Origin: Microbacteriaceae bacterium VKM Ac-2855
GTDB lineage: Bacteria; Actinomycetota; Actinomycetes; Actinomycetales; Microbacteriaceae
NCBI GenBank assembly: GCA_013204985.1
Contig: JABMLG010000003.1
Span: 248,001 to 312,000, forward strand
Direction of reading: 5' to 3'
Length of the DNA: 64,000 nucleotides
Below, in pieces: positions 1 through 64,000 of the stretch. Position 1 is the stretch's first letter. Each line of letters starts with the position of its first letter. The notes under the pieces were generated by a model that ran no database searches, was not told the DNA's origin, and worked only from the letters and a program-made list of their open reading frames with translations. Both the position numbers and the translations under genes were made by a program.

Positions 1-748
1 AGCGGGCCAGCAGGCCGCTGCCGCGCACCGCGACGACGAGTTCTCCGCGATGCAGCACGAGGTCGGAGGGGTAGGCGCGTACCGGATCTCGGATCCTCGC
101 GACGGCCACCTCATCACCTGCCTCAACAGGCGCGGAATCACGCGGATGCCGACGACTCGATTCCGGTGGCTCCGCGCCGGATCTGAGATCCGGTACACGG
201 ACCGCCCGTGCCACTCCGTCGCGCACCCGCATCACGGTCGCGTCGAGCTCGCCGGTCACCGCGATCGTGCGCGCATCGAGCCGCAGGCTGTAGCGCGGGC
301 CGCTGCCCGGCGGCAGCCCAACCCGGCCACGCTCGGCCAGGGTCACGGCGTCGAGGGTGATAAGGGCGTCGCTGCCCAGGTCGGTGACCAGCACGGTGTC
401 GCCCTCGACCAGAACATGGTGCGGATGCGCGGCCTCCTGCCGCTCCGCATCCGGCCCCGACCCGCTCAGCTGCGCCGAGGTCGCCGTGCCGTCGAACTCG
501 TAGCGGTGTACCGTGCCCGAGCCGTAGCCCGCAACGAACACCGCGTCGGCGCCGACCGCGATGTGGCAGCCCTCGACTCCGTCGAAAGCCCACGTCGCGA
601 CCCGGGTCCCGTCGTCACGCCAGACCGATACCCGCCCCGAGATGCCGTAGAGGTACGGGGCCCGCCACGCGAGCCACAGCAGGCCGGGTTCCGGGGCGAG
701 CAGCGTGCCGTCCTCGCGACAGACACCTTCGGCGCCCGCGATCAGCAC
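1..748 (-). CDS. Lactonase-like beta-propeller protein (3' end outside window)
   Basis: Reading the minus strand from a GTG at 748 gives 249 codons without a stop, running off the left edge. The GTG overlaps the stop of the upstream deacylase (GTGCTGA), so the two are probably translationally coupled. The product has repeated blade-like segments, and the run HPHHVLV-EGDTVLVTDLGSD resembles the blade signature of 6-phosphogluconolactonase-type (YbhE/PF10282) seven-bladed propellers. No signal peptide is visible, so it is presumably cytoplasmic. As the last visible gene of the leftward catabolic operon, it may open a sugar- or aldono-lactone made by the pathway; that role is inferred. The family call rests on motif resemblance only, and the C-terminal blades are not visible. 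Confidence 0.6.
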   Translation of the reverse strand, partial: MLIAGAEGVCREDGTLLAPEPGLLWLAWRAPYLYGISGRVSVWRDDGTRVATWAFDGVEGCHIAVGADAVFVAGYGSGTVHRYEFDGTATSAQLSGSGPDAERQEAAHPHHVLVEGDTVLVTDLGSDALITLDAVTLAERGRVGLPPGSGPRYSLRLDARTIAVTGELDATVMRVRDGVARAVRVPDLRSGAEPPESSRRHPRDSAPVEAGDEVAVARIRDPVRAYPSDLVLHRGELVVAVRGSGLLAR

Positions 749-2097
749 CGGCGCACCCCACCGCCGGGGCGCGCATCCGTCAGCTCCCCGTCGCGCAGCA
801 CCGCCACACCGCCGACGTAGACGTCCGACACGCCCGCCGCGAGCCGCAGCGGCTCGGCGTACGTGGCCACGTCTCCGAAGCGGGTCGGATCCGCCACGAC
901 CACGTCCGCCACGAAACCCTCCGCGACACGACCGCGCCGGCCCAGCCCGAAGCGTTCCGCCGGTCGCAGCGCCAGCATCCGCGCCAGCTCCACCCAGCCC
1001 AGCGTCGCCGCGAAACGCGCGTACATCCGGGCGAAGCAGCCGTAGGCCCGCGGATGCGGCGCACCGCCGAGGAAGATGCCGTCCGAGCCGCCCATGGCGC
1101 GCGGGTCGCCGAAGAGGCGCCCGAGTTCGGCGTCGTCGCGCGGAGTCGGGAACGCCGCGACGACGGAGGTGGAGGGGTCCTCCGCCAGCAGGGCGACAGG
1201 GTCGAGCCCGACGAGGCTGCGGCCCTCCGCCCAGGCCGGGCCCGAGGCGACCGTGATGTCGGCGGCGCGTGCGGCCACATCCGCCGGGTCGGACATCATC
1301 ATCGACAGCAGCGTGAAGCCGCGGTCGTAGGGGTAGGCATCGAAGGTGAAGTCGATCCCGCTCGCCAGCACATCGTCCAGCACGGCTCGCTCGGCGTGCA
1401 GGTGCGAGACGTGGCCGCGCACGCCCGCATCGCGCACGATCGCGGCGAACTCCGCGAATCCTCGCGGCAGCGCGGCCTCGTAGCCGCGCACGTGGCTCAC
1501 ATAGACGCCCTCGCCCATGGCCCGGCACAGCGCGACGAGCTCGGCCGCGTCGGCGAACCGGCCCGGCGTGTAGTCGAGGCCGCTGGAGAGGCCGAGGGCG
1601 CCGTCGGCCATGCCCTCCTCGACGAGAGCCTGCATCAACCCGAGCTCTCCCTCCGTCGCGGCCCGCAGGGTGCCCGCCGGCACCAGCACGCCCACACCGA
1701 GCCGGGTCCCGCCGTCGTACGCCGCGAGCTGATCGCGCACCCGCGGGCCGCAGTGCATCCGCCCGTTCAGCGAGCCGAAGTACTCGCGCGCGTAGTCGCC
1801 GCTGCCGGGCGTGAAGCCCACGCCGTCCTGCCCCACGATCACCGTCGTCACGCCCTGGCGCAGCAGCGCGAGCTGCACGTCGTCGTCGAGCACACGTGCA
1901 TCCGCGTGCGAGTGCGTGTCGATCGAGCCCGGCAGGATGTACATGCCGGTCACGTCGCGCACCTCGCCCGCGGCGCCGTCGAAGCGGGTGCCCGCCACGC
2001 CGTCGAAGCGGATGCCCGCCGCGTCGACGATCACGTCGGCTCGGCGCATCCCGTCGACCGGATCGACGACGGTGCCACCACGCAGCAGCACGCTCAT
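742..2097 (-). CDS. N-acyl-D-amino-acid deacylase (D-aminoacylase family)
   Basis: The 451-residue product is an amidohydrolase-superfamily D-aminoacylase, which hydrolyses N-acyl-D-amino acids to a carboxylate and the free D-amino acid in the cytoplasm. Visible signatures are the metal-binding DTHSHAD near residue 60, the region GALGLSSGLDYTPG, the YVSHVRG and GHVSHLHAE histidine motifs, and the late GGSDGIFLGG aspartate motif. Length fits the family (about 450-530). ATG at 2097 starts MSVLLRGG and overlaps the preceding stop in an ATGA arrangement; a longer in-frame reading extends to 2427 but overlaps a real gene. It lies between a D-serine-dehydratase-like gene and a lactonase-like gene, which suggests that released D-amino acids are handled by the neighbour. 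Exact substrate is unknown. Confidence 0.85.
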   Translation of the reverse strand: MSVLLRGGTVVDPVDGMRRADVIVDAAGIRFDGVAGTRFDGAAGEVRDVTGMYILPGSIDTHSHADARVLDDDVQLALLRQGVTTVIVGQDGVGFTPGSGDYAREYFGSLNGRMHCGPRVRDQLAAYDGGTRLGVGVLVPAGTLRAATEGELGLMQALVEEGMADGALGLSSGLDYTPGRFADAAELVALCRAMGEGVYVSHVRGYEAALPRGFAEFAAIVRDAGVRGHVSHLHAERAVLDDVLASGIDFTFDAYPYDRGFTLLSMMMSDPADVAARAADITVASGPAWAEGRSLVGLDPVALLAEDPSTSVVAAFPTPRDDAELGRLFGDPRAMGGSDGIFLGGAPHPRAYGCFARMYARFAATLGWVELARMLALRPAERFGLGRRGRVAEGFVADVVVADPTRFGDVATYAEPLRLAAGVSDVYVGGVAVLRDGELTDARPGGGVRRC

Positions 2098-3218
2098 TCG
2101 AAGCAGGTCGGCACGGAGCCGGAGACGGTGATCCTGCTCGGCGAGACGCGCGTCGCCAGCGTCAGCGCTCGGCGCTTGTCGGCAATGGTGCACGGATGCG
2201 ACTGGCCGAACTCGAGCACGTCGCCCACGCGCAGTTCGCCCGCCTCGACCTGCAGGTAGCCGTGCTGGTCGCTGGTCGCCGTCATCGTCGCCGCGATGCC
2301 GGGCACGACTTCGTCGTCGCGGATCACGGCCCGCAGCACCGGCAAGCCGGCGTCGTAAGCGACGTCGCGCTTGCCCGCATCCACGATCGCGAGGCCCGGT
2401 TCGGGCACCGAGACCACGCGCGCCCACAGCGTGGAGGCGGCGTGGAAGTCCGGTCCGCTGCGCGTCGCGGACGGCGTCGTCTGGGCGTAGAGCACGTCGT
2501 CGTGCAGCACGTACGCGCCCGAACGCAGCACGAGGGGCAGCCCCGCGAGCTCCTCGACGACCAGGTCGAAGAACGCCGAACCGCCGGCCGTGATGAGCGG
2601 CTCCTCGAAGAACCCGAGCCCGGCGGTGTAGACCGAGCGCATCCGCTGCAGGAAGGACCGCACGGCGGCTACCCGATCATTCCCCGCGGGCACGCTGCCC
2701 TCGTAGCCCGCGATTCCGCGCAGCCGCAGCAGAGGCTCGGCCGCCACCGCGTGGCACAGCTCGAGCGCGAGGGCGTCGTCGCGCACGCCGGTTCGAGCCC
2801 CGACCGCGCCGATTTCGATGCAGACGTCGACGACTCCCGACGCACGCTCCGCCATGAGCCGCACGCCGTCGAGCGAGTCGACCCAGCAGATCACGTCGGC
2901 GGATGCGGCGAGCCGCAGACCCTCCGCGGAGAGCAGCTGGTTCGCCACGATCACGCGCGGCACACCGGCGTCGAGCGCCACGCGCAACTGCGCGGCGTTG
3001 GCGACGGTGATGCCCCAGGCGCCCGCGGCGAGTTGCCGGCGCCAGATCTCGGGCGCCATCGTGGTCTTGCCGTGCGGGGCCAGGGGCACGCCGCGCTCGG
3101 CGCACCACGCTGCCATCGTGTCAATGTTCGCCTGCATCACGCCGGAATCGACCGTCAGCAGGGGCGTCTCGAGGTCGGCGATCCGAAGGACGGAACCCGG
3201 CATCAAAGTGCCGCTCAC
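2094..3218 (-). CDS. PLP-dependent D-amino-acid lyase/deaminase, alanine racemase fold (DSD1/D-threonine aldolase-like)
   Basis: The 374-residue protein has the fold type III PLP barrel of the D-serine dehydratase/D-threonine aldolase group. HGKTTMAP near residue 50 carries the expected Schiff-base lysine. A C-terminal domain has TSDQHG and SHPCT, matching the metal-binding His and Cys of eukaryotic-type D-serine dehydratase. The start is probably GTG 3218, which shares GTGA with the stop of the ROK regulator; ATG 3203 (MPGSVLRI) is an alternative five codons in. Its stop overlaps the deacylase start, so three genes form one coupled unit. It likely deaminates or cleaves the D-amino acid released by the deacylase. 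Whether it acts on D-serine, D-threonine or another D-hydroxy amino acid cannot be told. Confidence 0.75.
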   Translation of the reverse strand: MSGTLMPGSVLRIADLETPLLTVDSGVMQANIDTMAAWCAERGVPLAPHGKTTMAPEIWRRQLAAGAWGITVANAAQLRVALDAGVPRVIVANQLLSAEGLRLAASADVICWVDSLDGVRLMAERASGVVDVCIEIGAVGARTGVRDDALALELCHAVAAEPLLRLRGIAGYEGSVPAGNDRVAAVRSFLQRMRSVYTAGLGFFEEPLITAGGSAFFDLVVEELAGLPLVLRSGAYVLHDDVLYAQTTPSATRSGPDFHAASTLWARVVSVPEPGLAIVDAGKRDVAYDAGLPVLRAVIRDDEVVPGIAATMTATSDQHGYLQVEAGELRVGDVLEFGQSHPCTIADKRRALTLATRVSPSRITVSGSVPTCFE

Positions 3219-4525
3219 AGCGCCGACAACACGTGGCGCAGGGCCAGCTGACCGGCGCCCAGCACGCCGGCGTCGATACCGGCCTCGCTCTGCTCGATGC
3301 GCAGCGAGCGGGTGGCCAGCGGATGACAGCTCTCGTACAGCTGCGAGCGCACCGCGGCGACGAACGGCTCCATCGTCGACAGCAGGCCGCCCAGGATGAC
3401 GATCTCGGGGTTCACGAAGTTGATCACGGCCGACATCGTCTCGCCGAGCAGCCGACCCGCCGCGCGGACCCGCGTCGTGGCCTGCGCATCCGCGTCGTGC
3501 ACCAGACGCACTACATCCGCGGTCTGCTGGGCCGGGATCCCGACGCGGTTCAGTTCGGCGACGATGCTCGCGGCGCCCGAGATGGTTTCGAGGCAGCCGG
3601 TGTTTCCGCAATTGCACGGGTTCTCGCCGGCGGCGCTGACGCGTGTGTGCGAGATGTCGCCGGCGAGGGCGGTCGCGCCGCGATAGAGCTGACCGTGCAG
3701 GATGAGGCCGCAGCCGACACCGCTGCCGGCTTTGAGGAAGAGCAGACTCTGCGGACGCTTGTGGTCGTGGCCCGCCGCCTCCCGCGCGCTGATCAGCGCG
3801 TACTCGCCGAGCGCCATCGCGTTCGCGTCGTTGTCGGCGACGGCCGGCACGCCCCAGCGCTCGCTGAGCCAGTCGGTCACGCTGAAACGGTGCCAGCCGG
3901 GCATCGCCGCGGGGGAGTCGACCGAGCCGGTCGCGGTCGACACCGGTCCGGGGAGGCTGACGCCCACGCCGTGCACGGAGGCGGGCGAGATCGGTCCGAG
4001 CAGCTCGTACCAACCCTGCGTCAGCGCCTCGAGCACGACCTCGGGCCCGTCGGCGACGTCGATCGCGATCTGCCGCGCCTCGATCAGCGCGCCCGAGAGA
4101 TCGAGCACCGCCAGCCGGGCGTGGTGCCGGCCGAGGGCTGCCGAGAGGATGTGGCCCGCGCCGGGCATCAGGCGCAGGATGCGCGCGCGGCGTCCGCCGG
4201 TCGGGTCGCCGTTGCCCGCGTCCTCGAGCAGCCCCGAGGCGATCAGCTCGGCCACCTTCACCGTCACGGTGGACGGGGCGAGACCCAGGTGCCGGGCGAG
4301 GTCGGCGCGATTGGTGGCGAGGCCGCTCGCGATGCACGCGAGGATCGAGCTGGACGCCTCGTTGGCGATCTCGTTGTCGCGGGTGACGCGACGGAAGCCG
4401 GCGCGCAGCGGCCCGCGGGAGCCCGTTATCGCCGAGTGCGTCATGGCTCCATTGTGGGGGCTGGGGTGGGGGCTGGGGTGCGGGCTGCGGTGTGGGCTGC
4501 GCAGCGGATGAGCGTCGATGACCAT
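3215..4525 (-). CDS. ROK-family transcriptional repressor
   Basis: The N-terminal part holds a winged helix-turn-helix (NRADLARHLGLAPSTVTVKV). The remainder is a sugar-kinase-like ROK domain with NDANAMALGEY, the zinc motif CNCGNTGCLE and VILGGLL near the C-terminus. ROK repressors of this NagC/XylR type bind a sugar inducer and control nearby transport and catabolic genes. ATG 4525 is chosen because AAGGA lies five bases before it. The extra N-terminal segment this adds is an unusual S-P-H repeat (SPHRSPHPSPHPSPHNG). The alternative ATG 4444 (MTHSAITG) removes it but has GGAG only two bases upstream. It is probably the local regulator of the importer and kinase genes, acting at an unidentified operator. 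Confidence 0.85.
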   Translation of the reverse strand: MVIDAHPLRSPHRSPHPSPHPSPHNGAMTHSAITGSRGPLRAGFRRVTRDNEIANEASSSILACIASGLATNRADLARHLGLAPSTVTVKVAELIASGLLEDAGNGDPTGGRRARILRLMPGAGHILSAALGRHHARLAVLDLSGALIEARQIAIDVADGPEVVLEALTQGWYELLGPISPASVHGVGVSLPGPVSTATGSVDSPAAMPGWHRFSVTDWLSERWGVPAVADNDANAMALGEYALISAREAAGHDHKRPQSLLFLKAGSGVGCGLILHGQLYRGATALAGDISHTRVSAAGENPCNCGNTGCLETISGAASIVAELNRVGIPAQQTADVVRLVHDADAQATTRVRAAGRLLGETMSAVINFVNPEIVILGGLLSTMEPFVAAVRSQLYESCHPLATRSLRIEQSEAGIDAGVLGAGQLALRHVLSAL

Positions 4526-4544
4526 CGTTGTCCTTCTTCGTGAT

Positions 4545-4600
4545 GGGTTGCCGTTTCATTGACACGGCCGAAGACGGCCGCGTCAATGAAACGGCAACCC
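4545..4600. repeat. Long hairpin with 19-bp perfect arms between two ROK genes
   Basis: GGGTTGCCGTTTCATTGAC at 4545-4563 is repeated in perfect inverse complement at 4582-4600. The loop contains a second stem made of two CGGCCG blocks separated by AAGA. It lies in the 86-base gap between the ROK kinase and the ROK regulator of the leftward cluster, and covers sequence just upstream of the regulator's ribosome binding site. There is no T-run, so it could act as a processing or attenuation hairpin or be a dispersed palindromic repeat. Nearly the same 19-mer recurs inside ureF at 38716-38734. Confidence 0.85.
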
Positions 4601-4611
4601 GAGGGGTGGTG

Positions 4612-5598
4612 CTAGCGGGCCAGCAGTTCGTCGGCGCGCAGGGCGGAGGCGATGACGCCGGCCTGACCGCCGAAGCGGGCCATCAGGATGCGCGGCCGAC
4701 GATGGAAGGTCAGCATCGCGTCGATCCGCTCGCGCAGCGGGACGAAGAACTCCTCACCCGCGTGCGAGAGCCCGCCGGCGATCACGATCACCTCCGGAGC
4801 GAGGATCGTGGCGATCTGCGCGAACGCCAACGCGAGCATGTCGATCGCGTTCTCGCGCACGGCGATCGCCGCGACGTCGCCGGAACGCGCCGCTTCGAAC
4901 ACCTCCTTCGCCCCGTCGACCGGGCGTCCGCTGACACGCTCGTACGCCCGGGCGATGCCTCCGGCGGAGGAGTACGTCTCGAGGCAGCCGATGCCCCCGC
5001 ACGCGCAGACCACCGCGGCCCCCGCCTCGACGAGGCCGTCACCCGGCGGGATCATCCGCATGTGGCCGAGTTCGCAGCCGAAGCCGTCCGCGTCGTACGA
5101 GCGGCCGTCCACGAACACCGCCGCGCCGATGCCCGTCCCGATCGCCACGACGAGCGCATTGTGGTAGCCGCGCGCCGCCCCCATCCGGAATTCGGCGAAG
5201 CCCGCACCGCGGGCGTCGTTCCCGAATGCGACCGGCAGCCCGGTTCGGCGCTCCAGCTGCTCGCGCATCGGCACGTTCTGCAGATAGAGGTTCTCGGCGC
5301 GGATGACCACGCCGTGCGCATCGTCGACGAGCCCCGGCACGTGCACACCGATCGCGGCCGGCGGCGACTCCGGGAACCGCTCGCGCGCATCCTCGACCGC
5401 CGCGACGAGCTGGTCGAGCAGCAGCTGCTCGGAGCCGATCGCCGTGGGCTCGGAGCGCACGTCGATCGCGTCGCCGCTGCCGTCGATCACGCCGATCTTG
5501 GTCTCGGTGCCACCGATGTCGAATCCGATCACCGGGCGGGCGGCGAGAAGGTCGAGACGCGGATACGTCCCCGTACGTGCCTCAGGTGTTTCAGGCAT
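4612..5598 (-). CDS. ROK-family sugar kinase
   Basis: This 328-residue protein has the ROK kinase signatures: the ATP phosphate loop VIGFDIGGTETKIG near residue 24, FGNDARGAGFAE, the sugar-contacting GCELGHMRM, and a zinc-type CACGGIGCLETY. Unlike the neighbouring ROK repressor it has no DNA-binding domain, so it is an enzyme that phosphorylates a hexose or hexosamine after import. ATG 5598 is preceded by AGGGGAACC, a good ribosome binding site, and the gene follows the ABC permease by only seven bases. The substrate is not predictable from motifs; the D-amino-acid enzymes downstream hint at an amino-acid-substituted or N-acylated sugar, which is inference. Confidence 0.87.
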   Translation of the reverse strand: MPETPEARTGTYPRLDLLAARPVIGFDIGGTETKIGVIDGSGDAIDVRSEPTAIGSEQLLLDQLVAAVEDARERFPESPPAAIGVHVPGLVDDAHGVVIRAENLYLQNVPMREQLERRTGLPVAFGNDARGAGFAEFRMGAARGYHNALVVAIGTGIGAAVFVDGRSYDADGFGCELGHMRMIPPGDGLVEAGAAVVCACGGIGCLETYSSAGGIARAYERVSGRPVDGAKEVFEAARSGDVAAIAVRENAIDMLALAFAQIATILAPEVIVIAGGLSHAGEEFFVPLRERIDAMLTFHRRPRILMARFGGQAGVIASALRADELLAR

Positions 5599-5605
5599 GG
5601 TTCCC

Positions 5606-6523
5606 CTACTTGACGGCGCCGGCGGTGAGGCCGGTCGCCATGCGATTCTGAACGAACATGAACAGCACGATCACCGGGATCGCCATCAGCGTCGAGCCGG
5701 CCATCACGCCGCCCCAGTCGGTGACGGTGTTCATCCCGCTGAAGCCGGTCAGCCAGATCGGCAGTGTGCGCGAGCTGTCCGCGGTCAGCGAGACCAGGGC
5801 CAGCGTGTATTCGTTCCAGGATGCGAGGAAGGAGAAGATCGAGGAGGCGACCAGACCCGAGCCCAACAGCGGGAAGGTGATGCGGAAGAAGGCGCCCATC
5901 CGCGAGCAGCCGTCGAGCATGGCGGCCTCCTCCAGTTCGATCGGCACGCCGTCGACGAAGCCCTTCAGCATCCAGATCGTGAACGGCACGTTCGCGCCGA
6001 GATACAGGATGCTCATGCCGAGCACCGAGTTCAGCAGGCCCCAGCCATCGAGCATCTTGTACTGCGAGATGAACAGCGCCTCGGCGGGGATCATCTGGAT
6101 GATCAGCACGGCCACGATCAGCGAACCGCGTCCGCGGAAGCGGAACCGGCTGAGCGCCAAGGCCGCGAAGAAGCCGAACACCAGAGCGGCGACGACCACG
6201 ATCAGCGCGATCGACAGGCTCATCCGCAGCGCCGACCAGAAGTTGGGATCCGTGAGCACAGTGGTGAAGTTGGCGAGGGTGCCGCCCACCGGGAACAGCG
6301 AGGGCACACGGGCCTGGATCTGATCGGGCGTCAGGAACGCCGTGTTCAGCATCCAGTAGAGCGGGAAGATCCAGATCAGGCCGAACACGATCGCGACGAT
6401 GTTGCCGATCATCCGGATGCTGGTGCGGCCCGGCTTGTGCAGGAACTGCTTCTTCGGCATCACGATCGCCGTGGTCGCCGACTGCGGGGCGGTGGCGGTG
6501 GCCGGAGTGGTCAGAACGGTCAT
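5606..6523 (-). CDS. Carbohydrate ABC transporter permease (MalG-type)
   Basis: The 305-residue integral membrane protein has six hydrophobic segments and the inner-membrane component signature EEAAMLDGCSRMGAFFRITFPLL, which couples to the ATPase. It is of the CUT1 MalG type, with a short cytoplasmic N-terminus rich in Ala and Thr. ATG 6523 overlaps the upstream permease stop (ATGA). It forms the channel with the 6520-7461 product and the 7516-8808 binding protein. No ATP-binding gene is present in the cluster, so a shared ATPase such as MsiK encoded elsewhere probably energises it; that is the usual arrangement in actinobacteria but is inferred here. Confidence 0.92.
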   Translation of the reverse strand: MTVLTTPATATAPQSATTAIVMPKKQFLHKPGRTSIRMIGNIVAIVFGLIWIFPLYWMLNTAFLTPDQIQARVPSLFPVGGTLANFTTVLTDPNFWSALRMSLSIALIVVVAALVFGFFAALALSRFRFRGRGSLIVAVLIIQMIPAEALFISQYKMLDGWGLLNSVLGMSILYLGANVPFTIWMLKGFVDGVPIELEEAAMLDGCSRMGAFFRITFPLLGSGLVASSIFSFLASWNEYTLALVSLTADSSRTLPIWLTGFSGMNTVTDWGGVMAGSTLMAIPVIVLFMFVQNRMATGLTAGAVK

Positions 6524-7461
6524 GAGGAGGTGTCCTTCAGCAGCATCGAGATGTAGCGCCAGGTCAGCAGCAGGGTGATCGCGAGCATGATCATCGCGGC
6601 GGCGGAGGCGAGGCCGTAGTTTCCGCCGGCGAGGCCGATCTGGTAGACGTAGGTGCCCAGCACGTTGGTCTGCTCGGTGATGCCGCCGTTGGCCTGCAGA
6701 ACGTGGATCTGCGTGAACACGCGGATGTCCCAGATGATCTGCAGGAGGCTGACGAGCAGCAGCACCGGAGCGATCGACGGCGCGATGATGTGCCGGAAGG
6801 TCTTGAATCCGCTGGCCCCGTCGAGCGCGGCGGCCTCCATCATCGACTCGTCGAGCTGCGTCACGGAGGCGTAGACCATGAAGACGACGAGGGGCACGCT
6901 CATCCAGGTGACCAGGCCGCCCGCGATGAGGAAGAACGTCTCGGGCTGGGCGAACCAGTTGAACCCGATCATGTCGGTGAAGCCGAGACTGCCGAGCGCG
7001 TAGTCGACGACGCCGGAACGCGCGTCGAACATCCACTGGAAAACCTGCAGCGAGCTGAGCACCGGCATCGCCCACGCCAGCAGCATCACGATCTGCACGA
7101 ACACGGCGATCGAGCGGCTGATCGTGGTCAGCAGCAGCGCGGCGAGGGTGCCGATCACCATCGTCACGGCCGCGGTGATGAGGCAGAACGCCAGCGAACG
7201 CACCAGCACCAGCCAGAACCCGCCGTCGGTGAGCACCGACACGTAGTTGTCGATGCCGACGAAGGCCGGAGCCAGGCCGAACTGCTGCTCGAGGCCGAAC
7301 TTCTGGAACGACATGATGATCTGCCGCACCAGGGGGTAGCCCAGCGCGAGCAGCACGATGGCGACCGCCGGTAGCACCAGGATGAGCGCCATCCGGCGTT
7401 CGGAGGGCCGGCTGAGCACCAGCACCGGCTTCGTCTTCTTCTGTTTGACCGCGAGAGTCAT
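6520..7461 (-). CDS. Carbohydrate ABC transporter permease (MalF-type)
   Basis: A 313-residue membrane protein with about six transmembrane helices, starting with a cytoplasmic basic stretch then LILVLPAVAIVLLALGYPLV. The coupling-loop signature is present in MMEAAALDGASGFKTFRHIIAP. It is the MalF-type partner of the adjacent MalG-type permease, overlapping it by four bases, and follows the binding-protein gene by about 54 bases. ATG 7461 lies downstream of GGGCAGAAAAG, an acceptable ribosome binding site. Substrate is likely an oligo- or amino sugar, but nothing in the permease specifies it. Confidence 0.92.
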   Translation of the reverse strand: MTLAVKQKKTKPVLVLSRPSERRMALILVLPAVAIVLLALGYPLVRQIIMSFQKFGLEQQFGLAPAFVGIDNYVSVLTDGGFWLVLVRSLAFCLITAAVTMVIGTLAALLLTTISRSIAVFVQIVMLLAWAMPVLSSLQVFQWMFDARSGVVDYALGSLGFTDMIGFNWFAQPETFFLIAGGLVTWMSVPLVVFMVYASVTQLDESMMEAAALDGASGFKTFRHIIAPSIAPVLLLVSLLQIIWDIRVFTQIHVLQANGGITEQTNVLGTYVYQIGLAGGNYGLASAAAMIMLAITLLLTWRYISMLLKDTSS

Positions 7462-7515
7462 CTTTTCTGCCCTCCCAGGCGGGAGGGACGGAGCATGAGC
7501 CCCGTCCCTGCGTTC

Positions 7516-8808
7516 CTAGCTCTGGTTGAGGATGGTGTTGATCTTCTCGTCGGCGGCCTTGGCCAGCGCGACGGGGTCGCCGCCGGCGCCCAGAGCGACG
7601 AAGAAGTCGTCCACGGTCTTGGCCGATTCGACGAGGGCCCAGTTCTTCGCCGCCGGCGTACCGACGGAGTTCTTCACGGCCTCGGTGGTCAGGGTGGCGA
7701 GATCGTCGTCGCCGAGCGCGGTCGCGTACTCGAGGTTGCCGGGGACCCAGCCGCCCTCGGTGGCGAAGTACTCCTGGAACTCCTTCGCGAAGATGAGCTT
7801 CAGCGCCTCCTTCGCGAGGTTCTGCGACTTGGACTTGCCCGAGATGGCGACGTTCGATCCGCCGGCGAAGGGGTTGCCCGCCTCGCTCGCCTCGACGCCC
7901 GGGAAGCCGAAGTAGCCGACCTTGCCGTCGGCGACCAGCTGCGGATCGACGGAGGAGAGGTGCCAGTTGAAGCCGAAGAACATGCCGGTCTCGCCCGCAT
8001 TGAACGGAACGTACGCGGCGCTCGCCGTGGTCGCATCCGTGACCGTGCCGGAGGTCGAGCCGCTCGCCCAGAGTTCTTGCAGCTGCGTGAACGCGGCCTG
8101 CGAGTCGTCGGAGGAGAGGTCGGCGACCCACTTGTCGCCGTCCTGCTTCGCGATGCGGCCGCCGTTCGTGAACAGCCAGGCGATCTCGGACTGCCAGGCG
8201 ATGCCGGGGAGGTAGAGGGCCGAGAAGTTGGCGTTGCCGCCGGGGTTCGCGGTCTGCAGTGCGGTGGCGACCGCGGTGAGCTCGTCGATCGTGGTGGGGA
8301 TCGCGAGGCCGAGCTGGTCGAACCAGTCTTTGCGGTAGAAGAAGATGCGGCTGCCGGCGTAGAACGGCGCGGCGAACATCTTGTCGTCGTAGCTGCCGAG
8401 AGTGACGAGCGACTGGGTCAGGTTGTCGCCGCCGAGTTCCTCCTGCATGTCGGTGAGGTCGAGCAGGGCGCCCACCGAGCAGAAGGTCGGCGCCTGGGTG
8501 TTGCCGAGCTCGATGATGTCGGGGGTGGAGTCGGCGCTGGCGAGCGCGGTCTGCAGCTTCGAGACGATGCCGTCCCAGACCTGCAGCTCGTAGGTGAGCG
8601 TCGAGCCGGGGTTGTTGGCCTCGAAGGTGGTCTTCAGCCACTCCATCGCGACGTCGGAGACGGAATCCTGCATGAACCAGACGCGCAGATCGGCGGTGGC
8701 GGCGGAGCTGGTGCCGCTCGAGGCGGTGGACGAGCACGCGGCGAGCAGGGCGGTCATACCCAGGGCCCCACCCAGGCCGAGCGCCGTGCGCCGAGACAGT
8801 TGAACCAT
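7516..8808 (-). CDS. Extracellular solute-binding lipoprotein of sugar ABC importer
   Basis: The 430-residue protein begins with an RRTALGLGGALGMTALLAAC signal ending in a lipobox (LLAAC), with the lipidated Cys near residue 25. The RR pair may allow Tat export. A Ser/Thr/Ala spacer follows, then a family 1 periplasmic-type binding fold (VWFMQDSVSDVAMEWLKTTFE; GGSNVAISGKSKSQNLAKEALKL). It would be anchored outside the membrane and deliver substrate to the two downstream permeases. It is the first gene of the leftward operon. Ligand identity cannot be inferred beyond a carbohydrate-like solute. Confidence 0.92.
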   Translation of the reverse strand: MVQLSRRTALGLGGALGMTALLAACSSTASSGTSSAATADLRVWFMQDSVSDVAMEWLKTTFEANNPGSTLTYELQVWDGIVSKLQTALASADSTPDIIELGNTQAPTFCSVGALLDLTDMQEELGGDNLTQSLVTLGSYDDKMFAAPFYAGSRIFFYRKDWFDQLGLAIPTTIDELTAVATALQTANPGGNANFSALYLPGIAWQSEIAWLFTNGGRIAKQDGDKWVADLSSDDSQAAFTQLQELWASGSTSGTVTDATTASAAYVPFNAGETGMFFGFNWHLSSVDPQLVADGKVGYFGFPGVEASEAGNPFAGGSNVAISGKSKSQNLAKEALKLIFAKEFQEYFATEGGWVPGNLEYATALGDDDLATLTTEAVKNSVGTPAAKNWALVESAKTVDDFFVALGAGGDPVALAKAADEKINTILNQS

Positions 8809-9248
8809 CGGAGTTACTCCTCATTCGTGACGGGAGCCGGTCGCTGTCGCCCGGCCACTGGAGCAAGGGAACACCCGAAGGAAGGCATCGAAGAAACGTT
8901 TGTGGTTTGTTCGATCCTGAATTATCACAACCGTTATCCGGCGAAACAGAACGCGTACTTTGAACGACGGATGTCGACCCGGTAGCCGTTTTCCGGCGGT
9001 CGGATCACCGGATGCCTGTTCGCGAGACCGGCTGGTGGGGGCGGGTGGGGATCGGGTGCGGGATCGGGTGTGGATGAGGACCGGTCCGACGAGAGCCCAC
9101 CCTCGCGTGAATCGATGGACCCGCTCGATTCCGCGGGTGATTCAGACATCGATGCGAGTGAGGTTCGTTGCGACCGGTCCTGGGCCACGCGGTGCCTGCT
9201 GATCCGGTGATCATCCGCCCGTCCGATGCGCCGCGGTACCGTTCATCC
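8809..9248. promoter_or_regulatory. Divergent intergenic region upstream of the importer operon
   Basis: This 440-base gap separates the leftward importer operon from the rightward DoxX-like gene. A clearly AT-richer patch around 8885-8945 (AATTATCACAACCGTTATCC) is the best promoter candidate for the leftward operon. It includes the 8-base palindrome AAACGTTT at 8894-8901, a possible ROK repressor site, but no operator can be assigned with certainty. Further right, 9034-9075 has short GGGTGGGGATCGGG-type direct repeats. No convincing gene was seen; short readings here look like chance. Confidence 0.35.
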
Positions 9249-9608
9249 GTGATCCACGTCATCCTCTTCGGGCTCCTCGCCGTGCTCTTCGTCTATTCCG
9301 GGCTCATCAAGCTGCTCGGGGCGGCCTCGTCACTCGAGACCCGCGACGCCCTGCGTATCCCGCCGGCGCGCTGGCAGGCGATCGGGGCGCTCGAGATGCT
9401 GGGCGTGATCGGCCTGATGCTCGGTCTCACCACCCCGTGGATCGGAGTCGCGGCGGCGAGCGGTTTGGCGCTCGTGATGGTCGGGGCGCTGGTCGTGCGG
9501 ATGCGCGCCGCCGAATCGCGCGCCCGCGCCGCTCGGTTCGTCGCGGTCGACGTCGTGGCTCTGCTGCTGTGCGTGGCCGCACTAGTGAGCCGCGCTCTGG
9601 GCGTCTGA
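9249..9608 (+). CDS. DoxX-like small integral membrane protein
   Basis: Starting at GTG 9249 the 119-residue product has four hydrophobic segments: VILFGLLAVLFVYSGLIKLLG, a segment around IGALEMLGVIGLMLGLTT, one around VAAASGLALVMVGALVV, and a C-terminal helix. The first helix with YSGxxKLLG and the ALEMLG segment match the DoxX/DoxX-like group. Function in this group is poorly defined (redox or membrane stress partners). An upstream in-frame ATG-like start at 9168 would add a polar leader without homology character. It stands alone: the next gene is 242 bases away. Confidence 0.75.
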   Translation: MIHVILFGLLAVLFVYSGLIKLLGAASSLETRDALRIPPARWQAIGALEMLGVIGLMLGLTTPWIGVAAASGLALVMVGALVVRMRAAESRARAARFVAVDVVALLLCVAALVSRALGV

Positions 9609-9850
9609 ACGCCGCCGATCGGTCCGTGCGCGTCGGCGCTCGTCCAACGGGACACGCCCTTGGCGGGTCAGCCGTCGACGCAACCTCGGCTGAGAGAGTC
9701 CGTCATCGTCCATCGCGCTCGACGAACGCCCGCAGCCGAAGTTACGTCCGGCGGCGGGTTGCGCCGCCCTCACGCACGCCGTTCCGGCGCCGACTCCCGC
9801 CCGACATGCGTGAAACACCCTCGCAACACGGAACCCCCTAGAGTCGAGCC
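9609..9850. other. Intergenic region with no recognisable gene
   Basis: The 242 bases upstream of the ATP-grasp gene contain no convincing coding frame. The promoter of the following three-gene operon should lie here, but no clear -35/-10 pair stands out. A short GC-rich run before ATG 9851 lacks a strong ribosome binding site. Confidence 0.4.
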
Positions 9851-11515
9851 ATGGGTGACCTGTTCGATGGCTATGGGTCCCAGAAGGTACAGCGACGTCG
9901 CACAGGCGCGCCCCCCTGGGACGAGATGTTCGCTGGAATCAGCAATACGAGCGACGCAGAGGCAGTGCGCGCGACGTACCGCGACGTCTACTCCTCGCTG
10001 GCCAAGATGACGCAGGAGGAGCTGCGCGGTCGCACCGATGCGCTCGCTTCCTCCTATCTTGCGCAGGGAGTCACCTTCGACTTCGCGGGCGAGGAGCGGC
10101 CGTTCCCGCTCGACGCGGTCCCGCGCGTGATCGAGTCGTCCGACTGGCTCGAGGTCTCGACCGGCATCAAGCAGCGGGTCAAAGCGCTCGAGGCGTTTCT
10201 CGCGGATGTGTACGGTCCGCAGAACGCAGTGAAGGACGGCGTGATCCCCGCCGGACTCATCTCGAGCTCGTCGCACTTCCACCGCCAGGCCGCCGGTATC
10301 ACCAGCGCGAACGGCGTGCGGATCCAGGTGTCCGGCATCGACCTGATCCGCGACGAGGTCGGCGGCTGGCGGGTGCTGGAGGACAACGTCCGCGTCCCGT
10401 CCGGGGTCTCCTACGTCATCTCGAACCGCCGCGTCATGGCGCAGACGCTGCCCGAGCTCTTCGTCTCGATGCGCGTGCGCCCGGTCGGCGACTACCCGAA
10501 CCGGCTGCTGCAGGCGCTGCGCAAGTCGGCCCCCGAGGGTGTGGAGGACCCGACCGTCGTTGTGCTCACGCCCGGCGTCTACAACTCCGCCTACTTCGAG
10601 CACACCCTGCTCGCGCGACTGATGGGTGTCGAGCTCGTCGAGGGCCGCGACCTGTTCTGCTCCGGCGGCAAGGTCTTCATGCGCACCACCTCCGGCCCGA
10701 CGCGCGTCGATGTCATCTACCGCCGTGTCGACGACGAGTTCCTCGATCCGCTGCAGTTCCGTGCGGATTCGATGCTCGGCTCGCCCGGTCTGATGCTCGC
10801 CGCGCGCCTGGGCAACGTCACCATCGCCAACGCGGTGGGCAACGGCGTCGCCGACGACAAGCTCGTCTACACCTACATGCCCGACCTCATCCGCTACTAC
10901 CTGGGTGAGGACGCGATCATCAAGAACGTCGACACCTGGCGCTTGGAGGATCCGGGAGCGCTCGAGGAGGTGCTCGACCGCCTCGACGAGCTCGTTGTGA
11001 AGCCGGTCGACGGCTCCGGCGGCAAGGGTCTCGTCGTCGGCCCGGATGCGTCAGCGAAGGAACTCGAGGAGCTTCGTTCGCGGCTGCTCAAAGACCCGCG
11101 CGGCTGGATCGCACAGCCCGTGGTTCAGCTCTCCACCATCCCGACTCTCGTCGACGATGGGATGCGCCCGCGGCACGCCGACCTGCGCCCGTTCGCGGTG
11201 AACGACGGCGACGACGTGTGGGTCCTGCCCGGCGGCCTCACCCGGGTGGCTCTGCCCGAGGGCCAGCTCGTTGTGAACTCCTCGCAGGGCGGCGGCTCGA
11301 AGGACACCTGGGTGATCGGCAACGAGACGAGCTTCGGCCAGCCCGAACCGGATGCGCACAACATCCAAGGTCTGGTCGCCGATCAGGCCGCGGTGACGCA
11401 GTCGATCCCGATCATCTACCCGATGAACCACACCCCGGATCATTCGCCGCAGGATTCGCCGAAGAACAACGACCAGCAGCAACAGCAGCAGCAGACGCAG
11501 GAGGGCGCGGACTAA
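9851..11515 (+). CDS. Circularly permuted ATP-grasp family protein (DUF404/DUF407)
   Basis: The 554-residue protein matches the circularly permuted ATP-grasp type 2 group (Mycobacterium tuberculosis Rv2411c type) in length and motifs: VRVPSGVSYVISNRRVMAQTLPE, the HTLLARLMGVELVEGRDL region, VVKPVDGSGGKGLVVGPDAS as ATP-binding segment, and the late RHADLRPFAVNDG. Such proteins are predicted amide-bond-forming ligases. An atypical tail of about 30 residues contains a run of seven glutamines (NNDQQQQQQQTQ), encoded by CAG/CAA repeats and so possibly length-variable. The stop TAA overlaps the next start. It is the first gene of a conserved triad with an alpha-E protein and a transglutaminase; the joint peptide-modification role is a literature-based prediction, not shown here. 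Confidence 0.9.
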   Translation: MGDLFDGYGSQKVQRRRTGAPPWDEMFAGISNTSDAEAVRATYRDVYSSLAKMTQEELRGRTDALASSYLAQGVTFDFAGEERPFPLDAVPRVIESSDWLEVSTGIKQRVKALEAFLADVYGPQNAVKDGVIPAGLISSSSHFHRQAAGITSANGVRIQVSGIDLIRDEVGGWRVLEDNVRVPSGVSYVISNRRVMAQTLPELFVSMRVRPVGDYPNRLLQALRKSAPEGVEDPTVVVLTPGVYNSAYFEHTLLARLMGVELVEGRDLFCSGGKVFMRTTSGPTRVDVIYRRVDDEFLDPLQFRADSMLGSPGLMLAARLGNVTIANAVGNGVADDKLVYTYMPDLIRYYLGEDAIIKNVDTWRLEDPGALEEVLDRLDELVVKPVDGSGGKGLVVGPDASAKELEELRSRLLKDPRGWIAQPVVQLSTIPTLVDDGMRPRHADLRPFAVNDGDDVWVLPGGLTRVALPEGQLVVNSSQGGGSKDTWVIGNETSFGQPEPDAHNIQGLVADQAAVTQSIPIIYPMNHTPDHSPQDSPKNNDQQQQQQQTQEGAD

Positions 11516-12447
11516 TGCTTTCCCGCATCGCCGAATCGCTGTTCTGGATCGGACGCTACATCGAGCGCTCCGACGGAACAGCCCGCATCCTCGACGTGCA
11601 CCTGCAGCTCCTGCTGGAGGATCCGTGGATCGACGAGGACACCGCCTGCCGTTCGCTGCTCTCGGTGATGGGAAGCGAGGCGCCCGAGGACTCGGATGAG
11701 CTCACGCGCGCCGATGTGCTCACCATCCTCGCGATCGACCGCACCAATCCGGCTTCGATCGCCTACTCCCTCGGCGCCGCCCGGGAGAACGCCCGCCGTG
11801 CGCGCGAGATCGTCTCGACCGAGCTGTGGGAGTGCCTGAACACCACCCGCACCCGGATGCCGCGCCGCGTCTCGGGGGAGCGGGTCTCGGAGTTCTTCAG
11901 CTGGGTGCGCGAACGCTCGGCGTTGGCCGTGGGGATCATCGAGTCGGCCACCTCGCGCGACGAGGCGTGGCAGTTCTTCACGCTCGGCCGTTCCATCGAA
12001 CGCGCCGACATGACCGCCCGATTGCTCGCCACGCGCTCGCTGACCGAAGCATCCGGTCCGTCGTGGACCACGATCCTCCGCTCGTGCGGCGCCTACGAGG
12101 CCTACCTCCGCACCTATCGCGGCGTGCCGAGCGCGCGGAACGCGGCGGAGTTCCTCTTGCTGGACCGCCTCTTCCCGCGCTCGATCATGTTCTCGGTCTC
12201 GCGGGCCGAGCAGTGCATGCGCGACATCGAGCCGCGTTCCGGCCGCCTGGGCGTCACGAGCGATGCCTTGCGACTGCTCGGCCAGATCCGCTCCGAGCTC
12301 GAGTTCCGGCCGATCGCGTCGATCCTCGACGACCTGCCGCTGCACATGGACAACGTGCAGGACGCCACGTCCGCGGCGTCCGAAGCGATCCGTCAGCGGT
12401 ACTTCCCCACCAATGTCATGCCCAACTGGATCGGGGAGGCGCTGTGA
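11515..12447 (+). CDS. Alpha-E domain protein (DUF403)
   Basis: The 310-residue, helix-rich protein starts MLSRIAESLFWIGRYIERSD, the hallmark of the alpha-E family (Rv2410c type). LGRSIERADMTARLL repeats the same R-x-I/L-E-R-x-D pattern in its second half. Acidic residues in these helices are thought to line a possible active or binding site. ATG 11515 shares its A with the preceding TAA, and its TGA overlaps the GTG of the transglutaminase, so the three genes are tightly coupled. Family members always accompany a permuted ATP-grasp and often a transglutaminase; the molecular function is still unknown. Confidence 0.9.
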   Translation: MLSRIAESLFWIGRYIERSDGTARILDVHLQLLLEDPWIDEDTACRSLLSVMGSEAPEDSDELTRADVLTILAIDRTNPASIAYSLGAARENARRAREIVSTELWECLNTTRTRMPRRVSGERVSEFFSWVRERSALAVGIIESATSRDEAWQFFTLGRSIERADMTARLLATRSLTEASGPSWTTILRSCGAYEAYLRTYRGVPSARNAAEFLLLDRLFPRSIMFSVSRAEQCMRDIEPRSGRLGVTSDALRLLGQIRSELEFRPIASILDDLPLHMDNVQDATSAASEAIRQRYFPTNVMPNWIGEAL

Positions 12448-13292
12448 GCCGGCTACGCATCAAACACACGACGGGCTTCACGTACGAAGGCGACGTCGTT
12501 ACGTCCTACAACGAGGCGCGGATGCTCCCCGCCTCCTCCGACGGGCAGCTGGTGCTGTTCTCGAACCTCGACATCAAGCCCCTCACCTCGGCGCACACCT
12601 ACACCGACTACTGGGGCACCAGGGTGTCGTCGTTCGACGTGTTGAAGGCGCACCACGAGCTCTCGCTGACGGCGACGTCGTTGGTCGAGATCCGGCCGAA
12701 GCCGCATCCGCAGCACCCGGTGGGGTGGGAGCAGCTCGCGCAGCAGGTCGAGACGCTGACGGAGTACGTCGAGCAGTCGAAGCAGACCGTGCGCTCGGAT
12801 CCTCCCGAAGACTTGATCGAACTCGCGAAGCGGATCGCCGACGAATCCGAAGGACCGTGCGATGCGGCCCTGGCGATCGCGCAGGAGGTCGGCAAGCAGG
12901 TCAAGTACATGCAGGGTGTGACCGGCGTGCACTCCACGGCCTCCGAGTCGTGGGCCGCCAAGCAGGGCGTCTGCCAGGACATCACGCACATCACGCTCGG
13001 TGCGCTGCGCTCGATCGGGATCCCCGCGCGCTACGTCTCGGGCTACCTGCACCCCAAGCCCGACGCGCCGATCGGCGAGACGGTCGTGGGCGAGAGCCAC
13101 GCCTGGGTCGAGTGGTTCTGCGGAGGGACCTGGCGCGGCTACGACCCGACGAACCTGATCGACATCGGCGACCGGCACGTGATCGTCGGCCGCGGCCGCG
13201 ACTACAACGACATCGCGCCCCTGCGCGGCGTCTACGCCGGCCCGCACGGCTCGAAGCTCTTCGTCACGGTGGAGATCACCCGCGAAGCCTGA
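12444..13292 (+). CDS. Transglutaminase-like cysteine peptidase
   Basis: The 282-residue product has a beta-sandwich N-terminus (LRIKHTTGFTYEGDV, the bacterial transglutaminase N-terminal region) and a transglutaminase core with the full catalytic triad: Cys in KQGVCQDITH, His in GESHAWVEW and Asp in YDPTN. This matches Rv2409c-type proteins. GTG 12444 is used because it overlaps the alpha-E stop (GTGA). No signal peptide is seen, so it acts in the cytoplasm. In this operon type it is predicted to cleave or transfer the peptide made by the ATP-grasp partner. A large nested palindrome begins at its stop codon. Confidence 0.92.
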   Translation: MSRLRIKHTTGFTYEGDVVTSYNEARMLPASSDGQLVLFSNLDIKPLTSAHTYTDYWGTRVSSFDVLKAHHELSLTATSLVEIRPKPHPQHPVGWEQLAQQVETLTEYVEQSKQTVRSDPPEDLIELAKRIADESEGPCDAALAIAQEVGKQVKYMQGVTGVHSTASESWAAKQGVCQDITHITLGALRSIGIPARYVSGYLHPKPDAPIGETVVGESHAWVEWFCGGTWRGYDPTNLIDIGDRHVIVGRGRDYNDIAPLRGVYAGPHGSKLFVTVEITREA

Positions 13293-13383
13293 CGCCTCCT
13301 TGCGAGGGACCCCTCCTGTGCGCGAGGGACCCCCTCTGCGGGGGTCCCTCGCGCACGGAGCGGGTCCCTCGCAAGAAGGCGTC
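13291..13383. repeat. Nested palindrome, copy 1 (bidirectional terminator-like)
   Basis: The outer arms GACGCCTCCTTGCGAGGGAC at 13291 onward and their near-perfect inverse ending at 13383 enclose a second perfect 17-bp stem (13318-13334 with 13340-13356) with loop TCTGC. The repeat fills the gap between the convergent transglutaminase and subtilase genes, overlapping the stop of the first. Related copies sit at 16855-16946 and 43167-43250. It probably terminates transcription from both sides even without a U-tract, but its sequence conservation across sites points to a mobile or REP-like palindrome. Confidence 0.9.
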
Positions 13384-13385
13384 GC

Positions 13386-16300
13386 TCAGTTGGTGATGCG
13401 GAGCGTGACGTTCGCGCTCGCGCCGGTGTTGCCGGCGGCGTCGCTCGCGCGAGCCTGCACCGGGTAGCTGCCGTTCGGGTAGGCGCGCGAGTCGAACGTC
13501 GCCTTCCAACTGCCGTCGGACTGCTTCACGGCGGGTCCGAGGCGTGTCGAGCCGGAATAGAGCTCGACCTTCGTCACCGCGACGTTGTCCGCGGCGGTGA
13601 CCGCGACGGCGACCGCGCTGCCCGACACGGTCGAGCCGGATGCAGGCGCCGTGATGGTCGCCGTGGGTTTCACCGTGTCCGGGATCGGGGTCGAAGTCGG
13701 AGTGGCCGTCGGGGTCGGCGTAGCGGTGGGAGTCGGCGTCGGCGTCGGTGTCGCCGTAGGGGTCGGTGTCGCCGTGGCCGTCGGGGTCGCCGTGGGGGTC
13801 GGTGTCGGCACCGTCCCGCTCGTGCGCACCTCGAGCACCGTCTGCACGCCGCTCGAGCCGTACCGGACGAGACCGAGGTAGCGGGAGTTGGTCGCGAGAC
13901 CCGACCATGACGCGGTGTAGTTCGTCGTCGTATCCGCCTTCAGAGCGAGCGTCGATGGGCTGAGCGACAGAGCGGATCCGGTCTTCTTCACACTCGTGAC
14001 GTAGAGGTCGAACGGAGTGTTCGCCGGCGCATCCGTCACCAGCACGTAGGCGGTGTAGCTGCCGGCGACGGGCGTCGGGATGTCGAGCACCTCGGTGCCG
14101 CCGTAGGACGCCATCCGGAAGGTCTCGGCGGTGATCACGACGTACTGCGTCCGCACCACCACAAGATCGATCTGCGCGCCCGGGGTCGCACTCGACACCG
14201 CCACCCGCGTGAGCTGCGTGCCCGACGGGACCGTGAACGAGTACGCCACTTGAGCCCCCGTGCCGCCGACGCCCGAGGCGTTCACCTTCTTGCCGGCCGC
14301 GTTCTGCAAATAGGCGCTCTTCGTCAGCCCGGTGCTGCTCAGCGCGAGGTTCGTTGTGGTGCCGCCGTCGACAGCGACGGTTGCGGATCCGGAGGTGCCG
14401 GCGCCGAGGACGTCGTCCGGCGCCGAGAACGCGACCGGCTTCACGGCGATGGGGGAGCGCACGGTCGTTCCGGCGCCGCTCCAGGTGAGTGCTCCGGTGG
14501 CGAACACGCCGGTCGCGGCGGTGGTGCGCGTGAAGGTGACGGAGTACCGGTAGCTGCTGCCCGCCGTCACGGCCAGAGTCGACGGCGTCACCGTGGTCTG
14601 CACGCCGGCGAGTCCGCTCACGGATGCGGTGAATGTGCCGCTGGTCGTGGCGGTGACGGTCCGGGTGACGGTCTGCGAGCCGGCGAGCGAGCCGATGGCG
14701 ATCGACGCCTGATTCAGATCGGAGGGATCGATCGGCGAGGCACCCCCGAAGGCGTAGCCCGAGCCGCTGAGGAAGGCGAGCCAGTCGGGGCGCGCCGCAG
14801 GGTAGTAGAGGCCGGGGTTCAGGAACGATCCGGGCCTGACCTGCCCGGCACCCTGCGCGAACGGATCCGTCACAGCGGCACCGCCGGACGTGACGGCGTT
14901 GCTCGCCGAGGTCATCATCGCCGACTTCACCTCGGCGGGAGTCGCGTTCGGCTTCTCGCCGAGGTACAGCGCCGCGAGACCTGCGATATGCGGCGAGGCC
15001 ATCGACGTGCCCGAGAGGAACTCGTAGCTGCCCGCCGCTCCGGGCACGTTCGCGCCCGCGGCGAGCACCGAGGTGCCGGGAGCGGCGATGTCGGGCTTGA
15101 GGACGTCCTGGTCGTCCGAGATCGAGGGCCCGCGAGATGAGAATCCGGCGATCTGCGGATTCGGCGGGTTGTAGTTCGTGAGGTTGTCGGGGGTGAGGGT
15201 CGCCGTCGTGCCGGGGACGCGCGACGCGGCGATGATCGCCGAGCGGTAGTTCGCCTGCACGTGCACCGTCGGGATCGGATGCGCGTCGAGGTCGAGGGAG
15301 GAGTCCTCCACGTTCGTCAGGATCATCCCGACGCCGCCCGCGGCTTTCACCGCCGCCGACTTCTCGGTGCGACCGGTGGTGCCGCGGTCGCAGATCACGA
15401 TCTTCGATTTCACCTTCGACGCAGTGAGCGCCCCCGCCTCGCAGAGCGCGGAGCCGGCATCGCCGCCGAAGATCACCGGCGCGGTCACCGGAGCCTGCAC
15501 CGTGACGCTGGCGCCGCCGTACTTCGCGCCGTTCGAGAGCGACACCGTCGCCACGTCGAACGGCAGCGTGCTCGCGGCCACGGTGGTCTCCCACGGGTAG
15601 GCGTGGTCGAGCGTCGAGGCTCCGGGGCCGGAGTTGCCGGCGGCCGCGGCGACGAAGACGCCGGCCGAGGCCGCGCCGAGAAAGGCGTAGTCCTCGGCCG
15701 TGAGCTTCGTGCTGGGCCCCCCGCCGATCGAGAAGTTGATCACATCGACGCCGTCCGCGACCGCATCGTCGATCGCGGCGACCAGGTCGGAGGAGGCGCA
15801 ACCGGCGGTGCCGTCGCTCGCATCCCAGCACACCTTGTACGCGGCGACCTTGGCGGCCGGGGCGACTCCCGAGATCACCGCCGACTTCGACGGGCTCACG
15901 GTGACGGGGACGTTCGCGTTGCCGGCGGCCGTGGACCCGGTGTGACTGCCGTGGCCGTCGTGGTCGCGGGGCGAGAGGTAGTCCTCCGCCGCGATGGTGG
16001 AGGCGCCGAATCCGGCCGTGTAGAAGCGTCCGCCGATCACCTTCGTCGAGTAGTTAGACGGTCCCCAGTTCTCACCCGTGACACGCGTGGAGCGGAACGT
16101 GCCGCCGTCGGACTTCGCGTAGACGACCTGGTTGCCGGAGAGGTAGGGCGCGGATCCGGCAGCGGTGCCCAACGGTGCGCCGGCGAAGGAGGCGTTCTCG
16201 CTCGCGATTCCCGTGTCGATCACACCGACGACGACGCCCGCGCCCGCCGTGGACTGACCACCGGTCGCCTGCCAGACGGCGGGCAGCCCGAGGAAATCGG

Positions 16301-16748
16301 TACCGGTGGTGACCAGCGGTCGGCGCAGGACCGACTTCTCGACCGAAGCGACGCCCGGGAACGCGGCGACGGCGGCCGCCTGGCGCGCCGTCAGACGCGC
16401 CGTGAATCCTGCCAGAGCGTTCGTGAGCGCGTAGTCGATGGTGACGCCGGTGGCGGCCGCGATGCGCGACTCGATTCCGCGGAGGTAACCGGCGTAGGCC
16501 GTCGCATCCGCTGTCGTGACATCGAGCTGCTCGCCCTCGGCGGGTGCGGTGGCGGCCAGCCCGGCGATCCCGCCGGCGTAGGTCGCGAGCGCGTCCTCGT
16601 GCAGGCGCACGATGTAGCTGCCGTCGGTGTAGGCCGGCGGTTCAGCGGTGGCCGTCTCTGCTGCCGCGACGGGCGCGAGCCCGACGGTGGCGAGAACGGT
16701 CGCGGCGAGGAGCGCGAGGAGCGGGCGGAACCGGGCGGAATTCGTCAC
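13386..16748 (-). CDS. Secreted subtilisin-like serine protease (S8 family) with PA and Ig-like domains
   Basis: The 1120-residue protein has a signal peptide (about 1-30, ending VAAAE), an inhibitor-I9-type propeptide (YIVRLHEDALATY; about 40-145), and an S8 catalytic domain with Asp178 (GVIDTGI), His266 (DGHGSHTG) and Ser582 (GTSMASPH). A protease-associated insert lies near 415-500. After a fibronectin-like region comes a Thr-Pro linker at about 980-1022 and a C-terminal Ig-like module ending GNTGASANVTLRITN, typical of wall- or polymer-binding extensions. Start is GTG 16748. No LPxTG anchor is seen, so it is probably released or loosely cell-bound. It likely degrades extracellular protein. 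It is convergent with the transglutaminase across the nested palindrome. Confidence 0.93.
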   Translation of the reverse strand: MTNSARFRPLLALLAATVLATVGLAPVAAAETATAEPPAYTDGSYIVRLHEDALATYAGGIAGLAATAPAEGEQLDVTTADATAYAGYLRGIESRIAAATGVTIDYALTNALAGFTARLTARQAAAVAAFPGVASVEKSVLRRPLVTTGTDFLGLPAVWQATGGQSTAGAGVVVGVIDTGIASENASFAGAPLGTAAGSAPYLSGNQVVYAKSDGGTFRSTRVTGENWGPSNYSTKVIGGRFYTAGFGASTIAAEDYLSPRDHDGHGSHTGSTAAGNANVPVTVSPSKSAVISGVAPAAKVAAYKVCWDASDGTAGCASSDLVAAIDDAVADGVDVINFSIGGGPSTKLTAEDYAFLGAASAGVFVAAAAGNSGPGASTLDHAYPWETTVAASTLPFDVATVSLSNGAKYGGASVTVQAPVTAPVIFGGDAGSALCEAGALTASKVKSKIVICDRGTTGRTEKSAAVKAAGGVGMILTNVEDSSLDLDAHPIPTVHVQANYRSAIIAASRVPGTTATLTPDNLTNYNPPNPQIAGFSSRGPSISDDQDVLKPDIAAPGTSVLAAGANVPGAAGSYEFLSGTSMASPHIAGLAALYLGEKPNATPAEVKSAMMTSASNAVTSGGAAVTDPFAQGAGQVRPGSFLNPGLYYPAARPDWLAFLSGSGYAFGGASPIDPSDLNQASIAIGSLAGSQTVTRTVTATTSGTFTASVSGLAGVQTTVTPSTLAVTAGSSYRYSVTFTRTTAATGVFATGALTWSGAGTTVRSPIAVKPVAFSAPDDVLGAGTSGSATVAVDGGTTTNLALSSTGLTKSAYLQNAAGKKVNASGVGGTGAQVAYSFTVPSGTQLTRVAVSSATPGAQIDLVVVRTQYVVITAETFRMASYGGTEVLDIPTPVAGSYTAYVLVTDAPANTPFDLYVTSVKKTGSALSLSPSTLALKADTTTNYTASWSGLATNSRYLGLVRYGSSGVQTVLEVRTSGTVPTPTPTATPTATATPTPTATPTPTPTPTATPTPTATPTSTPIPDTVKPTATITAPASGSTVSGSAVAVAVTAADNVAVTKVELYSGSTRLGPAVKQSDGSWKATFDSRAYPNGSYPVQARASDAAGNTGASANVTLRITN

Positions 16749-16854
16749 GGACGAACCTCGAATCGACGCAGGGCGGATGCATCACCGGCTCGGAGCCGGA
16801 TCACAGGAAGAGGTGCTGCGAGGATCGTCCCATGTCGCCCGGCTGGGTACAAGA

Positions 16855-16946
16855 CCGCCTTCTTGCGAGGGACCCCTTCTGTGCGCAAGGGACCCCCGCT
16901 GGGAGGGTCCGTGGCGCACAGGCGGGGTCCCTCGCAGGAAGGCGTC
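16855..16946. repeat. Nested palindrome, copy 2
   Basis: The left arm CTTCTTGCGAGGGACCCC pairs with GGGGTCCCTCGCAGGAAGG on the right, enclosing an imperfect second stem (GTGCGCAAGGGACCCCC against GGAGGGTCCGTGGCGCAC). It reaches the stop codon of the MFS gene (TCA at 16945-16947). The inner stem has diverged more than in copy 1, while the outer word TGCGAGGGACC and its complement are conserved. It lies in the 197-base gap between the subtilase start and the MFS stop, so it can only terminate the leftward MFS transcript before it runs into the subtilase gene. Confidence 0.88.
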
Positions 16947-18279
16947 AGACGGTGCGAGCGGCCAGAGCCTCGTCGCGGGCCAGCTCGTCGCGGGCCAGAT
17001 CTGCGCGGGCGGCGGCGCGCATGCCGTCGTGCCGCACCACCAGGTGCGGCGTCTGTCGCATCCGGTAGCTGACCCGCACGTGCTGTGTGCGCACCAGCCA
17101 CGCCACGCCCACCAGGGCCGCGATGAACCCCGACGTCGCGCCGACGCCGAGCGCCCAGCGCGGGCCGAAGGTGTCGGCGACCCAGCCGATCAGGGGAGCG
17201 CCGATCGGCGTGCCGCCCATGAAGATCGCCATGTACAGCGCCATCACGCGGCCGCGCATGGCGGGATCGGTCGACAGCTGCACGAATCCGTTGGCGGAGG
17301 TCATCAGCGTCTGCGCCGCCAGCCCCACGAACGGCAGCACCAGGGCGAACGTCCACACGCTCGGCATCACCGATGCGGCCAGGAGCGCGAGACCGAAGCC
17401 GGCGGCGGCTCCGAAGATCATGCGGATGCGCGGCCGGTCGCGTCGCGCCGACAGCAGCGCACCGGCGACCGATCCGATCGCGATCGCGGACGACAGGAAG
17501 CCGAATTCGCTCGCCCCCATGTCGAACTCGACCGTCGCCATCGTCGAGGCGAAGATCGGGAAGTTGAGGCCGAACATCCCGATGATCGCCACGATCGTCA
17601 TGATCACGAGGATGTCGGGACGCTTCGAGACGTAACGGAACCCTTCGAGCAGCGCGCCCTTGCCTTTCGACGCGCGCGGGGCGGCACGCAGCTCGCCGAC
17701 GCGCATGTACCGCAGTGAGATCAGCACGCCCGCGAAGCTCACCGCGTTGAGCAGGAACACCCAGCCGGTGCCGATCACGGCGATCAGGATGCCCGCGAGC
17801 GCCGGCCCGATCATCCGCGCGAGGTTGAAGGAGGCGGAGTTGAGCGAGACCGCGTTCGAGAGGTTCTTCTCGTCCACCATCGCCGACACGAACGTCTGCC
17901 GCACCGGAGCGTCCACCGCCGCGACGAAGCCGAGCAGCAGCGCGAAGAGGTAGACCATCCAGAGCTGCACGACGCCGGTGACGACGATGAGGCCGAGGCC
18001 CAGACCGAGCACGCCCATCGCCGCCTGCGTCGCCATCAGCAGCTTGCGACGGTCGAAGCGGTCGGCGATGAGCCCCGAGAACGGCACCATCACGAGCTGC
18101 GGGCCGAACTGCAACGCCATCGTGATGCCGAGCGCCGTCGCGTCGTGATCGGTCAGGTCGTTGATCACGATCCAGTCCTGGGCGGTGCGCTGCATCCAGG
18201 TGCCGATGTTCGACACCATCGCCCCGGCGAACCAGATGCGGTAATTGATCACTGAGAGGGAACGGAACATGGCACTCAT
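16945..18279 (-). CDS. MFS transporter, MFS_3/EntS-like exporter type
   Basis: The 444-residue membrane protein has about twelve transmembrane segments and opens with FRSLSVINYRIWFAGAMVSNIGTWMQRTAQDWIV, characteristic of the MFS_3 group that includes the enterobactin exporter EntS and macrolide exporters. DRFDRRKLL is the loop 2-3 motif. The cytoplasmic C-terminus carries a short repeat (ARDELARDEAL). ATG 18279 shares one base with the marR stop (TGATG), so both are co-transcribed and probably co-regulated. The operator-like TTAGGCTAA sequences upstream of marR would control both. Substrate may be a drug or siderophore; the sequence does not decide. Confidence 0.88.
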   Translation of the reverse strand: MSAMFRSLSVINYRIWFAGAMVSNIGTWMQRTAQDWIVINDLTDHDATALGITMALQFGPQLVMVPFSGLIADRFDRRKLLMATQAAMGVLGLGLGLIVVTGVVQLWMVYLFALLLGFVAAVDAPVRQTFVSAMVDEKNLSNAVSLNSASFNLARMIGPALAGILIAVIGTGWVFLLNAVSFAGVLISLRYMRVGELRAAPRASKGKGALLEGFRYVSKRPDILVIMTIVAIIGMFGLNFPIFASTMATVEFDMGASEFGFLSSAIAIGSVAGALLSARRDRPRIRMIFGAAAGFGLALLAASVMPSVWTFALVLPFVGLAAQTLMTSANGFVQLSTDPAMRGRVMALYMAIFMGGTPIGAPLIGWVADTFGPRWALGVGATSGFIAALVGVAWLVRTQHVRVSYRMRQTPHLVVRHDGMRAAARADLARDELARDEALAARTV

Positions 18280-18710
18280 CAGTCGGTGAGCCTCCGGAGG
18301 ATCGCGGCGGCGTCGGCGAGCGTGGCCCGTTCGTCGGCGGTGAGGTCGGCGAGCTGCTGCACGAGCCAGGCGTTGCGGCTCTCGCGCACCTTGAGCACGA
18401 GGTCGCTGCCCGCGGTGGTGGGGCGGATGCGCGTCACGCGCCCGTCGCGCGCGTCGGGCATCCGCTCGGCGAGGCCGTCGTCCACCAGGCAGTTGACGGT
18501 GCGGGTCATCGAGGGCGGCTTGACCTGCTCGTAGTCGGCCAGCTCGCCGAGGGTCTTCGGGCCTTCGCGGAACAGGTACGCGAGCACGGCGAACATGGTG
18601 TCGCTCATGTCGTGCTGCGCCTTCTCCTTGCGCAACCGGCGGCCGAGTCGGCCGACCGCGACGCGGACGTCCGTAGCGAGTTCTGCCGTACGCGGCTCGA
18701 TGACGTTCAT
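18279..18710 (-). CDS. MarR-family transcriptional regulator
   Basis: The 143-residue protein has the MarR winged-helix fold: LAYLFREGPKTLGELADYEQVKPPSMTRTVNCLVDDGLAER as the recognition helix pair and DARDGRVTRIRPTTAG as the wing. It most likely represses itself and the downstream MFS exporter, releasing on ligand binding. ATG 18710 has no ribosome binding site; instead TAGGCT lies six bases before it, so the mRNA may be leaderless from this start. A palindrome AGTTAGGCTAACT ends immediately upstream of the start codon. Confidence 0.88.
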   Translation of the reverse strand: MNVIEPRTAELATDVRVAVGRLGRRLRKEKAQHDMSDTMFAVLAYLFREGPKTLGELADYEQVKPPSMTRTVNCLVDDGLAERMPDARDGRVTRIRPTTAGSDLVLKVRESRNAWLVQQLADLTADERATLADAAAILRRLTD

Positions 18711-18745
18711 ATAGTTAGCCTAACTCATTACCTAGCCTAACCATT
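18711..18745 (-). promoter_or_regulatory. TTAGGCTA-type operator pair and likely leaderless promoter of marR-MFS
   Basis: On the minus strand two copies of GTTAGGCTA occur 17 bases apart; the one nearer the gene extends to the 13-base palindrome AGTTAGGCTAACT (18713-18725). The core TTAGGCTAA is identical to the centre of the DtxR/IdeR iron-box consensus, but only about 13 of 19 positions match overall. TAGGCT also fits the actinobacterial TANNNT -10 element, placing the transcript start at the ATG. It could bind MarR itself or an iron-dependent DtxR-type repressor. Confidence 0.5.
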
Positions 18746-18760
18746 CCCGGCCTACCCTGC

Positions 18761-19056
18761 CGTCCCGTCGATCGGCAGGCTCGGTGGTTCGGGATGGGCT
18801 AGGTCTGTTCCGTGCCCGGGATCCTGGGCGTTGATCTCGGTGCGGTGGGGGCTGCTGCCGACCGACGGAACACCGGGCGCTCGGCATGCCCGATCGCACG
18901 GCACCGGTCGGCGGCCGCTGCTCGTTCACGCCGGGCATCGCAGTGTGCGCCGGGGCGGTCGGTTACCCCGCGCTGGCCGTCCCGTCGGTCGGCAGGCTCG
19001 GTGGTTGTGGACGGGTTGGGTCTGTTCCCGTGCCCGGGATCCTGCGGGATTCCGGG
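18761..19056. repeat. Left flank repeat block of the bacteriocin island (A1-B1-A2)
   Basis: The word CCCGTCGATCGGCAGGCTCG begins an A segment at 18764, which returns at 18981 with GTCGGTCGGCAGGCTCGG. Between them lies a B segment containing GGGGCTGCTGCCGACCGACGG and GGCCGCTGCTCGTTCA. The period is about 218 bases. GGCAG-type ends of A and CTGCCGACCGACGG of B are inverse complements, so each unit can fold with terminal inverted repeats. The same segments, same orientation, recur at 23037-23322. No coding signature is seen. It resembles a non-autonomous repeat (MITE-like), inferred. Confidence 0.85.
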
Positions 19057-19544
19057 GGTGAGTCCCTCCGGTCAGGCGCGCCATCAAACGATGGGGCCCG
19101 ACCCTCCGACTCCTTCTCCTGATGGCGGCTGCAACCGTCATCTGGATGCTCGTGCGAACTCACTAGTCCAGTGCGGATCCGTGCGAGACCAGGGTTGGCC
19201 GGCGAACATCGCTCGCCTACCCCTGGTGGGAAGGACACGCGGAATCTTTTGGCAACGCCGAGAACCCCGCGACCACAATGAAGGGCCCAGTCGCCACGGC
19301 GGCTGGGCCCTTGCCTGGTCGCACTGACTGCGTTGGCTCGGCTGGGAGGGTGGGGCACCCGAAGCGTGCCACTCTCCCTGTCCGATGCCGCCGAGCGGCG
19401 CTGCGGTGAGATTCCGGGCAAGTGATACGTCTCGCATCCCTACGGTTCCAAGAGGCCCGCGCTGATCGAATGAGTGTTCCGCGCTGGGTCATGACGCAGC
19501 TTTCAGCTCAGACTGCACCCCGCATCGGAGGGCACCTGCGAGAG
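19057..19544. other. Non-coding stretch with one strong hairpin
   Basis: Nothing resembling a gene was recognised in these roughly 490 bases; several overlapping open frames lack ribosome binding sites and family features. The one clear structure is a hairpin with 10-bp arms (AAGGGCCCAG at 19281-19290 and CTGGGCCCTT at 19303-19312), terminator-like in both directions although no adjacent gene needs one. It may be the leftover end of a deleted gene at the island border. Confidence 0.5.
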
Positions 19545-19554
19545 TTGCCAATGT

Positions 19555-19582
19555 TTGCATTTTTGGGGTTTTCTCATATTAT
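19555..19582 (+). promoter_or_regulatory. Promoter of the bacteriocin operon
   Basis: TTGCAT at 19555-19560 and TATTAT at 19577-19582 are separated by 16 bases, a good vegetative -35/-10 pair. The surrounding 60 bases are far more AT-rich than the rest of the window. The transcript would start near 19589 and leave a leader of about 100 bases before the bacteriocin gene. Confidence 0.6.
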
Positions 19583-19693
19583 GCTGATATTCGCTCACTT
19601 GAGTGGAACCGTCGCCGGGGGTAAGGGTCGCGATGGGTGATCCCCATCAACACGCGACGGAGCGTGGAAGATCAACATGAAAAAGAGGGCATC

Positions 19694-20005
19694 ATGCCTT
19701 TATCTCGTAAGCGTGGGTCGCGCCGTTCGCTCATCACGACGTTGGCTCTGGCGGGGACTTTGATCGCGGCGCCCGCAGCGGCAGCGGCGTACACGACGTC
19801 CTATCCGGAGGGTGGGACGTGGATCCATGGCGTCTCGGGTGGCACTGTGTTGTCGTCGTACCAGCAGCCGTCGAAGAACCATCGCGCATCGATCAACAAC
19901 GGGTCACTGCAGCAGACGTCGTGCAAGAGCCCTGGGGTGACCGCCGCGATCAGCGGGCCGGCGCGTGCGTGGACAACGGACTACGCCTACTACTCGTGGT
20001 GCTGA
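19694..20005 (+). CDS. Lactococcin 972-family bacteriocin precursor
   Basis: The 103-residue protein has a Sec signal peptide (basic MPLSRKRGSRR, a hydrophobic core, cleavage near APAAAAA at about residue 32) and a roughly 70-residue mature part. The mature part follows the lactococcin 972 pattern: GGTWIHG early, SSYQQPSKNHRASI in the middle and a C-terminal YAYYSWC where lactococcin 972 has FYYNFW. ATG 19694 is chosen for its AGAGGG site; a longer frame from 19637 adds an implausible leader. Family members bind lipid II and block septum formation. Cys67 and the terminal Cys103 are unusual, as lactococcin 972 has none, and could form a disulfide. The two following genes are the standard partners. 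Confidence 0.9.
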   Translation: MPLSRKRGSRRSLITTLALAGTLIAAPAAAAAYTTSYPEGGTWIHGVSGGTVLSSYQQPSKNHRASINNGSLQQTSCKSPGVTAAISGPARAWTTDYAYYSWC

Positions 20006-20021
20006 TCGTCGCATCATGATG

Positions 20022-20048
20022 GGGGCGGGGCGCCATGCGTCCCGCCCC
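20022..20048 (+). terminator. Attenuator hairpin after the bacteriocin gene
   Basis: GGGGCGGG (20022-20029) and CCCGCCCC (20041-20048) form an 8-bp GC stem with a 11-base loop, followed by TTCT. It sits 17 bases after the bacteriocin stop and ahead of the membrane-protein start. It probably lets most transcripts stop after the structural gene and a minority continue into the transport genes, a usual bacteriocin-operon arrangement. Confidence 0.75.
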
Positions 20049-20067
20049 TTCTGCAAGAGGGGGGTTC

Positions 20068-22134
20068 GTGAGAAGTCGTAGTGTCATCGCTGGATACGTG
20101 ATCGCGATCGTTCTGGCGGTCGTGTTCTCATTCCTGTACGTTCGCGCGTTCGAGGTGCGGGGGCCTCTCTGGACGGCCGGCGAGCAGATGCACGTCAGTA
20201 GCGTTACCACCGCAGAGACGACCGCTGCTGACCTATGCGGGCAGCTGCAGGACTTCGCGCAACGGCACGGAGTCGATGTCGTCCGATTCGTACCGGATGC
20301 GGATCGACCGGACACCATCCGGCACCTTTTCGTCGCAGACGGGGGCGGGGAGGCGTCGCGGTGGCTACGTGACGGGTACGGCGACGCCGACCCGGAAATC
20401 ACAACCACGGTTGCCCCGATTACCGATCTTCACGACACCGATCCGCGCGGGTATTACCTCATCGGCGGCTCCTCGTCGGATGCTCTCGCCGTTCTTTCGC
20501 TGGTCCAGGCTGCGGGATGGACAGGCGAAGTTACTCCCTACCCGAACGCTGGAGATCTCGACAGCTATCTCGCGTTCGGCGATCTCTCCCGCGCTTTCGG
20601 TGTGAGTGTGCTCGCCGTCATCGTGCTGATCGGCGCCGGCACGGTGCTGCGCGGCCGAGCCCACGGAATTCAGCGAATGTCAGGGCGCAGCTCGGCCGGG
20701 ATCCTCCTGCACGAGCTGGCGGCCCTCTTACGTCCCGTTTTGATCTTTGCCGCGGGCACCGTCGCGGTTCTTGCCACAACGATGTACCTCTACAACGGAT
20801 TCGCTCACGCAGCCGCACTCCTCACGCTGGCCTGCAGACTGATCTCGGTCCTGCTTGTCGCCGGTCTGGGCGCGCACGTGGTCGGAATCGTCATTACCGC
20901 CGGCCGCGATGTGCTCGATCAGGTGAAGGGCGAGATCGACGGCGTGTGGGCGCTGGTCGGTGCCTATGCCGTTCGCCTCCCCGCGGTGTTCGTGCTGTTG
21001 AGCATCATCGCCGCTCTTGGCCAGAGCGTTTACTTGGCACAGATTGAAGGACAAACACGCGCGTACTGGGCCCAAGCCGGCGACGCGGTCACACTCACCG
21101 TCAGCGGCAACCTCACCGACACCGAATTGAACGTCGCCCGCAGCACCGTGGCCGAGCTCGCCCGAAAGCGCGACTCCGACCACGGGGTCGTCCTGGCGCA
21201 GCGCGACGCGCTCGCCCCGGCCTTAACCGATGCTCTTGTCGTTAATCAGGAGTACCTCCAGCAGGTGCCTGTCCTTGATACGAACGGTGACCGCCTCACG
21301 ACGGTGCTGAGTGACGCCATCACCGTCCTCGTTCCCGACGACGCCGCCGCGGCGCAGGTCGTTGCCGCACACGCAGCCGCCGCCGACTGGTACCAGTTCG
21401 AACACTCGCTCACCCTCAGCGACATCCCCGACCCTGCGACCGTCCCGATCAACGACGCCCGCACCCAGGCAGGACAGAACCTCTTCACCTTCCGGACGGG
21501 CACGGGCAACGTCATGAACGGGCCAGCCATCGCCGCCAACCCCGTGATCGTCGTGCTTCCCAGCCTGCAGTTCATTCCGCAGAGCGAGCTGTTCGCCGCC
21601 GTCACCAACGGCAGCATCGTTTTCACCGACCCCGACACGCTTCGCGCAGATGTTCGCGCCATGGACCTGAACCCAGCCGTCTCCGCTATCCAGCCCGTCG
21701 CCTACCAAGCGAACGAGAGCTACCGGCAAGCTCTCGGCGCGGTCACGATCAACATCGCAGGACTCGTCGCGGCGATCGTCGTCGTCGCGCTGACTGCTTT
21801 GATCGTCGGGGTCGTCACCGTCGAGAAGAACCGCCAGCGCCTGTTCGTCCAGCACCTCTCCGGATGGTCCTTCGCCGCCACCCACCGAACCACCTTCATC
21901 CTCGAGGCCGGCCTGATCCTCGCCGTCACAGCAATCTCCCTCGCGGCCGCGTGGACTCGGGATCCGCTGACGGTTCAGAGCGTGATCGACACCGGCACCG
22001 TCGACACGGAGAGCTATCTCATCAATCAATCCCTCATCGCACTCGCTACAGCCGGCGCGGCCGCTGCCCTGCTCGTGGCATCCCTGGCCTTAGCCCATGC
22101 GCGAATGCTGCGCAGCCATTCCGCCGATGCGTGA
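20068..22134 (+). CDS. Bacteriocin-associated integral membrane protein (DUF1430 / lactococcin 972 immunity-transport type)
   Basis: The 688-residue protein has an N-terminal helix (IAGYVIAIVLAVVFSFLYVRAFE), helices around residues 175-300, a long extracytoplasmic domain of about 210 residues, and four C-terminal helices. This layout and its place between a lactococcin 972-like gene and an ABC ATPase match the bacteriocin-associated membrane protein family. It is proposed to be the permease half of an exporter or the immunity component. GTG 20068 is preferred because AGAGGGGGG lies just upstream; ATG 20035 would sit inside the attenuator hairpin. The C-terminal region resembles a FtsX-like permease core, so an ABC permease role with the downstream ATPase is plausible. 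Confidence 0.85.
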   Translation: MRSRSVIAGYVIAIVLAVVFSFLYVRAFEVRGPLWTAGEQMHVSSVTTAETTAADLCGQLQDFAQRHGVDVVRFVPDADRPDTIRHLFVADGGGEASRWLRDGYGDADPEITTTVAPITDLHDTDPRGYYLIGGSSSDALAVLSLVQAAGWTGEVTPYPNAGDLDSYLAFGDLSRAFGVSVLAVIVLIGAGTVLRGRAHGIQRMSGRSSAGILLHELAALLRPVLIFAAGTVAVLATTMYLYNGFAHAAALLTLACRLISVLLVAGLGAHVVGIVITAGRDVLDQVKGEIDGVWALVGAYAVRLPAVFVLLSIIAALGQSVYLAQIEGQTRAYWAQAGDAVTLTVSGNLTDTELNVARSTVAELARKRDSDHGVVLAQRDALAPALTDALVVNQEYLQQVPVLDTNGDRLTTVLSDAITVLVPDDAAAAQVVAAHAAAADWYQFEHSLTLSDIPDPATVPINDARTQAGQNLFTFRTGTGNVMNGPAIAANPVIVVLPSLQFIPQSELFAAVTNGSIVFTDPDTLRADVRAMDLNPAVSAIQPVAYQANESYRQALGAVTINIAGLVAAIVVVALTALIVGVVTVEKNRQRLFVQHLSGWSFAATHRTTFILEAGLILAVTAISLAAAWTRDPLTVQSVIDTGTVDTESYLINQSLIALATAGAAAALLVASLALAHARMLRSHSADA

Positions 22135-22148
22135 CCCCAGGAGCCCTC

Positions 22149-22778
22149 ATGATCACAATCACCAACTTCGACAAGAGCTACGGCAGACGCCACCTCTGGC
22201 ATGACCTGAGCTTCACCGTTCCCACCGGACGCCTCCTCGCGCTCACCGGACCCAGCGGAAGCGGGAAATCCACCCTCCTGAACTGCATCGGCCTTCTCGA
22301 CGCGCCCGACTCGGGCAGCATCGACGCAGACGGAGAAGAACTCACCCGCCTCCGCACGCGAGCGGCACGCGAATTCCGCCGCTACCGCCTCGGCTACCTC
22401 TTCCAGAACTACGCCCTCGTGGATACCGCCACCGTCGAACAGAATCTCGCCCTCGCGGTCGTCGAGCGACGAGGACGCGCCGGACGGTTTAACGACGCCC
22501 TCGACCGCGTCGGCCTACACGGACGGGCACGAGAGAAGGTCTCACGCCTCAGCGGAGGAGAACAACAGCGAGTAGCGCTCGCGCGTCTCCTCGTCAAAAG
22601 CCCCGCAATCGTCCTCGCTGACGAACCAACGGGAGCCCTCGACGCCGACAATGCCGACACCGTCTTCGACGTGCTCACAGAGATCGCCGACCGCGGAGCC
22701 AGCGTCATCATCGCCACCCACGACGACCGCATCGCGGGCCGCTGCCACGAACACGTTCAGCTCGTCGCCCCTGACTGA
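22149..22778 (+). CDS. ABC transporter ATP-binding protein of the bacteriocin system
   Basis: This 209-residue ATPase has Walker A GPSGSGKST, Q-loop LFQNYALVD, signature LSGGEQQRVALAR, Walker B IVLADEPTGALD and the switch His in IIATHDDR. It is of the MacB/LolD size class used with FtsX-like permeases, as in the putative lactococcin 972 ABC family. AGGAG lies six bases before ATG 22149, and it follows the membrane protein by 14 bases. Together they would export, or protect from, the bacteriocin. Confidence 0.93.
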   Translation: MITITNFDKSYGRRHLWHDLSFTVPTGRLLALTGPSGSGKSTLLNCIGLLDAPDSGSIDADGEELTRLRTRAAREFRRYRLGYLFQNYALVDTATVEQNLALAVVERRGRAGRFNDALDRVGLHGRAREKVSRLSGGEQQRVALARLLVKSPAIVLADEPTGALDADNADTVFDVLTEIADRGASVIIATHDDRIAGRCHEHVQLVAPD

Positions 22779-23036
22779 AAAGCAGCGGGCGCCCACTTCA
22801 GCGACCCGCCACCTCCTCCAATGTGTATTCGACGCTGGGTTGGGCCGCGATCCGCGCGCAGCGCCTTGGATCCGGCAACGGTTGGTGAGCCGTGCCGACG
22901 AGCAACAACTGGGTCGTGCGGAGCGTTGCAGCTGCGATCATGAGCCATGGCCGACGATCGAAACCTGAACTAACCCACCCTCGAAGGACACCCGGCTGCA
23001 CCACTCCACGAGACTTGGCCGGACTTGACCGACTCC
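22779..23036. other. Non-coding end of the bacteriocin island
   Basis: No gene is supported in these 258 bases. A leftward open frame ending at 22798 has a hydrophobic stretch (MIAAATLRTTQLLLVGTAH) and a protein-like end (SVEYTLEEVAGR), which could be a remnant of a gene displaced by the island, but its upstream part runs through the repeat block and has no family features. Confidence 0.35.
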
Positions 23037-23322
23037 GGGCGTTGGTCTCGGTGTGGTGGAGCTGCTGCCGACCGACGGTACGCGGCGCGCTGGGTGTGCC
23101 CGATCGCCGGGCGGCGGTTGCGGGCCGCTGCTCGTTCAGGCCGGTCGCCCCGGAGTGCGTCTGAGAGGTCGGTCGCCCGGGGTGGTCGTCCCGTCGATCG
23201 GCAGGCTCGGTGGTTCGGGATGGGCTGGGCCTGTTCCATTCCCGAGATCCTGCGGGATTCCGGGCGTCGGTGTCGGCGTGGTCGGGGCTGCTGCCGACCG
23301 ACGGGACGCCAGGCGCTCGCTC
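23037..23322. repeat. Right flank repeat block of the bacteriocin island (B2-A3-B3')
   Basis: B (GTTGGTCTCGGTGTGGTG, CTGCTGCCGACCGACGG, GGGCCGCTGCTCGTTCA) is followed by A (CCCGTCGATCGGCAGGCTCG, GGGATGGGCTGGGCCTGTTCC) at 23187 and a partial B (GGGCTGCTGCCGACCGACGG) ending about 23304-23322. These are the same elements as at 18761-19056, in direct orientation, about 4.2 kb apart. Recombination between the two blocks would delete the whole bacteriocin cassette. Confidence 0.85.
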
Positions 23323-23362
23323 ACCCGGGCGGGCCGGCCGCAAGCACTCGGCAGGGAGCGGC

Positions 23363-24094
23363 TCAGCCCCGGCGCGCGGCGGAGCGCACGGCGCCCACCG
23401 AGGCCGCCACCACCAGGGCGATTCCCAACGCCTCCAGCCAGCTGAGCCGCTGGCCGAGCACGAGGAAGCCGCTGAGCGCGGCGGCTCCCGGCGAGAGCGA
23501 CATCAGGATCGAGAACGTCGACGACCGGATGCGGCGCAGCGCCAGCAGCTCGAGCGCGTACGGCACGACGGAGGAGAGCACGGCGACCGCGAGCCCGAGC
23601 GCGAGCACGGGGGGAAGGATCAGCGCCGAACCGGCCGTGGCGATGCCGAACGGCAGCGACACGATGGCCCCCGCGGTCATGGCCAGCGCCAGCCCGTCGA
23701 GCTTGGGGAACCGGCCGCCGGTGCGGGCGGCGAACACGATGTAGCCCGCCCAGAGCACCGCGGCCAGCAGCGCGAACGCGACACCGAGCGGATCGAGGCT
23801 GCCGAAGCCGCCCTGCGAGAGCACCACCACCCCGGCCAGCGCCAGCACGGCCCAGAGCACGCTGGTCCAGCGTCGGCCGGCGATCACCGACAGGGTCAGT
23901 GGGCCGAGCACCTCCAAAGTGACCGCCGCTCCCTGCGGGATCCGTGCGATCGCCTCGTAGTACGCCGCGTTCATCCCACCCAGCGCGAGCCCGTACAGCC
24001 CGACCGTGATCCAGTCGGCCCGGCTGTAACCCCGCAACGTCGGCCGGCAGATCGCCAGCAGCACCAGGGCGGAGAGCACGAGCCGCAGCGTCAC
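23363..24094 (-). CDS. EamA/RhtA-family exporter with no normal start codon
   Basis: From GTG 24094 the product is 243 residues with about eight to nine hydrophobic helices and the paired EamA repeat pattern (GLALGGMNAAYYEAIARIPQG; a C-terminal ALRRIRSSTFSILMSLSPGAAA). Such RhtA-like carriers export amino acids or metabolites. The open frame clearly continues upstream to about 24200, encoding the expected first helix (AAAIGLVLGSVASVQLGASF), but contains no ATG, GTG or TTG before a stop near 24316. A GGGAGGA site at about 24214-24220 points to a lost start close to 24205. Either a rare start is used or the gene is decaying or mis-sequenced. It overlaps the phosphatase stop region in that longer form. 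Confidence 0.75.
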   Translation of the reverse strand: MTLRLVLSALVLLAICRPTLRGYSRADWITVGLYGLALGGMNAAYYEAIARIPQGAAVTLEVLGPLTLSVIAGRRWTSVLWAVLALAGVVVLSQGGFGSLDPLGVAFALLAAVLWAGYIVFAARTGGRFPKLDGLALAMTAGAIVSLPFGIATAGSALILPPVLALGLAVAVLSSVVPYALELLALRRIRSSTFSILMSLSPGAAALSGFLVLGQRLSWLEALGIALVVAASVGAVRSAARRG

Positions 24095-24227
24095 CGTACC
24101 GATCGGCCCGGCGGCCGGAAACAGCAGTACCGCGAACGATGCGCCGAGCTGGACGCTCGCGACCGAACCCAGGACGAGGCCGATGGCCGCAGCGGCGGGG
24201 GAGTCGCGCCCCGTCCTCCCGGCCGAC

Positions 24228-24854
24228 TCAGCTGACGTGGCGCTGCTTCTGAACGGGCGTGACGTTGTAACCCAGGAGGCCGACTCCGGTCGCGTCCCAG
24301 CGCAGCGTCGTCAGCGAGACGTTGTCGACCAGCGGGAAGGTGTGCCGGTACGTCTCGGGGTTGATGCCGAGGTAGGCGCACAGCAGCAAGCGGATGAGCG
24401 TGCCGTGAGCGACGACGAGCACGCGTCCGTCGGGGTAGCGGCGCCGGATGCGGGCGAGCGCCGTGTTGGCGCGCGCCACCGCATCCAGGCCCGACTCGCC
24501 TCCGGGCAGCGGTTGGATCGCGGGGGCGGCGGTCCACGCGGCGTACTCGTCCGGGAAGCGCCGGTTCATCTCGGCAGTGGTGAGTCCCTCGCCCTGACCG
24601 AAGTCGACCTCGACCAGATCGGCGTCCTGCTGCAGCTCGAGGTGGGCAGCACGCGCGACCGGTACCGCGGTGCGGACGGCGCGCACCAGGGTCGAGGAGA
24701 ACACGGCGTCGAGCTCGGCGTCCACGGCCCACACGGCGAGCGTCGCCGCCTGGTCGTGCCCGGCGGGCGTGAGGGCGATGTCGGAGGAGCCGGCGTAGCG
24801 GTTCTCGGCGTGCCAGACGGTTTCACCGTGCCGCGCGAGGATGAGGGTGGTCAC
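24228..24854 (-). CDS. Histidine phosphatase family protein
   Basis: The 208-residue protein has the phosphoglycerate-mutase-like phosphohistidine motif ILARHGETVWHAENRYAG at the N-terminus, a second catalytic His in VLVVAHGTLIRLLL, and an acid-base Glu region EVDFGQGEGLT. Broad-specificity phosphatases of this group (cobC/GpmB-like) act on sugar phosphates or nucleotides in the cytoplasm. ATG 24854 follows GGGTG, a modest site. Substrate is unknown; it is probably co-transcribed with the downstream EamA gene. Confidence 0.9.
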   Translation of the reverse strand: MTTLILARHGETVWHAENRYAGSSDIALTPAGHDQAATLAVWAVDAELDAVFSSTLVRAVRTAVPVARAAHLELQQDADLVEVDFGQGEGLTTAEMNRRFPDEYAAWTAAPAIQPLPGGESGLDAVARANTALARIRRRYPDGRVLVVAHGTLIRLLLCAYLGINPETYRHTFPLVDNVSLTTLRWDATGVGLLGYNVTPVQKQRHVS

Positions 24855-24946
24855 CCGACGAGCCTATCCGCCCGCCGCCGCCGTTCGGCCGGGTGCCCAC
24901 TCTGCGGGGTGGCGCCGATCGCGGATGCTGTGCTGATCATAGGAGT

Positions 24947-25333
24947 GTGCCCACACGGATCCGCACCATCACCATCGACTGCCGCGACCCGTACGGCCTC
25001 GCCGAGTTCTGGGCGCTCGTCACTGACTACGCCGAGGACCCCGACGAACCGAACGTGCCCGGCGACGACGAAGCGTTCCTCGCCGGCCCCGACGGAGCGC
25101 CCGGCCTGCTCTTCGTCACCGTGCCGGAGCACAAGAGCGTGAAGAACCGGATGCACGTCGACATCGTGCCTGACAAGCGCACGCGCGATGCCGAGATCGC
25201 GTACCTGGTCGGGCTCGGTGCCCGGATGGTCGATGACCGCCGCGAGACCGACGGCACCGGTTGGGCGGTTCTCGCCGACCCTGAAGGCAACGAGTTCTGC
25301 GTCGAACGCAGCGACGCCGAGCGCGAGGCCTGA
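24947..25333 (+). CDS. VOC family (glyoxalase-like) protein
   Basis: From GTG 24947 the 128-residue protein has the glyoxalase/bleomycin-resistance fold: RTITIDCRDPYGLAEFWALVT, a middle HVDIVPDKR metal-ligand region, and LADPEGNEFCVERS. It matches the VOC glyoxalase-like group (PF18029 type) common in actinobacteria. AGGAG is one to two bases before this GTG, closer than usual, so the true start could differ, but an upstream start at 24893 gives a non-family leader. Function is unknown. Confidence 0.85.
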   Translation: MPTRIRTITIDCRDPYGLAEFWALVTDYAEDPDEPNVPGDDEAFLAGPDGAPGLLFVTVPEHKSVKNRMHVDIVPDKRTRDAEIAYLVGLGARMVDDRRETDGTGWAVLADPEGNEFCVERSDAEREA

Positions 25334-25367
25334 GCCCGCCGGCACCGCGCCGTCACCGCACCTTCGC

Positions 25368-26081
25368 TCAGGCCGCCTGACGCGAGGGCGTGGCGTAGTC
25401 GGCGTCGATCAGCACAGGCAGGTGGTCGCTCGTACCCTGGGGCAGCGTCGAGATGCGCTCGATGCTCATCAGATCCGAGATCGCGAAGTCGAAGTGTCCG
25501 CTGAAGTACCGGTACCGCGCGTAGGTCGGGGCGTCGCTGCGGGTGACGGAGTACCCGCTGGCGGTCATCCGGCGGTCGAGTCCCTTGAAGAACCAGGGGT
25601 AGTTGTAGTCGCCGACCATCAGGGTCGGCGCGTCCGGCGCGTAGCCGCGCATCGCGTCCAACGCCTCGTTGATCTGCTTGCGGCGCACCGAGTTCGCCGC
25701 CGAGAGCGGAGCGGCGTGGAAGGAGCCGACCACGATGCGTCCGCCGCGCCGGTCGTCCAGTCGCACGGCCAGGAGCCGCTCGTGCGCGGGCGACATCACG
25801 CGGTCGTGCATCGACTTGCTCAACTCGAAGGCCGAGCTGTCGACGAGGCTGAACCGCTCGGATCCGTAGTACACGGCGAGGCCGAGCCTGTTGCGAGCGG
25901 TGACGGCAGCGAGCCGCAATTCACCGATCTGCTCGGGCAGTTTGGTCGTGTCGCACTCCTGCAGGCACAGCACGTCCACGTCGTGCCGGGCGGCCAGGCT
26001 GGACAACTCGTGATGCGCGCGATGCTCCCGCAAGTTGTACGAGATCACACGGAGGGGGTGCGTCGAAAGCTCGTGCTCCAT
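25368..26081 (-). CDS. Endonuclease/exonuclease/phosphatase family protein
   Basis: The 237-residue protein has the EEP fold: VISYNLREH, the metal-binding Glu in VLCLQECDTTKL, SFHAAPLSAANSVRR, MVGDYNYP and the late TSDHLPVLID with the catalytic Asp-His pair. No signal peptide is present. It could be a nuclease, phosphodiesterase or lipid phosphatase; the fold alone cannot choose. It stands alone between a convergent VOC gene and putA. Confidence 0.88.
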   Translation of the reverse strand: MEHELSTHPLRVISYNLREHRAHHELSSLAARHDVDVLCLQECDTTKLPEQIGELRLAAVTARNRLGLAVYYGSERFSLVDSSAFELSKSMHDRVMSPAHERLLAVRLDDRRGGRIVVGSFHAAPLSAANSVRRKQINEALDAMRGYAPDAPTLMVGDYNYPWFFKGLDRRMTASGYSVTRSDAPTYARYRYFSGHFDFAISDLMSIERISTLPQGTSDHLPVLIDADYATPSRQAA

Positions 26082-26166
26082 GTTGGAAGTGTACGACTCG
26101 CACCCTGCCGGGAGGTTGCCATCGGATGAGGGCTTGCATCGAACGTGCGAAGCGGGCGTTGCCGAC

Positions 26167-26226
26167 GCGTCCCGCCGCGAAGCGTCCCGCCGAGAAGCGT
26201 CCCGCCGCGAAGCGTCCCGCCGCGAC
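26167..26226. repeat. 15-bp tandem repeat, four copies
   Basis: GCGTCCCGCCGCGAA is repeated four times with single-base changes (26167-26181, 26182-26196, 26197-26211, 26212-26226), just downstream of the putA stop. It lies in the gap between putA and the endonuclease-like gene. Copy number may vary between strains. Confidence 0.9.
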
Positions 26227-26246
26227 GCCTGTCGGTGACGCCCCGG

Positions 26247-29200
26247 CTAGATCAGCGCGTCGGTGAGGCCGTTCGGCGTGCCGAAGCGGTGCGCGGTGAT
26301 GCTGACCGCCTGTTCGCGCAGGAACGGCAGCAACTCGACCCGGCCGGATTCGGTGACCGGGTTCGCGTAGATCGCGACATCGGGGCGGCCGCCGGTCGCC
26401 TCGGCGAGCGACGACGCCGGGGCGCCGATCAGGCGGATGCGTCCGCGCACGTTCGCCGCGGACCGCAGCCACTGCGCATCCGTCTCGACGGCGGCCGGGA
26501 TGAGCGCTGCGAGTACACCCGGCAGCGCGACCGCGCTGGAGACGCGCACCGGCGCCGCCGCCAGGGTCGCAGCGGCGAGCACGCGCACCAGCTCGGCCAC
26601 CGGCGCCCCCTCGGCGAGACGGATGTGCACCGGCTCGATCACGGGCAGGTAGCGGAACACGTTCCGTTCGGCCGCCAGCCCCGAGACGTCGCTCGGGGAG
26701 CCGAAACGTTCGCGCCATGCCGCGGCGTCGCTGCCTGCCGCGCGGAACACCGCCTCGGCTGCAGCGGCGTCGAGCGCCTCGCGCGCTGCGGCCACGAGGC
26801 GGGCCACGGCGGGGGAGGTGATCGCATCCGCCGCCGAGGCCGGCGCGGAGCGCCACGAACCGAGACCCACCAGGTAGTTCGGGCCGCCGGCCTTCGTGCC
26901 GGGGCCGACCGCCGACTTCTTCCAGCCGCCGAACGGCTGGCGACGCACGATCGCGCCGGTGATGCCGCGGTTCACGTAGAGGTTGCCGGCCTGGATCGTG
27001 TCGAGCCAGGTGCCGATCTCGTTCGGGTCGAGCGCGTGCAGCCCCGAGGTGAGGCCGTAGTCGACCTCGTTGGCGATGGCGATCGCCTCCGCCAGGGTCG
27101 CGGCGGTCATCACCCCGAGCACGGGACCGAAGTACTCGGTGCGGTGGAACTCCGAGCCGCGAGCGACACCGGCGCGGATGCCGGGGGTCCACAGCGTCTC
27201 GGCGCGCTGCTCCGGCTGCAACAGCCAGCTCTCGCCATCGCCGAGCCGGGTCATGCCGTCGAGCAGCTTGCCGGTCGCGGGTTCGATGATCGGGCCCATC
27301 TGCGTGGCCGGGTCGCTCGGGTAGCCGACGGTGAGCGACGCGGCGGCGTCGAGCAGCTGGTTGCGGAACCGCTCGGACCGCGCCACGGAGCCGACGAGGA
27401 TCACGAGCGAGGCGGCGGAGCACTTCTGGCCGGCGTGCCCGAACGCCGACGAAACGACGTCCTTCACCGCGAGGTCGAGGTCGGCCGACGGCGTGACGAT
27501 GATCGCGTTCTTGCCGCTGGTCTCCGCGAGCAGCGGCAGATCGGGGCGGAAGGAGCGGAACAGCTCCGCCGTCTCGTACGCCCCGGTCAGGATCACACGG
27601 TCGATCTGCCCGTGCGCGATCAGGGTCGAGCCGAGCCCGCTCTCCGACACCTGCAGCAGCGTGAGCACCTCGCGCGGCACGCCGGCCGCCCACAGGGCCT
27701 CGGCGATCACCGCTCCGCACCGTTCGGTGAGTCCGGCGGGCTTGAGCACTACAGCGGATCCGGCGGCCAGCGCGGCGAGCACCGATCCGGCCGGGATCGC
27801 CACCGGGAAGTTCCACGGCGGGGTCACGAGCGTGAGCCGCGCGGGCACGAACTCGGCGCCGTCCACCGCATCGAGTTCGCGGGCGAGCTCGGCGTAGTAA
27901 TGCGCGAAGTCGATCGCCTCCGAGACCTCGGGATCGGCCTGGTCGAGCGTCTTGCCCGCCTCCGCGGCCATCACTTCGAGGAACAGGGCGCGTCGCGCCT
28001 CGAGCTCATCACCCACGCGGTGCAGGATGCGCGCCCGCTCGGCTCCGGAGCGGGTGCCCCAGGCGGTGCCGGCCGTCGCGGCCGAGACGAGGGTGCGATC
28101 GAGCTCTGCCGCATCCGTCACGCGGGCCTGCTCGATCGCGGCGACGCCGAGGGTCGACTCGCCGGCGCGCTCGAGCACCGCTCGAGCCCAGTCGCGGTTG
28201 GCAGCGACGGAGGCATCGGTGTCGGGGGTGTTCTCGAAGCGGCCCTCGCGCGAACGCTCCACCGCGGCGAAGCGGTCGCCGACGCGGTGCGCGGGCGGCA
28301 CCGTGTCGTCCAGTTCGGCGAGGGAGGCGAGGAAGCGCCGCTTCTCGCGCTCGAACAGTGCCTCGTTCTTCGACAGCTCGAACACGGCGCTCATGAAATT
28401 GTCCTGCGACGCCCCTTCCTCCAGACGGCGGATGAGGTACGCGATCGCCACGTCGAACTCGGCGGGAGCCACCACCGGCGTGTACAGCAGCAAGCCGCCC
28501 ACCTCGCGGCGCACCGCCTCCGCCTGGCCCTGCGCCATACCGAGCAGCATCTCGAACTCGATGCCGCCGCGGGCGCCGCGCTCACCCGCCAGCAGCCAGG
28601 CGTACGCGATGTCGAAGAGGTTGTGGCCGGCGACGCCGAGGCGCACGTTCCGCACCCGCTCCGGGGTGAGCGCGTAGTCGAGCACCCGCTTGTAATTCGT
28701 GTCGGAGTCCTGCTTGCGGTTCCAGGTGGCGAGCGGCCAGCCGTGCACCTCCGCCTCCACCTGTTCCATCGGCAGGTTCGCGCCCTTCACGATGCGCACC
28801 TTGATGCCGGCGCCGCCCCGTGCGCGGCGGGCGGCCGACCACTCCTGCAACCGGATCATCGCCGCGAGCGCATCCGGCAGGTAGGCCTGCAGCACGATGC
28901 CGGCCTCGAGATGCAGGAACTCCGGGCGGTCGAGCAGCTGGGTGAAGACCGCGATGGTGAGGTCGAGGTCTTTGTACTCCTCCATGTCGAGGTTGATGAA
29001 CTTCGCCGGGCGGGTCGCTGCGGCCTGCGCGAAGAGGGGTGCGAGCTTCTCGACGGTGTCGGCCAGGGCCTCGTCGAACGCCCACGGGTTGTGCGGAGCG
29101 ACCGCCGCCGACACCTTGATGCTGACGTAGTCGACGTCGTCGCGGGCGAGCAGGCGTTGCGCGCCGGCCAGGCGGCGACCGGCCTCGCGCTCGCCGAGCA

Positions 29201-29672
29201 CGGCCTCACCGAGCAGATTCACGTTGAGGCGGACGCCCTCGGTGCGGATCTTCGCGATGGCCGGGCCGAGCTTCGCATCCGTCGCGTCGACGATGAGGTG
29301 GCCGACCATCGCGCGCAGCACGCGGCGCGCGATCGGCACGACGACGCCGGGCAGGATCGGAGCCATCACGCCGCCGATGCGGACGGCGGCCCGCATCGGC
29401 GCGGGCAGGAAGCCGGGCACGTCGGGGGCGATCGCCTTCAGCGTGCGCGCCGCGACAGCGAGGTCCTCCGGGCGCACGACCCCGTCGACGAAACCGACGG
29501 TGAAGGCGAGGCCCTTCGGATCCTTCAGCACTCCGGCGAGCTGGGCGCCGGAGGCGTCGACGGTGTGCGCTTCGGCCTCGATCAGCCAGCGGCGCACCAG
29601 TGCGACGGTGCGGGCGGCGAGATCGCCGGTGTCGGCGGAGGACGGGACGGAGGCGGCGACGAGTTCGGTCAT
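26247..29672 (-). CDS. putA: Bifunctional proline dehydrogenase / L-glutamate gamma-semialdehyde dehydrogenase
   Basis: The 1141-residue enzyme converts proline to glutamate. The N-terminal half is an FAD-dependent proline dehydrogenase barrel (VSIKVSAAVAPHNPWAF, FINLDMEEYKDL, RLVKGAN-like IVKGANLPMEQ, YTPVV). The second half is an aldehyde dehydrogenase with TPPWNFPVAIP, the Glu in LLAETSGKNA and the catalytic Cys in GHAGQKCSAAS. A further C-terminal domain of about 170 residues follows. There is no N-terminal ribbon-helix-helix, so it is not a self-regulating trifunctional PutA. ATG 29672 (MTELVAAS) is used; GTG 29693 adds seven residues. The divergent LysR gene and the palindrome between them suggest local regulation. 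Confidence 0.95.
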   Translation of the reverse strand: MTELVAASVPSSADTGDLAARTVALVRRWLIEAEAHTVDASGAQLAGVLKDPKGLAFTVGFVDGVVRPEDLAVAARTLKAIAPDVPGFLPAPMRAAVRIGGVMAPILPGVVVPIARRVLRAMVGHLIVDATDAKLGPAIAKIRTEGVRLNVNLLGEAVLGEREAGRRLAGAQRLLARDDVDYVSIKVSAAVAPHNPWAFDEALADTVEKLAPLFAQAAATRPAKFINLDMEEYKDLDLTIAVFTQLLDRPEFLHLEAGIVLQAYLPDALAAMIRLQEWSAARRARGGAGIKVRIVKGANLPMEQVEAEVHGWPLATWNRKQDSDTNYKRVLDYALTPERVRNVRLGVAGHNLFDIAYAWLLAGERGARGGIEFEMLLGMAQGQAEAVRREVGGLLLYTPVVAPAEFDVAIAYLIRRLEEGASQDNFMSAVFELSKNEALFEREKRRFLASLAELDDTVPPAHRVGDRFAAVERSREGRFENTPDTDASVAANRDWARAVLERAGESTLGVAAIEQARVTDAAELDRTLVSAATAGTAWGTRSGAERARILHRVGDELEARRALFLEVMAAEAGKTLDQADPEVSEAIDFAHYYAELARELDAVDGAEFVPARLTLVTPPWNFPVAIPAGSVLAALAAGSAVVLKPAGLTERCGAVIAEALWAAGVPREVLTLLQVSESGLGSTLIAHGQIDRVILTGAYETAELFRSFRPDLPLLAETSGKNAIIVTPSADLDLAVKDVVSSAFGHAGQKCSAASLVILVGSVARSERFRNQLLDAAASLTVGYPSDPATQMGPIIEPATGKLLDGMTRLGDGESWLLQPEQRAETLWTPGIRAGVARGSEFHRTEYFGPVLGVMTAATLAEAIAIANEVDYGLTSGLHALDPNEIGTWLDTIQAGNLYVNRGITGAIVRRQPFGGWKKSAVGPGTKAGGPNYLVGLGSWRSAPASAADAITSPAVARLVAAAREALDAAAAEAVFRAAGSDAAAWRERFGSPSDVSGLAAERNVFRYLPVIEPVHIRLAEGAPVAELVRVLAAATLAAAPVRVSSAVALPGVLAALIPAAVETDAQWLRSAANVRGRIRLIGAPASSLAEATGGRPDVAIYANPVTESGRVELLPFLREQAVSITAHRFGTPNGLTDALI

Positions 29673-29684
29673 GGCACGAGTATC

Positions 29685-29698
29685 GTGTCGCACGACAC
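29685..29698. promoter_or_regulatory. Palindrome GTGTCG-CA-CGACAC in the putA/lysR gap
   Basis: GTGTCG and CGACAC are perfect inverse complements around CA, 13 bases upstream of the putA start codon and 67 bases before the divergent LysR gene. The site lies where a repressor or autoregulator could act. It is short and GC-rich, so it may also be chance. Confidence 0.4.
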
Positions 29699-29764
29699 TT
29701 CAGAAGAAGTGGCTCTTCCTTACCGGTATTCGTCAGTTCAGCCGATGCTTCTGCGAGGTGCTCC

Positions 29765-30658
29765 GTGCTCGATGTCCGCCGACTCGTGCTGCTGCGCGAG
29801 CTCTCCATCCGCGGCACCATCGCCGCCGTCGCCGAGGCGATGATCCTCAGCCCCTCGGCGGTCTCGCAGCAGCTGAGCCTGCTCGAGAAGGAGGCCGGGG
29901 TGGAGCTGCTGCGCAAGGCCGGGCGTCGTGTGCAGCTGACGCCGCAGGCCGAGCTGCTCGTCGCATCCGCGGGGGAGGTGCTCGACACTCTCGAGCGCGC
30001 GGAGGCCGAGATCCGCGCATCGCTGACGACGGTGCGCGGCACGGTGCGCGTCGCCGTGTTCCAGACCGCGGCGCTGGCGCTGATGCCCGCCGCCCTGCGG
30101 GCGATGGCGACCCGGCATCCGGAGGTTCGCGTCGAGATGGTGCAGCGCGAGCCCGAGCAGGCGCTGCACGACACCTGGGCACGTGACTTCGACCTGGTCA
30201 TCGCGGAGGAGTACCCGGGTCACTCGACGCCGTGGCTCGCGGGCCTGGACCGACGCGATCTGACCACCGACCCCATCCGGCTCGCGCTGCCGGCCGAGGC
30301 GGATGCGCTGCGACCGGTCGGCTCGCTGCTGCAGGCGCGCGAGCTGCCGTGGGTGATGGAGCCCCGCGGAGCCGCCTCGCGGCACTTCGCGGAGCAGCTC
30401 TGCCGCACGGCGGGCTTCGAACCGGATGTGCGGTACGAGACCGCGGATCTGCAGGCGCAGATCCGGCTGGTCGAATCGGGCAACGCGGTCGCGCTGATGC
30501 CTGATCTGGTCTGGGCGGGCCGCTCCACGAGCTGCAGGCTGCTGGAACTGCCGCGTCGCCCTCGCCGCACCATCTTCACAGCGCAGCGCACCGCCGGCCT
30601 GCCGTCGCCGGCACTCCGCGCCTTCCGGGACGCCCTGGCGGAGGCGGCCCGCGCCTGA
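29765..30658 (+). CDS. LysR-family transcriptional regulator
   Basis: From GTG 29765 the 297-residue product has an N-terminal LysR helix-turn-helix (LVLLRELSIRGTIAAVAEAMILSPSAVSQQLSLLEKEAGV) followed by a two-lobed effector domain (VRVAVFQTAALALMPAALRAM; VESGNAVALMPDLVW). It is transcribed away from putA, the usual LysR layout, and is the best candidate regulator of proline use, although co-occurrence is the only evidence. Confidence 0.92.
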   Translation: MLDVRRLVLLRELSIRGTIAAVAEAMILSPSAVSQQLSLLEKEAGVELLRKAGRRVQLTPQAELLVASAGEVLDTLERAEAEIRASLTTVRGTVRVAVFQTAALALMPAALRAMATRHPEVRVEMVQREPEQALHDTWARDFDLVIAEEYPGHSTPWLAGLDRRDLTTDPIRLALPAEADALRPVGSLLQARELPWVMEPRGAASRHFAEQLCRTAGFEPDVRYETADLQAQIRLVESGNAVALMPDLVWAGRSTSCRLLELPRRPRRTIFTAQRTAGLPSPALRAFRDALAEAARA

Positions 30659-30708
30659 CCCTGGGCCCCTTCCTGCCGCTGAGCCTCCCCCCGACCTGGC
30701 CCCCTCCT

Positions 30709-30776
30709 GCCGCGCTGTCGTTTTCGCCGCGCGCGGGTGGCATGCCACCCGCGCGCGGCGAAAACGACAGCGCGGC
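30709..30776. repeat. 68-bp perfect palindrome without a loop
   Basis: Each arm is 34 bases and mirrors the other exactly around GGCA|TGCC (centre between 30742 and 30743). Symmetry stops at A/G just outside. It falls between the end of the lysR gene and the stop of a convergent small ORF, so it can serve as a bidirectional terminator: an AAAACGACAG stretch on one side and CTGTCGTTTT on the other give short A/T tracts within the arms. Perfect symmetry over this length is rare and would extrude as a cruciform. Confidence 0.95.
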
Positions 30777-30778
30777 GG

Positions 30779-30949
30779 CTACTCGGGGTCGGCCTCCGGG
30801 TCGGCGTCCGTGCCGTGCGTGCCGTCCGTGGGGCCCCAGTCGGGCAGCGGCGGGTTCTGATCGGGGTCGTCCTCGACGCCGATGTCGTGCGAATGTCCGA
30901 TGGCGTCGATCGCCGGGTCGGGCCTGGTGTCGTTCTCGTTGGTGTCCAT
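30779..30949 (-). CDS. Small acidic hypothetical protein (56 aa)
   Basis: ATG 30949 to TAG 30779 gives 56 residues starting MDTNENDTRPDPAIDAIG and ending DADPEADPE, strongly acidic and proline-rich, without hydrophobic segments. Similar short acidic tail-only proteins are common orphan genes in Microbacteriaceae. The stop touches the 68-bp palindrome. No function is recognised; codon choice and GC-rich third positions support coding. Confidence 0.55.
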   Translation of the reverse strand: MDTNENDTRPDPAIDAIGHSHDIGVEDDPDQNPPLPDWGPTDGTHGTDADPEADPE

Positions 30950-31072
30950 GCTGCCGACGCTACGCCGACCCCGCTCATCCGTCGACGGACTTGCGCCGCG
31001 CGGGTGTTCCGGTCACGTGTGCACCGACCGCCGCCCGCGGGTGGCCGAAAGACGGGTGTGCCGGGCGGCGCC

Positions 31073-31624
31073 TCAGCCCACGCGATCGCGCACCGGGTCG
31101 AGCGCGGTCTCGGCCGCCCAGGCCGCCGCATCCGCCACGTCGGCGCGCGCGAGCCCGAGGTCGCGGTGCAGCGTGACCCAGGTCGCGGCGCTGTCGAGGT
31201 GCGTCAACGCCGCCACCAGGTGACGCCGCTCCCGCTCCTCGACACCGGCCAACTCGGTGTCGACGGCCGTGCGGATGCGCAGTGCCCGCGGCGAATCCGG
31301 GGTCGCGTCGCGGATGCCGGTCTCCGCCGACACGTAGGCCAGCTCGGGCCGACTGTCGTACGCCTCCATCGACACGCGCAGCGCGAGCGGCAGGTCGAAC
31401 ACCGAGTCGAACGGCACCGGGGTGAAGACGTGCTCCTCGATCCACGCGCCCGCCGCTGCGAGCAGGTCGCTGCGCGTCGGGTAGTACCGGAAGATGGTGC
31501 GCTCGCCGACACCGGCGCGACGGGCGATGAGCTTGTACGAGACGTCGTCCGAACCGACCTCTTCGATCACCTCGATCAACGCGCCGAGGATGACCTCCTG
31601 CGTGCGCGAGGTCTCGCCGGTCAC
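31073..31624 (-). CDS. TetR-family transcriptional regulator (downstream of tandem pair)
   Basis: The 183-residue protein has a TetR helix-turn-helix (IARRAGVGERTIFRYYPTRSDLLAAAGAWIEEHV) followed by a helical ligand domain. GTG 31624 overlaps the stop of the neighbouring TetR gene (GTGA), so the two are translated together. The DNA-reading segments of the two are very alike (ERTIFRYYPTRSDLL here, ERTVFRQFPTRSHLL there), suggesting duplication. They may act as a heterodimer or bind related sites. Probable targets are the upstream NCS1 permease genes of the same operon. Confidence 0.88.
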   Translation of the reverse strand: MTGETSRTQEVILGALIEVIEEVGSDDVSYKLIARRAGVGERTIFRYYPTRSDLLAAAGAWIEEHVFTPVPFDSVFDLPLALRVSMEAYDSRPELAYVSAETGIRDATPDSPRALRIRTAVDTELAGVEERERRHLVAALTHLDSAATWVTLHRDLGLARADVADAAAWAAETALDPVRDRVG

Positions 31625-32181
31625 GGCGACACCCGCGGGCGCACCCGCAGAGCGGTGAGTGTCCGCGTGACGCTCTCGTCGAAGCCGTCGGCGATCTCAT
31701 CCGCGTCCATGTCGAACACCGAGCGCATCCGCGCCCAGAAGGGCGCTCCGGCCACCAGCCGCAGGCCGGCCAGCGCGCGCTGGCGGTCGCGCGCGTTCAG
31801 TGCCGGGTACTCGGCCTGCAGCAGCTCATCGAGCATCCGGGTCATCTCGGTGCGACCGGATGCGCCGGTCGGCGACATCGTCGCGGCTCGCGCGGTCAAC
31901 GCGGCGAAGGCGGGGGAGGCGTCGAACTCGCGATAACCGCGTCGCACAGCGGCGCGGAACTCGTCGAAGCTGGTGAACGCCAGCGGAGTGAACTCGTGGT
32001 GGTCGATCCACTCCGCGACGCCCTCGAGCAGGTGCGAGCGCGTCGGGAACTGGCGGAACACCGTGCGCTCCGAGACCCCGACCTGCTCGGCGAGCATCCG
32101 GAAGCTGATGTCGTCGAACGGATGCTCGCGCAGCAGCGCGGTCGCCGCGCGGAGGATCGCCGCAGACGTGTCGTCGGCCAC
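31621..32181 (-). CDS. TetR-family transcriptional regulator (upstream of tandem pair)
   Basis: From GTG 32181, seven bases after the permease stop, the 186-residue protein shows SAAILRAATALLREHPFDDISFRMLAEQVGVSERTVFRQFPTRSHLL, a TetR DNA-binding domain, then a helical C-terminal domain ending RVRPRVSP. An in-frame extension to 32379 lies within the permease gene and is not protein-like. GGGGATGAG upstream acts as ribosome binding site. It sits at the end of a leftward operon with two NCS1 permeases and may sense their substrate. Confidence 0.85.
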   Translation of the reverse strand: MADDTSAAILRAATALLREHPFDDISFRMLAEQVGVSERTVFRQFPTRSHLLEGVAEWIDHHEFTPLAFTSFDEFRAAVRRGYREFDASPAFAALTARAATMSPTGASGRTEMTRMLDELLQAEYPALNARDRQRALAGLRLVAGAPFWARMRSVFDMDADEIADGFDESVTRTLTALRVRPRVSP

Positions 32182-32188
32182 GAGCCGC

Positions 32189-33856
32189 TCATCCCCGCCG
32201 TGGAGGGTCAGCCGGCAGCACCAGGGTTCCGCTGGAGTCGAGGGCGAGCGCGAGGGACGAGACGTACTGCTTCTCTCCGTTCGGTCCCGGCTGGTTCGAG
32301 AGCAGCATGTCGGGCCGTTCGAAGAGGTACCCCGTGACGTGGCAGCGCAGCCGCTCGGCTGAGGGATTGCCGTCGGCATCCAGCATCGGCAGATCGATGC
32401 CGTCGTCGCGGCGGCGCAGGTAGTACCGCCCTCGGGTGGCCAGCGCCATCAGTGGTGTCGCCACGAACGCCACCACGATCGCGACCAGCACGGAGTAGGG
32501 GCGGGCTTCATCGCCCAGTGCTCCCGCGAACACGGCGATGGAGCCACCGGATGCGAGCACGAGCGAGACCATGCCCACAGGATTCCACGAGTACAGCATC
32601 CCGCGGCGGAACTCCGGGTAGCTCGGCGAGAGCCTGAGCACCTTCTTGTTGATCGTGATGTCGGTGGCGACGGTGACCAGCCAGGCCATCGCGAGGTTCG
32701 CGTAGAAACCCAGCACCGTGCCCAGCAGGCTGAACACGTCGACCTGCATCAGCACCAGCGCGACGGCCAGGTTCGCGACGACGAACACGGCGCGGCCGGG
32801 GTAGCGCCTCGTGATCCGGGTGGTCACGTTGGTCCAGGCGAGCGAGCCGGAGTAGGCGTTGGTCACGTTGATCTTGATCTGGGCGAGCAGGATGAGCGCG
32901 AGAGCGAGCGTGATCGCCAGCCAGTCGGGCATCAGCGACTCGTACAGTCCGAGGAACTGGTGCACCGGCTCCGCGGCGACGGGCATCATGTCGGAGCCGA
33001 ACGTCGCGATCAGGTAGACGGCGAGGAAGACGCCGATGACCTGCTTGATCGCGCTGAAGAAGACCCAGCCCGGCCCGGCCGCGATCAGCGCGACCCACCA
33101 GCCCCGGGTATTCGCGCGTGTCTTCGGCGGCATCGCACGCAGGTAGTCGATCTGCTCCGCGAGCTGCGGGATGAGCGCGAAGCAGACGCTCGCGCTCGCG
33201 ACGATCGCGCCCGCATCCAGCCCGGCGGATCCGCCCGTGAAGTTCAGGAACGCCCGCATCGATCCGGGCTCGGCGATGAGCAGGTAGCCGATCGGCAGCA
33301 GCGCCAGCAGCAGCCAGAGCGGGGTGGTCCAGTTCTGCAGGCGCTCGAGCGCCCGCATCCCGTAGACCACGATCGGGATCACCACCAGGGTGCAGATGAT
33401 GTAGCCGATCCAGCGCGGCAGGCCGATCGCGACGTCGAGGCCCTGCGCCATGATCGCGCCTTCGAGCGCGAAGAAGATGATGGTGAACAGCGCGAAGATC
33501 ACGTTCGTGACCACGCTGCCGAGGTAGCCGAATCCGGAGCCGCGGGTGATCAGGTCGAGATCGAGATTGAAGCGAGCGGCGTAGAGCGCGAGCGGCAGGC
33601 CGGTCAGGAAGATGATCACCGTGGCGAGCAGGATGCCCAGCAGGGCGTTCGGGGTGCCGTGCTGCAGGCCGATGTTCGCACCGATCGAGAAGTCCGCGAG
33701 GAAGGCGATGCTGCCGAGGGCCGTCGCGCCGACGGCGCCCGCCCGCCAGCGGCGGAAGCTGCGCGGCACGTACCGCAGCGCGTAGTCCTCGAGACTGTCC
33801 TCGGCCGCGAAGCGGGCGTTGCCGTCGCGCGCCTCCTGGCGTTCCGTGCGACTCAT
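32189..33856 (-). CDS. NCS1-family purine/cytosine permease-like transporter (second copy)
   Basis: The 555-residue membrane protein has about twelve helices and NCS1 features: SLEDYALRYVPRSFRRW before helix 1, DFSIGANIGLQ, ITRGSGFGYLGSVV and NAYSGSLAWTN. A soluble C-terminal extension of about 90 residues (YYLRRRDDGIDLPMLDADGN; CHVTGYLFERPDML) is unusual for the family and is shared with the paralogue at 33984-35669. ATG 33856 follows AGGAG by eight bases. NCS1 carriers import nucleobases, hydantoins or related ureides by cation symport. The neighbouring urease genes suggest a urea-yielding substrate, by inference. Confidence 0.88.
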   Translation of the reverse strand: MSRTERQEARDGNARFAAEDSLEDYALRYVPRSFRRWRAGAVGATALGSIAFLADFSIGANIGLQHGTPNALLGILLATVIIFLTGLPLALYAARFNLDLDLITRGSGFGYLGSVVTNVIFALFTIIFFALEGAIMAQGLDVAIGLPRWIGYIICTLVVIPIVVYGMRALERLQNWTTPLWLLLALLPIGYLLIAEPGSMRAFLNFTGGSAGLDAGAIVASASVCFALIPQLAEQIDYLRAMPPKTRANTRGWWVALIAAGPGWVFFSAIKQVIGVFLAVYLIATFGSDMMPVAAEPVHQFLGLYESLMPDWLAITLALALILLAQIKINVTNAYSGSLAWTNVTTRITRRYPGRAVFVVANLAVALVLMQVDVFSLLGTVLGFYANLAMAWLVTVATDITINKKVLRLSPSYPEFRRGMLYSWNPVGMVSLVLASGGSIAVFAGALGDEARPYSVLVAIVVAFVATPLMALATRGRYYLRRRDDGIDLPMLDADGNPSAERLRCHVTGYLFERPDMLLSNQPGPNGEKQYVSSLALALDSSGTLVLPADPPRRG

Positions 33857-33915
33857 CCGCGACTCCTCTCGGCCGATCGATGCTCCCACCCCGACGTTTC
33901 CCCCACGTTTCACGA

Positions 33916-33962
33916 GGGTTGTCACTCCGTCCCGCTTCGGGTGCGGTACGGAGTGACAACCC
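33916..33962. repeat. Hairpin with 15-bp perfect arms between the two NCS1 genes
   Basis: GGGTTGTCACTCCGT (33916-33930) pairs with ACGGAGTGACAACCC (33948-33962) across a 17-base loop. It stands 21 bases after the first permease's stop and ahead of the second permease's start on the minus strand. It may stop or dampen transcription between the paralogues. There is no T-tract. Confidence 0.85.
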
Positions 33963-33983
33963 CCGGGCTGGAGGGGCAGGGCG

Positions 33984-35669
33984 TCAGGGCTGAGCCGGGA
34001 GCACGTACTGGCCAGATTTGTCCGTCGCCAGGGCGAGGGAGGAGATGTACTGCGGCGAGCCGTCGGCGGCGTCGACGGCCGAGCGGAGCATGTCGGGCCG
34101 CTCGAACTCGAGGCCGGTGACGTGGCAGAGCAGCTTCGCGTCCGAGGGGTTGCCTTCGGCGTCGAGCATCGGCAGGTCGATGCCGTCGTCGGTGCGGCGC
34201 AGGTAGTAGCGACCCTTGGTCAGGATCGCCATGATGGGCGTCGCGACGATGGCGATGACCACCGCGAAGATCGGCGAGAACGGGGCGATCCCCGCACCGA
34301 AGGCTCCGAAGAACATCGCGATCGAGATGCCGGCCGAGAGGGCGAGCGAGACGACGCCGACCGGGTTCCAGTTGTAGAGCATGCCGCGACGGAACTCGGG
34401 GTACTTCGGCGAGAGCTTGAGCACGTACTTGTTGATCGCGATGTCGGTGGCGACTGTGACGATCCAGGCCATACCGCAGTTGGCGTAGAAGCCGAGGATG
34501 GTGTTGAGGAAGTCGAACATGTTCAGCTCCATCAGAGCCAGGGCGATGACCAGGTTCACGATCACGAAGACCATGCGGCCCGGGTAGGTGCGGGTGACGC
34601 GGGTGAACGAGTTGGTCCAGGCGAGCGAGCCGGAGTACGCGTTGGTGACGTTGATCTTGATCTGCGAGATGACGACCAGGATGACCGCGAGGGTCAGCGC
34701 GAGCCAGCCCGGCATCATCTGCTCGTACACGCCGAGGAACTGGTGCACCGGCTCGTTCGCGGTGGCGGAGGCAGCCGGGTCGAGCGTGGCGATCAGGTAG
34801 ACCGTGATGAAGAGGCCGATGGCCTGCTTGATCGCGCCGAAGACGACCCAGCCCGGTCCGGCGAGGATCACGGCGCGCCACCAGGCGACCCGGTTCGCGG
34901 CTGTCTTGGGCGGCATGAAGCGCAGGTAGTCGATCTGCTCGGCGATCTGGGCGATCAGCGAGAGACAGACGCCGGCGGCGAGCATCACCGAGGCGAAGTT
35001 CGCGCCCGCACCGGCCTCGCCCTCGCCCTGATAAGCGAAGAAGGTGCCGACGGAGGAGGGATTCGCGATCACGAGGTACGCGAAGGGGATCACCATCAGC
35101 ACCAGCCACAGCGGCGTGGTCCACACCTGCAGTTTCGAGAGCGCCTTCATCCCGTAGATCACCAGCGGGATCACCATCAGCGTCGACACCGCGTAGCCGA
35201 TCGGTTTCGGGACACCGAGCCCGAGCTCGAGGCCCTGAGCCATGATCGAGCCTTCGAGCGCGAAGAAGATGAAGGTGAAGGTCGCGAAGATCACGTTGGT
35301 GATCACCGAGCCGTAATAGCCGAATCCGGATCCGCGGGTGATCAGGTCGAGGTCGATGTTGTAACGCGCGGCGTAGTACGCCAGCGGGATGCCGGTGACG
35401 AAGATGATCAGCGCCGCGACCGCGATGCCCAGCAGCGCGTTGGTGGTGCCGTGCGCGATGCCGATGTTCGCGCCGATCGAGAAGTCCGCCAGGTAGGCGA
35501 TTCCGCCGAGGGCACTGGTGGCGACTACGCCCGCGGTCCACTTGCGGTACGAGCGGGGGGCGAACCGGAGGGTGTAGTCCTCGAGGCTCTCCTTGGTCGC
35601 CGCGCGGGCGTCCGAGGTGGTGTGGTCGGGTGGCAGGGCACCCGTGCTGGGGTCTGTGACGGCGGTCAT
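33984..35669 (-). CDS. NCS1-family purine/cytosine permease-like transporter (first copy)
   Basis: The 561-residue protein is closely similar to its downstream paralogue: SLEDYTLRFAPRSYRKWTAG, DFSIGANIGIAHG, NAYSGSLAWTNSFTRV, EFRRGMLYNWNPVG, and the same C-terminal extension (YYLRRTDDGIDLPMLDAEGN; CHVTGLEFERPDMLRS). Twelve helices are visible. ATG 35669 is preceded by GGAGAGATC. It is the first gene of the leftward permease-permease-TetR-TetR operon and diverges from urease. Substrate unknown; a nucleobase, allantoin-like or cytosine-like compound is likely from the family. Confidence 0.88.
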   Translation of the reverse strand: MTAVTDPSTGALPPDHTTSDARAATKESLEDYTLRFAPRSYRKWTAGVVATSALGGIAYLADFSIGANIGIAHGTTNALLGIAVAALIIFVTGIPLAYYAARYNIDLDLITRGSGFGYYGSVITNVIFATFTFIFFALEGSIMAQGLELGLGVPKPIGYAVSTLMVIPLVIYGMKALSKLQVWTTPLWLVLMVIPFAYLVIANPSSVGTFFAYQGEGEAGAGANFASVMLAAGVCLSLIAQIAEQIDYLRFMPPKTAANRVAWWRAVILAGPGWVVFGAIKQAIGLFITVYLIATLDPAASATANEPVHQFLGVYEQMMPGWLALTLAVILVVISQIKINVTNAYSGSLAWTNSFTRVTRTYPGRMVFVIVNLVIALALMELNMFDFLNTILGFYANCGMAWIVTVATDIAINKYVLKLSPKYPEFRRGMLYNWNPVGVVSLALSAGISIAMFFGAFGAGIAPFSPIFAVVIAIVATPIMAILTKGRYYLRRTDDGIDLPMLDAEGNPSDAKLLCHVTGLEFERPDMLRSAVDAADGSPQYISSLALATDKSGQYVLPAQP

Positions 35670-36024
35670 GATCTCTCCGATCGAGGCGGTGGAACGCGGA
35701 TGGAGCACGGAAGGAGCGCGCCGACGCACGTCGTTTGTCGCGAGACAGTTGACGGCGAGGGGGCAGGAGTGGGAGAAAGGTCGACAGGCGTATGCATTCG
35801 AAGCAGCGCTGGTGGCGGCGACGCTCCGCCGGAGATCATCCGGCGTTGAAGCAATCGTGCGGCCGTGTCATTACTCTGACATTTCGGCCTTGTTCCGATC
35901 GTGTTAACTCATCCGCGCCATCTCGCTGATCGGCGGCTCTGTTACCCAAACTGGGATCCGTCCAGACCGATGCACTCGGCTCCGGATGGCAGAAACATGA
36001 CACCCGCCAGAGCGAAGGGCCGCG
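35670..36024. promoter_or_regulatory. Divergent control region between NCS1 permease operon and urease operon
   Basis: The 355-base gap should hold both promoters. The AT-richest part is 35860-35910 (GTGTCATTACTCTGACATTT, GTTCCGATCGTGTTAACTC). No confident GlnR, AmtR or other nitrogen-control box could be matched by eye. No gene is supported; open frames here have no family features. Confidence 0.4.
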
Positions 36025-36327
36025 ATGCACCTGACACCCGCCGATACCGAGAAGCTGCTGCTGGCCGTCGCCGGCATGGTCGCTCGCGACCGCCTCGCGC
36101 GCGGCGTGGCGCTGAACTACCCCGAATCCGTCGCCCTGCTGTCGACCTGGGTCATCGAGCGTGCCCGCGAGGGCGCCGCCGTGGCCGCGCTGATGGAGGA
36201 AGGGCGCGCCGTGCTCACGCGGGAACAGGTGATGCCGGGGGTACCCGAGATGATCACCGACGTGCAAGTCGAAGCCACCTTCCCCGACGGCCGCAAGCTC
36301 GTCACCCTGCACCACCCGATCGACTAG
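36025..36327 (+). CDS. ureA: Urease gamma subunit
   Basis: The 100-residue protein is a standard urease gamma chain: [34 protein letters not shown] at the N-terminus, then [18 protein letters not shown] and TLHHPI at the end. Urease hydrolyses urea to ammonia and carbamate in the cytoplasm, using two nickel ions in the alpha subunit. AAGGGC lies before ATG 36025. It starts a rightward operon ureA-ureB-ureC-ureF-ureG-ureD-nickel permease. Confidence 0.97.
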
Positions 36328-36336
36328 GAGACGAGC

Positions 36337-36705
36337 ATGGCCGGAGCATCCACCCACGGCCCGGGGGCCTACCGCATCCGCCCGGGCGAAATCGAACTCA
36401 ACGTGCGCGAGCCGCACGAACGCAAGCGGTTCGTCTTCGTGAACACGGGCGACCGGCCCGTGCAGATCGGCTCGCACCTGCACCTGCCGGATGCGAACGC
36501 CGCGCTGGAGTTCGATCGCGCCGCCGCCCACGGCTTCCGCCTCGACATCCCCTCCGGCACCTCGCAGCGCTTCGAACCCGGAGCCTCCCGCGAACTCGAC
36601 GCGGTCAGTATCCGCGGCGCTCGCCGAGTACCCGGGCTGCAACTGAGCAACGCCGGCCACGAAAGCCTCGACGAAGGGAGCTCCGGTGACCTTTATCTCC
36701 CGTGA
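36337..36705 (+). CDS. ureB: Urease beta subunit
   Basis: The 122-residue protein has the urease beta motifs [41 protein letters not shown], and [22 protein letters not shown] is a few bases before ATG 36337. Its 3' end overlaps ureC by 20 bases, consistent with fixed stoichiometry. Slightly longer at the C-terminus than the Klebsiella chain. Confidence 0.97.
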
Positions 36706-38389
36706 GCGATACGCCGCGATCTACGGACCGACCGCCGGCGACCAGGTGCGCCTAGGCGACACCGATCTGTGGATCGAGATCGAGCGCGACCACACCGTAG
36801 GCGGCGAGGAGGCCGTCTTCGGCGGCGGCAAGTCGATCCGCGAATCGATGGCGCAGTCGACCCTCTCGCGGGCGGGCGGCGCGCTCGACACCGTGATCAC
36901 GAACGCGATCATCCTCGACTGGTGGGGCGTCGTTCGAGCGGATGTGGGCATCCGCGACGGCCGCATCGTCGGCATCGGCCGCGCCGGAAACCCCGATGTC
37001 GCGGACGGCGTGGACCCGCGGCTCGTGATCGGTCCGTCGACGGATGTGATCTCGGGCGAGGGCAAGATCCTCACCGCGGGCGCCATCGATTCGCACGTGC
37101 ACCTGCTCTCGCCGTCGCAGATCCACGAGGCGTTGGCCACGGGGATCACGACGATCGTGGGTGGCGGCACGGGGCCATCCGAGGGCTCGAAGGCGACGAC
37201 GGTGACGCCCGGCGCCTGGCATCTCTCGACGATGCATCGGGCGATGGATGCGTTGCCGGTGAACATCCTGCTGCTGGGCAAGGGCAACACGGTCGGCTAC
37301 GAGGCGCTGCGCGAGCAGGCGCTCGCGGGCGCGGCGGGCTACAAGGTGCACGAGGACTGGGGTTCGACGCCGGCCGCGATCGACGCGTCCCTGCGCGCGG
37401 CGGACGAGTTCGGCCTGCAGGTCGCGCTGCACTCCGACTCGCTGAACGAGGCGGGCTTCGTCGAGTCGACCATCGGCGCGATCGCGGGTCGCGGTATCCA
37501 CGCGTTCCACGTCGAGGGTGCCGGCGGCGGGCACGCGCCCGACATCCTCTCGATCGCGTCGCTGCCCAACGTGATCCCAGGCTCGACGAACCCGACCCTG
37601 CCGCACACCGGCAACACGGTCGCCGAGCACCTCGACATGCTGATGGTCTGCCACCACCTGAACCCGTCGGTTCCGGAGGATCTCGCGTTCGCCGAGTCGC
37701 GCATCCGGGCGACCACGATCGCGGCGGAAGACATCCTGCACGATCTCGGCGCGCTGTCGATCGTGTCCTCGGACGCGCAGGCGATGGGCCGTATCGGCGA
37801 GGTGGTCACCCGCACCTGGCAGGTGGCGCACGTGATGAAGGCGCGCCGCGGCGCGCTCTCGGAGGCGCTGCCCGCGGACAACGAGCGGGCACGACGCTAC
37901 GTGGCGAAGTACACCGTGAATCCTGCGATCGCGCACGGCATCGATCACGAGGTGGGCTCGGTCGAGGCGGGCAAGCTCGCCGACCTGGTGCTCTGGGAGC
38001 CGAAGTTCTTCGGCATCCGCCCGAGCGTGGTGATCAAGGGCGGCGGGCTGGTGTGGGGGGCGCTGGGGGATCCGAACGCGTCGATCCCGACGCCGCAGCC
38101 GGTGCTGATGCGCCCGGCGTTCTTGGACGCGCTGGGTGCGCCGCTGTCGATCTCGTTCGTCTCGCCGGCGGCGCTGTCGGACGGTCTGGAAGCGCGGCTC
38201 GGCCTGCACCGGCGCCTCGCGGCCGTGCATCCGACCCGCGACGTGACCAAGCACGACTTGAAGAACAACGACGCCCTGCCCCGCATCGACATCCGTGCCG
38301 ACACCTTCGCGATCTCGATCGACGGCGAGCCCGTGGTGCCTGCCCCGGTGGACGTGCTGCCGCTGGCCCAGCTCTACACGATGTTCTGA
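36686..38389 (+). CDS. ureC: Urease alpha (catalytic) subunit
   Basis: The 567-residue subunit holds the nickel site: His137 and His139 (SHVHL), the carbamylated Lys220 in GYKVHEDWG, His249, His275 and Asp363 (SSDAQAMGR). Flap residues Cys322-His323 lie in VCHHLNP. All metal ligands seen in Klebsiella urease are present. The loop normally TNPTRPYT reads TNPTLPHT (residues 301-308), a small departure close to the active-site flap. GTG 36686 overlaps ureB, with GAAGGGAGC upstream. It assembles with UreA and UreB. Confidence 0.97.
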
Positions 38390-38421
38390 GCATGACATCC
38401 GTGGTCACCGCTGCGCTCCCG

Positions 38422-38486
38422 CCCGCGAGATGCCTCTTGTGCACGCCGTCCGCGGCGTGTCGCGTGCATAAGAGGCATCTCGCGGG
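38422..38486. repeat. Hairpin with 24-bp arms between ureC and ureF
   Basis: Arms 38422-38445 (CCCGCGAGATGCCTCTTGTG...) and 38463-38486 (...CATAAGAGGCATCTCGCGGG) match with one mismatch. The loop holds a second short stem (CACGCC with GGCGTG). It lies 33 bases after the ureC stop, inside an otherwise compact operon, so it probably lowers transcription or protects the ureABC message at its 3' end, giving more structural than accessory protein. Confidence 0.9.
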
Positions 38487-38522
38487 GCCTCCCTGGGGCA
38501 CACCGACGGATGGCACCAGCCG

Positions 38523-39242
38523 ATGAACGCCTCCGTCACCGTCGCCATGCTGCTCGCGGATGCGCGCCTGCCCTCGGGTGGGCACGCGCACTCCGCGGGG
38601 ATGGAGCCGGCCATCGCCGGCGGCCTGCCTGTGGCCGATGTGCCCGCCTTCCTTCTCGGCCGCGCCCGCACGACCACCCTCGTCGAGGCGGGCACCGCCG
38701 TCGTCGCCCGTCACCGGGTTGCCGTTTCTTTGACAGACGTCTCGTTGACGGAGGTCTCGTCGACGGAGGTCTCGTCGACGGAGGCGAACCGCGACATCGA
38801 GCGGGCCTGGGCCGCGCGCACTCCGAGCCCGGCGATGCGCGACGCGTCGCGGGTGCTGGGGCGCGGCTACCTGCGGCTGGCGGCGCGGATCTGGCCCGCC
38901 TCCGATGCGTTGCAGCACGCGCGCTCGCGCCGCGATCCGCCGCCGCGAGCGATCGTGCTCGGCATGATCGCCGCCGCTGCCGGTCTCTCCGCTGAGGACC
39001 TCGTGCGCCTCACGATCTACGACGAGGCGCAGAGCGCGGCCGCAGCCCTGCTCAAACTCGAGCCGCGCGACCCGGCCGACACGATCGCGTGGGTGCTCGC
39101 CACCTGCGCCGCCGTCGACCACCTGGTGCCGCTGCTCGCCGAACTGACCACGCCCGACGCGATCCCCGCGGCGGGCGCCCCCGAAGCCGAGGGCTGGGCC
39201 GAGGCCCACGCCCTCCTGAACCAGAGGTTGTTCCGTGCCTGA
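38523..39242 (+). CDS. ureF: Urease accessory protein UreF
   Basis: The 239-residue protein has UreF features: [22 protein letters not shown] at the start, [18 protein letters not shown] and the late [14 protein letters not shown]. UreF acts with UreD and UreG to load nickel into apo-urease. At residues about 66-88 a run of [15 protein letters not shown] repeats follows a 19-base copy of the repeat word found at 4545-4600. This insertion keeps the frame and lies in the variable mid-N-terminal segment, so function is probably kept. ATG 38523 (MNASVTVAM) is chosen for the family N-terminus. Confidence 0.92.
38716..38780 (+). repeat. Dispersed repeat word plus 15-bp tandem repeats inside ureF
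   Basis: GGGTTGCCGTTTCTTTGAC at 38716-38734 differs by one base from the hairpin arm at 4545-4563. It is followed by three 15-base units (GACGTCTCGTTGACG, GAGGTCTCGTCGACG, GAGGTCTCGTCGACG) at 38736-38780 which encode S-[LS]-T-[DE]-V repeats. It looks like a repeat fragment that entered the gene and then expanded. Confidence 0.85.
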
Positions 39243-40026
39243 CGAATCCATTCCCGCCCGTTCGCTCCGCCTGGGCGTCGCCGGCCCTGTCGGTACCGGT
39301 AAGTCGTCGCTGATCGCGACGGTCTGCCGTGTGCTCGCCGGCGAGCTGCGCCTCGGCGTGATCACCAACGACATCTACACGGATGAGGATGCGCGCTTCC
39401 TCCGCTCCGCCGGAGTGCTCGAGCCCGAACGCATCCGCGCGGTCGAGACCGGTGCCTGCCCGCACACGGCGATCCGCGACGACGTCACCGCGAACCTGCT
39501 CGCCACCGAAGACCTCGAGCGCGACTTCGATCCGCTCGATGTGGTGATCATCGAATCGGGCGGCGACAACCTCACGGCCACCTTCTCGCCGGCCCTCGTC
39601 GATGCGCAGATCTTCGTGCTCGACGTCGCGGGCGGGGGAGACGTCGCGCGCAAGGGCGGCCCCGGCATCGCCCGCGCCGACCTGCTCGTCGTCAACAAGA
39701 CCGACCTCGCCCCCTACGTCGGTGTCGACGTGCCGCAGATGGTCGCGGACGCGCAGGCGGCCCGAGACGGTCGCGCCGTGCTCGCGCTGTCGCGTACGGA
39801 TGCGGACTCGGTCGCGAGTCTGAAGGCGTGGGTGCTGCAGATGCTCGCGGCCCACCGCTCGGGCGAGCACACGCCGCAGGACCCGGGACCGATGGCGCCG
39901 CACTCGCACCTCGACGAGGGCGGCCAGGCCGTGCTGCACACGCACGACGCGCACGAGCATGAGCACGACGCGCACGACGCGCACGCGCACGCGCACGACG
40001 GCGTCGCGCACACGCACGAGCACTGA
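39235..40026 (+). CDS. ureG: Urease accessory GTPase UreG with C-terminal His-rich tail
   Basis: The 263-residue GTPase has the P-loop GPVGTGKSS (17-25), the Cys-Pro-His nickel motif [28 protein letters not shown] and the base-recognition NKTD. It delivers nickel with GTP hydrolysis. The usual ~205-residue core is followed by about 50 residues holding many His ([20 protein letters not shown]), a metal-storage tail; His-rich segments in UreG are usually N-terminal. With no ureE in the cluster, this tail may take over nickel storage. GTG 39235 overlaps ureF by eight bases. Confidence 0.95.
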
Positions 40027-40760
40027 TGCCCACCCGGATCGCCGTGGCCGCGGGCGAGCCACGGGCCCGCGTCGAGCTCGCTGCGGGCACCATCGTTCCA
40101 CGGCTGATCGAGCGCGGTCCGCGGTCCGCACGGATCGCGCTCGTCGCGGGAGGCGCCCTGCTGCTCGGCGGCGACCGCATCGAGATCGCTGTCACCGTGG
40201 GCACCGGCTGCACCCTTGACCTGGAGGACATCGGCGGGACCGTCGCCTACGGGGCCGACGGGGTCGCGTCGTTCTGGGAGGTCGACATCACGGTCGCCGC
40301 GGATGCCCGGCTCACCTGGGCGGGTCTGCCGCTGATCGTGTCCGACGGCGCCGACGTGCACCGCTCGACACGCATCCGGCTCGCGTCGGGCGCGGTCGCG
40401 CTGGTGCGGGAATCCGTTGTGCTGGGTCGCTCCGGTGAGTGCGGCGGTCGTGCGCGCATCCGCTCGACGGTGGCGGATGCGGGCGGCCCGATTCTCGAGG
40501 AGGCCCTCGATATCGACGGTGCCCGCCCCGTGCCGGGCGTCCTGGGTGGACACCGGGTGTTCGACTCGATCATCTGCGTGGGCGAGCGGCCCGTCTCGGT
40601 GTCGGTGCCCGGGGCTACGGTGATGCAGTTGGAGGAGCCTGGTGCCGTGGCCCGGTGCCTGGTCGCCGCGGTGCACACGAGCCCCCTGGCCTCGGTGTGG
40701 AACGACTGGTTCGCCGACTGCGCGGCTGACGAGAGGAACGGGATCGATGTCCTTCACTGA
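40026..40760 (+). CDS. ureD: Urease accessory protein UreD (UreH)
   Basis: The 244-residue protein matches UreD in position and pattern: GGALLLGGDRIEIAVTVGTGCTLDLEDIGGT, TWAGLPLIVSDGADVHRSTRIRL and the late VWNDWFA. UreD scaffolds UreF and UreG on apo-urease and provides a nickel tunnel. ATG 40026 overlaps the ureG stop (TGATG). The 3' end overlaps the nickel permease. The family is divergent, so the call leans partly on operon context. Confidence 0.88.
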   Translation: MPTRIAVAAGEPRARVELAAGTIVPRLIERGPRSARIALVAGGALLLGGDRIEIAVTVGTGCTLDLEDIGGTVAYGADGVASFWEVDITVAADARLTWAGLPLIVSDGADVHRSTRIRLASGAVALVRESVVLGRSGECGGRARIRSTVADAGGPILEEALDIDGARPVPGVLGGHRVFDSIICVGERPVSVSVPGATVMQLEEPGAVARCLVAAVHTSPLASVWNDWFADCAADERNGIDVLH

Positions 40761-41739
40761 GAGGCGCCGACGCGGCATCGTCGGCGTGGTCGCGTTCATC
40801 CTGCTGCTGCACGTGCTCGGCTGGGGCACGCTCGCCCTGGTGGTGATCCCTGCGGGCATCCCGCTCGGCGGGGGCGACGGCGCGGCGATGGTGACGCTCG
40901 GGATCGGGCTCACCGCGTACGCGCTCGGCCTCCGGCACGCCTTCGACGCCGACCACATCGCCGCGATCGACAACACCACGCGGCGCTTGGCCGAGCGCGG
41001 CCGTCCTGCCGACACGGTCGGCTTCTGGTTCTCGCTCGGCCACTCCACGATCGTGGTGGTGCTGTGCATCCTGTTGACCTTCGGGATCAGCGCCGTCGGC
41101 TCGGCGCTGGCCGACGACTCCTCCGCGCTGCGCACCTGGACCGGTGTCATCGGTCCGACCGTGTCGGGCGTCTTCCTGCTCATCATCGCGGCGATCAACG
41201 TCGCTTCGTTGCGCCGCAGCCACGGCCATGCGGGCGGCCCGGTACTGCGGATGCTCGGCCCGTTCGAGCGGGCGGTCGATCGCCCATCGCGGATGTACAT
41301 GGTCGGGCTGCTCTTCGGGCTCGGCTTCGACACCGCCACCGAGATCGGCCTGCTCGCGCTCGCGGGGGCGGCGACGCTCTCGGCGGTGCCGTGGTGGGCC
41401 GCCCTCACGCTGCCCGTGCTGTTCGCGGCCGGGATGAGCGCGTTCGACACCACCCAGGGCGCCGTGATGCGTCGCGCCTACACGTGGCAGCCGGGTCGTC
41501 TCTCGGTCGGTGCGGTGTACGGCCTCGCCATGACCGGACTCTCGGTTGTTGCGGCGGTGCTGATCGCCCTCGTGCAGCTCTCGGACGTGCTCGTCGCCAA
41601 CCTCGGCTTCGGCGAACCGTTCGCCTGGGTCGCGACGATCGGGGTCGGCGATCTGGGCCTCGTCCTCACCGCCCTGCTCCTGGCTACCTGGGCCGCCGTT
41701 CTCGTGGCGACGCGTCGCCGGCCCCTCCCCACCCCTTAA
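40747..41739 (+). CDS. Nickel/cobalt transporter, NiCoT (HoxN/NixA) family
   Basis: The 330-residue membrane protein has about eight helices and the NiCoT hallmarks RHAFDADHIAAIDNTTR in helix 2 (HX4DH), FSLGHSTIVV, and LGFDTATEIGLL. These transport Ni2+ or Co2+ inward. ATG 40747 is used as it overlaps the ureD stop by 14 bases; an earlier in-frame start lies inside ureD. Placement at the end of the urease operon indicates nickel uptake for urease. Confidence 0.95.
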   Translation: MSFTERRRRGIVGVVAFILLLHVLGWGTLALVVIPAGIPLGGGDGAAMVTLGIGLTAYALGLRHAFDADHIAAIDNTTRRLAERGRPADTVGFWFSLGHSTIVVVLCILLTFGISAVGSALADDSSALRTWTGVIGPTVSGVFLLIIAAINVASLRRSHGHAGGPVLRMLGPFERAVDRPSRMYMVGLLFGLGFDTATEIGLLALAGAATLSAVPWWAALTLPVLFAAGMSAFDTTQGAVMRRAYTWQPGRLSVGAVYGLAMTGLSVVAAVLIALVQLSDVLVANLGFGEPFAWVATIGVGDLGLVLTALLLATWAAVLVATRRRPLPTP

Positions 41740-41749
41740 CGCGAGAAGG

Positions 41750-41782
41750 TGCAGGAGTCGGTGGTCGACTCCTGCAACTTTT
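41750..41782. terminator. Bidirectional terminator after the urease operon
   Basis: TGCAGGAGTCG (41750-41760) and CGACTCCTGCA (41766-41776) form an 11-bp stem with a 5-base loop, followed by ACTTTT. It lies between the convergent nickel permease and desaturase genes and can stop both transcripts. Confidence 0.88.
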
Positions 41783-41794
41783 CGGACGGGTGGG

Positions 41795-42922
41795 TCAGCG
41801 CCCGAAGGCGCCGGCGGCCGGGCAGTCGAACGGGTCGCCGCCCGCCGAGAGGCCCACGCGGTTGAGGTAGCGGATGACGATCCCGTACGACTGCGCGAGC
41901 GTCGTCTCGGTGTAGAGGATGTCGTGCGTCTCGCAGTATTCCTTGGCGATGATCTGCGCGTGCTTGAGTGCCGGGCGGGGCATGTTCGGGAAGAGGTGGT
42001 GCTCGACCTGGTAGTTGAGCCCGCCCATGAAGACGTCGGTCATCCAGTTGCTCTTGATGTTGCGCGAGGTGAGCACCTGGCGGCGCAGGAAGTCGACCTT
42101 CGAATCCTTCGGCAGCAGCGGCATGCCCTTGTGGTTCGGCGCGAACGATGCGCCCATGTAGACGCCGAACACGGCCATCTGCACGCCGATGAACGCGAAC
42201 GCCATGCCCAGCGGCAGCGCCCAGAAGATGACGGCGAAGTAGAGGCCGACGCGCGCGGTGAGCATGACGATCTCGACCCAGCGCTTGTCGACCTTGCCGC
42301 GACCGAACACGGTCTTGAAGCCGTGGATGTGCAGGTTGATGCCCTCGAGCATCAGCACCGGGAAGAACAGGTAGCCCTGGCGGCGGGTGGCCCACGCATA
42401 CAGACCACGCGACTTGGCCGCATCCTCGGTCGTGAACGAGATGAAGTCGCGCTCGATGTCGGGATCCTTGCCGAGCACGTTGGGGTTGCCGTGGTGCCGG
42501 CTGTGCTTCGTCATCCACCACGAGTAGCTGATGCCGACGAAGAGGTTCGCGAGCGTGCGCCCGGCGATGTCGTTCGCGCGTCCCGACTCGAACACCTGGC
42601 GGTGCGAGGCCTCGTGGGCGAGGAAGGCGAACTGCGTGAAGATGATGCCGAGAGCCGCTGCCATCAGCAGCTGGAACCAGGAGTCGCCCAGCAGCACGAA
42701 GCCGGTGATCGTGCCGCCGAGGGCCGCCGTGATGATGCCGAACATCATGTAGTAGAAGCCCGTGCGCCGACGCAGCAGGCCGGCGTCGCGCACGGTGTGC
42801 AGCAGGCCCGAGTACTCGGTCGTCGGATTGACGCGGGTGGCCTCGCGCGGCTTGGTGCGGATGACGCGGCCGATCCGGCCCGAGCCGCTGGCCGGGGTGA
42901 GGGCGGGGGAGAAGTTGCTCAA
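41795..42922 (-). CDS. Membrane fatty acid desaturase (acyl-CoA/acyl-lipid)
   Basis: The 375-residue membrane protein has all three histidine boxes: HEASH, HSRHHGNP and QVEHHLFPNMPRP, with paired hydrophobic helices between. This is the bacterial desaturase family close to linoleoyl and delta-9 types; it introduces a double bond into membrane acyl chains, using a diiron centre and an electron donor. The frame starts at TTG 42922 without a clear ribosome binding site, so the exact N-terminus is uncertain. No regulator is adjacent; such genes often respond to cold. Confidence 0.92.
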   Translation of the reverse strand: MSNFSPALTPASGSGRIGRVIRTKPREATRVNPTTEYSGLLHTVRDAGLLRRRTGFYYMMFGIITAALGGTITGFVLLGDSWFQLLMAAALGIIFTQFAFLAHEASHRQVFESGRANDIAGRTLANLFVGISYSWWMTKHSRHHGNPNVLGKDPDIERDFISFTTEDAAKSRGLYAWATRRQGYLFFPVLMLEGINLHIHGFKTVFGRGKVDKRWVEIVMLTARVGLYFAVIFWALPLGMAFAFIGVQMAVFGVYMGASFAPNHKGMPLLPKDSKVDFLRRQVLTSRNIKSNWMTDVFMGGLNYQVEHHLFPNMPRPALKHAQIIAKEYCETHDILYTETTLAQSYGIVIRYLNRVGLSAGGDPFDCPAAGAFGR

Positions 42923-43166
42923 GGGGGGAGCCTCGCTCTGCTCTGCTAGGCGGCTGTGTCAGCCGGTCGGCTGGTACAGCCGGTCTGGCGAGCGGGTCCC
43001 GCGGTACATCCTTTGGGCCGCTCGTTGGTTCACCGAGCGGAGGAAGGGGGTCCGGTCCGGCGTGTGTGGCAACCGGGATCAGGGGTAACCTGCGGCCAAC
43101 ACTACGTCGTGTCATATGCCGTAGCGCGCATCCGGCAGCACCTTGCCAGTATCGAGCGCACCTCAC
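42923..43166. other. Intergenic region upstream of the desaturase gene
   Basis: These 244 bases carry no supported gene. The 43085-43135 part (ACTACGTCGTGTCATATGCC) is AT-richer and is the likeliest promoter of the leftward desaturase, but no clear motif pair was recognised. The third nested palindrome follows. Confidence 0.35.
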
Positions 43167-43250
43167 GCTGCGAGGGACCCGCCCTGTGCACCGCGGACCC
43201 GCCCAGGGCGGGTCCGCGGCGCACAGGAGGGGTCCCTCGCAGGAAGGCGG
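43167..43250. repeat. Nested palindrome, copy 3
   Basis: TGCGAGGGACCC and GGGGTCCCTCGCA form the outer stem, CTGTGCACCGCGGACCCGCC with GGCGGGTCCGCGGCGCACAG-like sequence the inner one. The outer word is the same as in copies at 13291-13383 and 16855-16946, as is the trailing GGAAGGCG. It ends eight bases from the pspA-like stop, so it serves as that gene's terminator. Confidence 0.88.
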
Positions 43251-43257
43251 ATGCGGG

Positions 43258-43995
43258 TCAGGACGTCACGGCATCCTGCGCGCGGCCGGCCTTCAGAGCG
43301 GCGAGGCGGGCGTCGACCTCGGTGAGTTCGCCGAGGTCGTCCAGGCTCTCGAACTGGGCGTCGAGGCTCGAGGCCGCGAGCTCCTCCGCACCGCGCACGC
43401 GTGCCTCCTCGCGGCGGATCTTGTCCTCGAAGCGGCTCACCTCGCTGGTCGGGTCGAGGATGTCGATGCTCTTGATCGCCTCCTGAACCTTGCTCTGCGC
43501 TTCGACCGTCTTCGATCGCGCGATCAGCTCATCGCGCTTCGCCGAGAGCTGGTTCAGCTTCTCCTTCATCTGATTCAGCCCGGTCTTGAGCTTGTTCACG
43601 ATCTCGGTCTGCGAGGCGATGGTCGGCTCCGCGTCCTTCGCCTCCTTCTCCGACTGGATCTGTCGCTGCAGCGCCACCTTGGCGAGCGCGTCGAACTTGT
43701 CGGCATCGGAGGCGTTGCCGGCGGCACGGAACTCGTCACCCTTGCGGCTGGCGGCGAGCGCCTTGGTGCCCCAGTCGTTCGCGTTGTCGACATCCTCGCG
43801 GTAATCGTCCTCGAGCAGACGCAGGTTGCCGATCGTCTGGGCGATCGCCGACTCGGCGTCGCGGATGGAGTCGGTGTAGTCGCGCACCATCTGGTCGAGC
43901 ATCAGCTTCGGATCCTCGGCCTGATCGATCAGCGCATTGATGTTCGCCTTCGCGAGCTGGGCGATGCGGCCGAAGATCGACTGCTTCTGAGACAT
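43258..43995 (-). CDS. PspA/IM30 family membrane-stress protein
   Basis: The 245-residue protein is an almost continuous coiled coil starting SIFGRIAQLAKANINALIDQAEDPKLMLDQMVRDY, the PspA/Vipp1 signature, with a helical C-terminus. Such proteins assemble on damaged membranes and preserve the proton gradient. AAGGAGAGAACC lies right before ATG 43995. It follows the TPM gene by 89 bases on the same strand; the two are a recurrent pair in actinobacteria. Confidence 0.93.
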   Translation of the reverse strand: MSQKQSIFGRIAQLAKANINALIDQAEDPKLMLDQMVRDYTDSIRDAESAIAQTIGNLRLLEDDYREDVDNANDWGTKALAASRKGDEFRAAGNASDADKFDALAKVALQRQIQSEKEAKDAEPTIASQTEIVNKLKTGLNQMKEKLNQLSAKRDELIARSKTVEAQSKVQEAIKSIDILDPTSEVSRFEDKIRREEARVRGAEELAASSLDAQFESLDDLGELTEVDARLAALKAGRAQDAVTS

Positions 43996-44084
43996 GGTTC
44001 TCTCCTTCTGGTCGTGCTGGTTGTCGAATCGGTGTCGGAGTCGTTGGTCGTGAGCGTCAGAAGCCGAGCAGCGGATGCCGAGCG

Positions 44085-46178
44085 TCAGAAGTGGCCGCCG
44101 CCACCGCGTCGGCCGCGCGATGCGGAGCCGCCGAAGCTGCCGGTGCTGCGACGCGAACCTCCGCCGCTCGAGCGCGACGGCCGGTACCCGCCGCCTCCGC
44201 CCCAGCTGCCGCCGCTTCGACCGCCGCCCCAACTGCTGCCGCGGCCTCCGCCCAGAACCTGGTCGAAGAGGATCCCGCCGAGGAAGGCTCCCGAGCTGCT
44301 GCGGCGTCCGCCGCCCAGGAGCCCGCCGAGCCCGTCGTCGGCGACGTCCGAGGAGTAGGCGCTCGCGTCGTTCCGCGCCGACTCCAGACCCTGCTGGGCG
44401 AGCTGCGAGGCACGCGAAGCGGATGCGAGCGCTGCGGCCGGGTCGCTCGGGGCGATCTGTTCGGCGTAGGTCACGGCGCGGGCGGCCTCGGCGATCCGGG
44501 TTCGCGCCTCGGAGCCCACCGCGCCGCGGCGCGTCGAGACGAAATCCTCCGCGGCGGCGACGCGGCTGCGCGCGCTGCTCAACTCGGCGGCCAGGGCGGC
44601 CGCGGTACGCGCGTTCTGGGCCTCCGCGTCCCGATAACCGGCGACGGCGGCATCGATCGTCGCATCGGCGGTGGTCAGGCGGTCCTGCAGCGCGAGGGGA
44701 TCATTCGGTTGCACGGCGGCCGCTCGGTCGACCTCGTCCAGGATGCCCGTGGTGGTGGTGATCGCCGCCGTCACGTTCGCGAGCACGGCGGGGTCGACGG
44801 CGGTGCCGCCCGGGGTGCCGTAGCTCGGAGCCGAGGCCGCGAGCGCTTGTGCCTGAGCGACGTCGGCACGGATCGCGGCGGCATGGCCCGAGAGTTGCGC
44901 CGATGCCTCGGCGAGTTCCTTCCCGCGCCGGTCGACGGCGTCGAGCAGCTCGGCGGCTTGGGCGGATGCCTGCTCCGCCGCTCGCAGCAGAACGGCGGCG
45001 GGGCCGGGGGTACCGGCCGCGATGTCGTCGCGTGCATCGCGGATGCTCGTCGCGGCGAACTCGATGCGGTCCTGCGCCTGCTCGACGTTGTCGGCGACGG
45101 ACGCGGTCGCCGTGGCGGGGTATCGAGCGGCGAGCGACTGCAGGGCCGTGGTGCTCGCCTCGATGCGGCCGGTGGTGTCGGCGAGGGCGGAGTCGATCCG
45201 CTCGAGCTCGGCGGGGGCGTTCTTCTCCAGATCCCGCAGAGCATCGAAGGCGGCGGCCTTCTCATCCAGACCGGTGTTGGCCTCGGTGCACAGCTGCAGG
45301 ATGCTCGTGTACCACTCGTGCCGCTGCGCCGGCGAATCCTCGATCGCGTCGTCGAGCTGCTGCTGCAGGGTGAACGCCCGGGCGAGCAGATTCTTCGCCG
45401 CGTCGAGTGCGCCGCGGAACTCCACCGTCGCATCCGCACCGTACTGCGCCTCGGCGAAGCCGAGCTCCTGCTCGCTGGTGCGCACCGCGTCGTCGGTGTC
45501 GACGAGGGCCGATCCCGCTTGTTTGCGCAGTTCGTCGATCGACGCCTCCCCCGCTTGCTCCGTTTTCCGGCGGCGGGAGCGTCGTACCAGCAGCCAGATG
45601 ACCACCCCGACGGCGATCAGCGCGACGAAGAGCCCAGCGGTGATCAGCAGACCGGTCGTCAGCGAACCGAGCAGCCCCGAACCTCCCGATGAGCTGGAGG
45701 TTCCGTTCAGTCGGTCATCGATCCCGGTCGCTGCAGCGACGACCGCACCCGACCAGTCGCCGTCGCTCAGTTCCGGCTCGATGTCCTCGCTCTGCAGCGC
45801 GCTGAGCTGCGCATCCGTCAGCGCGAAGTCGGCGCCGACCGAGAGCTGGTACTGCCGCGAGTCGACCGCGATCGCCAGCAGCACGTCGTCGGTGCCGAAG
45901 CCGTTCGCGGTCGCGGTCGCGTTCGCCCACGCGGTGCGGTCCTCGGGGTTCGTGAAGGTGTCGACCAGGGCGACGTACAGTTGCACCCGGTCGTTGTCGT
46001 AGAGCCCCTCGATCGCGTTCTCAGCGGCTACCGAATCGCCGAGGACCCCTCCCGGATCGACGATCGACGATCCGGTGAACGACACCGGATCCTCGGCGGC
46101 GGCGGTCGGCGCCGCGATCAGCGCGGCGAGTCCCACGGCCGCCACGATCGCGCTCGCACCGGTGATCTTCGACGACAT
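44085..46178 (-). CDS. TPM-domain membrane protein with coiled-coil and Gly-rich tail
   Basis: The 697-residue protein has a signal peptide (about 1-28, AAPTAAAE), an extracellular TPM domain of about 130 residues (IVDPGGVLGD, DNDRVQLYVALVDTF, GTDDVLLAIAVDSRQYQLSVG), a transmembrane helix near 180-200 and a basic RRSRRRK stop. A long Ala-rich helical cytoplasmic region follows, then a Gly/Ser/Arg tail ending SRGRRGGGGHF. TPM domains accompany PspA-type envelope-stress genes. It likely signals or scaffolds at the membrane; no catalytic site is evident. It is transcribed before pspA. Confidence 0.9.
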   Translation of the reverse strand: MSSKITGASAIVAAVGLAALIAAPTAAAEDPVSFTGSSIVDPGGVLGDSVAAENAIEGLYDNDRVQLYVALVDTFTNPEDRTAWANATATANGFGTDDVLLAIAVDSRQYQLSVGADFALTDAQLSALQSEDIEPELSDGDWSGAVVAAATGIDDRLNGTSSSSGGSGLLGSLTTGLLITAGLFVALIAVGVVIWLLVRRSRRRKTEQAGEASIDELRKQAGSALVDTDDAVRTSEQELGFAEAQYGADATVEFRGALDAAKNLLARAFTLQQQLDDAIEDSPAQRHEWYTSILQLCTEANTGLDEKAAAFDALRDLEKNAPAELERIDSALADTTGRIEASTTALQSLAARYPATATASVADNVEQAQDRIEFAATSIRDARDDIAAGTPGPAAVLLRAAEQASAQAAELLDAVDRRGKELAEASAQLSGHAAAIRADVAQAQALAASAPSYGTPGGTAVDPAVLANVTAAITTTTGILDEVDRAAAVQPNDPLALQDRLTTADATIDAAVAGYRDAEAQNARTAAALAAELSSARSRVAAAEDFVSTRRGAVGSEARTRIAEAARAVTYAEQIAPSDPAAALASASRASQLAQQGLESARNDASAYSSDVADDGLGGLLGGGRRSSSGAFLGGILFDQVLGGGRGSSWGGGRSGGSWGGGGGYRPSRSSGGGSRRSTGSFGGSASRGRRGGGGHF

Positions 46179-46328
46179 CGTCCCTCGCTCTCCGTTGTCG
46201 CCCCCTGCCGGGCGGACGAGGCCGAGTCTATTCGTGCGCCGCGAACGGGAGGTGGGAATGCACGGGGTCCGCGTCCGGTTCGCCCTGGAGTGCCTCGGCT
46301 GCGGGGCACGCCGTCAGAAAGGCACTCC

Positions 46329-47405
46329 ATGGATCTCTTCTCCCCGCTCACCGCCGGTGACCTCGACCTCGCCAACCGCGTCGTGATGGCTCCGCTGACT
46401 CGCACGCGTGCGGGCGCGGACGGAGTGCCGACGGCGCTGATCGCCGAACACTACGCCCAGCGCGCGGGCCTCGGACTGATCATCACCGAGGGCACCTACC
46501 CGAGTGCGGAGTCGCGGGCGTACCCGGGACAGCCGGGAATCGTCACGGATGCTCAGCAAGAGGGCTGGCGCCGCGTGGCTGAGGCCGTACACGCCGCCGG
46601 CGGACGCATCGTGATGCAGCTGATGAACGGTGGCCGCGTCTCGCACACCGCGATCACCGGCACCGATCGGATCGTCGCTCCGAGTGCCGTCGCGAACGTC
46701 GGCGAGGCTCACACCCCTGAGGGCAAGCTGCCCTATCCGGTGCCGCACGCGCTCACCACGGCCGAACTCGCCACCGTCCGCGACGAATTCGTCGCTGCCG
46801 CTCGACGCGCGATCGCCGCCGGACTCGACGGCGTCGAGGTGCACAGCGCCAACGGCTACCTGCTGCACGAATTCCTCGCCCCGAACTCGAACGTTCGCAC
46901 CGACGGTTACGGTTCGTCGCCGGCCGCTCGTGCTCGATTCGTGATCGAGGTGACGCAGGCGGTGGCCGAGGCCGTGGGGCCGGGCCGCGTCGGCATCCGG
47001 CTGTCGCCCGAGCACAACATCCAGGGCCTCGACGAGACGGATGCGGCCGAGACCCGCGCCACCTACGACGCTCTGGTCGACGGCCTGGCACCCCTCGGCC
47101 TCGCGTACCTCAGCATCCTGCACCGTGAGCCCGCCGGCGCGCTGGTTCAGGATCTGCGCCGGCGCTTCGGCGGCACCTTCATCGCCAACAGCGGTTTCGG
47201 CGCCATCACCACCCGCGACGAGGCCGTCGCGTTCGTCGCCGGCGGATCGGCCGATGCCGTAGCCGTCGGACGGCCCGCCATCGCCAACCCGGATCTGGTC
47301 GAGCGTTGGCAGGGCGGTCACACCGAGAACGAGCCGAACCCGGCGACGTTCTACGGCGCCGGAGCCGAGGGGTACACCGACTACCCCCGACTCGACGCGG
47401 CCTAG
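46329..47405 (+). CDS. Alkene reductase, Old Yellow Enzyme family (FMN)
   Basis: The 358-residue protein is a TIM-barrel flavin oxidoreductase: FSPLTAGDLDLANRVVMAPLTRTRAG, QLMNGGRVSH, GVEVHSANGYLLHEFLAPNSNVRTDGYG and the late FIANSGFG and AVAVGRPAIANPDLV. It reduces activated C=C bonds using NAD(P)H. ATG 46329 has AAAGGC upstream; longer frames into the TPM promoter region are not protein-like. Physiological substrate unknown, usually electrophile or quinone detoxification. Confidence 0.94.
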   Translation: MDLFSPLTAGDLDLANRVVMAPLTRTRAGADGVPTALIAEHYAQRAGLGLIITEGTYPSAESRAYPGQPGIVTDAQQEGWRRVAEAVHAAGGRIVMQLMNGGRVSHTAITGTDRIVAPSAVANVGEAHTPEGKLPYPVPHALTTAELATVRDEFVAAARRAIAAGLDGVEVHSANGYLLHEFLAPNSNVRTDGYGSSPAARARFVIEVTQAVAEAVGPGRVGIRLSPEHNIQGLDETDAAETRATYDALVDGLAPLGLAYLSILHREPAGALVQDLRRRFGGTFIANSGFGAITTRDEAVAFVAGGSADAVAVGRPAIANPDLVERWQGGHTENEPNPATFYGAGAEGYTDYPRLDAA

Positions 47406-47456
47406 AGTCGCGAGAGTCGGGTCGGGCAGCGCACCACGTCAACACCGCGGTGCGCA

Positions 47457-47663
47457 CTACCTCTCGCCGACCGCCCGGATGCTCTGGATCTCGTCGTCGA
47501 GCGCGGCCGCGTCGGCCGACGCCCCGAGCGGGTTCGGCTCGGTCGGATTCGGCGTCGTGGGCTCGGAGGGGGTCGGGATGGTCGGCTCGCTCGGCGTCGG
47601 CAGGTCCGGCTCCGATGGCGTCGGACCGGGCGTGGAGGCGTTGGTGATCTCTGACGTCTGCAT
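47457..47663 (-). CDS. Small hypothetical protein with P-T-P-S-E-P repeats (68 aa)
   Basis: ATG 47663 starts MQTSEITNASTPGP followed by five variants of PTPSEPD/T and a charged end (DAAALDDEIQSIRAVGER). The repeat DNA consists of GGCGTCGG/CTCGGAGGG-type units. There is no signal peptide or hydrophobic stretch. No family is recognised; the acidic proline-rich style recalls the small ORF at 30779-30949. It is convergent with the Old Yellow Enzyme gene. Confidence 0.5.
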   Translation of the reverse strand: MQTSEITNASTPGPTPSEPDLPTPSEPTIPTPSEPTTPNPTEPNPLGASADAAALDDEIQSIRAVGER

Positions 47664-47747
47664 GACTCGACGCTAGGCGGCGACTCCGACTCGGGGAAGG
47701 GGCTTGCCATCGCGATGGACGAAGCGTAGCGATCGCGATAACGAGAG

Positions 47748-47781
47748 AAAGGCGCGGAACTCATAAGAGTCCCGCGCCTTT
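47748..47781 (-). terminator. Terminator downstream of the ferritin-like gene
   Basis: AAAGGCGCGG (47748-47757) pairs with CCGCGCCTTT (47772-47781) around a 14-base loop. On the minus strand the stem ends in CGCGCCTTTCTC, giving a short T-rich tail. It stands 114 bases after the ferritin-like stop; nothing else needs it. Confidence 0.8.
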
Positions 47782-47894
47782 CCCCGGTGATGAACCGATC
47801 AAACGATCGATTTATCAACGGCTAGGAACAGCGAATCCACGCGTGCGCTTATCCGTCTATTCGGTGCCGTCGATGAATCGGATTGCCCGATTGA

Positions 47895-48821
47895 TCAGTT
47901 GGCCTGGCTCATGGTGATATCGCCGTTGACGCCGGCCGGGAAGAACCCGCCCGACGGGGCGGCCTTGCTGTTCAGGTACACGACGTTCAGCACCTGGCCG
48001 GGGTTGCGGCTGTAGGCGATGCCGTCCGCATCCGTCGGCTGGATGTTCGCCTGGCCGTTGACCTTGATGCCCTGGTCGTCGTCGGTCGAGCCGTCGAGGC
48101 TGTCGCGCGCGTCGGAGAGCTTGCCGGCCGTGACGTCGAGCCCGAGGGCGTAGAGCGACGAGCGGATGGCCCCAGCGTGGTAGGCCTCGACCGCGAGGAT
48201 GCCGGCGGCGGCCTCGAGGTAGGTCTTGTTGGTGATCAGCGGAGCAGCGCCCTTGTACGCCGTCACTCCGACGTCTTCGAAGACGAACGCGCCCAGCAGG
48301 AAGTTCTGCTCGTTCGCGTAGGGATCGAAGACCTCGCCCGGCTTGATCACACCCGCGGCGATGGCCGCGGCGGTGAAGCTGTCGGAGATGTTGATGGCGG
48401 GGCGGGCCACGGCGGCAGCGCCGAGGTTCTTGCGCAGGAAGTTGACGTGCGCCTTCTCGTCGTTGGCGACCTCGGTCGCGAACGACTTCAGCCACGGGGT
48501 CTTGAACGGCACCGGCTTACCGCCGACGACGCCGCCGAGCTTGCCGACGCCGCTCGTCATCGACGGGGGCAGGCCCGAGCCGGTCACGGCACGGAGGTAG
48601 AACTCGGCCTCGAGGTATTCGAGGTTGAGCGCGAAGTTGAGCACGGTGCCATCGCTGATGGGAGCGGCGGCGACCTCCTCGGCGGAGGCGAACGGAGCAC
48701 CCAGGGCTGCGGCGCCGATGCCCAGCCCCACCACCCCGGTGGCCTCGAAGAAACGACGGCGGTCGAGTGCCGTCTCGGAGCTGCGAACGATCGCGCTCCG
48801 AATGAATGACTTGTCGAACAT
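47895..48821 (-). CDS. Exported ferritin-like domain protein (Tat substrate)
   Basis: The 308-residue protein starts with a twin-arginine signal ([22 protein letters not shown], cleaved near ASAEE). The mature part is a ferritin_2/dessication-type four-helix region ([57 protein letters not shown]) with the Glu/His spacing of a diiron bundle. The function of this exported group is unclear: oxidative or desiccation stress protection is suggested. ATG 48821 is preceded by GGAGATATGCC. Upstream in-frame extension to 49295 is non-coding in character. Confidence 0.9.
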
Positions 48822-49512
48822 GGCATATCTCCAGTGATAGGCGGGAGTGGAGGAGAAGGATCGATATTGCTTGTCGACCCGTTGCACACCGTACGCTCGA
48901 AAGGGCTGTTCGCAATAGTTAATATGCTCGATTGGGTCGAAGAAACAGGGAAAAAAATTCTGGGCAATCCGACCATGCCGGCGGCTTCGAATACCTGTTT
49001 CCCCGATCGCTCGCGGAGATGTCCGTCGCCTCGAAAAGGTCGCGCTGAGGGTCCACGGCTCCTTCTCGCGATCCGCGAGCCAGCCCCCGAACCGGGGCCA
49101 AGCCGCCCGACGCGTGCGCAGTAAGGTCACGATGACACCTGGGCCAACCCGAATTGCCCAGATGTCGGCGCCGCTTCGTTTTCCTAGGACGAAGCGGCGC
49201 GCCCCACTCCTCGTTCGCTGGGAGAGGATGTGATCTGCCGCGCCCCCACTCTCCGGGGCATCTTCACGAATTCGTCGGCGTCGCACACGCAGCACGATTC
49301 CGGGCGCGCTACCGTATCGGTGTTCGGTGACCGGGTCGCCGAACCCGACGTCCGGTTCTAGGAAGACCGTCGACGTCGCGGCGCCGCTCGGCCTAGCCGG
49401 GCGGCGCCGCCATCATCGGCCGTCGTCATGGCGTCGGCTTGCGTCAGGCTGGTACCGTTCTCCTCGTGGGGTGCCGTTCACAGGTGCCTCCAGCGCAGCC
49501 GGGAGGTCGCCC
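48822..49512. other. Long intergenic region with promoter-like AT patch and a 12-bp hairpin
   Basis: About 690 bases without a supported gene. An AT-rich patch at 48905-48965 (GCAATAGTTAATATGCTCG, GGGAAAAAAATTCTGG) probably holds the leftward ferritin-like promoter. GCGCCGCTTCGT (49168-49179) and ACGAAGCGGCGC (49189-49200) form a perfect 12-bp stem with a 9-base loop of unknown role. The frame from 48834 has no ribosome binding site or family features. Confidence 0.4.
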
Positions 49513-50187
49513 ATGCCAGCGCGAGCCAGCGGGAGTGCCGTGTTGTGCGCACCCTACCTGCGCGGCTTCCCTGTCAGCGGCGCCGCCGTCTCGTCCGTCG
49601 CCGGATTCTTCCCCGGTGAGACGATCGAAGCGTCCGACCCCACTGCTGCTCGGCTCGATGAGATCCAGCTCGACCTGGGCGAGGGTCCGTGCTGGGACGC
49701 CGTGCGCGTGCGCCGACCGATCCTGATCCCGGATCCGTTCCGCACGGCGCCGGCGCGCTGGCCGATGTTCTCCGCGGCGCTGGATCACGACCGCATCCGC
49801 TCGCTGTTCGCGTTCCCGCTTCGGCTCGGCACCCTCGATGTCGGGTGCGTCGATCTTTACTCGACCGAGCCGGTCGAGCTGGAGCCGCGGCAGGTCGAGA
49901 AGATCTCGAGCCTTGCGGTCACGACGGCGATCGGAGTGCTCGGTCGCCTGCTCACCGACGACGATGACAGCGACGCACTCGCGCAGCCGTATTCGCGACG
50001 CGTGGTGCACCAGGCGACGGGGATGGTGTTGGCGAGCCTGCGGATCACTCCGGAGGACGCGCTGCTGATCATCCGCGGCCACGCGTTCGCGCAGAACCGG
50101 ACCGTCCTCGACGTGGCCGACGATATCGTTGCTCGACGGATCGATTTCGCAACCCTCGACCTGCCGGCTCGGAACGACGAAATCTAG
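49513..50187 (+). CDS. GAF and ANTAR domain regulator (first of pair)
   Basis: The 224-residue protein has a GAF-like sensor (LDEIQLDLGEGPCWDAVRVRRPILIPDP through LFAFPLRLGTLDVGCVDLYS) and a C-terminal ANTAR RNA-binding domain (VVHQATGMVLASLRITPEDALLIIRGHAFAQNRTVLDVADDIV). ANTAR proteins antagonise transcription termination by binding paired hexaloop hairpins. ATG 49513 is chosen for GGGAGGT seven bases upstream; the longer frame from 49327 lacks homology. A second protein of the same type follows nine bases later, so they may work together. Confidence 0.9.
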   Translation: MPARASGSAVLCAPYLRGFPVSGAAVSSVAGFFPGETIEASDPTAARLDEIQLDLGEGPCWDAVRVRRPILIPDPFRTAPARWPMFSAALDHDRIRSLFAFPLRLGTLDVGCVDLYSTEPVELEPRQVEKISSLAVTTAIGVLGRLLTDDDDSDALAQPYSRRVVHQATGMVLASLRITPEDALLIIRGHAFAQNRTVLDVADDIVARRIDFATLDLPARNDEI

Positions 50188-50196
50188 GATGTGCGC

Positions 50197-50910
50197 ATGG
50201 TGACCAGGTCGCGGGAGCAACAGCTCGTCGAGACATTCGTGACCCTCGCCGATTCCTTGGTCGATGACTACGACGTGGTCGACCTCCTGCAGGGTCTCGT
50301 GGAGCGATGCGTCACCATCTTCGGAGTCCGCGCCGCCGGGATCGTGCTCGCTGACGCGGACGGCCAGCTCGAAGTGATCGCCTCGAGCAACGAGGATGCG
50401 CGTCTGATCGAACTGATGCAGCTCTCGGCCGGCAGCGGCCCGTGCATCGAGTCGTTCTCCACCGGCGAGGTGGTGGTCGTCCCCGACGCCGCGAGCGTCG
50501 TCGGGAGTTGGAGCGACTACAGCGAGTTGTCGAGTCGGCTCGGTCTCACGACCGCGTACTGCGTGCCCATGCGGCTCCGGAGTCGCATCATCGGCTCGCT
50601 GAACCTGTTCGGGGCTGAGAGCGACGCGATCCACGAGGATGACGCTGCGGCGGCACGCGCCCTCGCCGATGTCGCCACGATCGGCATCCTCCATCAGCGG
50701 GCGATCGCCGAGAGCGACCTGATCCGACTCCAACTGCAGCGTGCGCTCGACAGCCGGATCGTGATCGAGCAGGCGAAGGGTGTGATCGCCTTCACCCACC
50801 GCGTGGATGTGGAACAGGCATTTGCGATCCTCCGCGGACACGCGCGCAGTACCTCGACACCGCTCACGACGGTCGCCGAGCAGGTCGTGCGTTTCGACCT
50901 GGAGTTGTAG
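50197..50910 (+). CDS. GAF and ANTAR domain regulator (second of pair)
   Basis: The 237-residue protein has an N-terminal helix (EQQLVETFVTLADSLVDDYDVVDLL), a GAF domain (VRAAGIVLADADGQLEVIASSNEDA, AGSGPCIESFSTGEVV) and a C-terminal ANTAR domain (LDSRIVIEQAKGVIAFTHRVDVEQAFAILRGHAR). ATG 50197 is preferred over GTG 50191 because AGGAT lies seven bases before it. This is the common actinobacterial architecture for ligand- or redox-sensing antitermination. Targets are unknown. Confidence 0.92.
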   Translation: MVTRSREQQLVETFVTLADSLVDDYDVVDLLQGLVERCVTIFGVRAAGIVLADADGQLEVIASSNEDARLIELMQLSAGSGPCIESFSTGEVVVVPDAASVVGSWSDYSELSSRLGLTTAYCVPMRLRSRIIGSLNLFGAESDAIHEDDAAAARALADVATIGILHQRAIAESDLIRLQLQRALDSRIVIEQAKGVIAFTHRVDVEQAFAILRGHARSTSTPLTTVAEQVVRFDLEL

Positions 50911-50941
50911 AACCGACGCACGTGCGGGCCAGACTGGTGTC

Positions 50942-51847
50942 ATGTCCGACACCGATGTCACCCACAGCTACACGGATGCGTACGGCATCCGAATCCATTA
51001 CCGGCGGTGGCTCGCCGCATCGCCTCGAGCGGTGGTTCAGATCGCGCACGGTGTGGGGGAACACTCGGGTCGCTACCGGCGCGTCGCCGCGGCCCTGGTC
51101 GACGCCGGGTATTCGGTGTACGCCGACGATCACCGCGGCCACGGTCTGACCGGGCGCGAGCAGAATAGCGGCGATGTGTCGCAGCAAGGGCGCCTCGGCC
51201 CGGGCGGGTTGCGCGCGACGGCGGATGCGGTGCACCAGTTCACCGAAGTGATCGCGGCCGAATCGCCGGGCCTGCCGATCGTGCTGCTCGGCCATTCGTG
51301 GGGCTCGTTCCTGGCGCAGATGATCGTGAACTCGCACGCGCGCGACTACGACGCGCTGGTGTTGTCGGGATCGTCGCTGCGGCTGCCCGGGTGGCTGAAC
51401 TCCGGCGACCTCAACAAGCGCTGGCGCGGCCCGGCGGCCCACGGCTTGGAGTGGTTGTCGCGCGAGAGCAGCGTCTGGCAGGAGTTCCGTGACGACCCGC
51501 TCACGTTCGAGGAGACGTTGCAGGACCGCTTCGGAGTGCTCGACACCCTCCGTCTTGCGGGCATCCCTGGTCGTCGCCTCGAACGGGATCTGCCGAGCTA
51601 CCTCGTGGTCGGGGCCGATGACCCCGTCGGGGGTCCGCGCGCGGTCGAGGCGCTCGCGCGTGTCTACCGCCGACGGTCGCGGCTGACGGATGTGACGGTG
51701 CGGGTCTATCCGCAAGCCCGTCACGAACTGTTCAACGAAAGCAACCGCGACGAGGTCATCGCGGACCTGATCGCGTGGCTCGACGGTCACCTCCCGGCGC
51801 GGGTGTCGGGAGAGGGCGAGCAGGGCCCGGCGCGGGCATCGGAATAG
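50942..51847 (+). CDS. Alpha/beta hydrolase, monoacylglycerol-lipase-like
   Basis: The 301-residue protein is a Hydrolase_4 type lipase: IHYRRWLAASPRAVVQIAHGVGEHSGRY, the nucleophile elbow GHSWGS, Asp in VVGADDPVGG and His in ARHELFNES complete the triad. It lacks a signal peptide and likely cleaves acyl esters in the cytoplasm. The last residues (GEGEQGPARASE) are encoded by a 33-bp tandem repeat which also contains the stop, so the C-terminus is recent. Confidence 0.9.
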   Translation: MSDTDVTHSYTDAYGIRIHYRRWLAASPRAVVQIAHGVGEHSGRYRRVAAALVDAGYSVYADDHRGHGLTGREQNSGDVSQQGRLGPGGLRATADAVHQFTEVIAAESPGLPIVLLGHSWGSFLAQMIVNSHARDYDALVLSGSSLRLPGWLNSGDLNKRWRGPAAHGLEWLSRESSVWQEFRDDPLTFEETLQDRFGVLDTLRLAGIPGRRLERDLPSYLVVGADDPVGGPRAVEALARVYRRRSRLTDVTVRVYPQARHELFNESNRDEVIADLIAWLDGHLPARVSGEGEQGPARASE

Positions 51848-51879
51848 GGCGAGCAGGGCCCGGCGCGGGCGTCGGAATA
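51814..51879. repeat. 33-bp tandem repeat at the 3' end of the lipase-like gene
   Basis: Two copies (51814-51846 and 51847-51879) starting GGGCGAGCAGGGCCCGGCGC differ at one base; a partial third precedes them from about 51793. The first copy encodes the protein's C-terminus and stop, the second lies before the lipoate ligase gene. Confidence 0.9.
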
Positions 51880-51889
51880 GGCTGACCTC

Positions 51890-52939
51890 ATGCATGGTGA
51901 GTACAAGGTCCCCGGCGGCAAGCTCGTTGTGGTCGACCTCGACGTGATCGACGGCGCGTTCGCGAACTTCCGGCTCGCCGGTGATTTCTTCCTCGAGCCC
52001 GACACGGCGCTCGACGACATCGATCGCGCGGTCACCGGGCTGCCCGAGGAGAGCGACGCGAAGTCCATCGCCGCGGCCATCCGTGCCGCGCTGCCGACGG
52101 ATGCGGTTCTGCTCGGTTTCACGCCGGAGGCGGTCGCGGTCGCGATCCGCCGCTCCCTGCAGCGCGCGACGACGTGGCGCGACTACGACTGGCAGATCGT
52201 GCACGAGAAGGCGGTCTCACCGGCGATGCACCTCGCGCTCGACGAGGTGCTCACCGCCGCGGTCGGGGAGGGGCGCCGGCAGCCGACGCTGCGCATCTGG
52301 GAGTGGGATCAGCCGGCGGTGGTGATCGGCAGCTTCCAGTCGCTGAAGAACGAGGTCGATCGCGAGAACGCCGCGAAGTTCGGCGTGGACGTCGTGCGCC
52401 GCATCTCGGGTGGCGGGGCGATGTTCATGGAGGCGGGCAGTGTGGTCACCTACTCGCTGTCGGTGCCGAGCGATCTCGTGCAAGGTCTGACCTTCGCCGA
52501 CTCGTACGCGTTCCTCGACGAATGGACGATCGTGGCGCTGCAATCGCTCGGAATCGACGCCCAGTACGTGCCGCTCAACGACATCACCTCGCCGACCGGC
52601 AAGATCGGCGGCGCCGCGCAGAAACGACTCGGCAGTGGCGCCGTCCTGCACCACGTCACGATGAGCTACGACATCGACGGCGAGAAGATGGTGCAGGTGC
52701 TGCGCATCGGCCGCGAGAAGCTCAGCGACAAGGGCATCGCCAGCGCCGTGAAGCGCGTCGATCCGCTGCGCAGCCAGACGGGACTCGCGCGCTCCGAGAT
52801 CATCGAGCGGATGAAGGCCACGTTCGTGCAGCTGCACGGCGGCGTCGTCGGATCCATCACGCCCGAGGAGTACGCAGCGGCGGAGGAGCTCGTGACGAGC
52901 AAGTTCGCGACGCCGGAATGGTTGAACCGGGTGCCGTGA
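51890..52939 (+). CDS. Lipoate-protein ligase family protein with N-terminal accessory domain
   Basis: The 349-residue protein joins an N-terminal domain of about 90 residues (EYKVPGGKLVVVDLDVIDG, FRLAGDFFLEPD) that normally follows the catalytic part in LplA, to a biotin/lipoate ligase core (MHLALDEVL, PAVVIGSFQSLKNEVD, the RRISGGGAMF active-site loop, TGKIGGAAQKRL with the catalytic Lys, LHHVTMSYD). So the domain order is permuted relative to E. coli LplA. It attaches lipoate (or octanoate) to E2/GcvH proteins. ATG 51890 is preceded by GGCTGACCTC only, a weak site. Confidence 0.88.
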   Translation: MHGEYKVPGGKLVVVDLDVIDGAFANFRLAGDFFLEPDTALDDIDRAVTGLPEESDAKSIAAAIRAALPTDAVLLGFTPEAVAVAIRRSLQRATTWRDYDWQIVHEKAVSPAMHLALDEVLTAAVGEGRRQPTLRIWEWDQPAVVIGSFQSLKNEVDRENAAKFGVDVVRRISGGGAMFMEAGSVVTYSLSVPSDLVQGLTFADSYAFLDEWTIVALQSLGIDAQYVPLNDITSPTGKIGGAAQKRLGSGAVLHHVTMSYDIDGEKMVQVLRIGREKLSDKGIASAVKRVDPLRSQTGLARSEIIERMKATFVQLHGGVVGSITPEEYAAAEELVTSKFATPEWLNRVP

Positions 52940-52957
52940 TTCCGTCGGGCCGTTCCG

Positions 52958-53269
52958 CTAGCTCGTGGCGAGCAGTTCCTGGTAGTCGGGGTGCTCCTCG
53001 ATGAACTCCGCGACGAAGGGGCAGACCGGCACGATCGCGCCTGCGAAGCGGCGGTGAGCGTCGTCCAGAGCGGCCTGGACGAGCGTGGCCCCCAGGCCCT
53101 CGTGCCGGTGGGCGGGATCGATCTCGGTGTGCAGGAACACCACGTCGTCGCCGCGCAACGCGTAATCCGCAAGCCCGACGTAGCTGCCGTCGACCCACAG
53201 CGTGTAGCGGGAGTCCTCCGCCTCGTGCCGTACTTCCGACCGTGACCCCGTTGCTGTCTTCGACTGCAT
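52958..53269 (-). CDS. GNAT N-acetyltransferase (YjdJ-type, small)
   Basis: From ATG 53269 the 103-residue protein has the single-domain short GNAT pattern: YTLWVDGSYVGLADYAL, the HTEIDPAHRHEGLGATLVQAALDDA acetyl-CoA loop and a VCPFVAEFIEEHPDYQELL end. Substrate unknown. AAGGAGAG precedes the start by ten bases. Confidence 0.88.
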   Translation of the reverse strand: MQSKTATGSRSEVRHEAEDSRYTLWVDGSYVGLADYALRGDDVVFLHTEIDPAHRHEGLGATLVQAALDDAHRRFAGAIVPVCPFVAEFIEEHPDYQELLATS

Positions 53270-53389
53270 CGTCGCTCGCTCTCCTTCGATTTCCGGGCAC
53301 GCCTCACGAGGCGGCCCGGGCACACACTACGCCGACCGTCCTGGGCGAGCACCGCAGAAACGCGCAGCGTCGTGTTGGACGCTGGCACA

Positions 53390-54316
53390 ATGGACGTCGT
53401 GCCAGGGTCGATCGAGGCCGCGGATGCGGCGAGCGCGGCCGTCGACGAACCCGCGGCCGTGCATCCGGAGTTCGCGGACGGCGCCCCGAGTCGCGTACTG
53501 CACGCTGACAATCTCGCGGTGCTGCCGAGCCTGCCGGACGAGAGTTTCGCGGTCGTCTACCTCGACCCGCCGTTCAACACCGGTCGCGTGCAGACCCGTC
53601 GCACCACGACCTCGGTGCGTTCTGCGACCGGCACGGTGGCGGGCTTCAAGGGCCGCAGCTACGAGCGGATCAAGGGGGATCTGCTGCGCTACGACGACCG
53701 GTTCGAGGACTACTGGTCCTTCCTCGAGCCGCGGCTGGCCGAGGCGTGGCGGGTGCTCGCCGACGACGGGACGCTCTACCTGCATCTGGACTACCGCGAG
53801 GCGCACTACGCGAAGGTCCTCCTCGATGCCCTGTTCGGGCGTGAGAGTTTCCTCAACGAGATCATCTGGGCGTACGACTACGGAGCGAAGGCCACGCGCA
53901 AATGGCCGACCAAGCACGACACGATCCTCGTCTACGTGAAGAATCCGAAGAGTTACTACTTCGATTCGGCCGCGGTCGACCGTGAGCCGTACATGGCACC
54001 CGGCCTGGTCACGCCCGAGAAGGCCGAGATGGGCAAGCGCCCCACCGACGTCTGGTGGCACACCATCGTCTCGCCGACCGGCCGCGAGAAGACCGGCTAT
54101 CCGACGCAGAAGCCCGAAGGCGTGCTGCGACGGATCGTGCAGGCGTCCAGCCGCGAAGGCGACTGGGTGCTCGACTTCTTCGCCGGCTCGGGCACCACGG
54201 GCGCCGTCGCGCACGCTCTCGGCCGCCGCTTCGTCCTGGTCGACGAGCATCCCGATGCGATCGAGGTCATGCGCCGCCGCTTCACCGCGCTGACCCCGCC
54301 TCCCACCTTCACCTGA
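53390..54316 (+). CDS. Orphan site-specific DNA methyltransferase (beta-class)
   Basis: The 308-residue protein has motif IV DPPFNTG (near residue 63), then later FAGSGTTG (motif I) in the C-terminal half, with GYPTQKPEGVLRRIV before it. The order IV before I marks the beta class of adenine-N6 or cytosine-N4 methylases. No restriction enzyme is adjacent, so it may be a regulatory or house-keeping orphan. ATG 53390 is preferred; GTG 53372 adds six residues. Target site unknown. Confidence 0.88.
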   Translation: MDVVPGSIEAADAASAAVDEPAAVHPEFADGAPSRVLHADNLAVLPSLPDESFAVVYLDPPFNTGRVQTRRTTTSVRSATGTVAGFKGRSYERIKGDLLRYDDRFEDYWSFLEPRLAEAWRVLADDGTLYLHLDYREAHYAKVLLDALFGRESFLNEIIWAYDYGAKATRKWPTKHDTILVYVKNPKSYYFDSAAVDREPYMAPGLVTPEKAEMGKRPTDVWWHTIVSPTGREKTGYPTQKPEGVLRRIVQASSREGDWVLDFFAGSGTTGAVAHALGRRFVLVDEHPDAIEVMRRRFTALTPPPTFT

Positions 54317-54422
54317 TCAGACACGTCGCCGGAGCCGTCCGCCGACTTCCGCGACTTTTCGCATCAGGTGAGGGCGTCTACCGATACACCACGCTGCCGG
54401 ACGCAACCCACCTGCAGTCGTA

Positions 54423-55682
54423 CTACTTGCCGCCGAGGGTCGCCAGCAGGTGTTGAATGCTCGACGTCTCGGCAGCCGGGTCGGGGCTACCCGAGCGCAC
54501 GGATGAGAGGACGGGGTCGATCTGCTGGTCGACGTAGGTCCACGTCTGGCAGTTCGCCGCGCTCAGATCCGGCTCCGCGTCGTCCCAGGCCGCCTCGAGG
54601 TCCGTGGCTCGCGCCTTCGCGCCGGCCTGGTCGCCGCTGGTGACGAGAGCGAGGGTGTCGGAAGTGATCGTCTGGAAGTTCTGAACGTCGGCGGCGGGGA
54701 AGTCGGCGTGTACTGAGGCCTGCGCGTCGGCTGCGGATAGCGTGCCTGTCGCGTCGCAGGCCGGGGCTGCACCCTCGGGTGCCGGGGTCGTGTGCGGCTG
54801 ACTGTTGGTGAAGGCGAGCAGTCCGACGACGGCGACGGCGAGGACTGCCAGCGCGATGAGGGAGCGTCGCTCGCGCGCGACCGGCGGTGTGCGATGCTCT
54901 GCCGCACCTTTGTCGATGTCGGCCTTGCTGAGGCTGAGGTAGATGACGGTCGCGAGGATCGCGAGCAGGAAGACGATGCTGGTGACGAAGGTGCCCAGGC
55001 CCAGGCCTTGTTCGTCGGGGGAGAGGCCGAGCCAGTCGCCGATGTTCGCGCCGAGGGGGCGGGTGAGGATGTACGCGATCCAGAACGCGAGCACGGGGTT
55101 CGCTCCGTAGCGCCACAGGCCGGTGATGATCGCGATCAGCGCGAGCGGCAGCAGGATCGAGATGCCGGGGCCCCAGCCGGTGAGTTCGAGGGTCCAGTCG
55201 CCGAGGGCCGTGCCGAGTGCGAAGGTGACGAGGACGGTGAGCCAGTAGAACGCCTCTCTCGGGCTGGTGTCGATGCTGTGGATGGAGAGGGTGCGCTCGT
55301 TCGCCCACCAGATGCCGAAGACGACGGCTAAGAAGATGGAGAAGACGAGGGAGCTGGCCCAGAGGGGCACTCCGAGCTGGTCGGTGAGGATGTCGGTGAG
55401 CAGGGTGCCGGTAACGCTCATCACGACGACGGTCAGCCAGTAGGCGGCAGGCAGGTAGCGACGTAACCGCATCTGCACGGTGAGCACGACCGCGGTGACG
55501 ATGATGAAGATGATGGCGGTGGCGATGAGGCCGACGCCGAGGACCATGTTGATCCAGTCGGCGAAGCTTTCACCGACGGTGGTGCAGAGGATTTTGATGA
55601 TCCAGAACCAGATCGTGACCTCGGGGACCTTGCTGAGCAGCCGCCGGGTCCGTGCGGTCGAGGTCGTCGTTGAAATGTCCAT
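54423..55682 (-). CDS. Multi-pass membrane protein (COG4705-like) with C-terminal extension
   Basis: The 419-residue protein has about eight helices, with KVPEVTIWFWIIKILCTTVGESFADW at the start and NERTLSIHSIDTSPREAFYWLTVLVTFALGTALGDW and FWIAYILTRPLGANIGDW, which recur in the protein at 58592-59410. After helix 8 there is a further helix (LIALAVLAVAVVGLLAF) and a ~110-residue external domain with Cys residues (PACDAT, ANCQTW). ATG 55682 (MDISTTTS) is used. Function unknown; the extra domain is not seen in the paralogue. Confidence 0.8.
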   Translation of the reverse strand: MDISTTTSTARTRRLLSKVPEVTIWFWIIKILCTTVGESFADWINMVLGVGLIATAIIFIIVTAVVLTVQMRLRRYLPAAYWLTVVVMSVTGTLLTDILTDQLGVPLWASSLVFSIFLAVVFGIWWANERTLSIHSIDTSPREAFYWLTVLVTFALGTALGDWTLELTGWGPGISILLPLALIAIITGLWRYGANPVLAFWIAYILTRPLGANIGDWLGLSPDEQGLGLGTFVTSIVFLLAILATVIYLSLSKADIDKGAAEHRTPPVARERRSLIALAVLAVAVVGLLAFTNSQPHTTPAPEGAAPACDATGTLSAADAQASVHADFPAADVQNFQTITSDTLALVTSGDQAGAKARATDLEAAWDDAEPDLSAANCQTWTYVDQQIDPVLSSVRSGSPDPAAETSSIQHLLATLGGK

Positions 55683-55914
55683 GCCCGCAGAGTCGCAGTC
55701 GGCGTAGGGGCGGTGACTTGGGATGCACCCCACTGCGTTGTGTTTGCTCACAGCGACCCCGAGAAGCAGGATCCGGAGAGGGCACGCGCGGCCCTGCAGC
55801 GTGGCTATTCGCGTTTTCACAACGGATGCGGGGAAAGATTCCGGTCGCGCGCGGATGAGGGTTCGTAGCGTGGAACCCTCGGCGTCGATGCGCTGGGAGA
55901 CGAGGACGACGCTG

Positions 55915-56622
55915 ATGCCGAACGCGGAGTCGATGCCGGATGCGACGATCGCCTATCGGGCGGCGCGTCGATGGCCGCTGATCTCGGCGAGCCTCGCCGT
56001 GGTGCTCACCGGCCTCTTGGCGGCGCTGATCTTCTACCGTGAGCGCGGCTTGCCATTCGGGTTCGATACCGCCTGGATGAGCGAGGTCATCGAGCACCGG
56101 TCGACGTTCTGGCTGATCCCGTCGCTGGTCATGAACAGCCTCGGGGGCGGTATTCTCGGCGCCGTCGTGATCCCTCTGGCCGTGTTCGCGGCGCTGTTGA
56201 TCTGGCGAGGTCGATGGGCAGCCACCTATTTCGCCATCGCCGCGCCGCTCAGCGGTTTTCTGGTGCAACTGCTGAAGAACGCGGTCGGTCGTCCTCGGCC
56301 GCTGGAGATCCTCGTCAACGCCGACTTCGGCTCCTTCCCGTCCGGCCACAGCGCGAACGCGGCCACGACCGCGGTGGTCCTCGCGATCGTGTTCCCGCTG
56401 TGGTGGATCCGCATCGCCGGAGCCGTTTACACGATCGCGATGATGCTCAGCCGCACCTACCTCGGTGCGCACTGGATCTCCGATACCGTCGGCGGGCTGC
56501 TGCTGGGTGTCGGGGTGGCGCTGATGGTGTGGGCACCGCTCGCGGTGCGGCTGCACACCGAACGCGCCGCGTCGCCACCGCCGCTGTGGCGTCGCATCGC
56601 CCGGCGCCGCGGCTTTCAGTGA
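55915..56622 (+). CDS. PAP2-family membrane phosphatase
   Basis: The 235-residue protein carries the three PAP2 motifs: KNAVGRPRP, PSGHSANA and SRTYLGAHWISD, within five to six helices. Such enzymes dephosphorylate lipid phosphates at the outer membrane face, for example undecaprenyl diphosphate. ATG 55915 is used; in-frame starts back to 55723 give polar leaders without homology. It lies near UppP (57582-58418), and both could recycle the same lipid carrier. Confidence 0.88.
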   Translation: MPNAESMPDATIAYRAARRWPLISASLAVVLTGLLAALIFYRERGLPFGFDTAWMSEVIEHRSTFWLIPSLVMNSLGGGILGAVVIPLAVFAALLIWRGRWAATYFAIAAPLSGFLVQLLKNAVGRPRPLEILVNADFGSFPSGHSANAATTAVVLAIVFPLWWIRIAGAVYTIAMMLSRTYLGAHWISDTVGGLLLGVGVALMVWAPLAVRLHTERAASPPPLWRRIARRRGFQ

Positions 56623-56629
56623 CGACTCG

Positions 56630-57391
56630 TCACCGTAGGGGTCTCACGAGGTCTCCTCGAAGGATCATCAGGAGGACGACGGCGGCGAGCGAACCGGACG
56701 CGACCAGGGCTGCGAGCACGACGATCTGGAAGGCCCCCGCGGCGACGGGCGAGAGCCCGCCGAAGACGGCGCCGACGAACGCGCCGGGCAGGACGACGAG
56801 TCCTGTCGTCCTGGTCTGATCGGTCAACGGCACCAGCCCGGTCCAGGCCGCCTCCCGCGCCAGGCCGATCGTGGCCTGTCGCGGCCGGGCGCCGAGGGCC
56901 AGCCAGCCTTCGACCTGATCCCACCGGTCGGCGAGCGTCGCGGACAGTGCTCGTCCGGTGACGGTCGCGACGATCATCGAGCCGCCGATGAGGATCCCGC
57001 CGACGGCGAGGAGATAGCGGCCGGTGAACGGCACCACCGCGAACCCGAAGACGATCGCGCCACTGAGCGCTACCCCGGTCGCCATCGCCGCAGCGACGGC
57101 GAGGACGGTGCGGCGGGTGCGTCCGAGACGGCCGGAAGCGGTGAACACCGCGGCGACGAGCATGACCGCCAGGAAGCCGAGCACCCAGCGGATGTCAGAG
57201 ATGACGCCCGAGAGGATCACGGCGAGGATCGCGAGCTGAGCGGCACCTCGCAGAATCGCCAGCGCCGGCCGGACGAACGAGCCGACCCCGAACGCGAGGA
57301 GCACGGCTGTCGAAACCGCCGCACAGAGCGCGACGGCCCCGATCACGGCGGCTGGCGTCAGATGTTCGATGAGCGCTCCTGGGTCATCCAC
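56630..57391 (-). CDS. ABC transporter permease, FetB/UPF0014 type
   Basis: The 253-residue membrane protein has seven helices and the FetB pattern: RGAAQLAILAVILSG, the RPRQATIGLAREAAWTGLVPLTDQTRTTGLVVLPGAFVG region. E. coli FetAB exports iron. No FetA-type ATPase gene is adjacent. GTG 57391 is the likely start, overlapped by a small upstream ORF. It is convergent with the PAP2 gene. Confidence 0.8.
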   Translation of the reverse strand: MDDPGALIEHLTPAAVIGAVALCAAVSTAVLLAFGVGSFVRPALAILRGAAQLAILAVILSGVISDIRWVLGFLAVMLVAAVFTASGRLGRTRRTVLAVAAAMATGVALSGAIVFGFAVVPFTGRYLLAVGGILIGGSMIVATVTGRALSATLADRWDQVEGWLALGARPRQATIGLAREAAWTGLVPLTDQTRTTGLVVLPGAFVGAVFGGLSPVAAGAFQIVVLAALVASGSLAAVVLLMILRGDLVRPLR

Positions 57392-57495
57392 GTGTTGCCC
57401 GTGAGGCCGAGGCGGCTCCCGATCTGGTCGGCGTAGAGCTGAGTCGCCCGATCGTCGTCGACACAGAGGGGGACGGCTTCACGACTCCACCGCAC
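57358..57495 (-). CDS. Possible small protein (45 aa) upstream of the FetB-like permease
   Basis: GTG 57495 has AAAGG six bases upstream and runs to TGA 57358, giving VRWSREAVPLCVDDDRATQL and ending WMTQERSSNI. It overlaps the permease start by 34 bases, as coupled genes do. It has no recognised family, and could be a leader peptide or a remnant of a longer gene, since the frame stays open to 57696 over uppP. Confidence 0.3.
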   Translation of the reverse strand: MRWSREAVPLCVDDDRATQLYADQIGSRLGLTGNTWMTQERSSNI

Positions 57496-57581
57496 GGGCA
57501 ACCTTTCACGGAGGTCAAAGACGGGGTACTGCCGGGCGCCCGTCCAGTGTGTCCGGTGCGCTCCCGGTGAGCAATCGGGCG

Positions 57582-58418
57582 TCAGCTCGCCGCGATCGTC
57601 CCGGTGAGCAGCAGCCCGGACAGGACGAGAGCCAAGGCGACGCGGTAGCCGACGAAGACGCCGAAGCCGTGGCCGGCGACGTAGCGCAACAGCCACGCGA
57701 TCGAGGCGTAGGCGACGAGGGAGGAGACGGCGGTGGCGATGAGGGTCGGGATCCAGCCGACGCTCGCGCTGACGTCGGACGCGGCCGTGGCCGCTTCGTA
57801 CGCACCGGCGGCGGTGAGCGCGGGAATGGAGAGGTAGAACGCGAACTTCGTCGCGGTCACCCGGTCAAGGCCCCGGAAGAGGCCGCCGCTGATGGTCGCT
57901 CCTGAGCGGGAGACGCCGGGGATCAACGCGACGCACTGCACCATCCCGATGATGATCACGTCCTTCAGCGTGATCGCCCGACGGTCTTTCGTCTCGGTGC
58001 TGACGCGTTCGGCGACGAGCATCACGACGCTCCAGCCGAGCAGCGCGGCGACGACGACCCACAGATTGCGCAGACCGCCGCTGATGACGTCCTTGCCCAG
58101 GAACCCGATGATCCCGATCGGGATCGACCCGAGGATGACGTACCAGGCGATGCGGTAGTTCGTCCGTTTGCGCTGCGAGGGGTGCCGCAGCCCCAAGAAC
58201 CAGGCGGTGGCGAGCTCGGCGATGTCTTTCCGGAAATACAGGAGGACGGCGGCGATCGCACCGATCTGAATGATCGCGGTGAACGCGGTCACGCCGGCGT
58301 CATCGACGCGCAGACCCATCAGCTTTTCCGTGATGGTGAGGTGCCCGGTGCTGGACACCGGGAGGAACTCGGTCAGCCCCTCGACGATGCCGAGAATGAT
58401 CGCCTGCAGAATATCCAT
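57582..58418 (-). CDS. uppP: Undecaprenyl-diphosphatase (BacA)
   Basis: The 278-residue membrane enzyme has the UppP motifs: ILGIVEGLTEFLPVSSTGHL with the catalytic Glu at the start, and ALIPGVSRSGATISGGL in the middle. Eight helices are visible. It recycles undecaprenyl diphosphate to the monophosphate for cell-wall synthesis; over-production gives bacitracin resistance. ATG 58418 opens MDILQAIILG. Confidence 0.96.
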   Translation of the reverse strand: MDILQAIILGIVEGLTEFLPVSSTGHLTITEKLMGLRVDDAGVTAFTAIIQIGAIAAVLLYFRKDIAELATAWFLGLRHPSQRKRTNYRIAWYVILGSIPIGIIGFLGKDVISGGLRNLWVVVAALLGWSVVMLVAERVSTETKDRRAITLKDVIIIGMVQCVALIPGVSRSGATISGGLFRGLDRVTATKFAFYLSIPALTAAGAYEAATAASDVSASVGWIPTLIATAVSSLVAYASIAWLLRYVAGHGFGVFVGYRVALALVLSGLLLTGTIAAS

Positions 58419-58591
58419 CGGATCCGTTCGTGGTGGGGGTGGGACGGGAACGCGGCCGGTCCGCCGAGCGCTTCCGAGAGTAGAGATTCCGGCGGGCGCG
58501 ATCGGGCGAAAACCGGGTCGCTGTGTGCATCTTCAACGCTCCCGGCGAAGAGCACAGGATTCGAGGTTGCCGGCTGCCCGAGCATGGCGGA

Positions 58592-59410
58592 ATGACGCAC
58601 CTCACCTCCTCGCGCCGACCGTCGCTGCTTCGCCCTCGAGACGGCGCCCTTGCCGGCTCCTACGCCGCATCGACGGTGCCGGAGGCGACGGCGCTGTTCT
58701 GGATCCTGAAGGTGTTGACCACCGGAATGGGCGAGACGGCGTCGGATTTTCTCGCCACAGCGTTCGACCCGGTGATCGTGGTCGGCGTGACCGGCCTCGT
58801 GTTCCTCGCGGCGGTGGGTCTGCAGTTCGCGGTGCGCCGCTACATCCCGTGGGTGTACTGGTTCGCGGTGTTGATGGTGAGCATCTTCGGCACCATGGCC
58901 GCCGACGTACTGCACGTCATCGCCGGCATCCCCTACCTCGTATCCACCGGTGTGTTCGCCGCAGCCCTCGCTGCGGTGTTCGTCCTGTGGTGGCGGAGCG
59001 AGCGGACTCTGTCGATCCACTCGATCACGACTCCGCGGCGCGCGCTGTTCTACTGGCTCGCCGTGTCCGGCACCTTCGCTCTGGGTACCGCCGCCGGTGA
59101 CCTCACCGCGTCGACCCTCGGTTTCGGCTACCTGCCTTCCGCCGCACTGTTCGGAGGGATGATCGCGATCCCCGCTCTCGCGCACCGGTTCGTGGGGATG
59201 AACGCGGTGCTCGCGTTCTGGTTCGCGTACGTCGTCACCCGACCGTTGGGCGCCTCGGTGTGCGACTGGCTCGCCGACCCGGTGAGTCACAGCGGTCTCG
59301 AGCTGGGCACGGGACCTGTCACGCTGGCCGCCCTCGCGGTGTTCCTGCTGCTGGTCGGCACGATCGCGCTCGGCAGGCGCCGACACGACCGCGCATCCGT
59401 TCTCGGGTGA
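58592..59410 (+). CDS. Multi-pass membrane protein, paralogue of the 54423-55682 product
   Basis: The 272-residue protein has about eight helices and shares with its relative VPEATALFWILKVLTTGMGETASDF, SERTLSIHSITTPRRALFYWL, FALGTAAGDL and FWFAYVVTRPLGASVCDW. It lacks the external C-terminal domain. ATG 58592 (MTHLTSSRRP) has only GGCGGA upstream. Function unknown (COG4705-type). It is placed between uppP and a DedA gene, which suggests an envelope role by context only. Confidence 0.78.
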   Translation: MTHLTSSRRPSLLRPRDGALAGSYAASTVPEATALFWILKVLTTGMGETASDFLATAFDPVIVVGVTGLVFLAAVGLQFAVRRYIPWVYWFAVLMVSIFGTMAADVLHVIAGIPYLVSTGVFAAALAAVFVLWWRSERTLSIHSITTPRRALFYWLAVSGTFALGTAAGDLTASTLGFGYLPSAALFGGMIAIPALAHRFVGMNAVLAFWFAYVVTRPLGASVCDWLADPVSHSGLELGTGPVTLAALAVFLLLVGTIALGRRRHDRASVLG

Positions 59411-59426
59411 CGGTCAGCGGCCGTGG

Positions 59427-60053
59427 TCAGGCTTCGCGGCGGGCACGGTTCTTCTGCCGCCAGTAGGTGAGGGCGATGCCGGCGAGGCTGATCACGACGA
59501 TGCCGACGAGGACGACATCGATGTACTTCCCGACGAAGTCCGCGACTCCGGGGATCTGGCCGAGGAAGAAGCCGAGCAGGATGACTCCGGTGGACCACAC
59601 GGCGGCGCCGAGGGCGTTGAAGCCGACGAAGTGGACGTAGTGCATCTTGCCGACGCCCGCGGCGACGGGCGCGAAGGTGCGAACGACCGGCACGAAGCGG
59701 GCGATGGTGACGGCCCAGCCGCCGAAGCGGTCGAAGAACGACTGGGTGCGGGCGACGCTGGAGCGGCTGAACAAACCACTCTCTTTCCGTTCGAAGATGC
59801 GGGGGCCGGTTTCACGCCCGATGATGAATCCGAGCTGGTCGCCGAGGAATGCGGAGATGGCGACCAGCAGGATCACGAGCCACACGGGTAGACCGATCAC
59901 CCCGGTGGCGACGAAGACTCCGGTGAAGAAGAGCAGGGTGTCGCCGGGGAGGAAGAACCCGATCAGCAGTCCGGTCTCGACGAACGCGATCAGGCAGACG
60001 AGGGCGATCGCCCAGGGGCCGGCGCCGTCGAGAAGGGCTTGGGGGTCGATCAT
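59427..60053 (-). CDS. DedA-family membrane protein
   Basis: The 208-residue protein has the DedA/SNARE-associated pattern: FVETGLLIGFFLPGDTLLFFTGVF, FLGDQLGFIIGRETGPRIFE, RFVPVVRTFAPVAAGVGKMHYVHFVGFNALGAAVWSTG. DedA proteins move lipid carriers such as C55-P across the membrane. ATG 60053 overlaps the kinase stop (ATGA), so it is the third gene of the operon RR-HK-DedA and probably a target of that system. Confidence 0.93.
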   Translation of the reverse strand: MIDPQALLDGAGPWAIALVCLIAFVETGLLIGFFLPGDTLLFFTGVFVATGVIGLPVWLVILLVAISAFLGDQLGFIIGRETGPRIFERKESGLFSRSSVARTQSFFDRFGGWAVTIARFVPVVRTFAPVAAGVGKMHYVHFVGFNALGAAVWSTGVILLGFFLGQIPGVADFVGKYIDVVLVGIVVISLAGIALTYWRQKNRARREA

Positions 60054-61201
60054 CGGTTCTCCTTGCGAGGGGTCGAGTCGGGGCGCGTGGCGGGGATGCG
60101 GACTTCCACGCCGAGGCCGCGGGGGATGAGGTTGCGAATGAGAAAATCTCCGCCGGAGGCTCGGCTGAGCCCGGCGACGATAGCGAGCCCCAGGCCGGCG
60201 CCGCCGTCGCGGGAGCGGGCGGCGTCGGGGCGGGTGAACCGGTCGGTCGCGACCGCGAGGAACGCGTCGGGAACGCCCGGGCCGTCGTCGTCCACGGAGA
60301 GAACGATCTCCTCCGCGCCTTCGACGAGGGTCGCGGTGATGGTGCCGCCGTCGGGAGTGGCGGTGACGGCGTTCGTGAGCAGGTTGTCCAGGATCCGGCC
60401 GAAGTCGGTCGGCGCGATCGGGTACCGGGCGGTGATGGTCGATGCGGGGGCGACGAAGTCGATCGCGAGGTCCCGGTCACGGGCGAGCATCCGGGCGCGG
60501 TCGACGCTCTCGGTCACCTCCTCACGCAGCGCCGTCGACGGAGCGTCTCCGGTGACGGTGCCGGCGTCGATCTTCGACAGGATCAACAGCCCGTCTGTCA
60601 ACGATTGCAGGCGGTCGATCGAGCGGCGCGCGTCGACAACGTCGGCGTAGAGCGCGGCCGGGTCCTCGCGCACCCGCTCGGCGAGTTCCAGCCGGGTGCG
60701 CAGGGCAGCGAGTGGGGTGCGCAGTTCGTGACTCGCATCGGCGACGAGTTGCCGCTCGCGGTCCGCCGACTCCCGCAGATCCGCGATCAGCGCGTTCAGG
60801 GTCGATGCCAGATCCGAGAGCTCATCGCGCGCGGGCCCGACAGGGAGCAGCTCGGTGGAGTGTCCGTGCCGGAGCCGGTCGGCGATGGCGCGCATGCGGC
60901 CGACGGGGCGCAGCGCGAGTCCGACGAGGACCCAGGAGGTCACCGCGAACGTCACGAACAGGATCGCCAGCGCGATGAGGAGGGTCGCGCTGACGCCGCC
61001 GACGACCGCTTCGGCGGTGTCGCGACTCTCTTCGATCAGCGCCTGCGAAGCACCGGAGCGGACCAGTTCGATCGTGGACTGGTCGAGGATGTGGTCGAGC
61101 TGCTCGCGGACGATGATCGCGACGATGCCGAAGAACAGCATCGCGACCACCAGGCTCGACACCGTGATCCGCACCCGGATCGACAGCGCCCGCCACCTCA
61201 C
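60050..61201 (-). CDS. Sensor histidine kinase
   Basis: The 383-residue kinase has two helices (about 10-32 and 70-92) bracketing a ~40-residue extracellular loop, a HAMP region (LRPVGRMRAIADRLRHG), H-box ADASHELRTPLAALRTRLE, N-box ILDNLLTNAVTA, and G-boxes DDDGPGVP and GGAGLGLAIVAGL. GTG 61201 overlaps the response regulator stop (GTGA). The short sensor loop resembles intramembrane-sensing kinases of envelope stress. Its partner is the 61198-61878 product. Confidence 0.95.
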   Translation of the reverse strand: MRWRALSIRVRITVSSLVVAMLFFGIVAIIVREQLDHILDQSTIELVRSGASQALIEESRDTAEAVVGGVSATLLIALAILFVTFAVTSWVLVGLALRPVGRMRAIADRLRHGHSTELLPVGPARDELSDLASTLNALIADLRESADRERQLVADASHELRTPLAALRTRLELAERVREDPAALYADVVDARRSIDRLQSLTDGLLILSKIDAGTVTGDAPSTALREEVTESVDRARMLARDRDLAIDFVAPASTITARYPIAPTDFGRILDNLLTNAVTATPDGGTITATLVEGAEEIVLSVDDDGPGVPDAFLAVATDRFTRPDAARSRDGGAGLGLAIVAGLSRASGGDFLIRNLIPRGLGVEVRIPATRPDSTPRKENR

Positions 61202-61878
61202 GGCTTCCCCCCGAGGCGGTAGCCGACACCTCGTCGGGTGACGATCTCGACCGACGCGGCGGCGGCGGTGAGTTTGCGGCGGACGTAACTGATGTACTGC
61301 TCAGCGATGTTGTGATCCACGAACTCCGCCGACCCCCACACCTCCACCAAGATGTCCTCCCGCGGCACGAACTCCCCAGCGCGCACTGCGAGCACACGCA
61401 GCACCCCGAACTCCTTCGGACTGAGCGGCAGCACGGAGCCGTCGACGGATGCGGCGTGCGCGTACGGGTCGACGCGGAGGTTCCCGATGATGACCGGGGC
61501 GCGGTTCGTGAGGCGCTCCCGGCGGATCATCGCGCGCAGGCGCGCGGAGAGCTCTTCGAAATGGAACGGCTTCGCGAGGTAGTCGTCGGCGCCCGCGTCC
61601 AGGCCGAAGACGCGGTCCTGCAGGGAGTCGCGGGCGGTGAGCATGATCACCGGGAGCGTGGCACCGGCCGCCCGCAGGTGCCGGCAGATCTCGAAGCCAC
61701 TCATCCCGGGGAGCATCACATCCAGGATCGCCGCCGAGTACTCGGTGGCGCGGGCAGTGTTCAACGCGTCGACTCCGTTCGAGAAAAGATCCACGTCGTA
61801 GCCCTCGCCTGTGAGACCGCGCACGATGAGTTCGCCCATCTCGACGTCGTCTTCCACGACCATCACCGATTCGCTCAT
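61198..61878 (-). CDS. OmpR-family response regulator
   Basis: The 226-residue protein has a receiver domain (VMVVEDDVEMGELIV, phospho-Asp in AAILDVMLPGMSG, Lys in DDYLAKPFHFEEL) and a winged-helix output domain (LSPKEFGVLRVLAVRAGEFVPREDILVEVWG, YISYVRRKLTAAAASVEIVTRRGVGYRLGG). ATG 61878 is preceded by GGGAGG. It pairs with the adjacent kinase. Confidence 0.95.
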   Translation of the reverse strand: MSESVMVVEDDVEMGELIVRGLTGEGYDVDLFSNGVDALNTARATEYSAAILDVMLPGMSGFEICRHLRAAGATLPVIMLTARDSLQDRVFGLDAGADDYLAKPFHFEELSARLRAMIRRERLTNRAPVIIGNLRVDPYAHAASVDGSVLPLSPKEFGVLRVLAVRAGEFVPREDILVEVWGSAEFVDHNIAEQYISYVRRKLTAAAASVEIVTRRGVGYRLGGKP

Positions 61879-62052
61879 CCATGCCTCCCTCGGCCATGCT
61901 CGCACCGCTCACCGGGCCACGCCGGTCGAAACTGTGGAGATATACACCTTCTCAGCGCCATTCACCGCATCCGGAGGAATCGGGCACCGCCCGGCTTCTA
62001 CGGTCGAGATACCGCGTCGACACCTCCGACGACGGGAGAACCGGAGCGATCC
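61879..62052. promoter_or_regulatory. Divergent promoter region between two response regulator genes
   Basis: The 174 bases contain GAAACTGTGGAGATATACACCT at 61928-61948 region, with TATACA at 61941-61946 as a possible -10 in either direction. No clear response regulator box was identified. Confidence 0.35.
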
Positions 62053-62733
62053 ATGCGCGTACTCCTCGTCGAGGACGACCCCGGCATCCGCTCCATCATC
62101 GAACGGGCACTGCGCGAAGCAGGCCACGCCGTCGACGACTACGTCCGATCCGACGAGGCCCTCATGGCTGCGGAGCTGGAGCCGTTCGACCTGCTCATCC
62201 TGGACGTCATGCTCCCCGGAAGCATTGACGGAATCGAACTGTGCCGACGGGTGAGGACGACGAAACTTGACGTTCCGATCCTGATCCTGACTGCCCTGGA
62301 TTCGCCACGTCGCCGCGTCGAGGGGCTGGACGCGGGAGCGGACGACTACCTGGTCAAACCGTTCCACCTCGCCGAGCTGCTCGCCCGAGTCCGGGCCCTG
62401 CTGCGCCGGGCGCCCCGCGCCGACCCACCCCAGCTGGATTCCGGGGTGCTGCACCTGAACCCCGCGACGATGACGGTCGAAAATGCTGGCCACGGCATCG
62501 CGTTGACCAGCAAAGAGTTCGCGGTCTTGGAGTATCTGATGCGCTCACCCGACCGCGTCATCACCCGCAGCGAACTCATCGACCACCTGTGGGATGCGAA
62601 TTACGACGGCTACAGCAACGTCGTCGCGAGCTGCATCCGGCGCCTGCGCCACAAGCTCACCGAGCACGGCGGCCCCGACCCCATCAGCACCCGACGCGGC
62701 ACCGGCTACATCCTGGAAAGTCGAACACCGTGA
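62053..62733 (+). CDS. OmpR-family response regulator (partner kinase broken)
   Basis: The 226-residue regulator has an intact receiver (MRVLLVEDDPGIRSIIERAL, LLILDVMLPGSIDG, DDYLVKPFHLAELL) and winged-helix domain (LTSKEFAVLEYLMRSPDRVITRSELIDHLWD, CIRRLRHKL). GGAGCGATCC precedes ATG 62053. The kinase that should phosphorylate it starts with GTGA overlap at 62730 but is a pseudogene, so the regulator may be an orphan or cross-talk with the neighbouring kinase at 60050-61201. Confidence 0.95.
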   Translation: MRVLLVEDDPGIRSIIERALREAGHAVDDYVRSDEALMAAELEPFDLLILDVMLPGSIDGIELCRRVRTTKLDVPILILTALDSPRRRVEGLDAGADDYLVKPFHLAELLARVRALLRRAPRADPPQLDSGVLHLNPATMTVENAGHGIALTSKEFAVLEYLMRSPDRVITRSELIDHLWDANYDGYSNVVASCIRRLRHKLTEHGGPDPISTRRGTGYILESRTP

Positions 62734-63326
62734 TCTTCCGCCGCGCCTGCTTCGCTTGACGATCACCTATTCCGCGATCGTGCTCGTCCTGATCGCCGCC
62801 TTCGCAGTCTGTGTGTACTCCTATGTCACCTCCGCCTTCGACTTCGACGCCGTCTCCGAGGTCGCCTCATCCGGCGATGTCGCGGAGCAGGGCTTCGCGA
62901 CCCTGCGCACCGCCCTGATAGTTTGCTACGCCGTACTACTCGTCATCGTTCCGGCGCTCAGCTTCGTGATGGCACACCGAGTCCTCGCCCCCGTCCGCGC
63001 CAGCTACGACGCGCAGCAACGATTCGTCGACGATGCCTCCCACGAGTTCCGTACACCCCTCGCCGTCGTCCAGGGCGAGCTCGAGCTCGCGCTGATGCGG
63101 GATCGGACCCCCACCGAATACCGCGACGCGATCGGCGGGTCGCTCGACGTCATCCAGCACCTGATCGCCCTGACCGGGAATCTGCTTCTTCTTGCTCGAG
63201 GCACCCGCGACGAGCTCCGCGACACATTCGAGATCATCCCGGTCGCCTCGATCATCGGCGCTGCTCTCACCACCATCGAAACCCCCGACCGACCCGGGCC
63301 CGTCATCACCGTCGAGCCCGAGAGGG
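62730..63326 (+). pseudogene. Sensor histidine kinase, broken by a 5' frameshift and 3' truncation
   Basis: GTG 62730 overlaps the regulator stop as expected for a kinase start, but its frame hits TGA at 62757. The neighbouring frame then reads DLPPRLLRLTITYSAIVLVLIAAF and onward through a second helix and the H-box FVDDASHEFRTPLAVVQGELELAL. A single missing base near 62745 would join the two. At about 63326, after VITVEPERA, the kinase reading ends in the HicAB-side hairpin; the ATP-binding domain is absent. TTG 62756 could in theory start a truncated protein, but it could not bind ATP. Confidence 0.8.
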
Positions 63327-63354
63327 CACGGTCTCCGATGAGACCGTGCCCTCT
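63321..63354. terminator. Terminator hairpin at the HicB / kinase-remnant junction
   Basis: AGAGGGCACGGTCT (63321-63334) and AGACCGTGCCCTCT (63341-63354) form a 14-bp perfect stem with a 6-base loop. It is 22 bases after the hicB-like stop on the minus strand and marks where the kinase reading frame ends. Confidence 0.88.
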
Positions 63355-63375
63355 GTGCGCTGAGACTCGCGCCAG

Positions 63376-63780
63376 CTACGCACTGATGCGGGTGGGGCGC
63401 TCCTTCTCTTCAAGCTGCTGGATGCGGCTGCGGGAGACGCCGAACGCTGCGGCGGCAGCGTCGAGGGTATAGCGGTCCCCCCGCGCGATCCGGACGGCGG
63501 CGCGGCGCAGTGTCGCCGATCGCTCCTGAGCACGGCGCGCTTCGGCTTCAGCTTCCTCCGCCTCAGCCCATGCGCGTTCCGCTTCGGCGCTAACGTGCAC
63601 CGCGACCGTGACCTCAAGGGACTCCTCGGGCACGTTCAGGTAGAGCGCGGCGATCTCCGCGGCGACCGCCTGAGTCTCCGCGACGGTGCGCGCCTGGCCG
63701 ACCGTGTCCAGCTCGGGGATGCGGACCAGCCACCAGCGGCCGTCACGTTCAGCGGTCGCTGCAAGCTTCCTCGTGTTCAT
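63376..63780 (-). CDS. HicB-type antitoxin with C-terminal HTH
   Basis: The 134-residue protein begins with a HicB/UPF0150-type domain (RDGRWWLVRIPELDTVGQARTVAETQAVAAEIAALYL) followed by an Ala/Glu-rich helix and a small helix-turn-helix at the end (YTLDAAAAAFGVSRSRIQQLEEKE). It should neutralise the adjacent HicA-type toxin and repress its own operon. It follows the toxin gene by ten bases; toxin-first order is standard for hicAB. Confidence 0.85.
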   Translation of the reverse strand: MNTRKLAATAERDGRWWLVRIPELDTVGQARTVAETQAVAAEIAALYLNVPEESLEVTVAVHVSAEAERAWAEAEEAEAEARRAQERSATLRRAAVRIARGDRYTLDAAAAAFGVSRSRIQQLEEKERPTRISA

Positions 63781-63790
63781 GCTTCTCCCT

Positions 63791-64000
63791 CTATCGCCAC
63801 TGCTGCGGCACGTGCGGCAGCTTCTTGATCAGCTGCCCGATCACCCCGGCCGAAACCTCCGAATGGTGGGGGACGATCTCCTTCACCGATTCATCCGGCA
63901 GCCCCCACAACTCGTGACTGCCTTTGCTCTGACGGATGAACACCCAGCCCTGCGACTTCAGGTGCTTGATCACGTCTCGGTACTTTTGCGGCTTCGGCAC
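63791..64000 (-). CDS. HicA-type toxin (5' end at window edge)
   Basis: From a GTG exactly at the window edge the frame gives 69 residues with the HicA double-stranded RNA-binding fold: KYRDVIKHLKSQGWVFIRQSKGSHELWG, with the conserved His after GS, and the end VSAGVIGQLIKKL. HicA cleaves mRNA. The true start may lie just outside the window, though the length already fits the family (60-80 residues). Confidence 0.85.
   Translation of the reverse strand: MPKPQKYRDVIKHLKSQGWVFIRQSKGSHELWGLPDESVKEIVPHHSEVSAGVIGQLIKKLPHVPQQWR

Follow-up and report, generated by a model that had tools for sequence, protein, structure and literature searches.

A lactococcin 972-type bacteriocin operon located within one unit of a dispersed extragenic repeat in a Rathayibacter genome

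Introduction

Blocks of one repeated sequence stand on both sides of a small bacteriocin operon in the genome of a plant-associated actinobacterium. The question they raise is whether they are the private borders of a cassette, or copies of a more widespread element that the operon has come to occupy. The window analyzed here is a 64,000 nt stretch (G000:C20:248001-312000) of this 4.7-Mb genome; positions given without a contig are those of the window.

The bacteriocin operon

The three genes of the operon span 19694-22778, all on the + strand, and are preceded by a promoter-like site:

19554..19582, + strand: promoter-like site TTTGCA-17-TATTAT, a consensus match only, inside an AT-rich dip
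19694..20005, + strand: lactococcin 972 family bacteriocin precursor, 103 aa, with a PF09683 match
20035..22134, + strand: multi-pass membrane protein of 699 aa, the presumed immunity/permease partner
22149..22778, + strand: ABC transporter ATPase, 209 aa, with TIGR03608 as best NCBIfam match

The precursor scores above the Pfam cut-off for Lactococcin_972 (PF09683; E 7.2e-10, 39.7 bits, cut-off 22) and below that of the NCBIfam model TIGR01653 (25.7 bits, cut-off 32.1). It has a basic N-terminus and a hydrophobic segment at residues 13-31, and the mature bacteriocin is presumed to begin at about residue 33. The membrane protein has about eight hydrophobic stretches (ten windows, two pairs of which overlap), and its sole NCBIfam match is to TIGR01654 (bacteriocin-associated integral membrane protein), which covers the C-terminal part only and, at 33.7 bits, is far under the cut-off of 189.35, so that the protein is not filed there. 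Since several congener copies begin with VRSRS or VRSKS, its translation may in fact begin at a GTG located a few codons downstream. The ATPase carries a Walker A motif and an LSGGE signature, while a simple pattern for Walker B gave no match; TIGR03608 (putative bacteriocin export ABC transporter) is the best of its 201 matches, at 222.5 bits against a curated cut-off of 254.85, and it is not filed under that family either. All 17 matches of a PADLOC defense search were to this ATPase (best 2.1e-29, to mads_3) and were taken as generic ATPase similarity, not as a sign of a role in defense. The genes follow the lactococcin 972-type order of bacteriocin, membrane protein and ATPase, and the first-pass annotation was right to call the set complete. 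It was also right that the promoter region is AT-richer than its surroundings, the GC content being 38% at 19540-19599 versus 63% (19060-19640) and 65% (20035-22778). One sigma-70-like site was found in the 4.1 kb scanned, where 0.4 were expected.

Relatives of the membrane protein are few. Its matches that carry names are four loci, all of Rathayibacter sp., and with the two best candidates scored per genome it has relatives at E ≤ 1e-100 in 5 of 398 genomes of the family (its own included, all of the same genus), and at E ≤ 1e-50 in 2 of 396 genomes of the order, again including its own, the other copy being 33% identical.

When the bacteriocin was searched against the PDB as a single sequence, two antibody chains (E 0.0091 and 0.026) outranked lactococcin 972 (0.029). 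A profile built from the mature part and four Rathayibacter relatives placed 9hkj at the top (E 1.7e-4), along with lactococcin 972 itself (2lgn, E 8e-4), so the family ranks first by profile and not by single sequence. The structure predicted from these five sequences (five models, with mean pLDDT ranging from 38 in the worst to 82 in the best) has the lactococcin 972 beta fold, and its best matches are again 9hkj and 2lgn, the two solved members of the family. Two cysteines (mature positions 45 and 71) are invariant in the window peptide and the four aligned relatives, which suggests a disulphide, whereas the aligned part of lactococcin 972 has no cysteines.

According to the available excerpt of PMC11796350, peptides of the lactococcin 972 type are believed to leave the cell by the Sec pathway, to interact with lipid II and to inhibit septum formation, and their two partner proteins are presumed to provide immunity and transport, for which there is no experimental proof. 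By analogy, the window operon would be expected to act likewise, through Sec export, lipid II and septum inhibition, and it is from this likeness that we infer the lipid II action and the immunity role of its products. Taken on its own, the operon is an ordinary, fresh member of the familiar lactococcin 972 type.

Structure and genome-wide distribution of the repeat

The blocks beside the operon contain three families of direct repeats: D1, of 66 nt, at 18761, 18978 and 23187 (76 and 92% identity to the reference copy), D2, of 121 nt (77%), and D3, of 67 nt (84%), and the left and right copies lie 4.2-4.4 kb apart. The blocks are therefore in the same direction and about 4.2 kb apart, as had been described, but the ~220 bp taken as the length of the unit is the period of the array (217-226 bp), made up of a unit of 110-120 bp and a spacer of 106-107 bp. 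Each unit consists of two inverted 17-bp arms around a conserved core, the arms being spaced by about 101 bp, or by one helical turn less than that. In the window, the repeat 17-mer has four matches at up to 3 mismatches (three in the blocks and one at 51260) versus 0.35 expected, and none of 100 shuffles had four.

A search of the whole genome with a 16-bp arm gave 55 matches (≤2 mismatches) versus seven for a reversed control. The arms pair in inverted orientation to form 19 units at 11 places, and with ten of these places outside the block beside the operon, the earlier view of the repeats as borders specific to the cassette is not supported. Two of the units (C12:445744 and C20:561770) are counted although their own arms differ at five and four positions, and both have a degenerate arm, the one at C20:561770, a short unit, having been placed by eye; arm matches at 2 mismatches that have no partner were treated as background. 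Six units form a single tandem array on C3, with a period near 206 bp. With this array counted once, 11 of 14 arm spacings are 100-102 bp and the other three are 90 or 91 bp; the phasing test on these three short units is weak, at about 1% under a simple null.

The core, close to CCGCGNGATNCCG, lies midway between the arms and is common to the 13 units that were aligned and oriented. Next to the arm, 24 nt have a mean identity across these units of 34% versus 31% expected from composition, and the shared internal sequence of a MITE is thus missing. The two arms of a unit vary independently, with 40 differences (18 of them in the C3 array) and one shared change over 323 positions compared, where the stem pairs of a REP or REPIN would show compensating changes. 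Of the 38 arms, 36 have a longest perfect self-stem of 2-4 bp and the other two reach 5 and 6 bp, so that single arms are not palindromes as REP elements are, and the inner sequence of the units gave no help to folding; the 20 sequences folded include C1:137767, an arm match inside an ORF that lacks a partner arm and is not one of the 19 units. Given the independent arms, short self-stems and absence of any folding gain, the units look like paired sites for a DNA-bound protein rather than a selected stem, and from its sequence we read the repeat as behaving like double-stranded DNA to which a protein would bind. CGTC is the start of 22 of the 38 arms.

With ORFs sorted by GC at codon positions, no unit lies inside the body of a likely gene; this call depends on the start chosen, as the 5' extension of the longest ORF reaches the unit at C4:9600, C20:215299, C20:561770 and C22:236090. 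A search for the arm-pair pattern in 398 genomes of the family gave 13 matches in this genome, one each in two others, which we take to be chance, and none in the nine congeners examined (of 14). A single arm (≤1 mismatch) has no exact match in the 14 congeners, and at most three matches per genome versus up to four for the reversed control. A plasmid origin was rejected: nothing in 72,556 plasmid records matches the C3 array, and the membrane protein has only two distant matches (28-30%, Streptomyces). A viral origin was likewise set aside, two stretches of viral contigs that fit the arm-pair pattern, neither with a full 17-bp arm, being taken as chance, as was an RNA element, since the single Rfam match in ten loci (38.6 kb), to a miRNA family, reached 28.8 bits where the gathering score is 100. 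Our literature search found no report of repetitive extragenic palindromic elements in Rathayibacter, nor of REPINs with RAYTs in Actinobacteria. The repeat is an unusual, undescribed variant of interspersed extragenic repeats.

A repeat unit split at its core

At the operon, three units can be delimited, and the middle one is in two pieces:

18762..18871, + strand: repeat unit A, whole, with arms at 18762-18778 and 18855-18871 (spacing 91, one helical turn short)
18979..19056, + strand: left half of unit B, with left arm and core, ending at GATTCCGGG (19048-19056)
19057..23030, + strand: cassette between the halves of unit B, 3,974 bp
23031..23081, + strand: right half of unit B, starting at GACTCCGGG (23031-23039), with right arm at 23065-23081
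23188..23307, + strand: repeat unit C, whole, with arms at 23188-23204 and 23291-23307 (spacing 101)

Unit B is cut at its core by the cassette, and its halves share a 9-bp overlap (GATTCCGGG and GACTCCGGG) with one mismatch. Beyond the split points, the sequence resembles the missing half no more than random stretches of the window do. All five local alignments made there scored under the background mean, and the possibility that both inner units are whole but decayed was rejected. The ends of the cassette carry no terminal inverted repeats (3474 of 5000 random pairs score equally well), and were for this reason rejected as transposon ends. No transposase was found within the insert, and none of the six ORFs in 18812-19637 or 22801-23343 has a Pfam match at E 1 that would mark a gene remnant. 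With no terminal inverted repeat and one mismatch in the overlap, neither a target duplication nor an att site is proved. The split at the core is a single case, and by our arithmetic a random cut in a 226-bp period would hit the 14-bp core about 6% of the time.

Empty sites in related genomes

The genes on either side of the island are conserved neighbors in congeners:

16945..18279: MFS transporter, left flank, after the MarR-type gene
18279..18710, - strand: MarR-type regulator, left flanking gene
23363..24094, - strand: EamA-family transporter, right flanking gene

A clear orthologue of the left-flank transporter is present in 13 of the 14 other Rathayibacter genomes, the exception being G002, and the count of empty sites is accordingly 13. 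In all of these informative genomes the two flanks adjoin, the aligned parts being separated by 30 to 531 bp, and the block from 18744 to 23372 is missing. In the closest relative (G012, transporter 94% identical) the alignment ends at 18744 and restarts at 23372, with 97 bp between. The island is thus real in comparative terms and, as had been foreseen, the limits of its presence or absence coincide with the outer edges of the repeat blocks. The accompanying prediction, that empty sites would keep one copy of the repeat, was not supported: with up to 3 mismatches allowed, all 13 spacers are free of arms. This stretch between the MarR and EamA genes is itself variable, and five of the 13 congeners have different repeats, of the GTATCGAGA / TCTCGATAC type, there. 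The operon would seem to have been acquired as one cassette.

The repeat elsewhere in the genome

Besides the places on C4, C5 and C22 and the one at C20:561, the repeat stands at six further places outside the window (the C3 array, C3:42, C12:53, C12:445, C20:215 and C20:243), and these six were compared with relatives. The C3 array lies inside 4.65 kb of DNA of its own, where G011 has about 330 bp. At C12:445, the 1.02 kb taken up by a unit and a hydrolase-like ORF corresponds to 161 bp in G012, and at C20:243 the units and an adjoining ORF of 195 codons occupy 1.4 kb without alignment to G012. The unit at C12:53 stands alone, in a spacer of 177 versus 107 bp, and the spacer at C3:42 (618 versus 263 bp) has no gene, while C20:215 gave no alignment to the pieces of G012 compared. 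Extra or different genes therefore lie beside the repeat in the window and at three of the six places compared, and two of the six are without them. The repeat tends to lie in variable regions, which is not a rule, and the variability of repeat-rich spacers is already known (excerpt of PMC1525189).

Two observations on C3 may be added. In the variable region at C3:29451-34100, EamA-like and luciferase-like ORFs (named by eye) surround the six-unit array, and an EamA-like ORF is found in G012 near the same flank in another arrangement. A second, unrelated palindrome with a long stem, of about 78 bp, is present at C3:38268-38346; its 105-nt surroundings fold at -91 kcal/mol, and it has about 36 partial matches in G012, both strands counted.

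Related operons in the genus

The three-gene lactococcin 972-like set was found in seven of the 14 congeners, with the same three genes but placed elsewhere, not between the MarR and EamA genes. Compared with these seven loci, the window operon has identities of 71-73% (ATPase), 57-70% (bacteriocin) and 45-46% (membrane protein), versus 83-98%, 57-95% and 63-87%, respectively, among the seven themselves. The membrane partner is far more diverged than the bacteriocin from the other loci of the genus; by sequence, the window membrane protein and ATPase look like an outgroup and the peptide does not. Gene exchange or a different constraint would both account for this mismatch. Nucleotide similarity to the congener loci is confined to 19715-22774, and so about 640 bp before the operon and about 250 bp after it have no counterpart there.

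How the operon may have arrived

Because the operon sits inside one unit of a repeat scattered over the genome, the flanking repeats look like its landing place and not like private borders. We consider it probable that the operon was gained within the MarR-EamA spacer with a three-copy repeat array, and that the core of a protein-bound repeat was the entry point of the cassette. A Rathayibacter lineage would have gained the complete operon between the MarR and EamA genes, along with an array of three copies of the dispersed arm-core-arm repeat, the cassette being either inserted into the array or carried with it, and the repeat unit either resident or co-arriving. The repeat would work as double-stranded DNA, its arms and core, held in one helical phase, being putative protein sites. 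The cassette would enter at the core of unit B, by targeted insertion or site-specific exchange, and the paired blocks could later be used for homologous recombination. We infer the mechanism of entry and the movement of the cassette from a single case, which cannot tell targeted insertion, site-specific exchange and accident apart.

Homologous recombination may instead have done the whole work, with the blocks as homology arms, the operon passing in or out between similar arrays and the split core being an old accident. We regard this as possible but unlikely: the blocks are co-directional and 76-92% alike, and their edges are those of the island, yet no empty site of the 13 keeps an array or an arm, so that an exchange between resident arrays is not seen, and the original split of unit B stays unexplained. 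Coincidence deserves a similarly small share of belief, the spacer being a general dumping ground that received a short intergenic repeat as well as an operon, neither influencing the other. The different repeat (GTATCGAGA type) and variable spacer length in the congeners would fit this, as would the association of strain-specific stretches with BIMEs in E. coli (excerpt of PMC1525189), but the cassette is inside a unit, at its core, and not merely beside units, and at C3 and C12:445 the units also lie in DNA that is additional when compared with relatives.

The preferred reading, entry at the core of a protein-bound repeat, has a bolder extension, in which an undescribed recombination system would use the arm-core-arm element as its site and capture genes at the core, with the operon as one captured cassette and the other units marking further sites of gene entry or exit; we find this quite doubtful. 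With about twenty copies, conserved arms and core, a helical phase that is kept and filler that is free, in one species among those searched, the repeat does resemble what a DNA-binding or recombining protein would leave as its footprint. If that protein were a recombinase, it would offer antimicrobial genes a new route into actinobacterial genomes; if it structures the chromosome, the repeat units would be its ready-made binding sites.

Comparison with known systems

The operon resembles the lactococcin 972 family (PF09683; 2lgn, 9hkj) in profile, predicted beta fold, gene order and in having a presumed leader and a domain of ~71 residues, and differs from it in a membrane protein that scores far below the TIGR01654 cut-off.

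For the repeat, the closest comparison is with REP, BIME and REPIN elements as insertion targets, which share with it extragenic inverted pairs, tandem arrays and interruption by foreign DNA (excerpts of PMC1525189 and PMC3733652). It is nevertheless improbable that the unit is an ordinary REP-type inverted dimer (a BIME, REPIN or CGTC-tagged REP) moved by a RAYT or another transposase: the resemblance to BIMEs in pairing, arrays and placement (PMC2817692, in the part available) and the CGTC arm starts are set against arms that are not palindromes and do not co-vary, a conserved core between them, and an insert without a transposase. CGTC REPs are palindromic with stems of 8-9 bp. Y1_Tnp (PF01797), the RAYT domain and the sole recombinase family searched, was found in none of four genomes, including its own, and in 5 of 14 control genomes, by which a RAYT-driven REPIN was rejected. 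The available text of PMC3733652, the source for the CGTC stems, also describes REP dimers with spacers of conserved length and variable sequence, as here, and REPs that have no transposase of their own, and for these reasons the REP-type explanation was given more weight.

Correia/NEMIS elements, as described in the available part of PMC2229807, are mostly A+T-rich with TA ends, and the repeat is neither; it is also unconserved inside except for its core. The likeness to them lies in a length of ~100-155 bp, in inverted ends, and in the internal protein-binding motif of their longer form.
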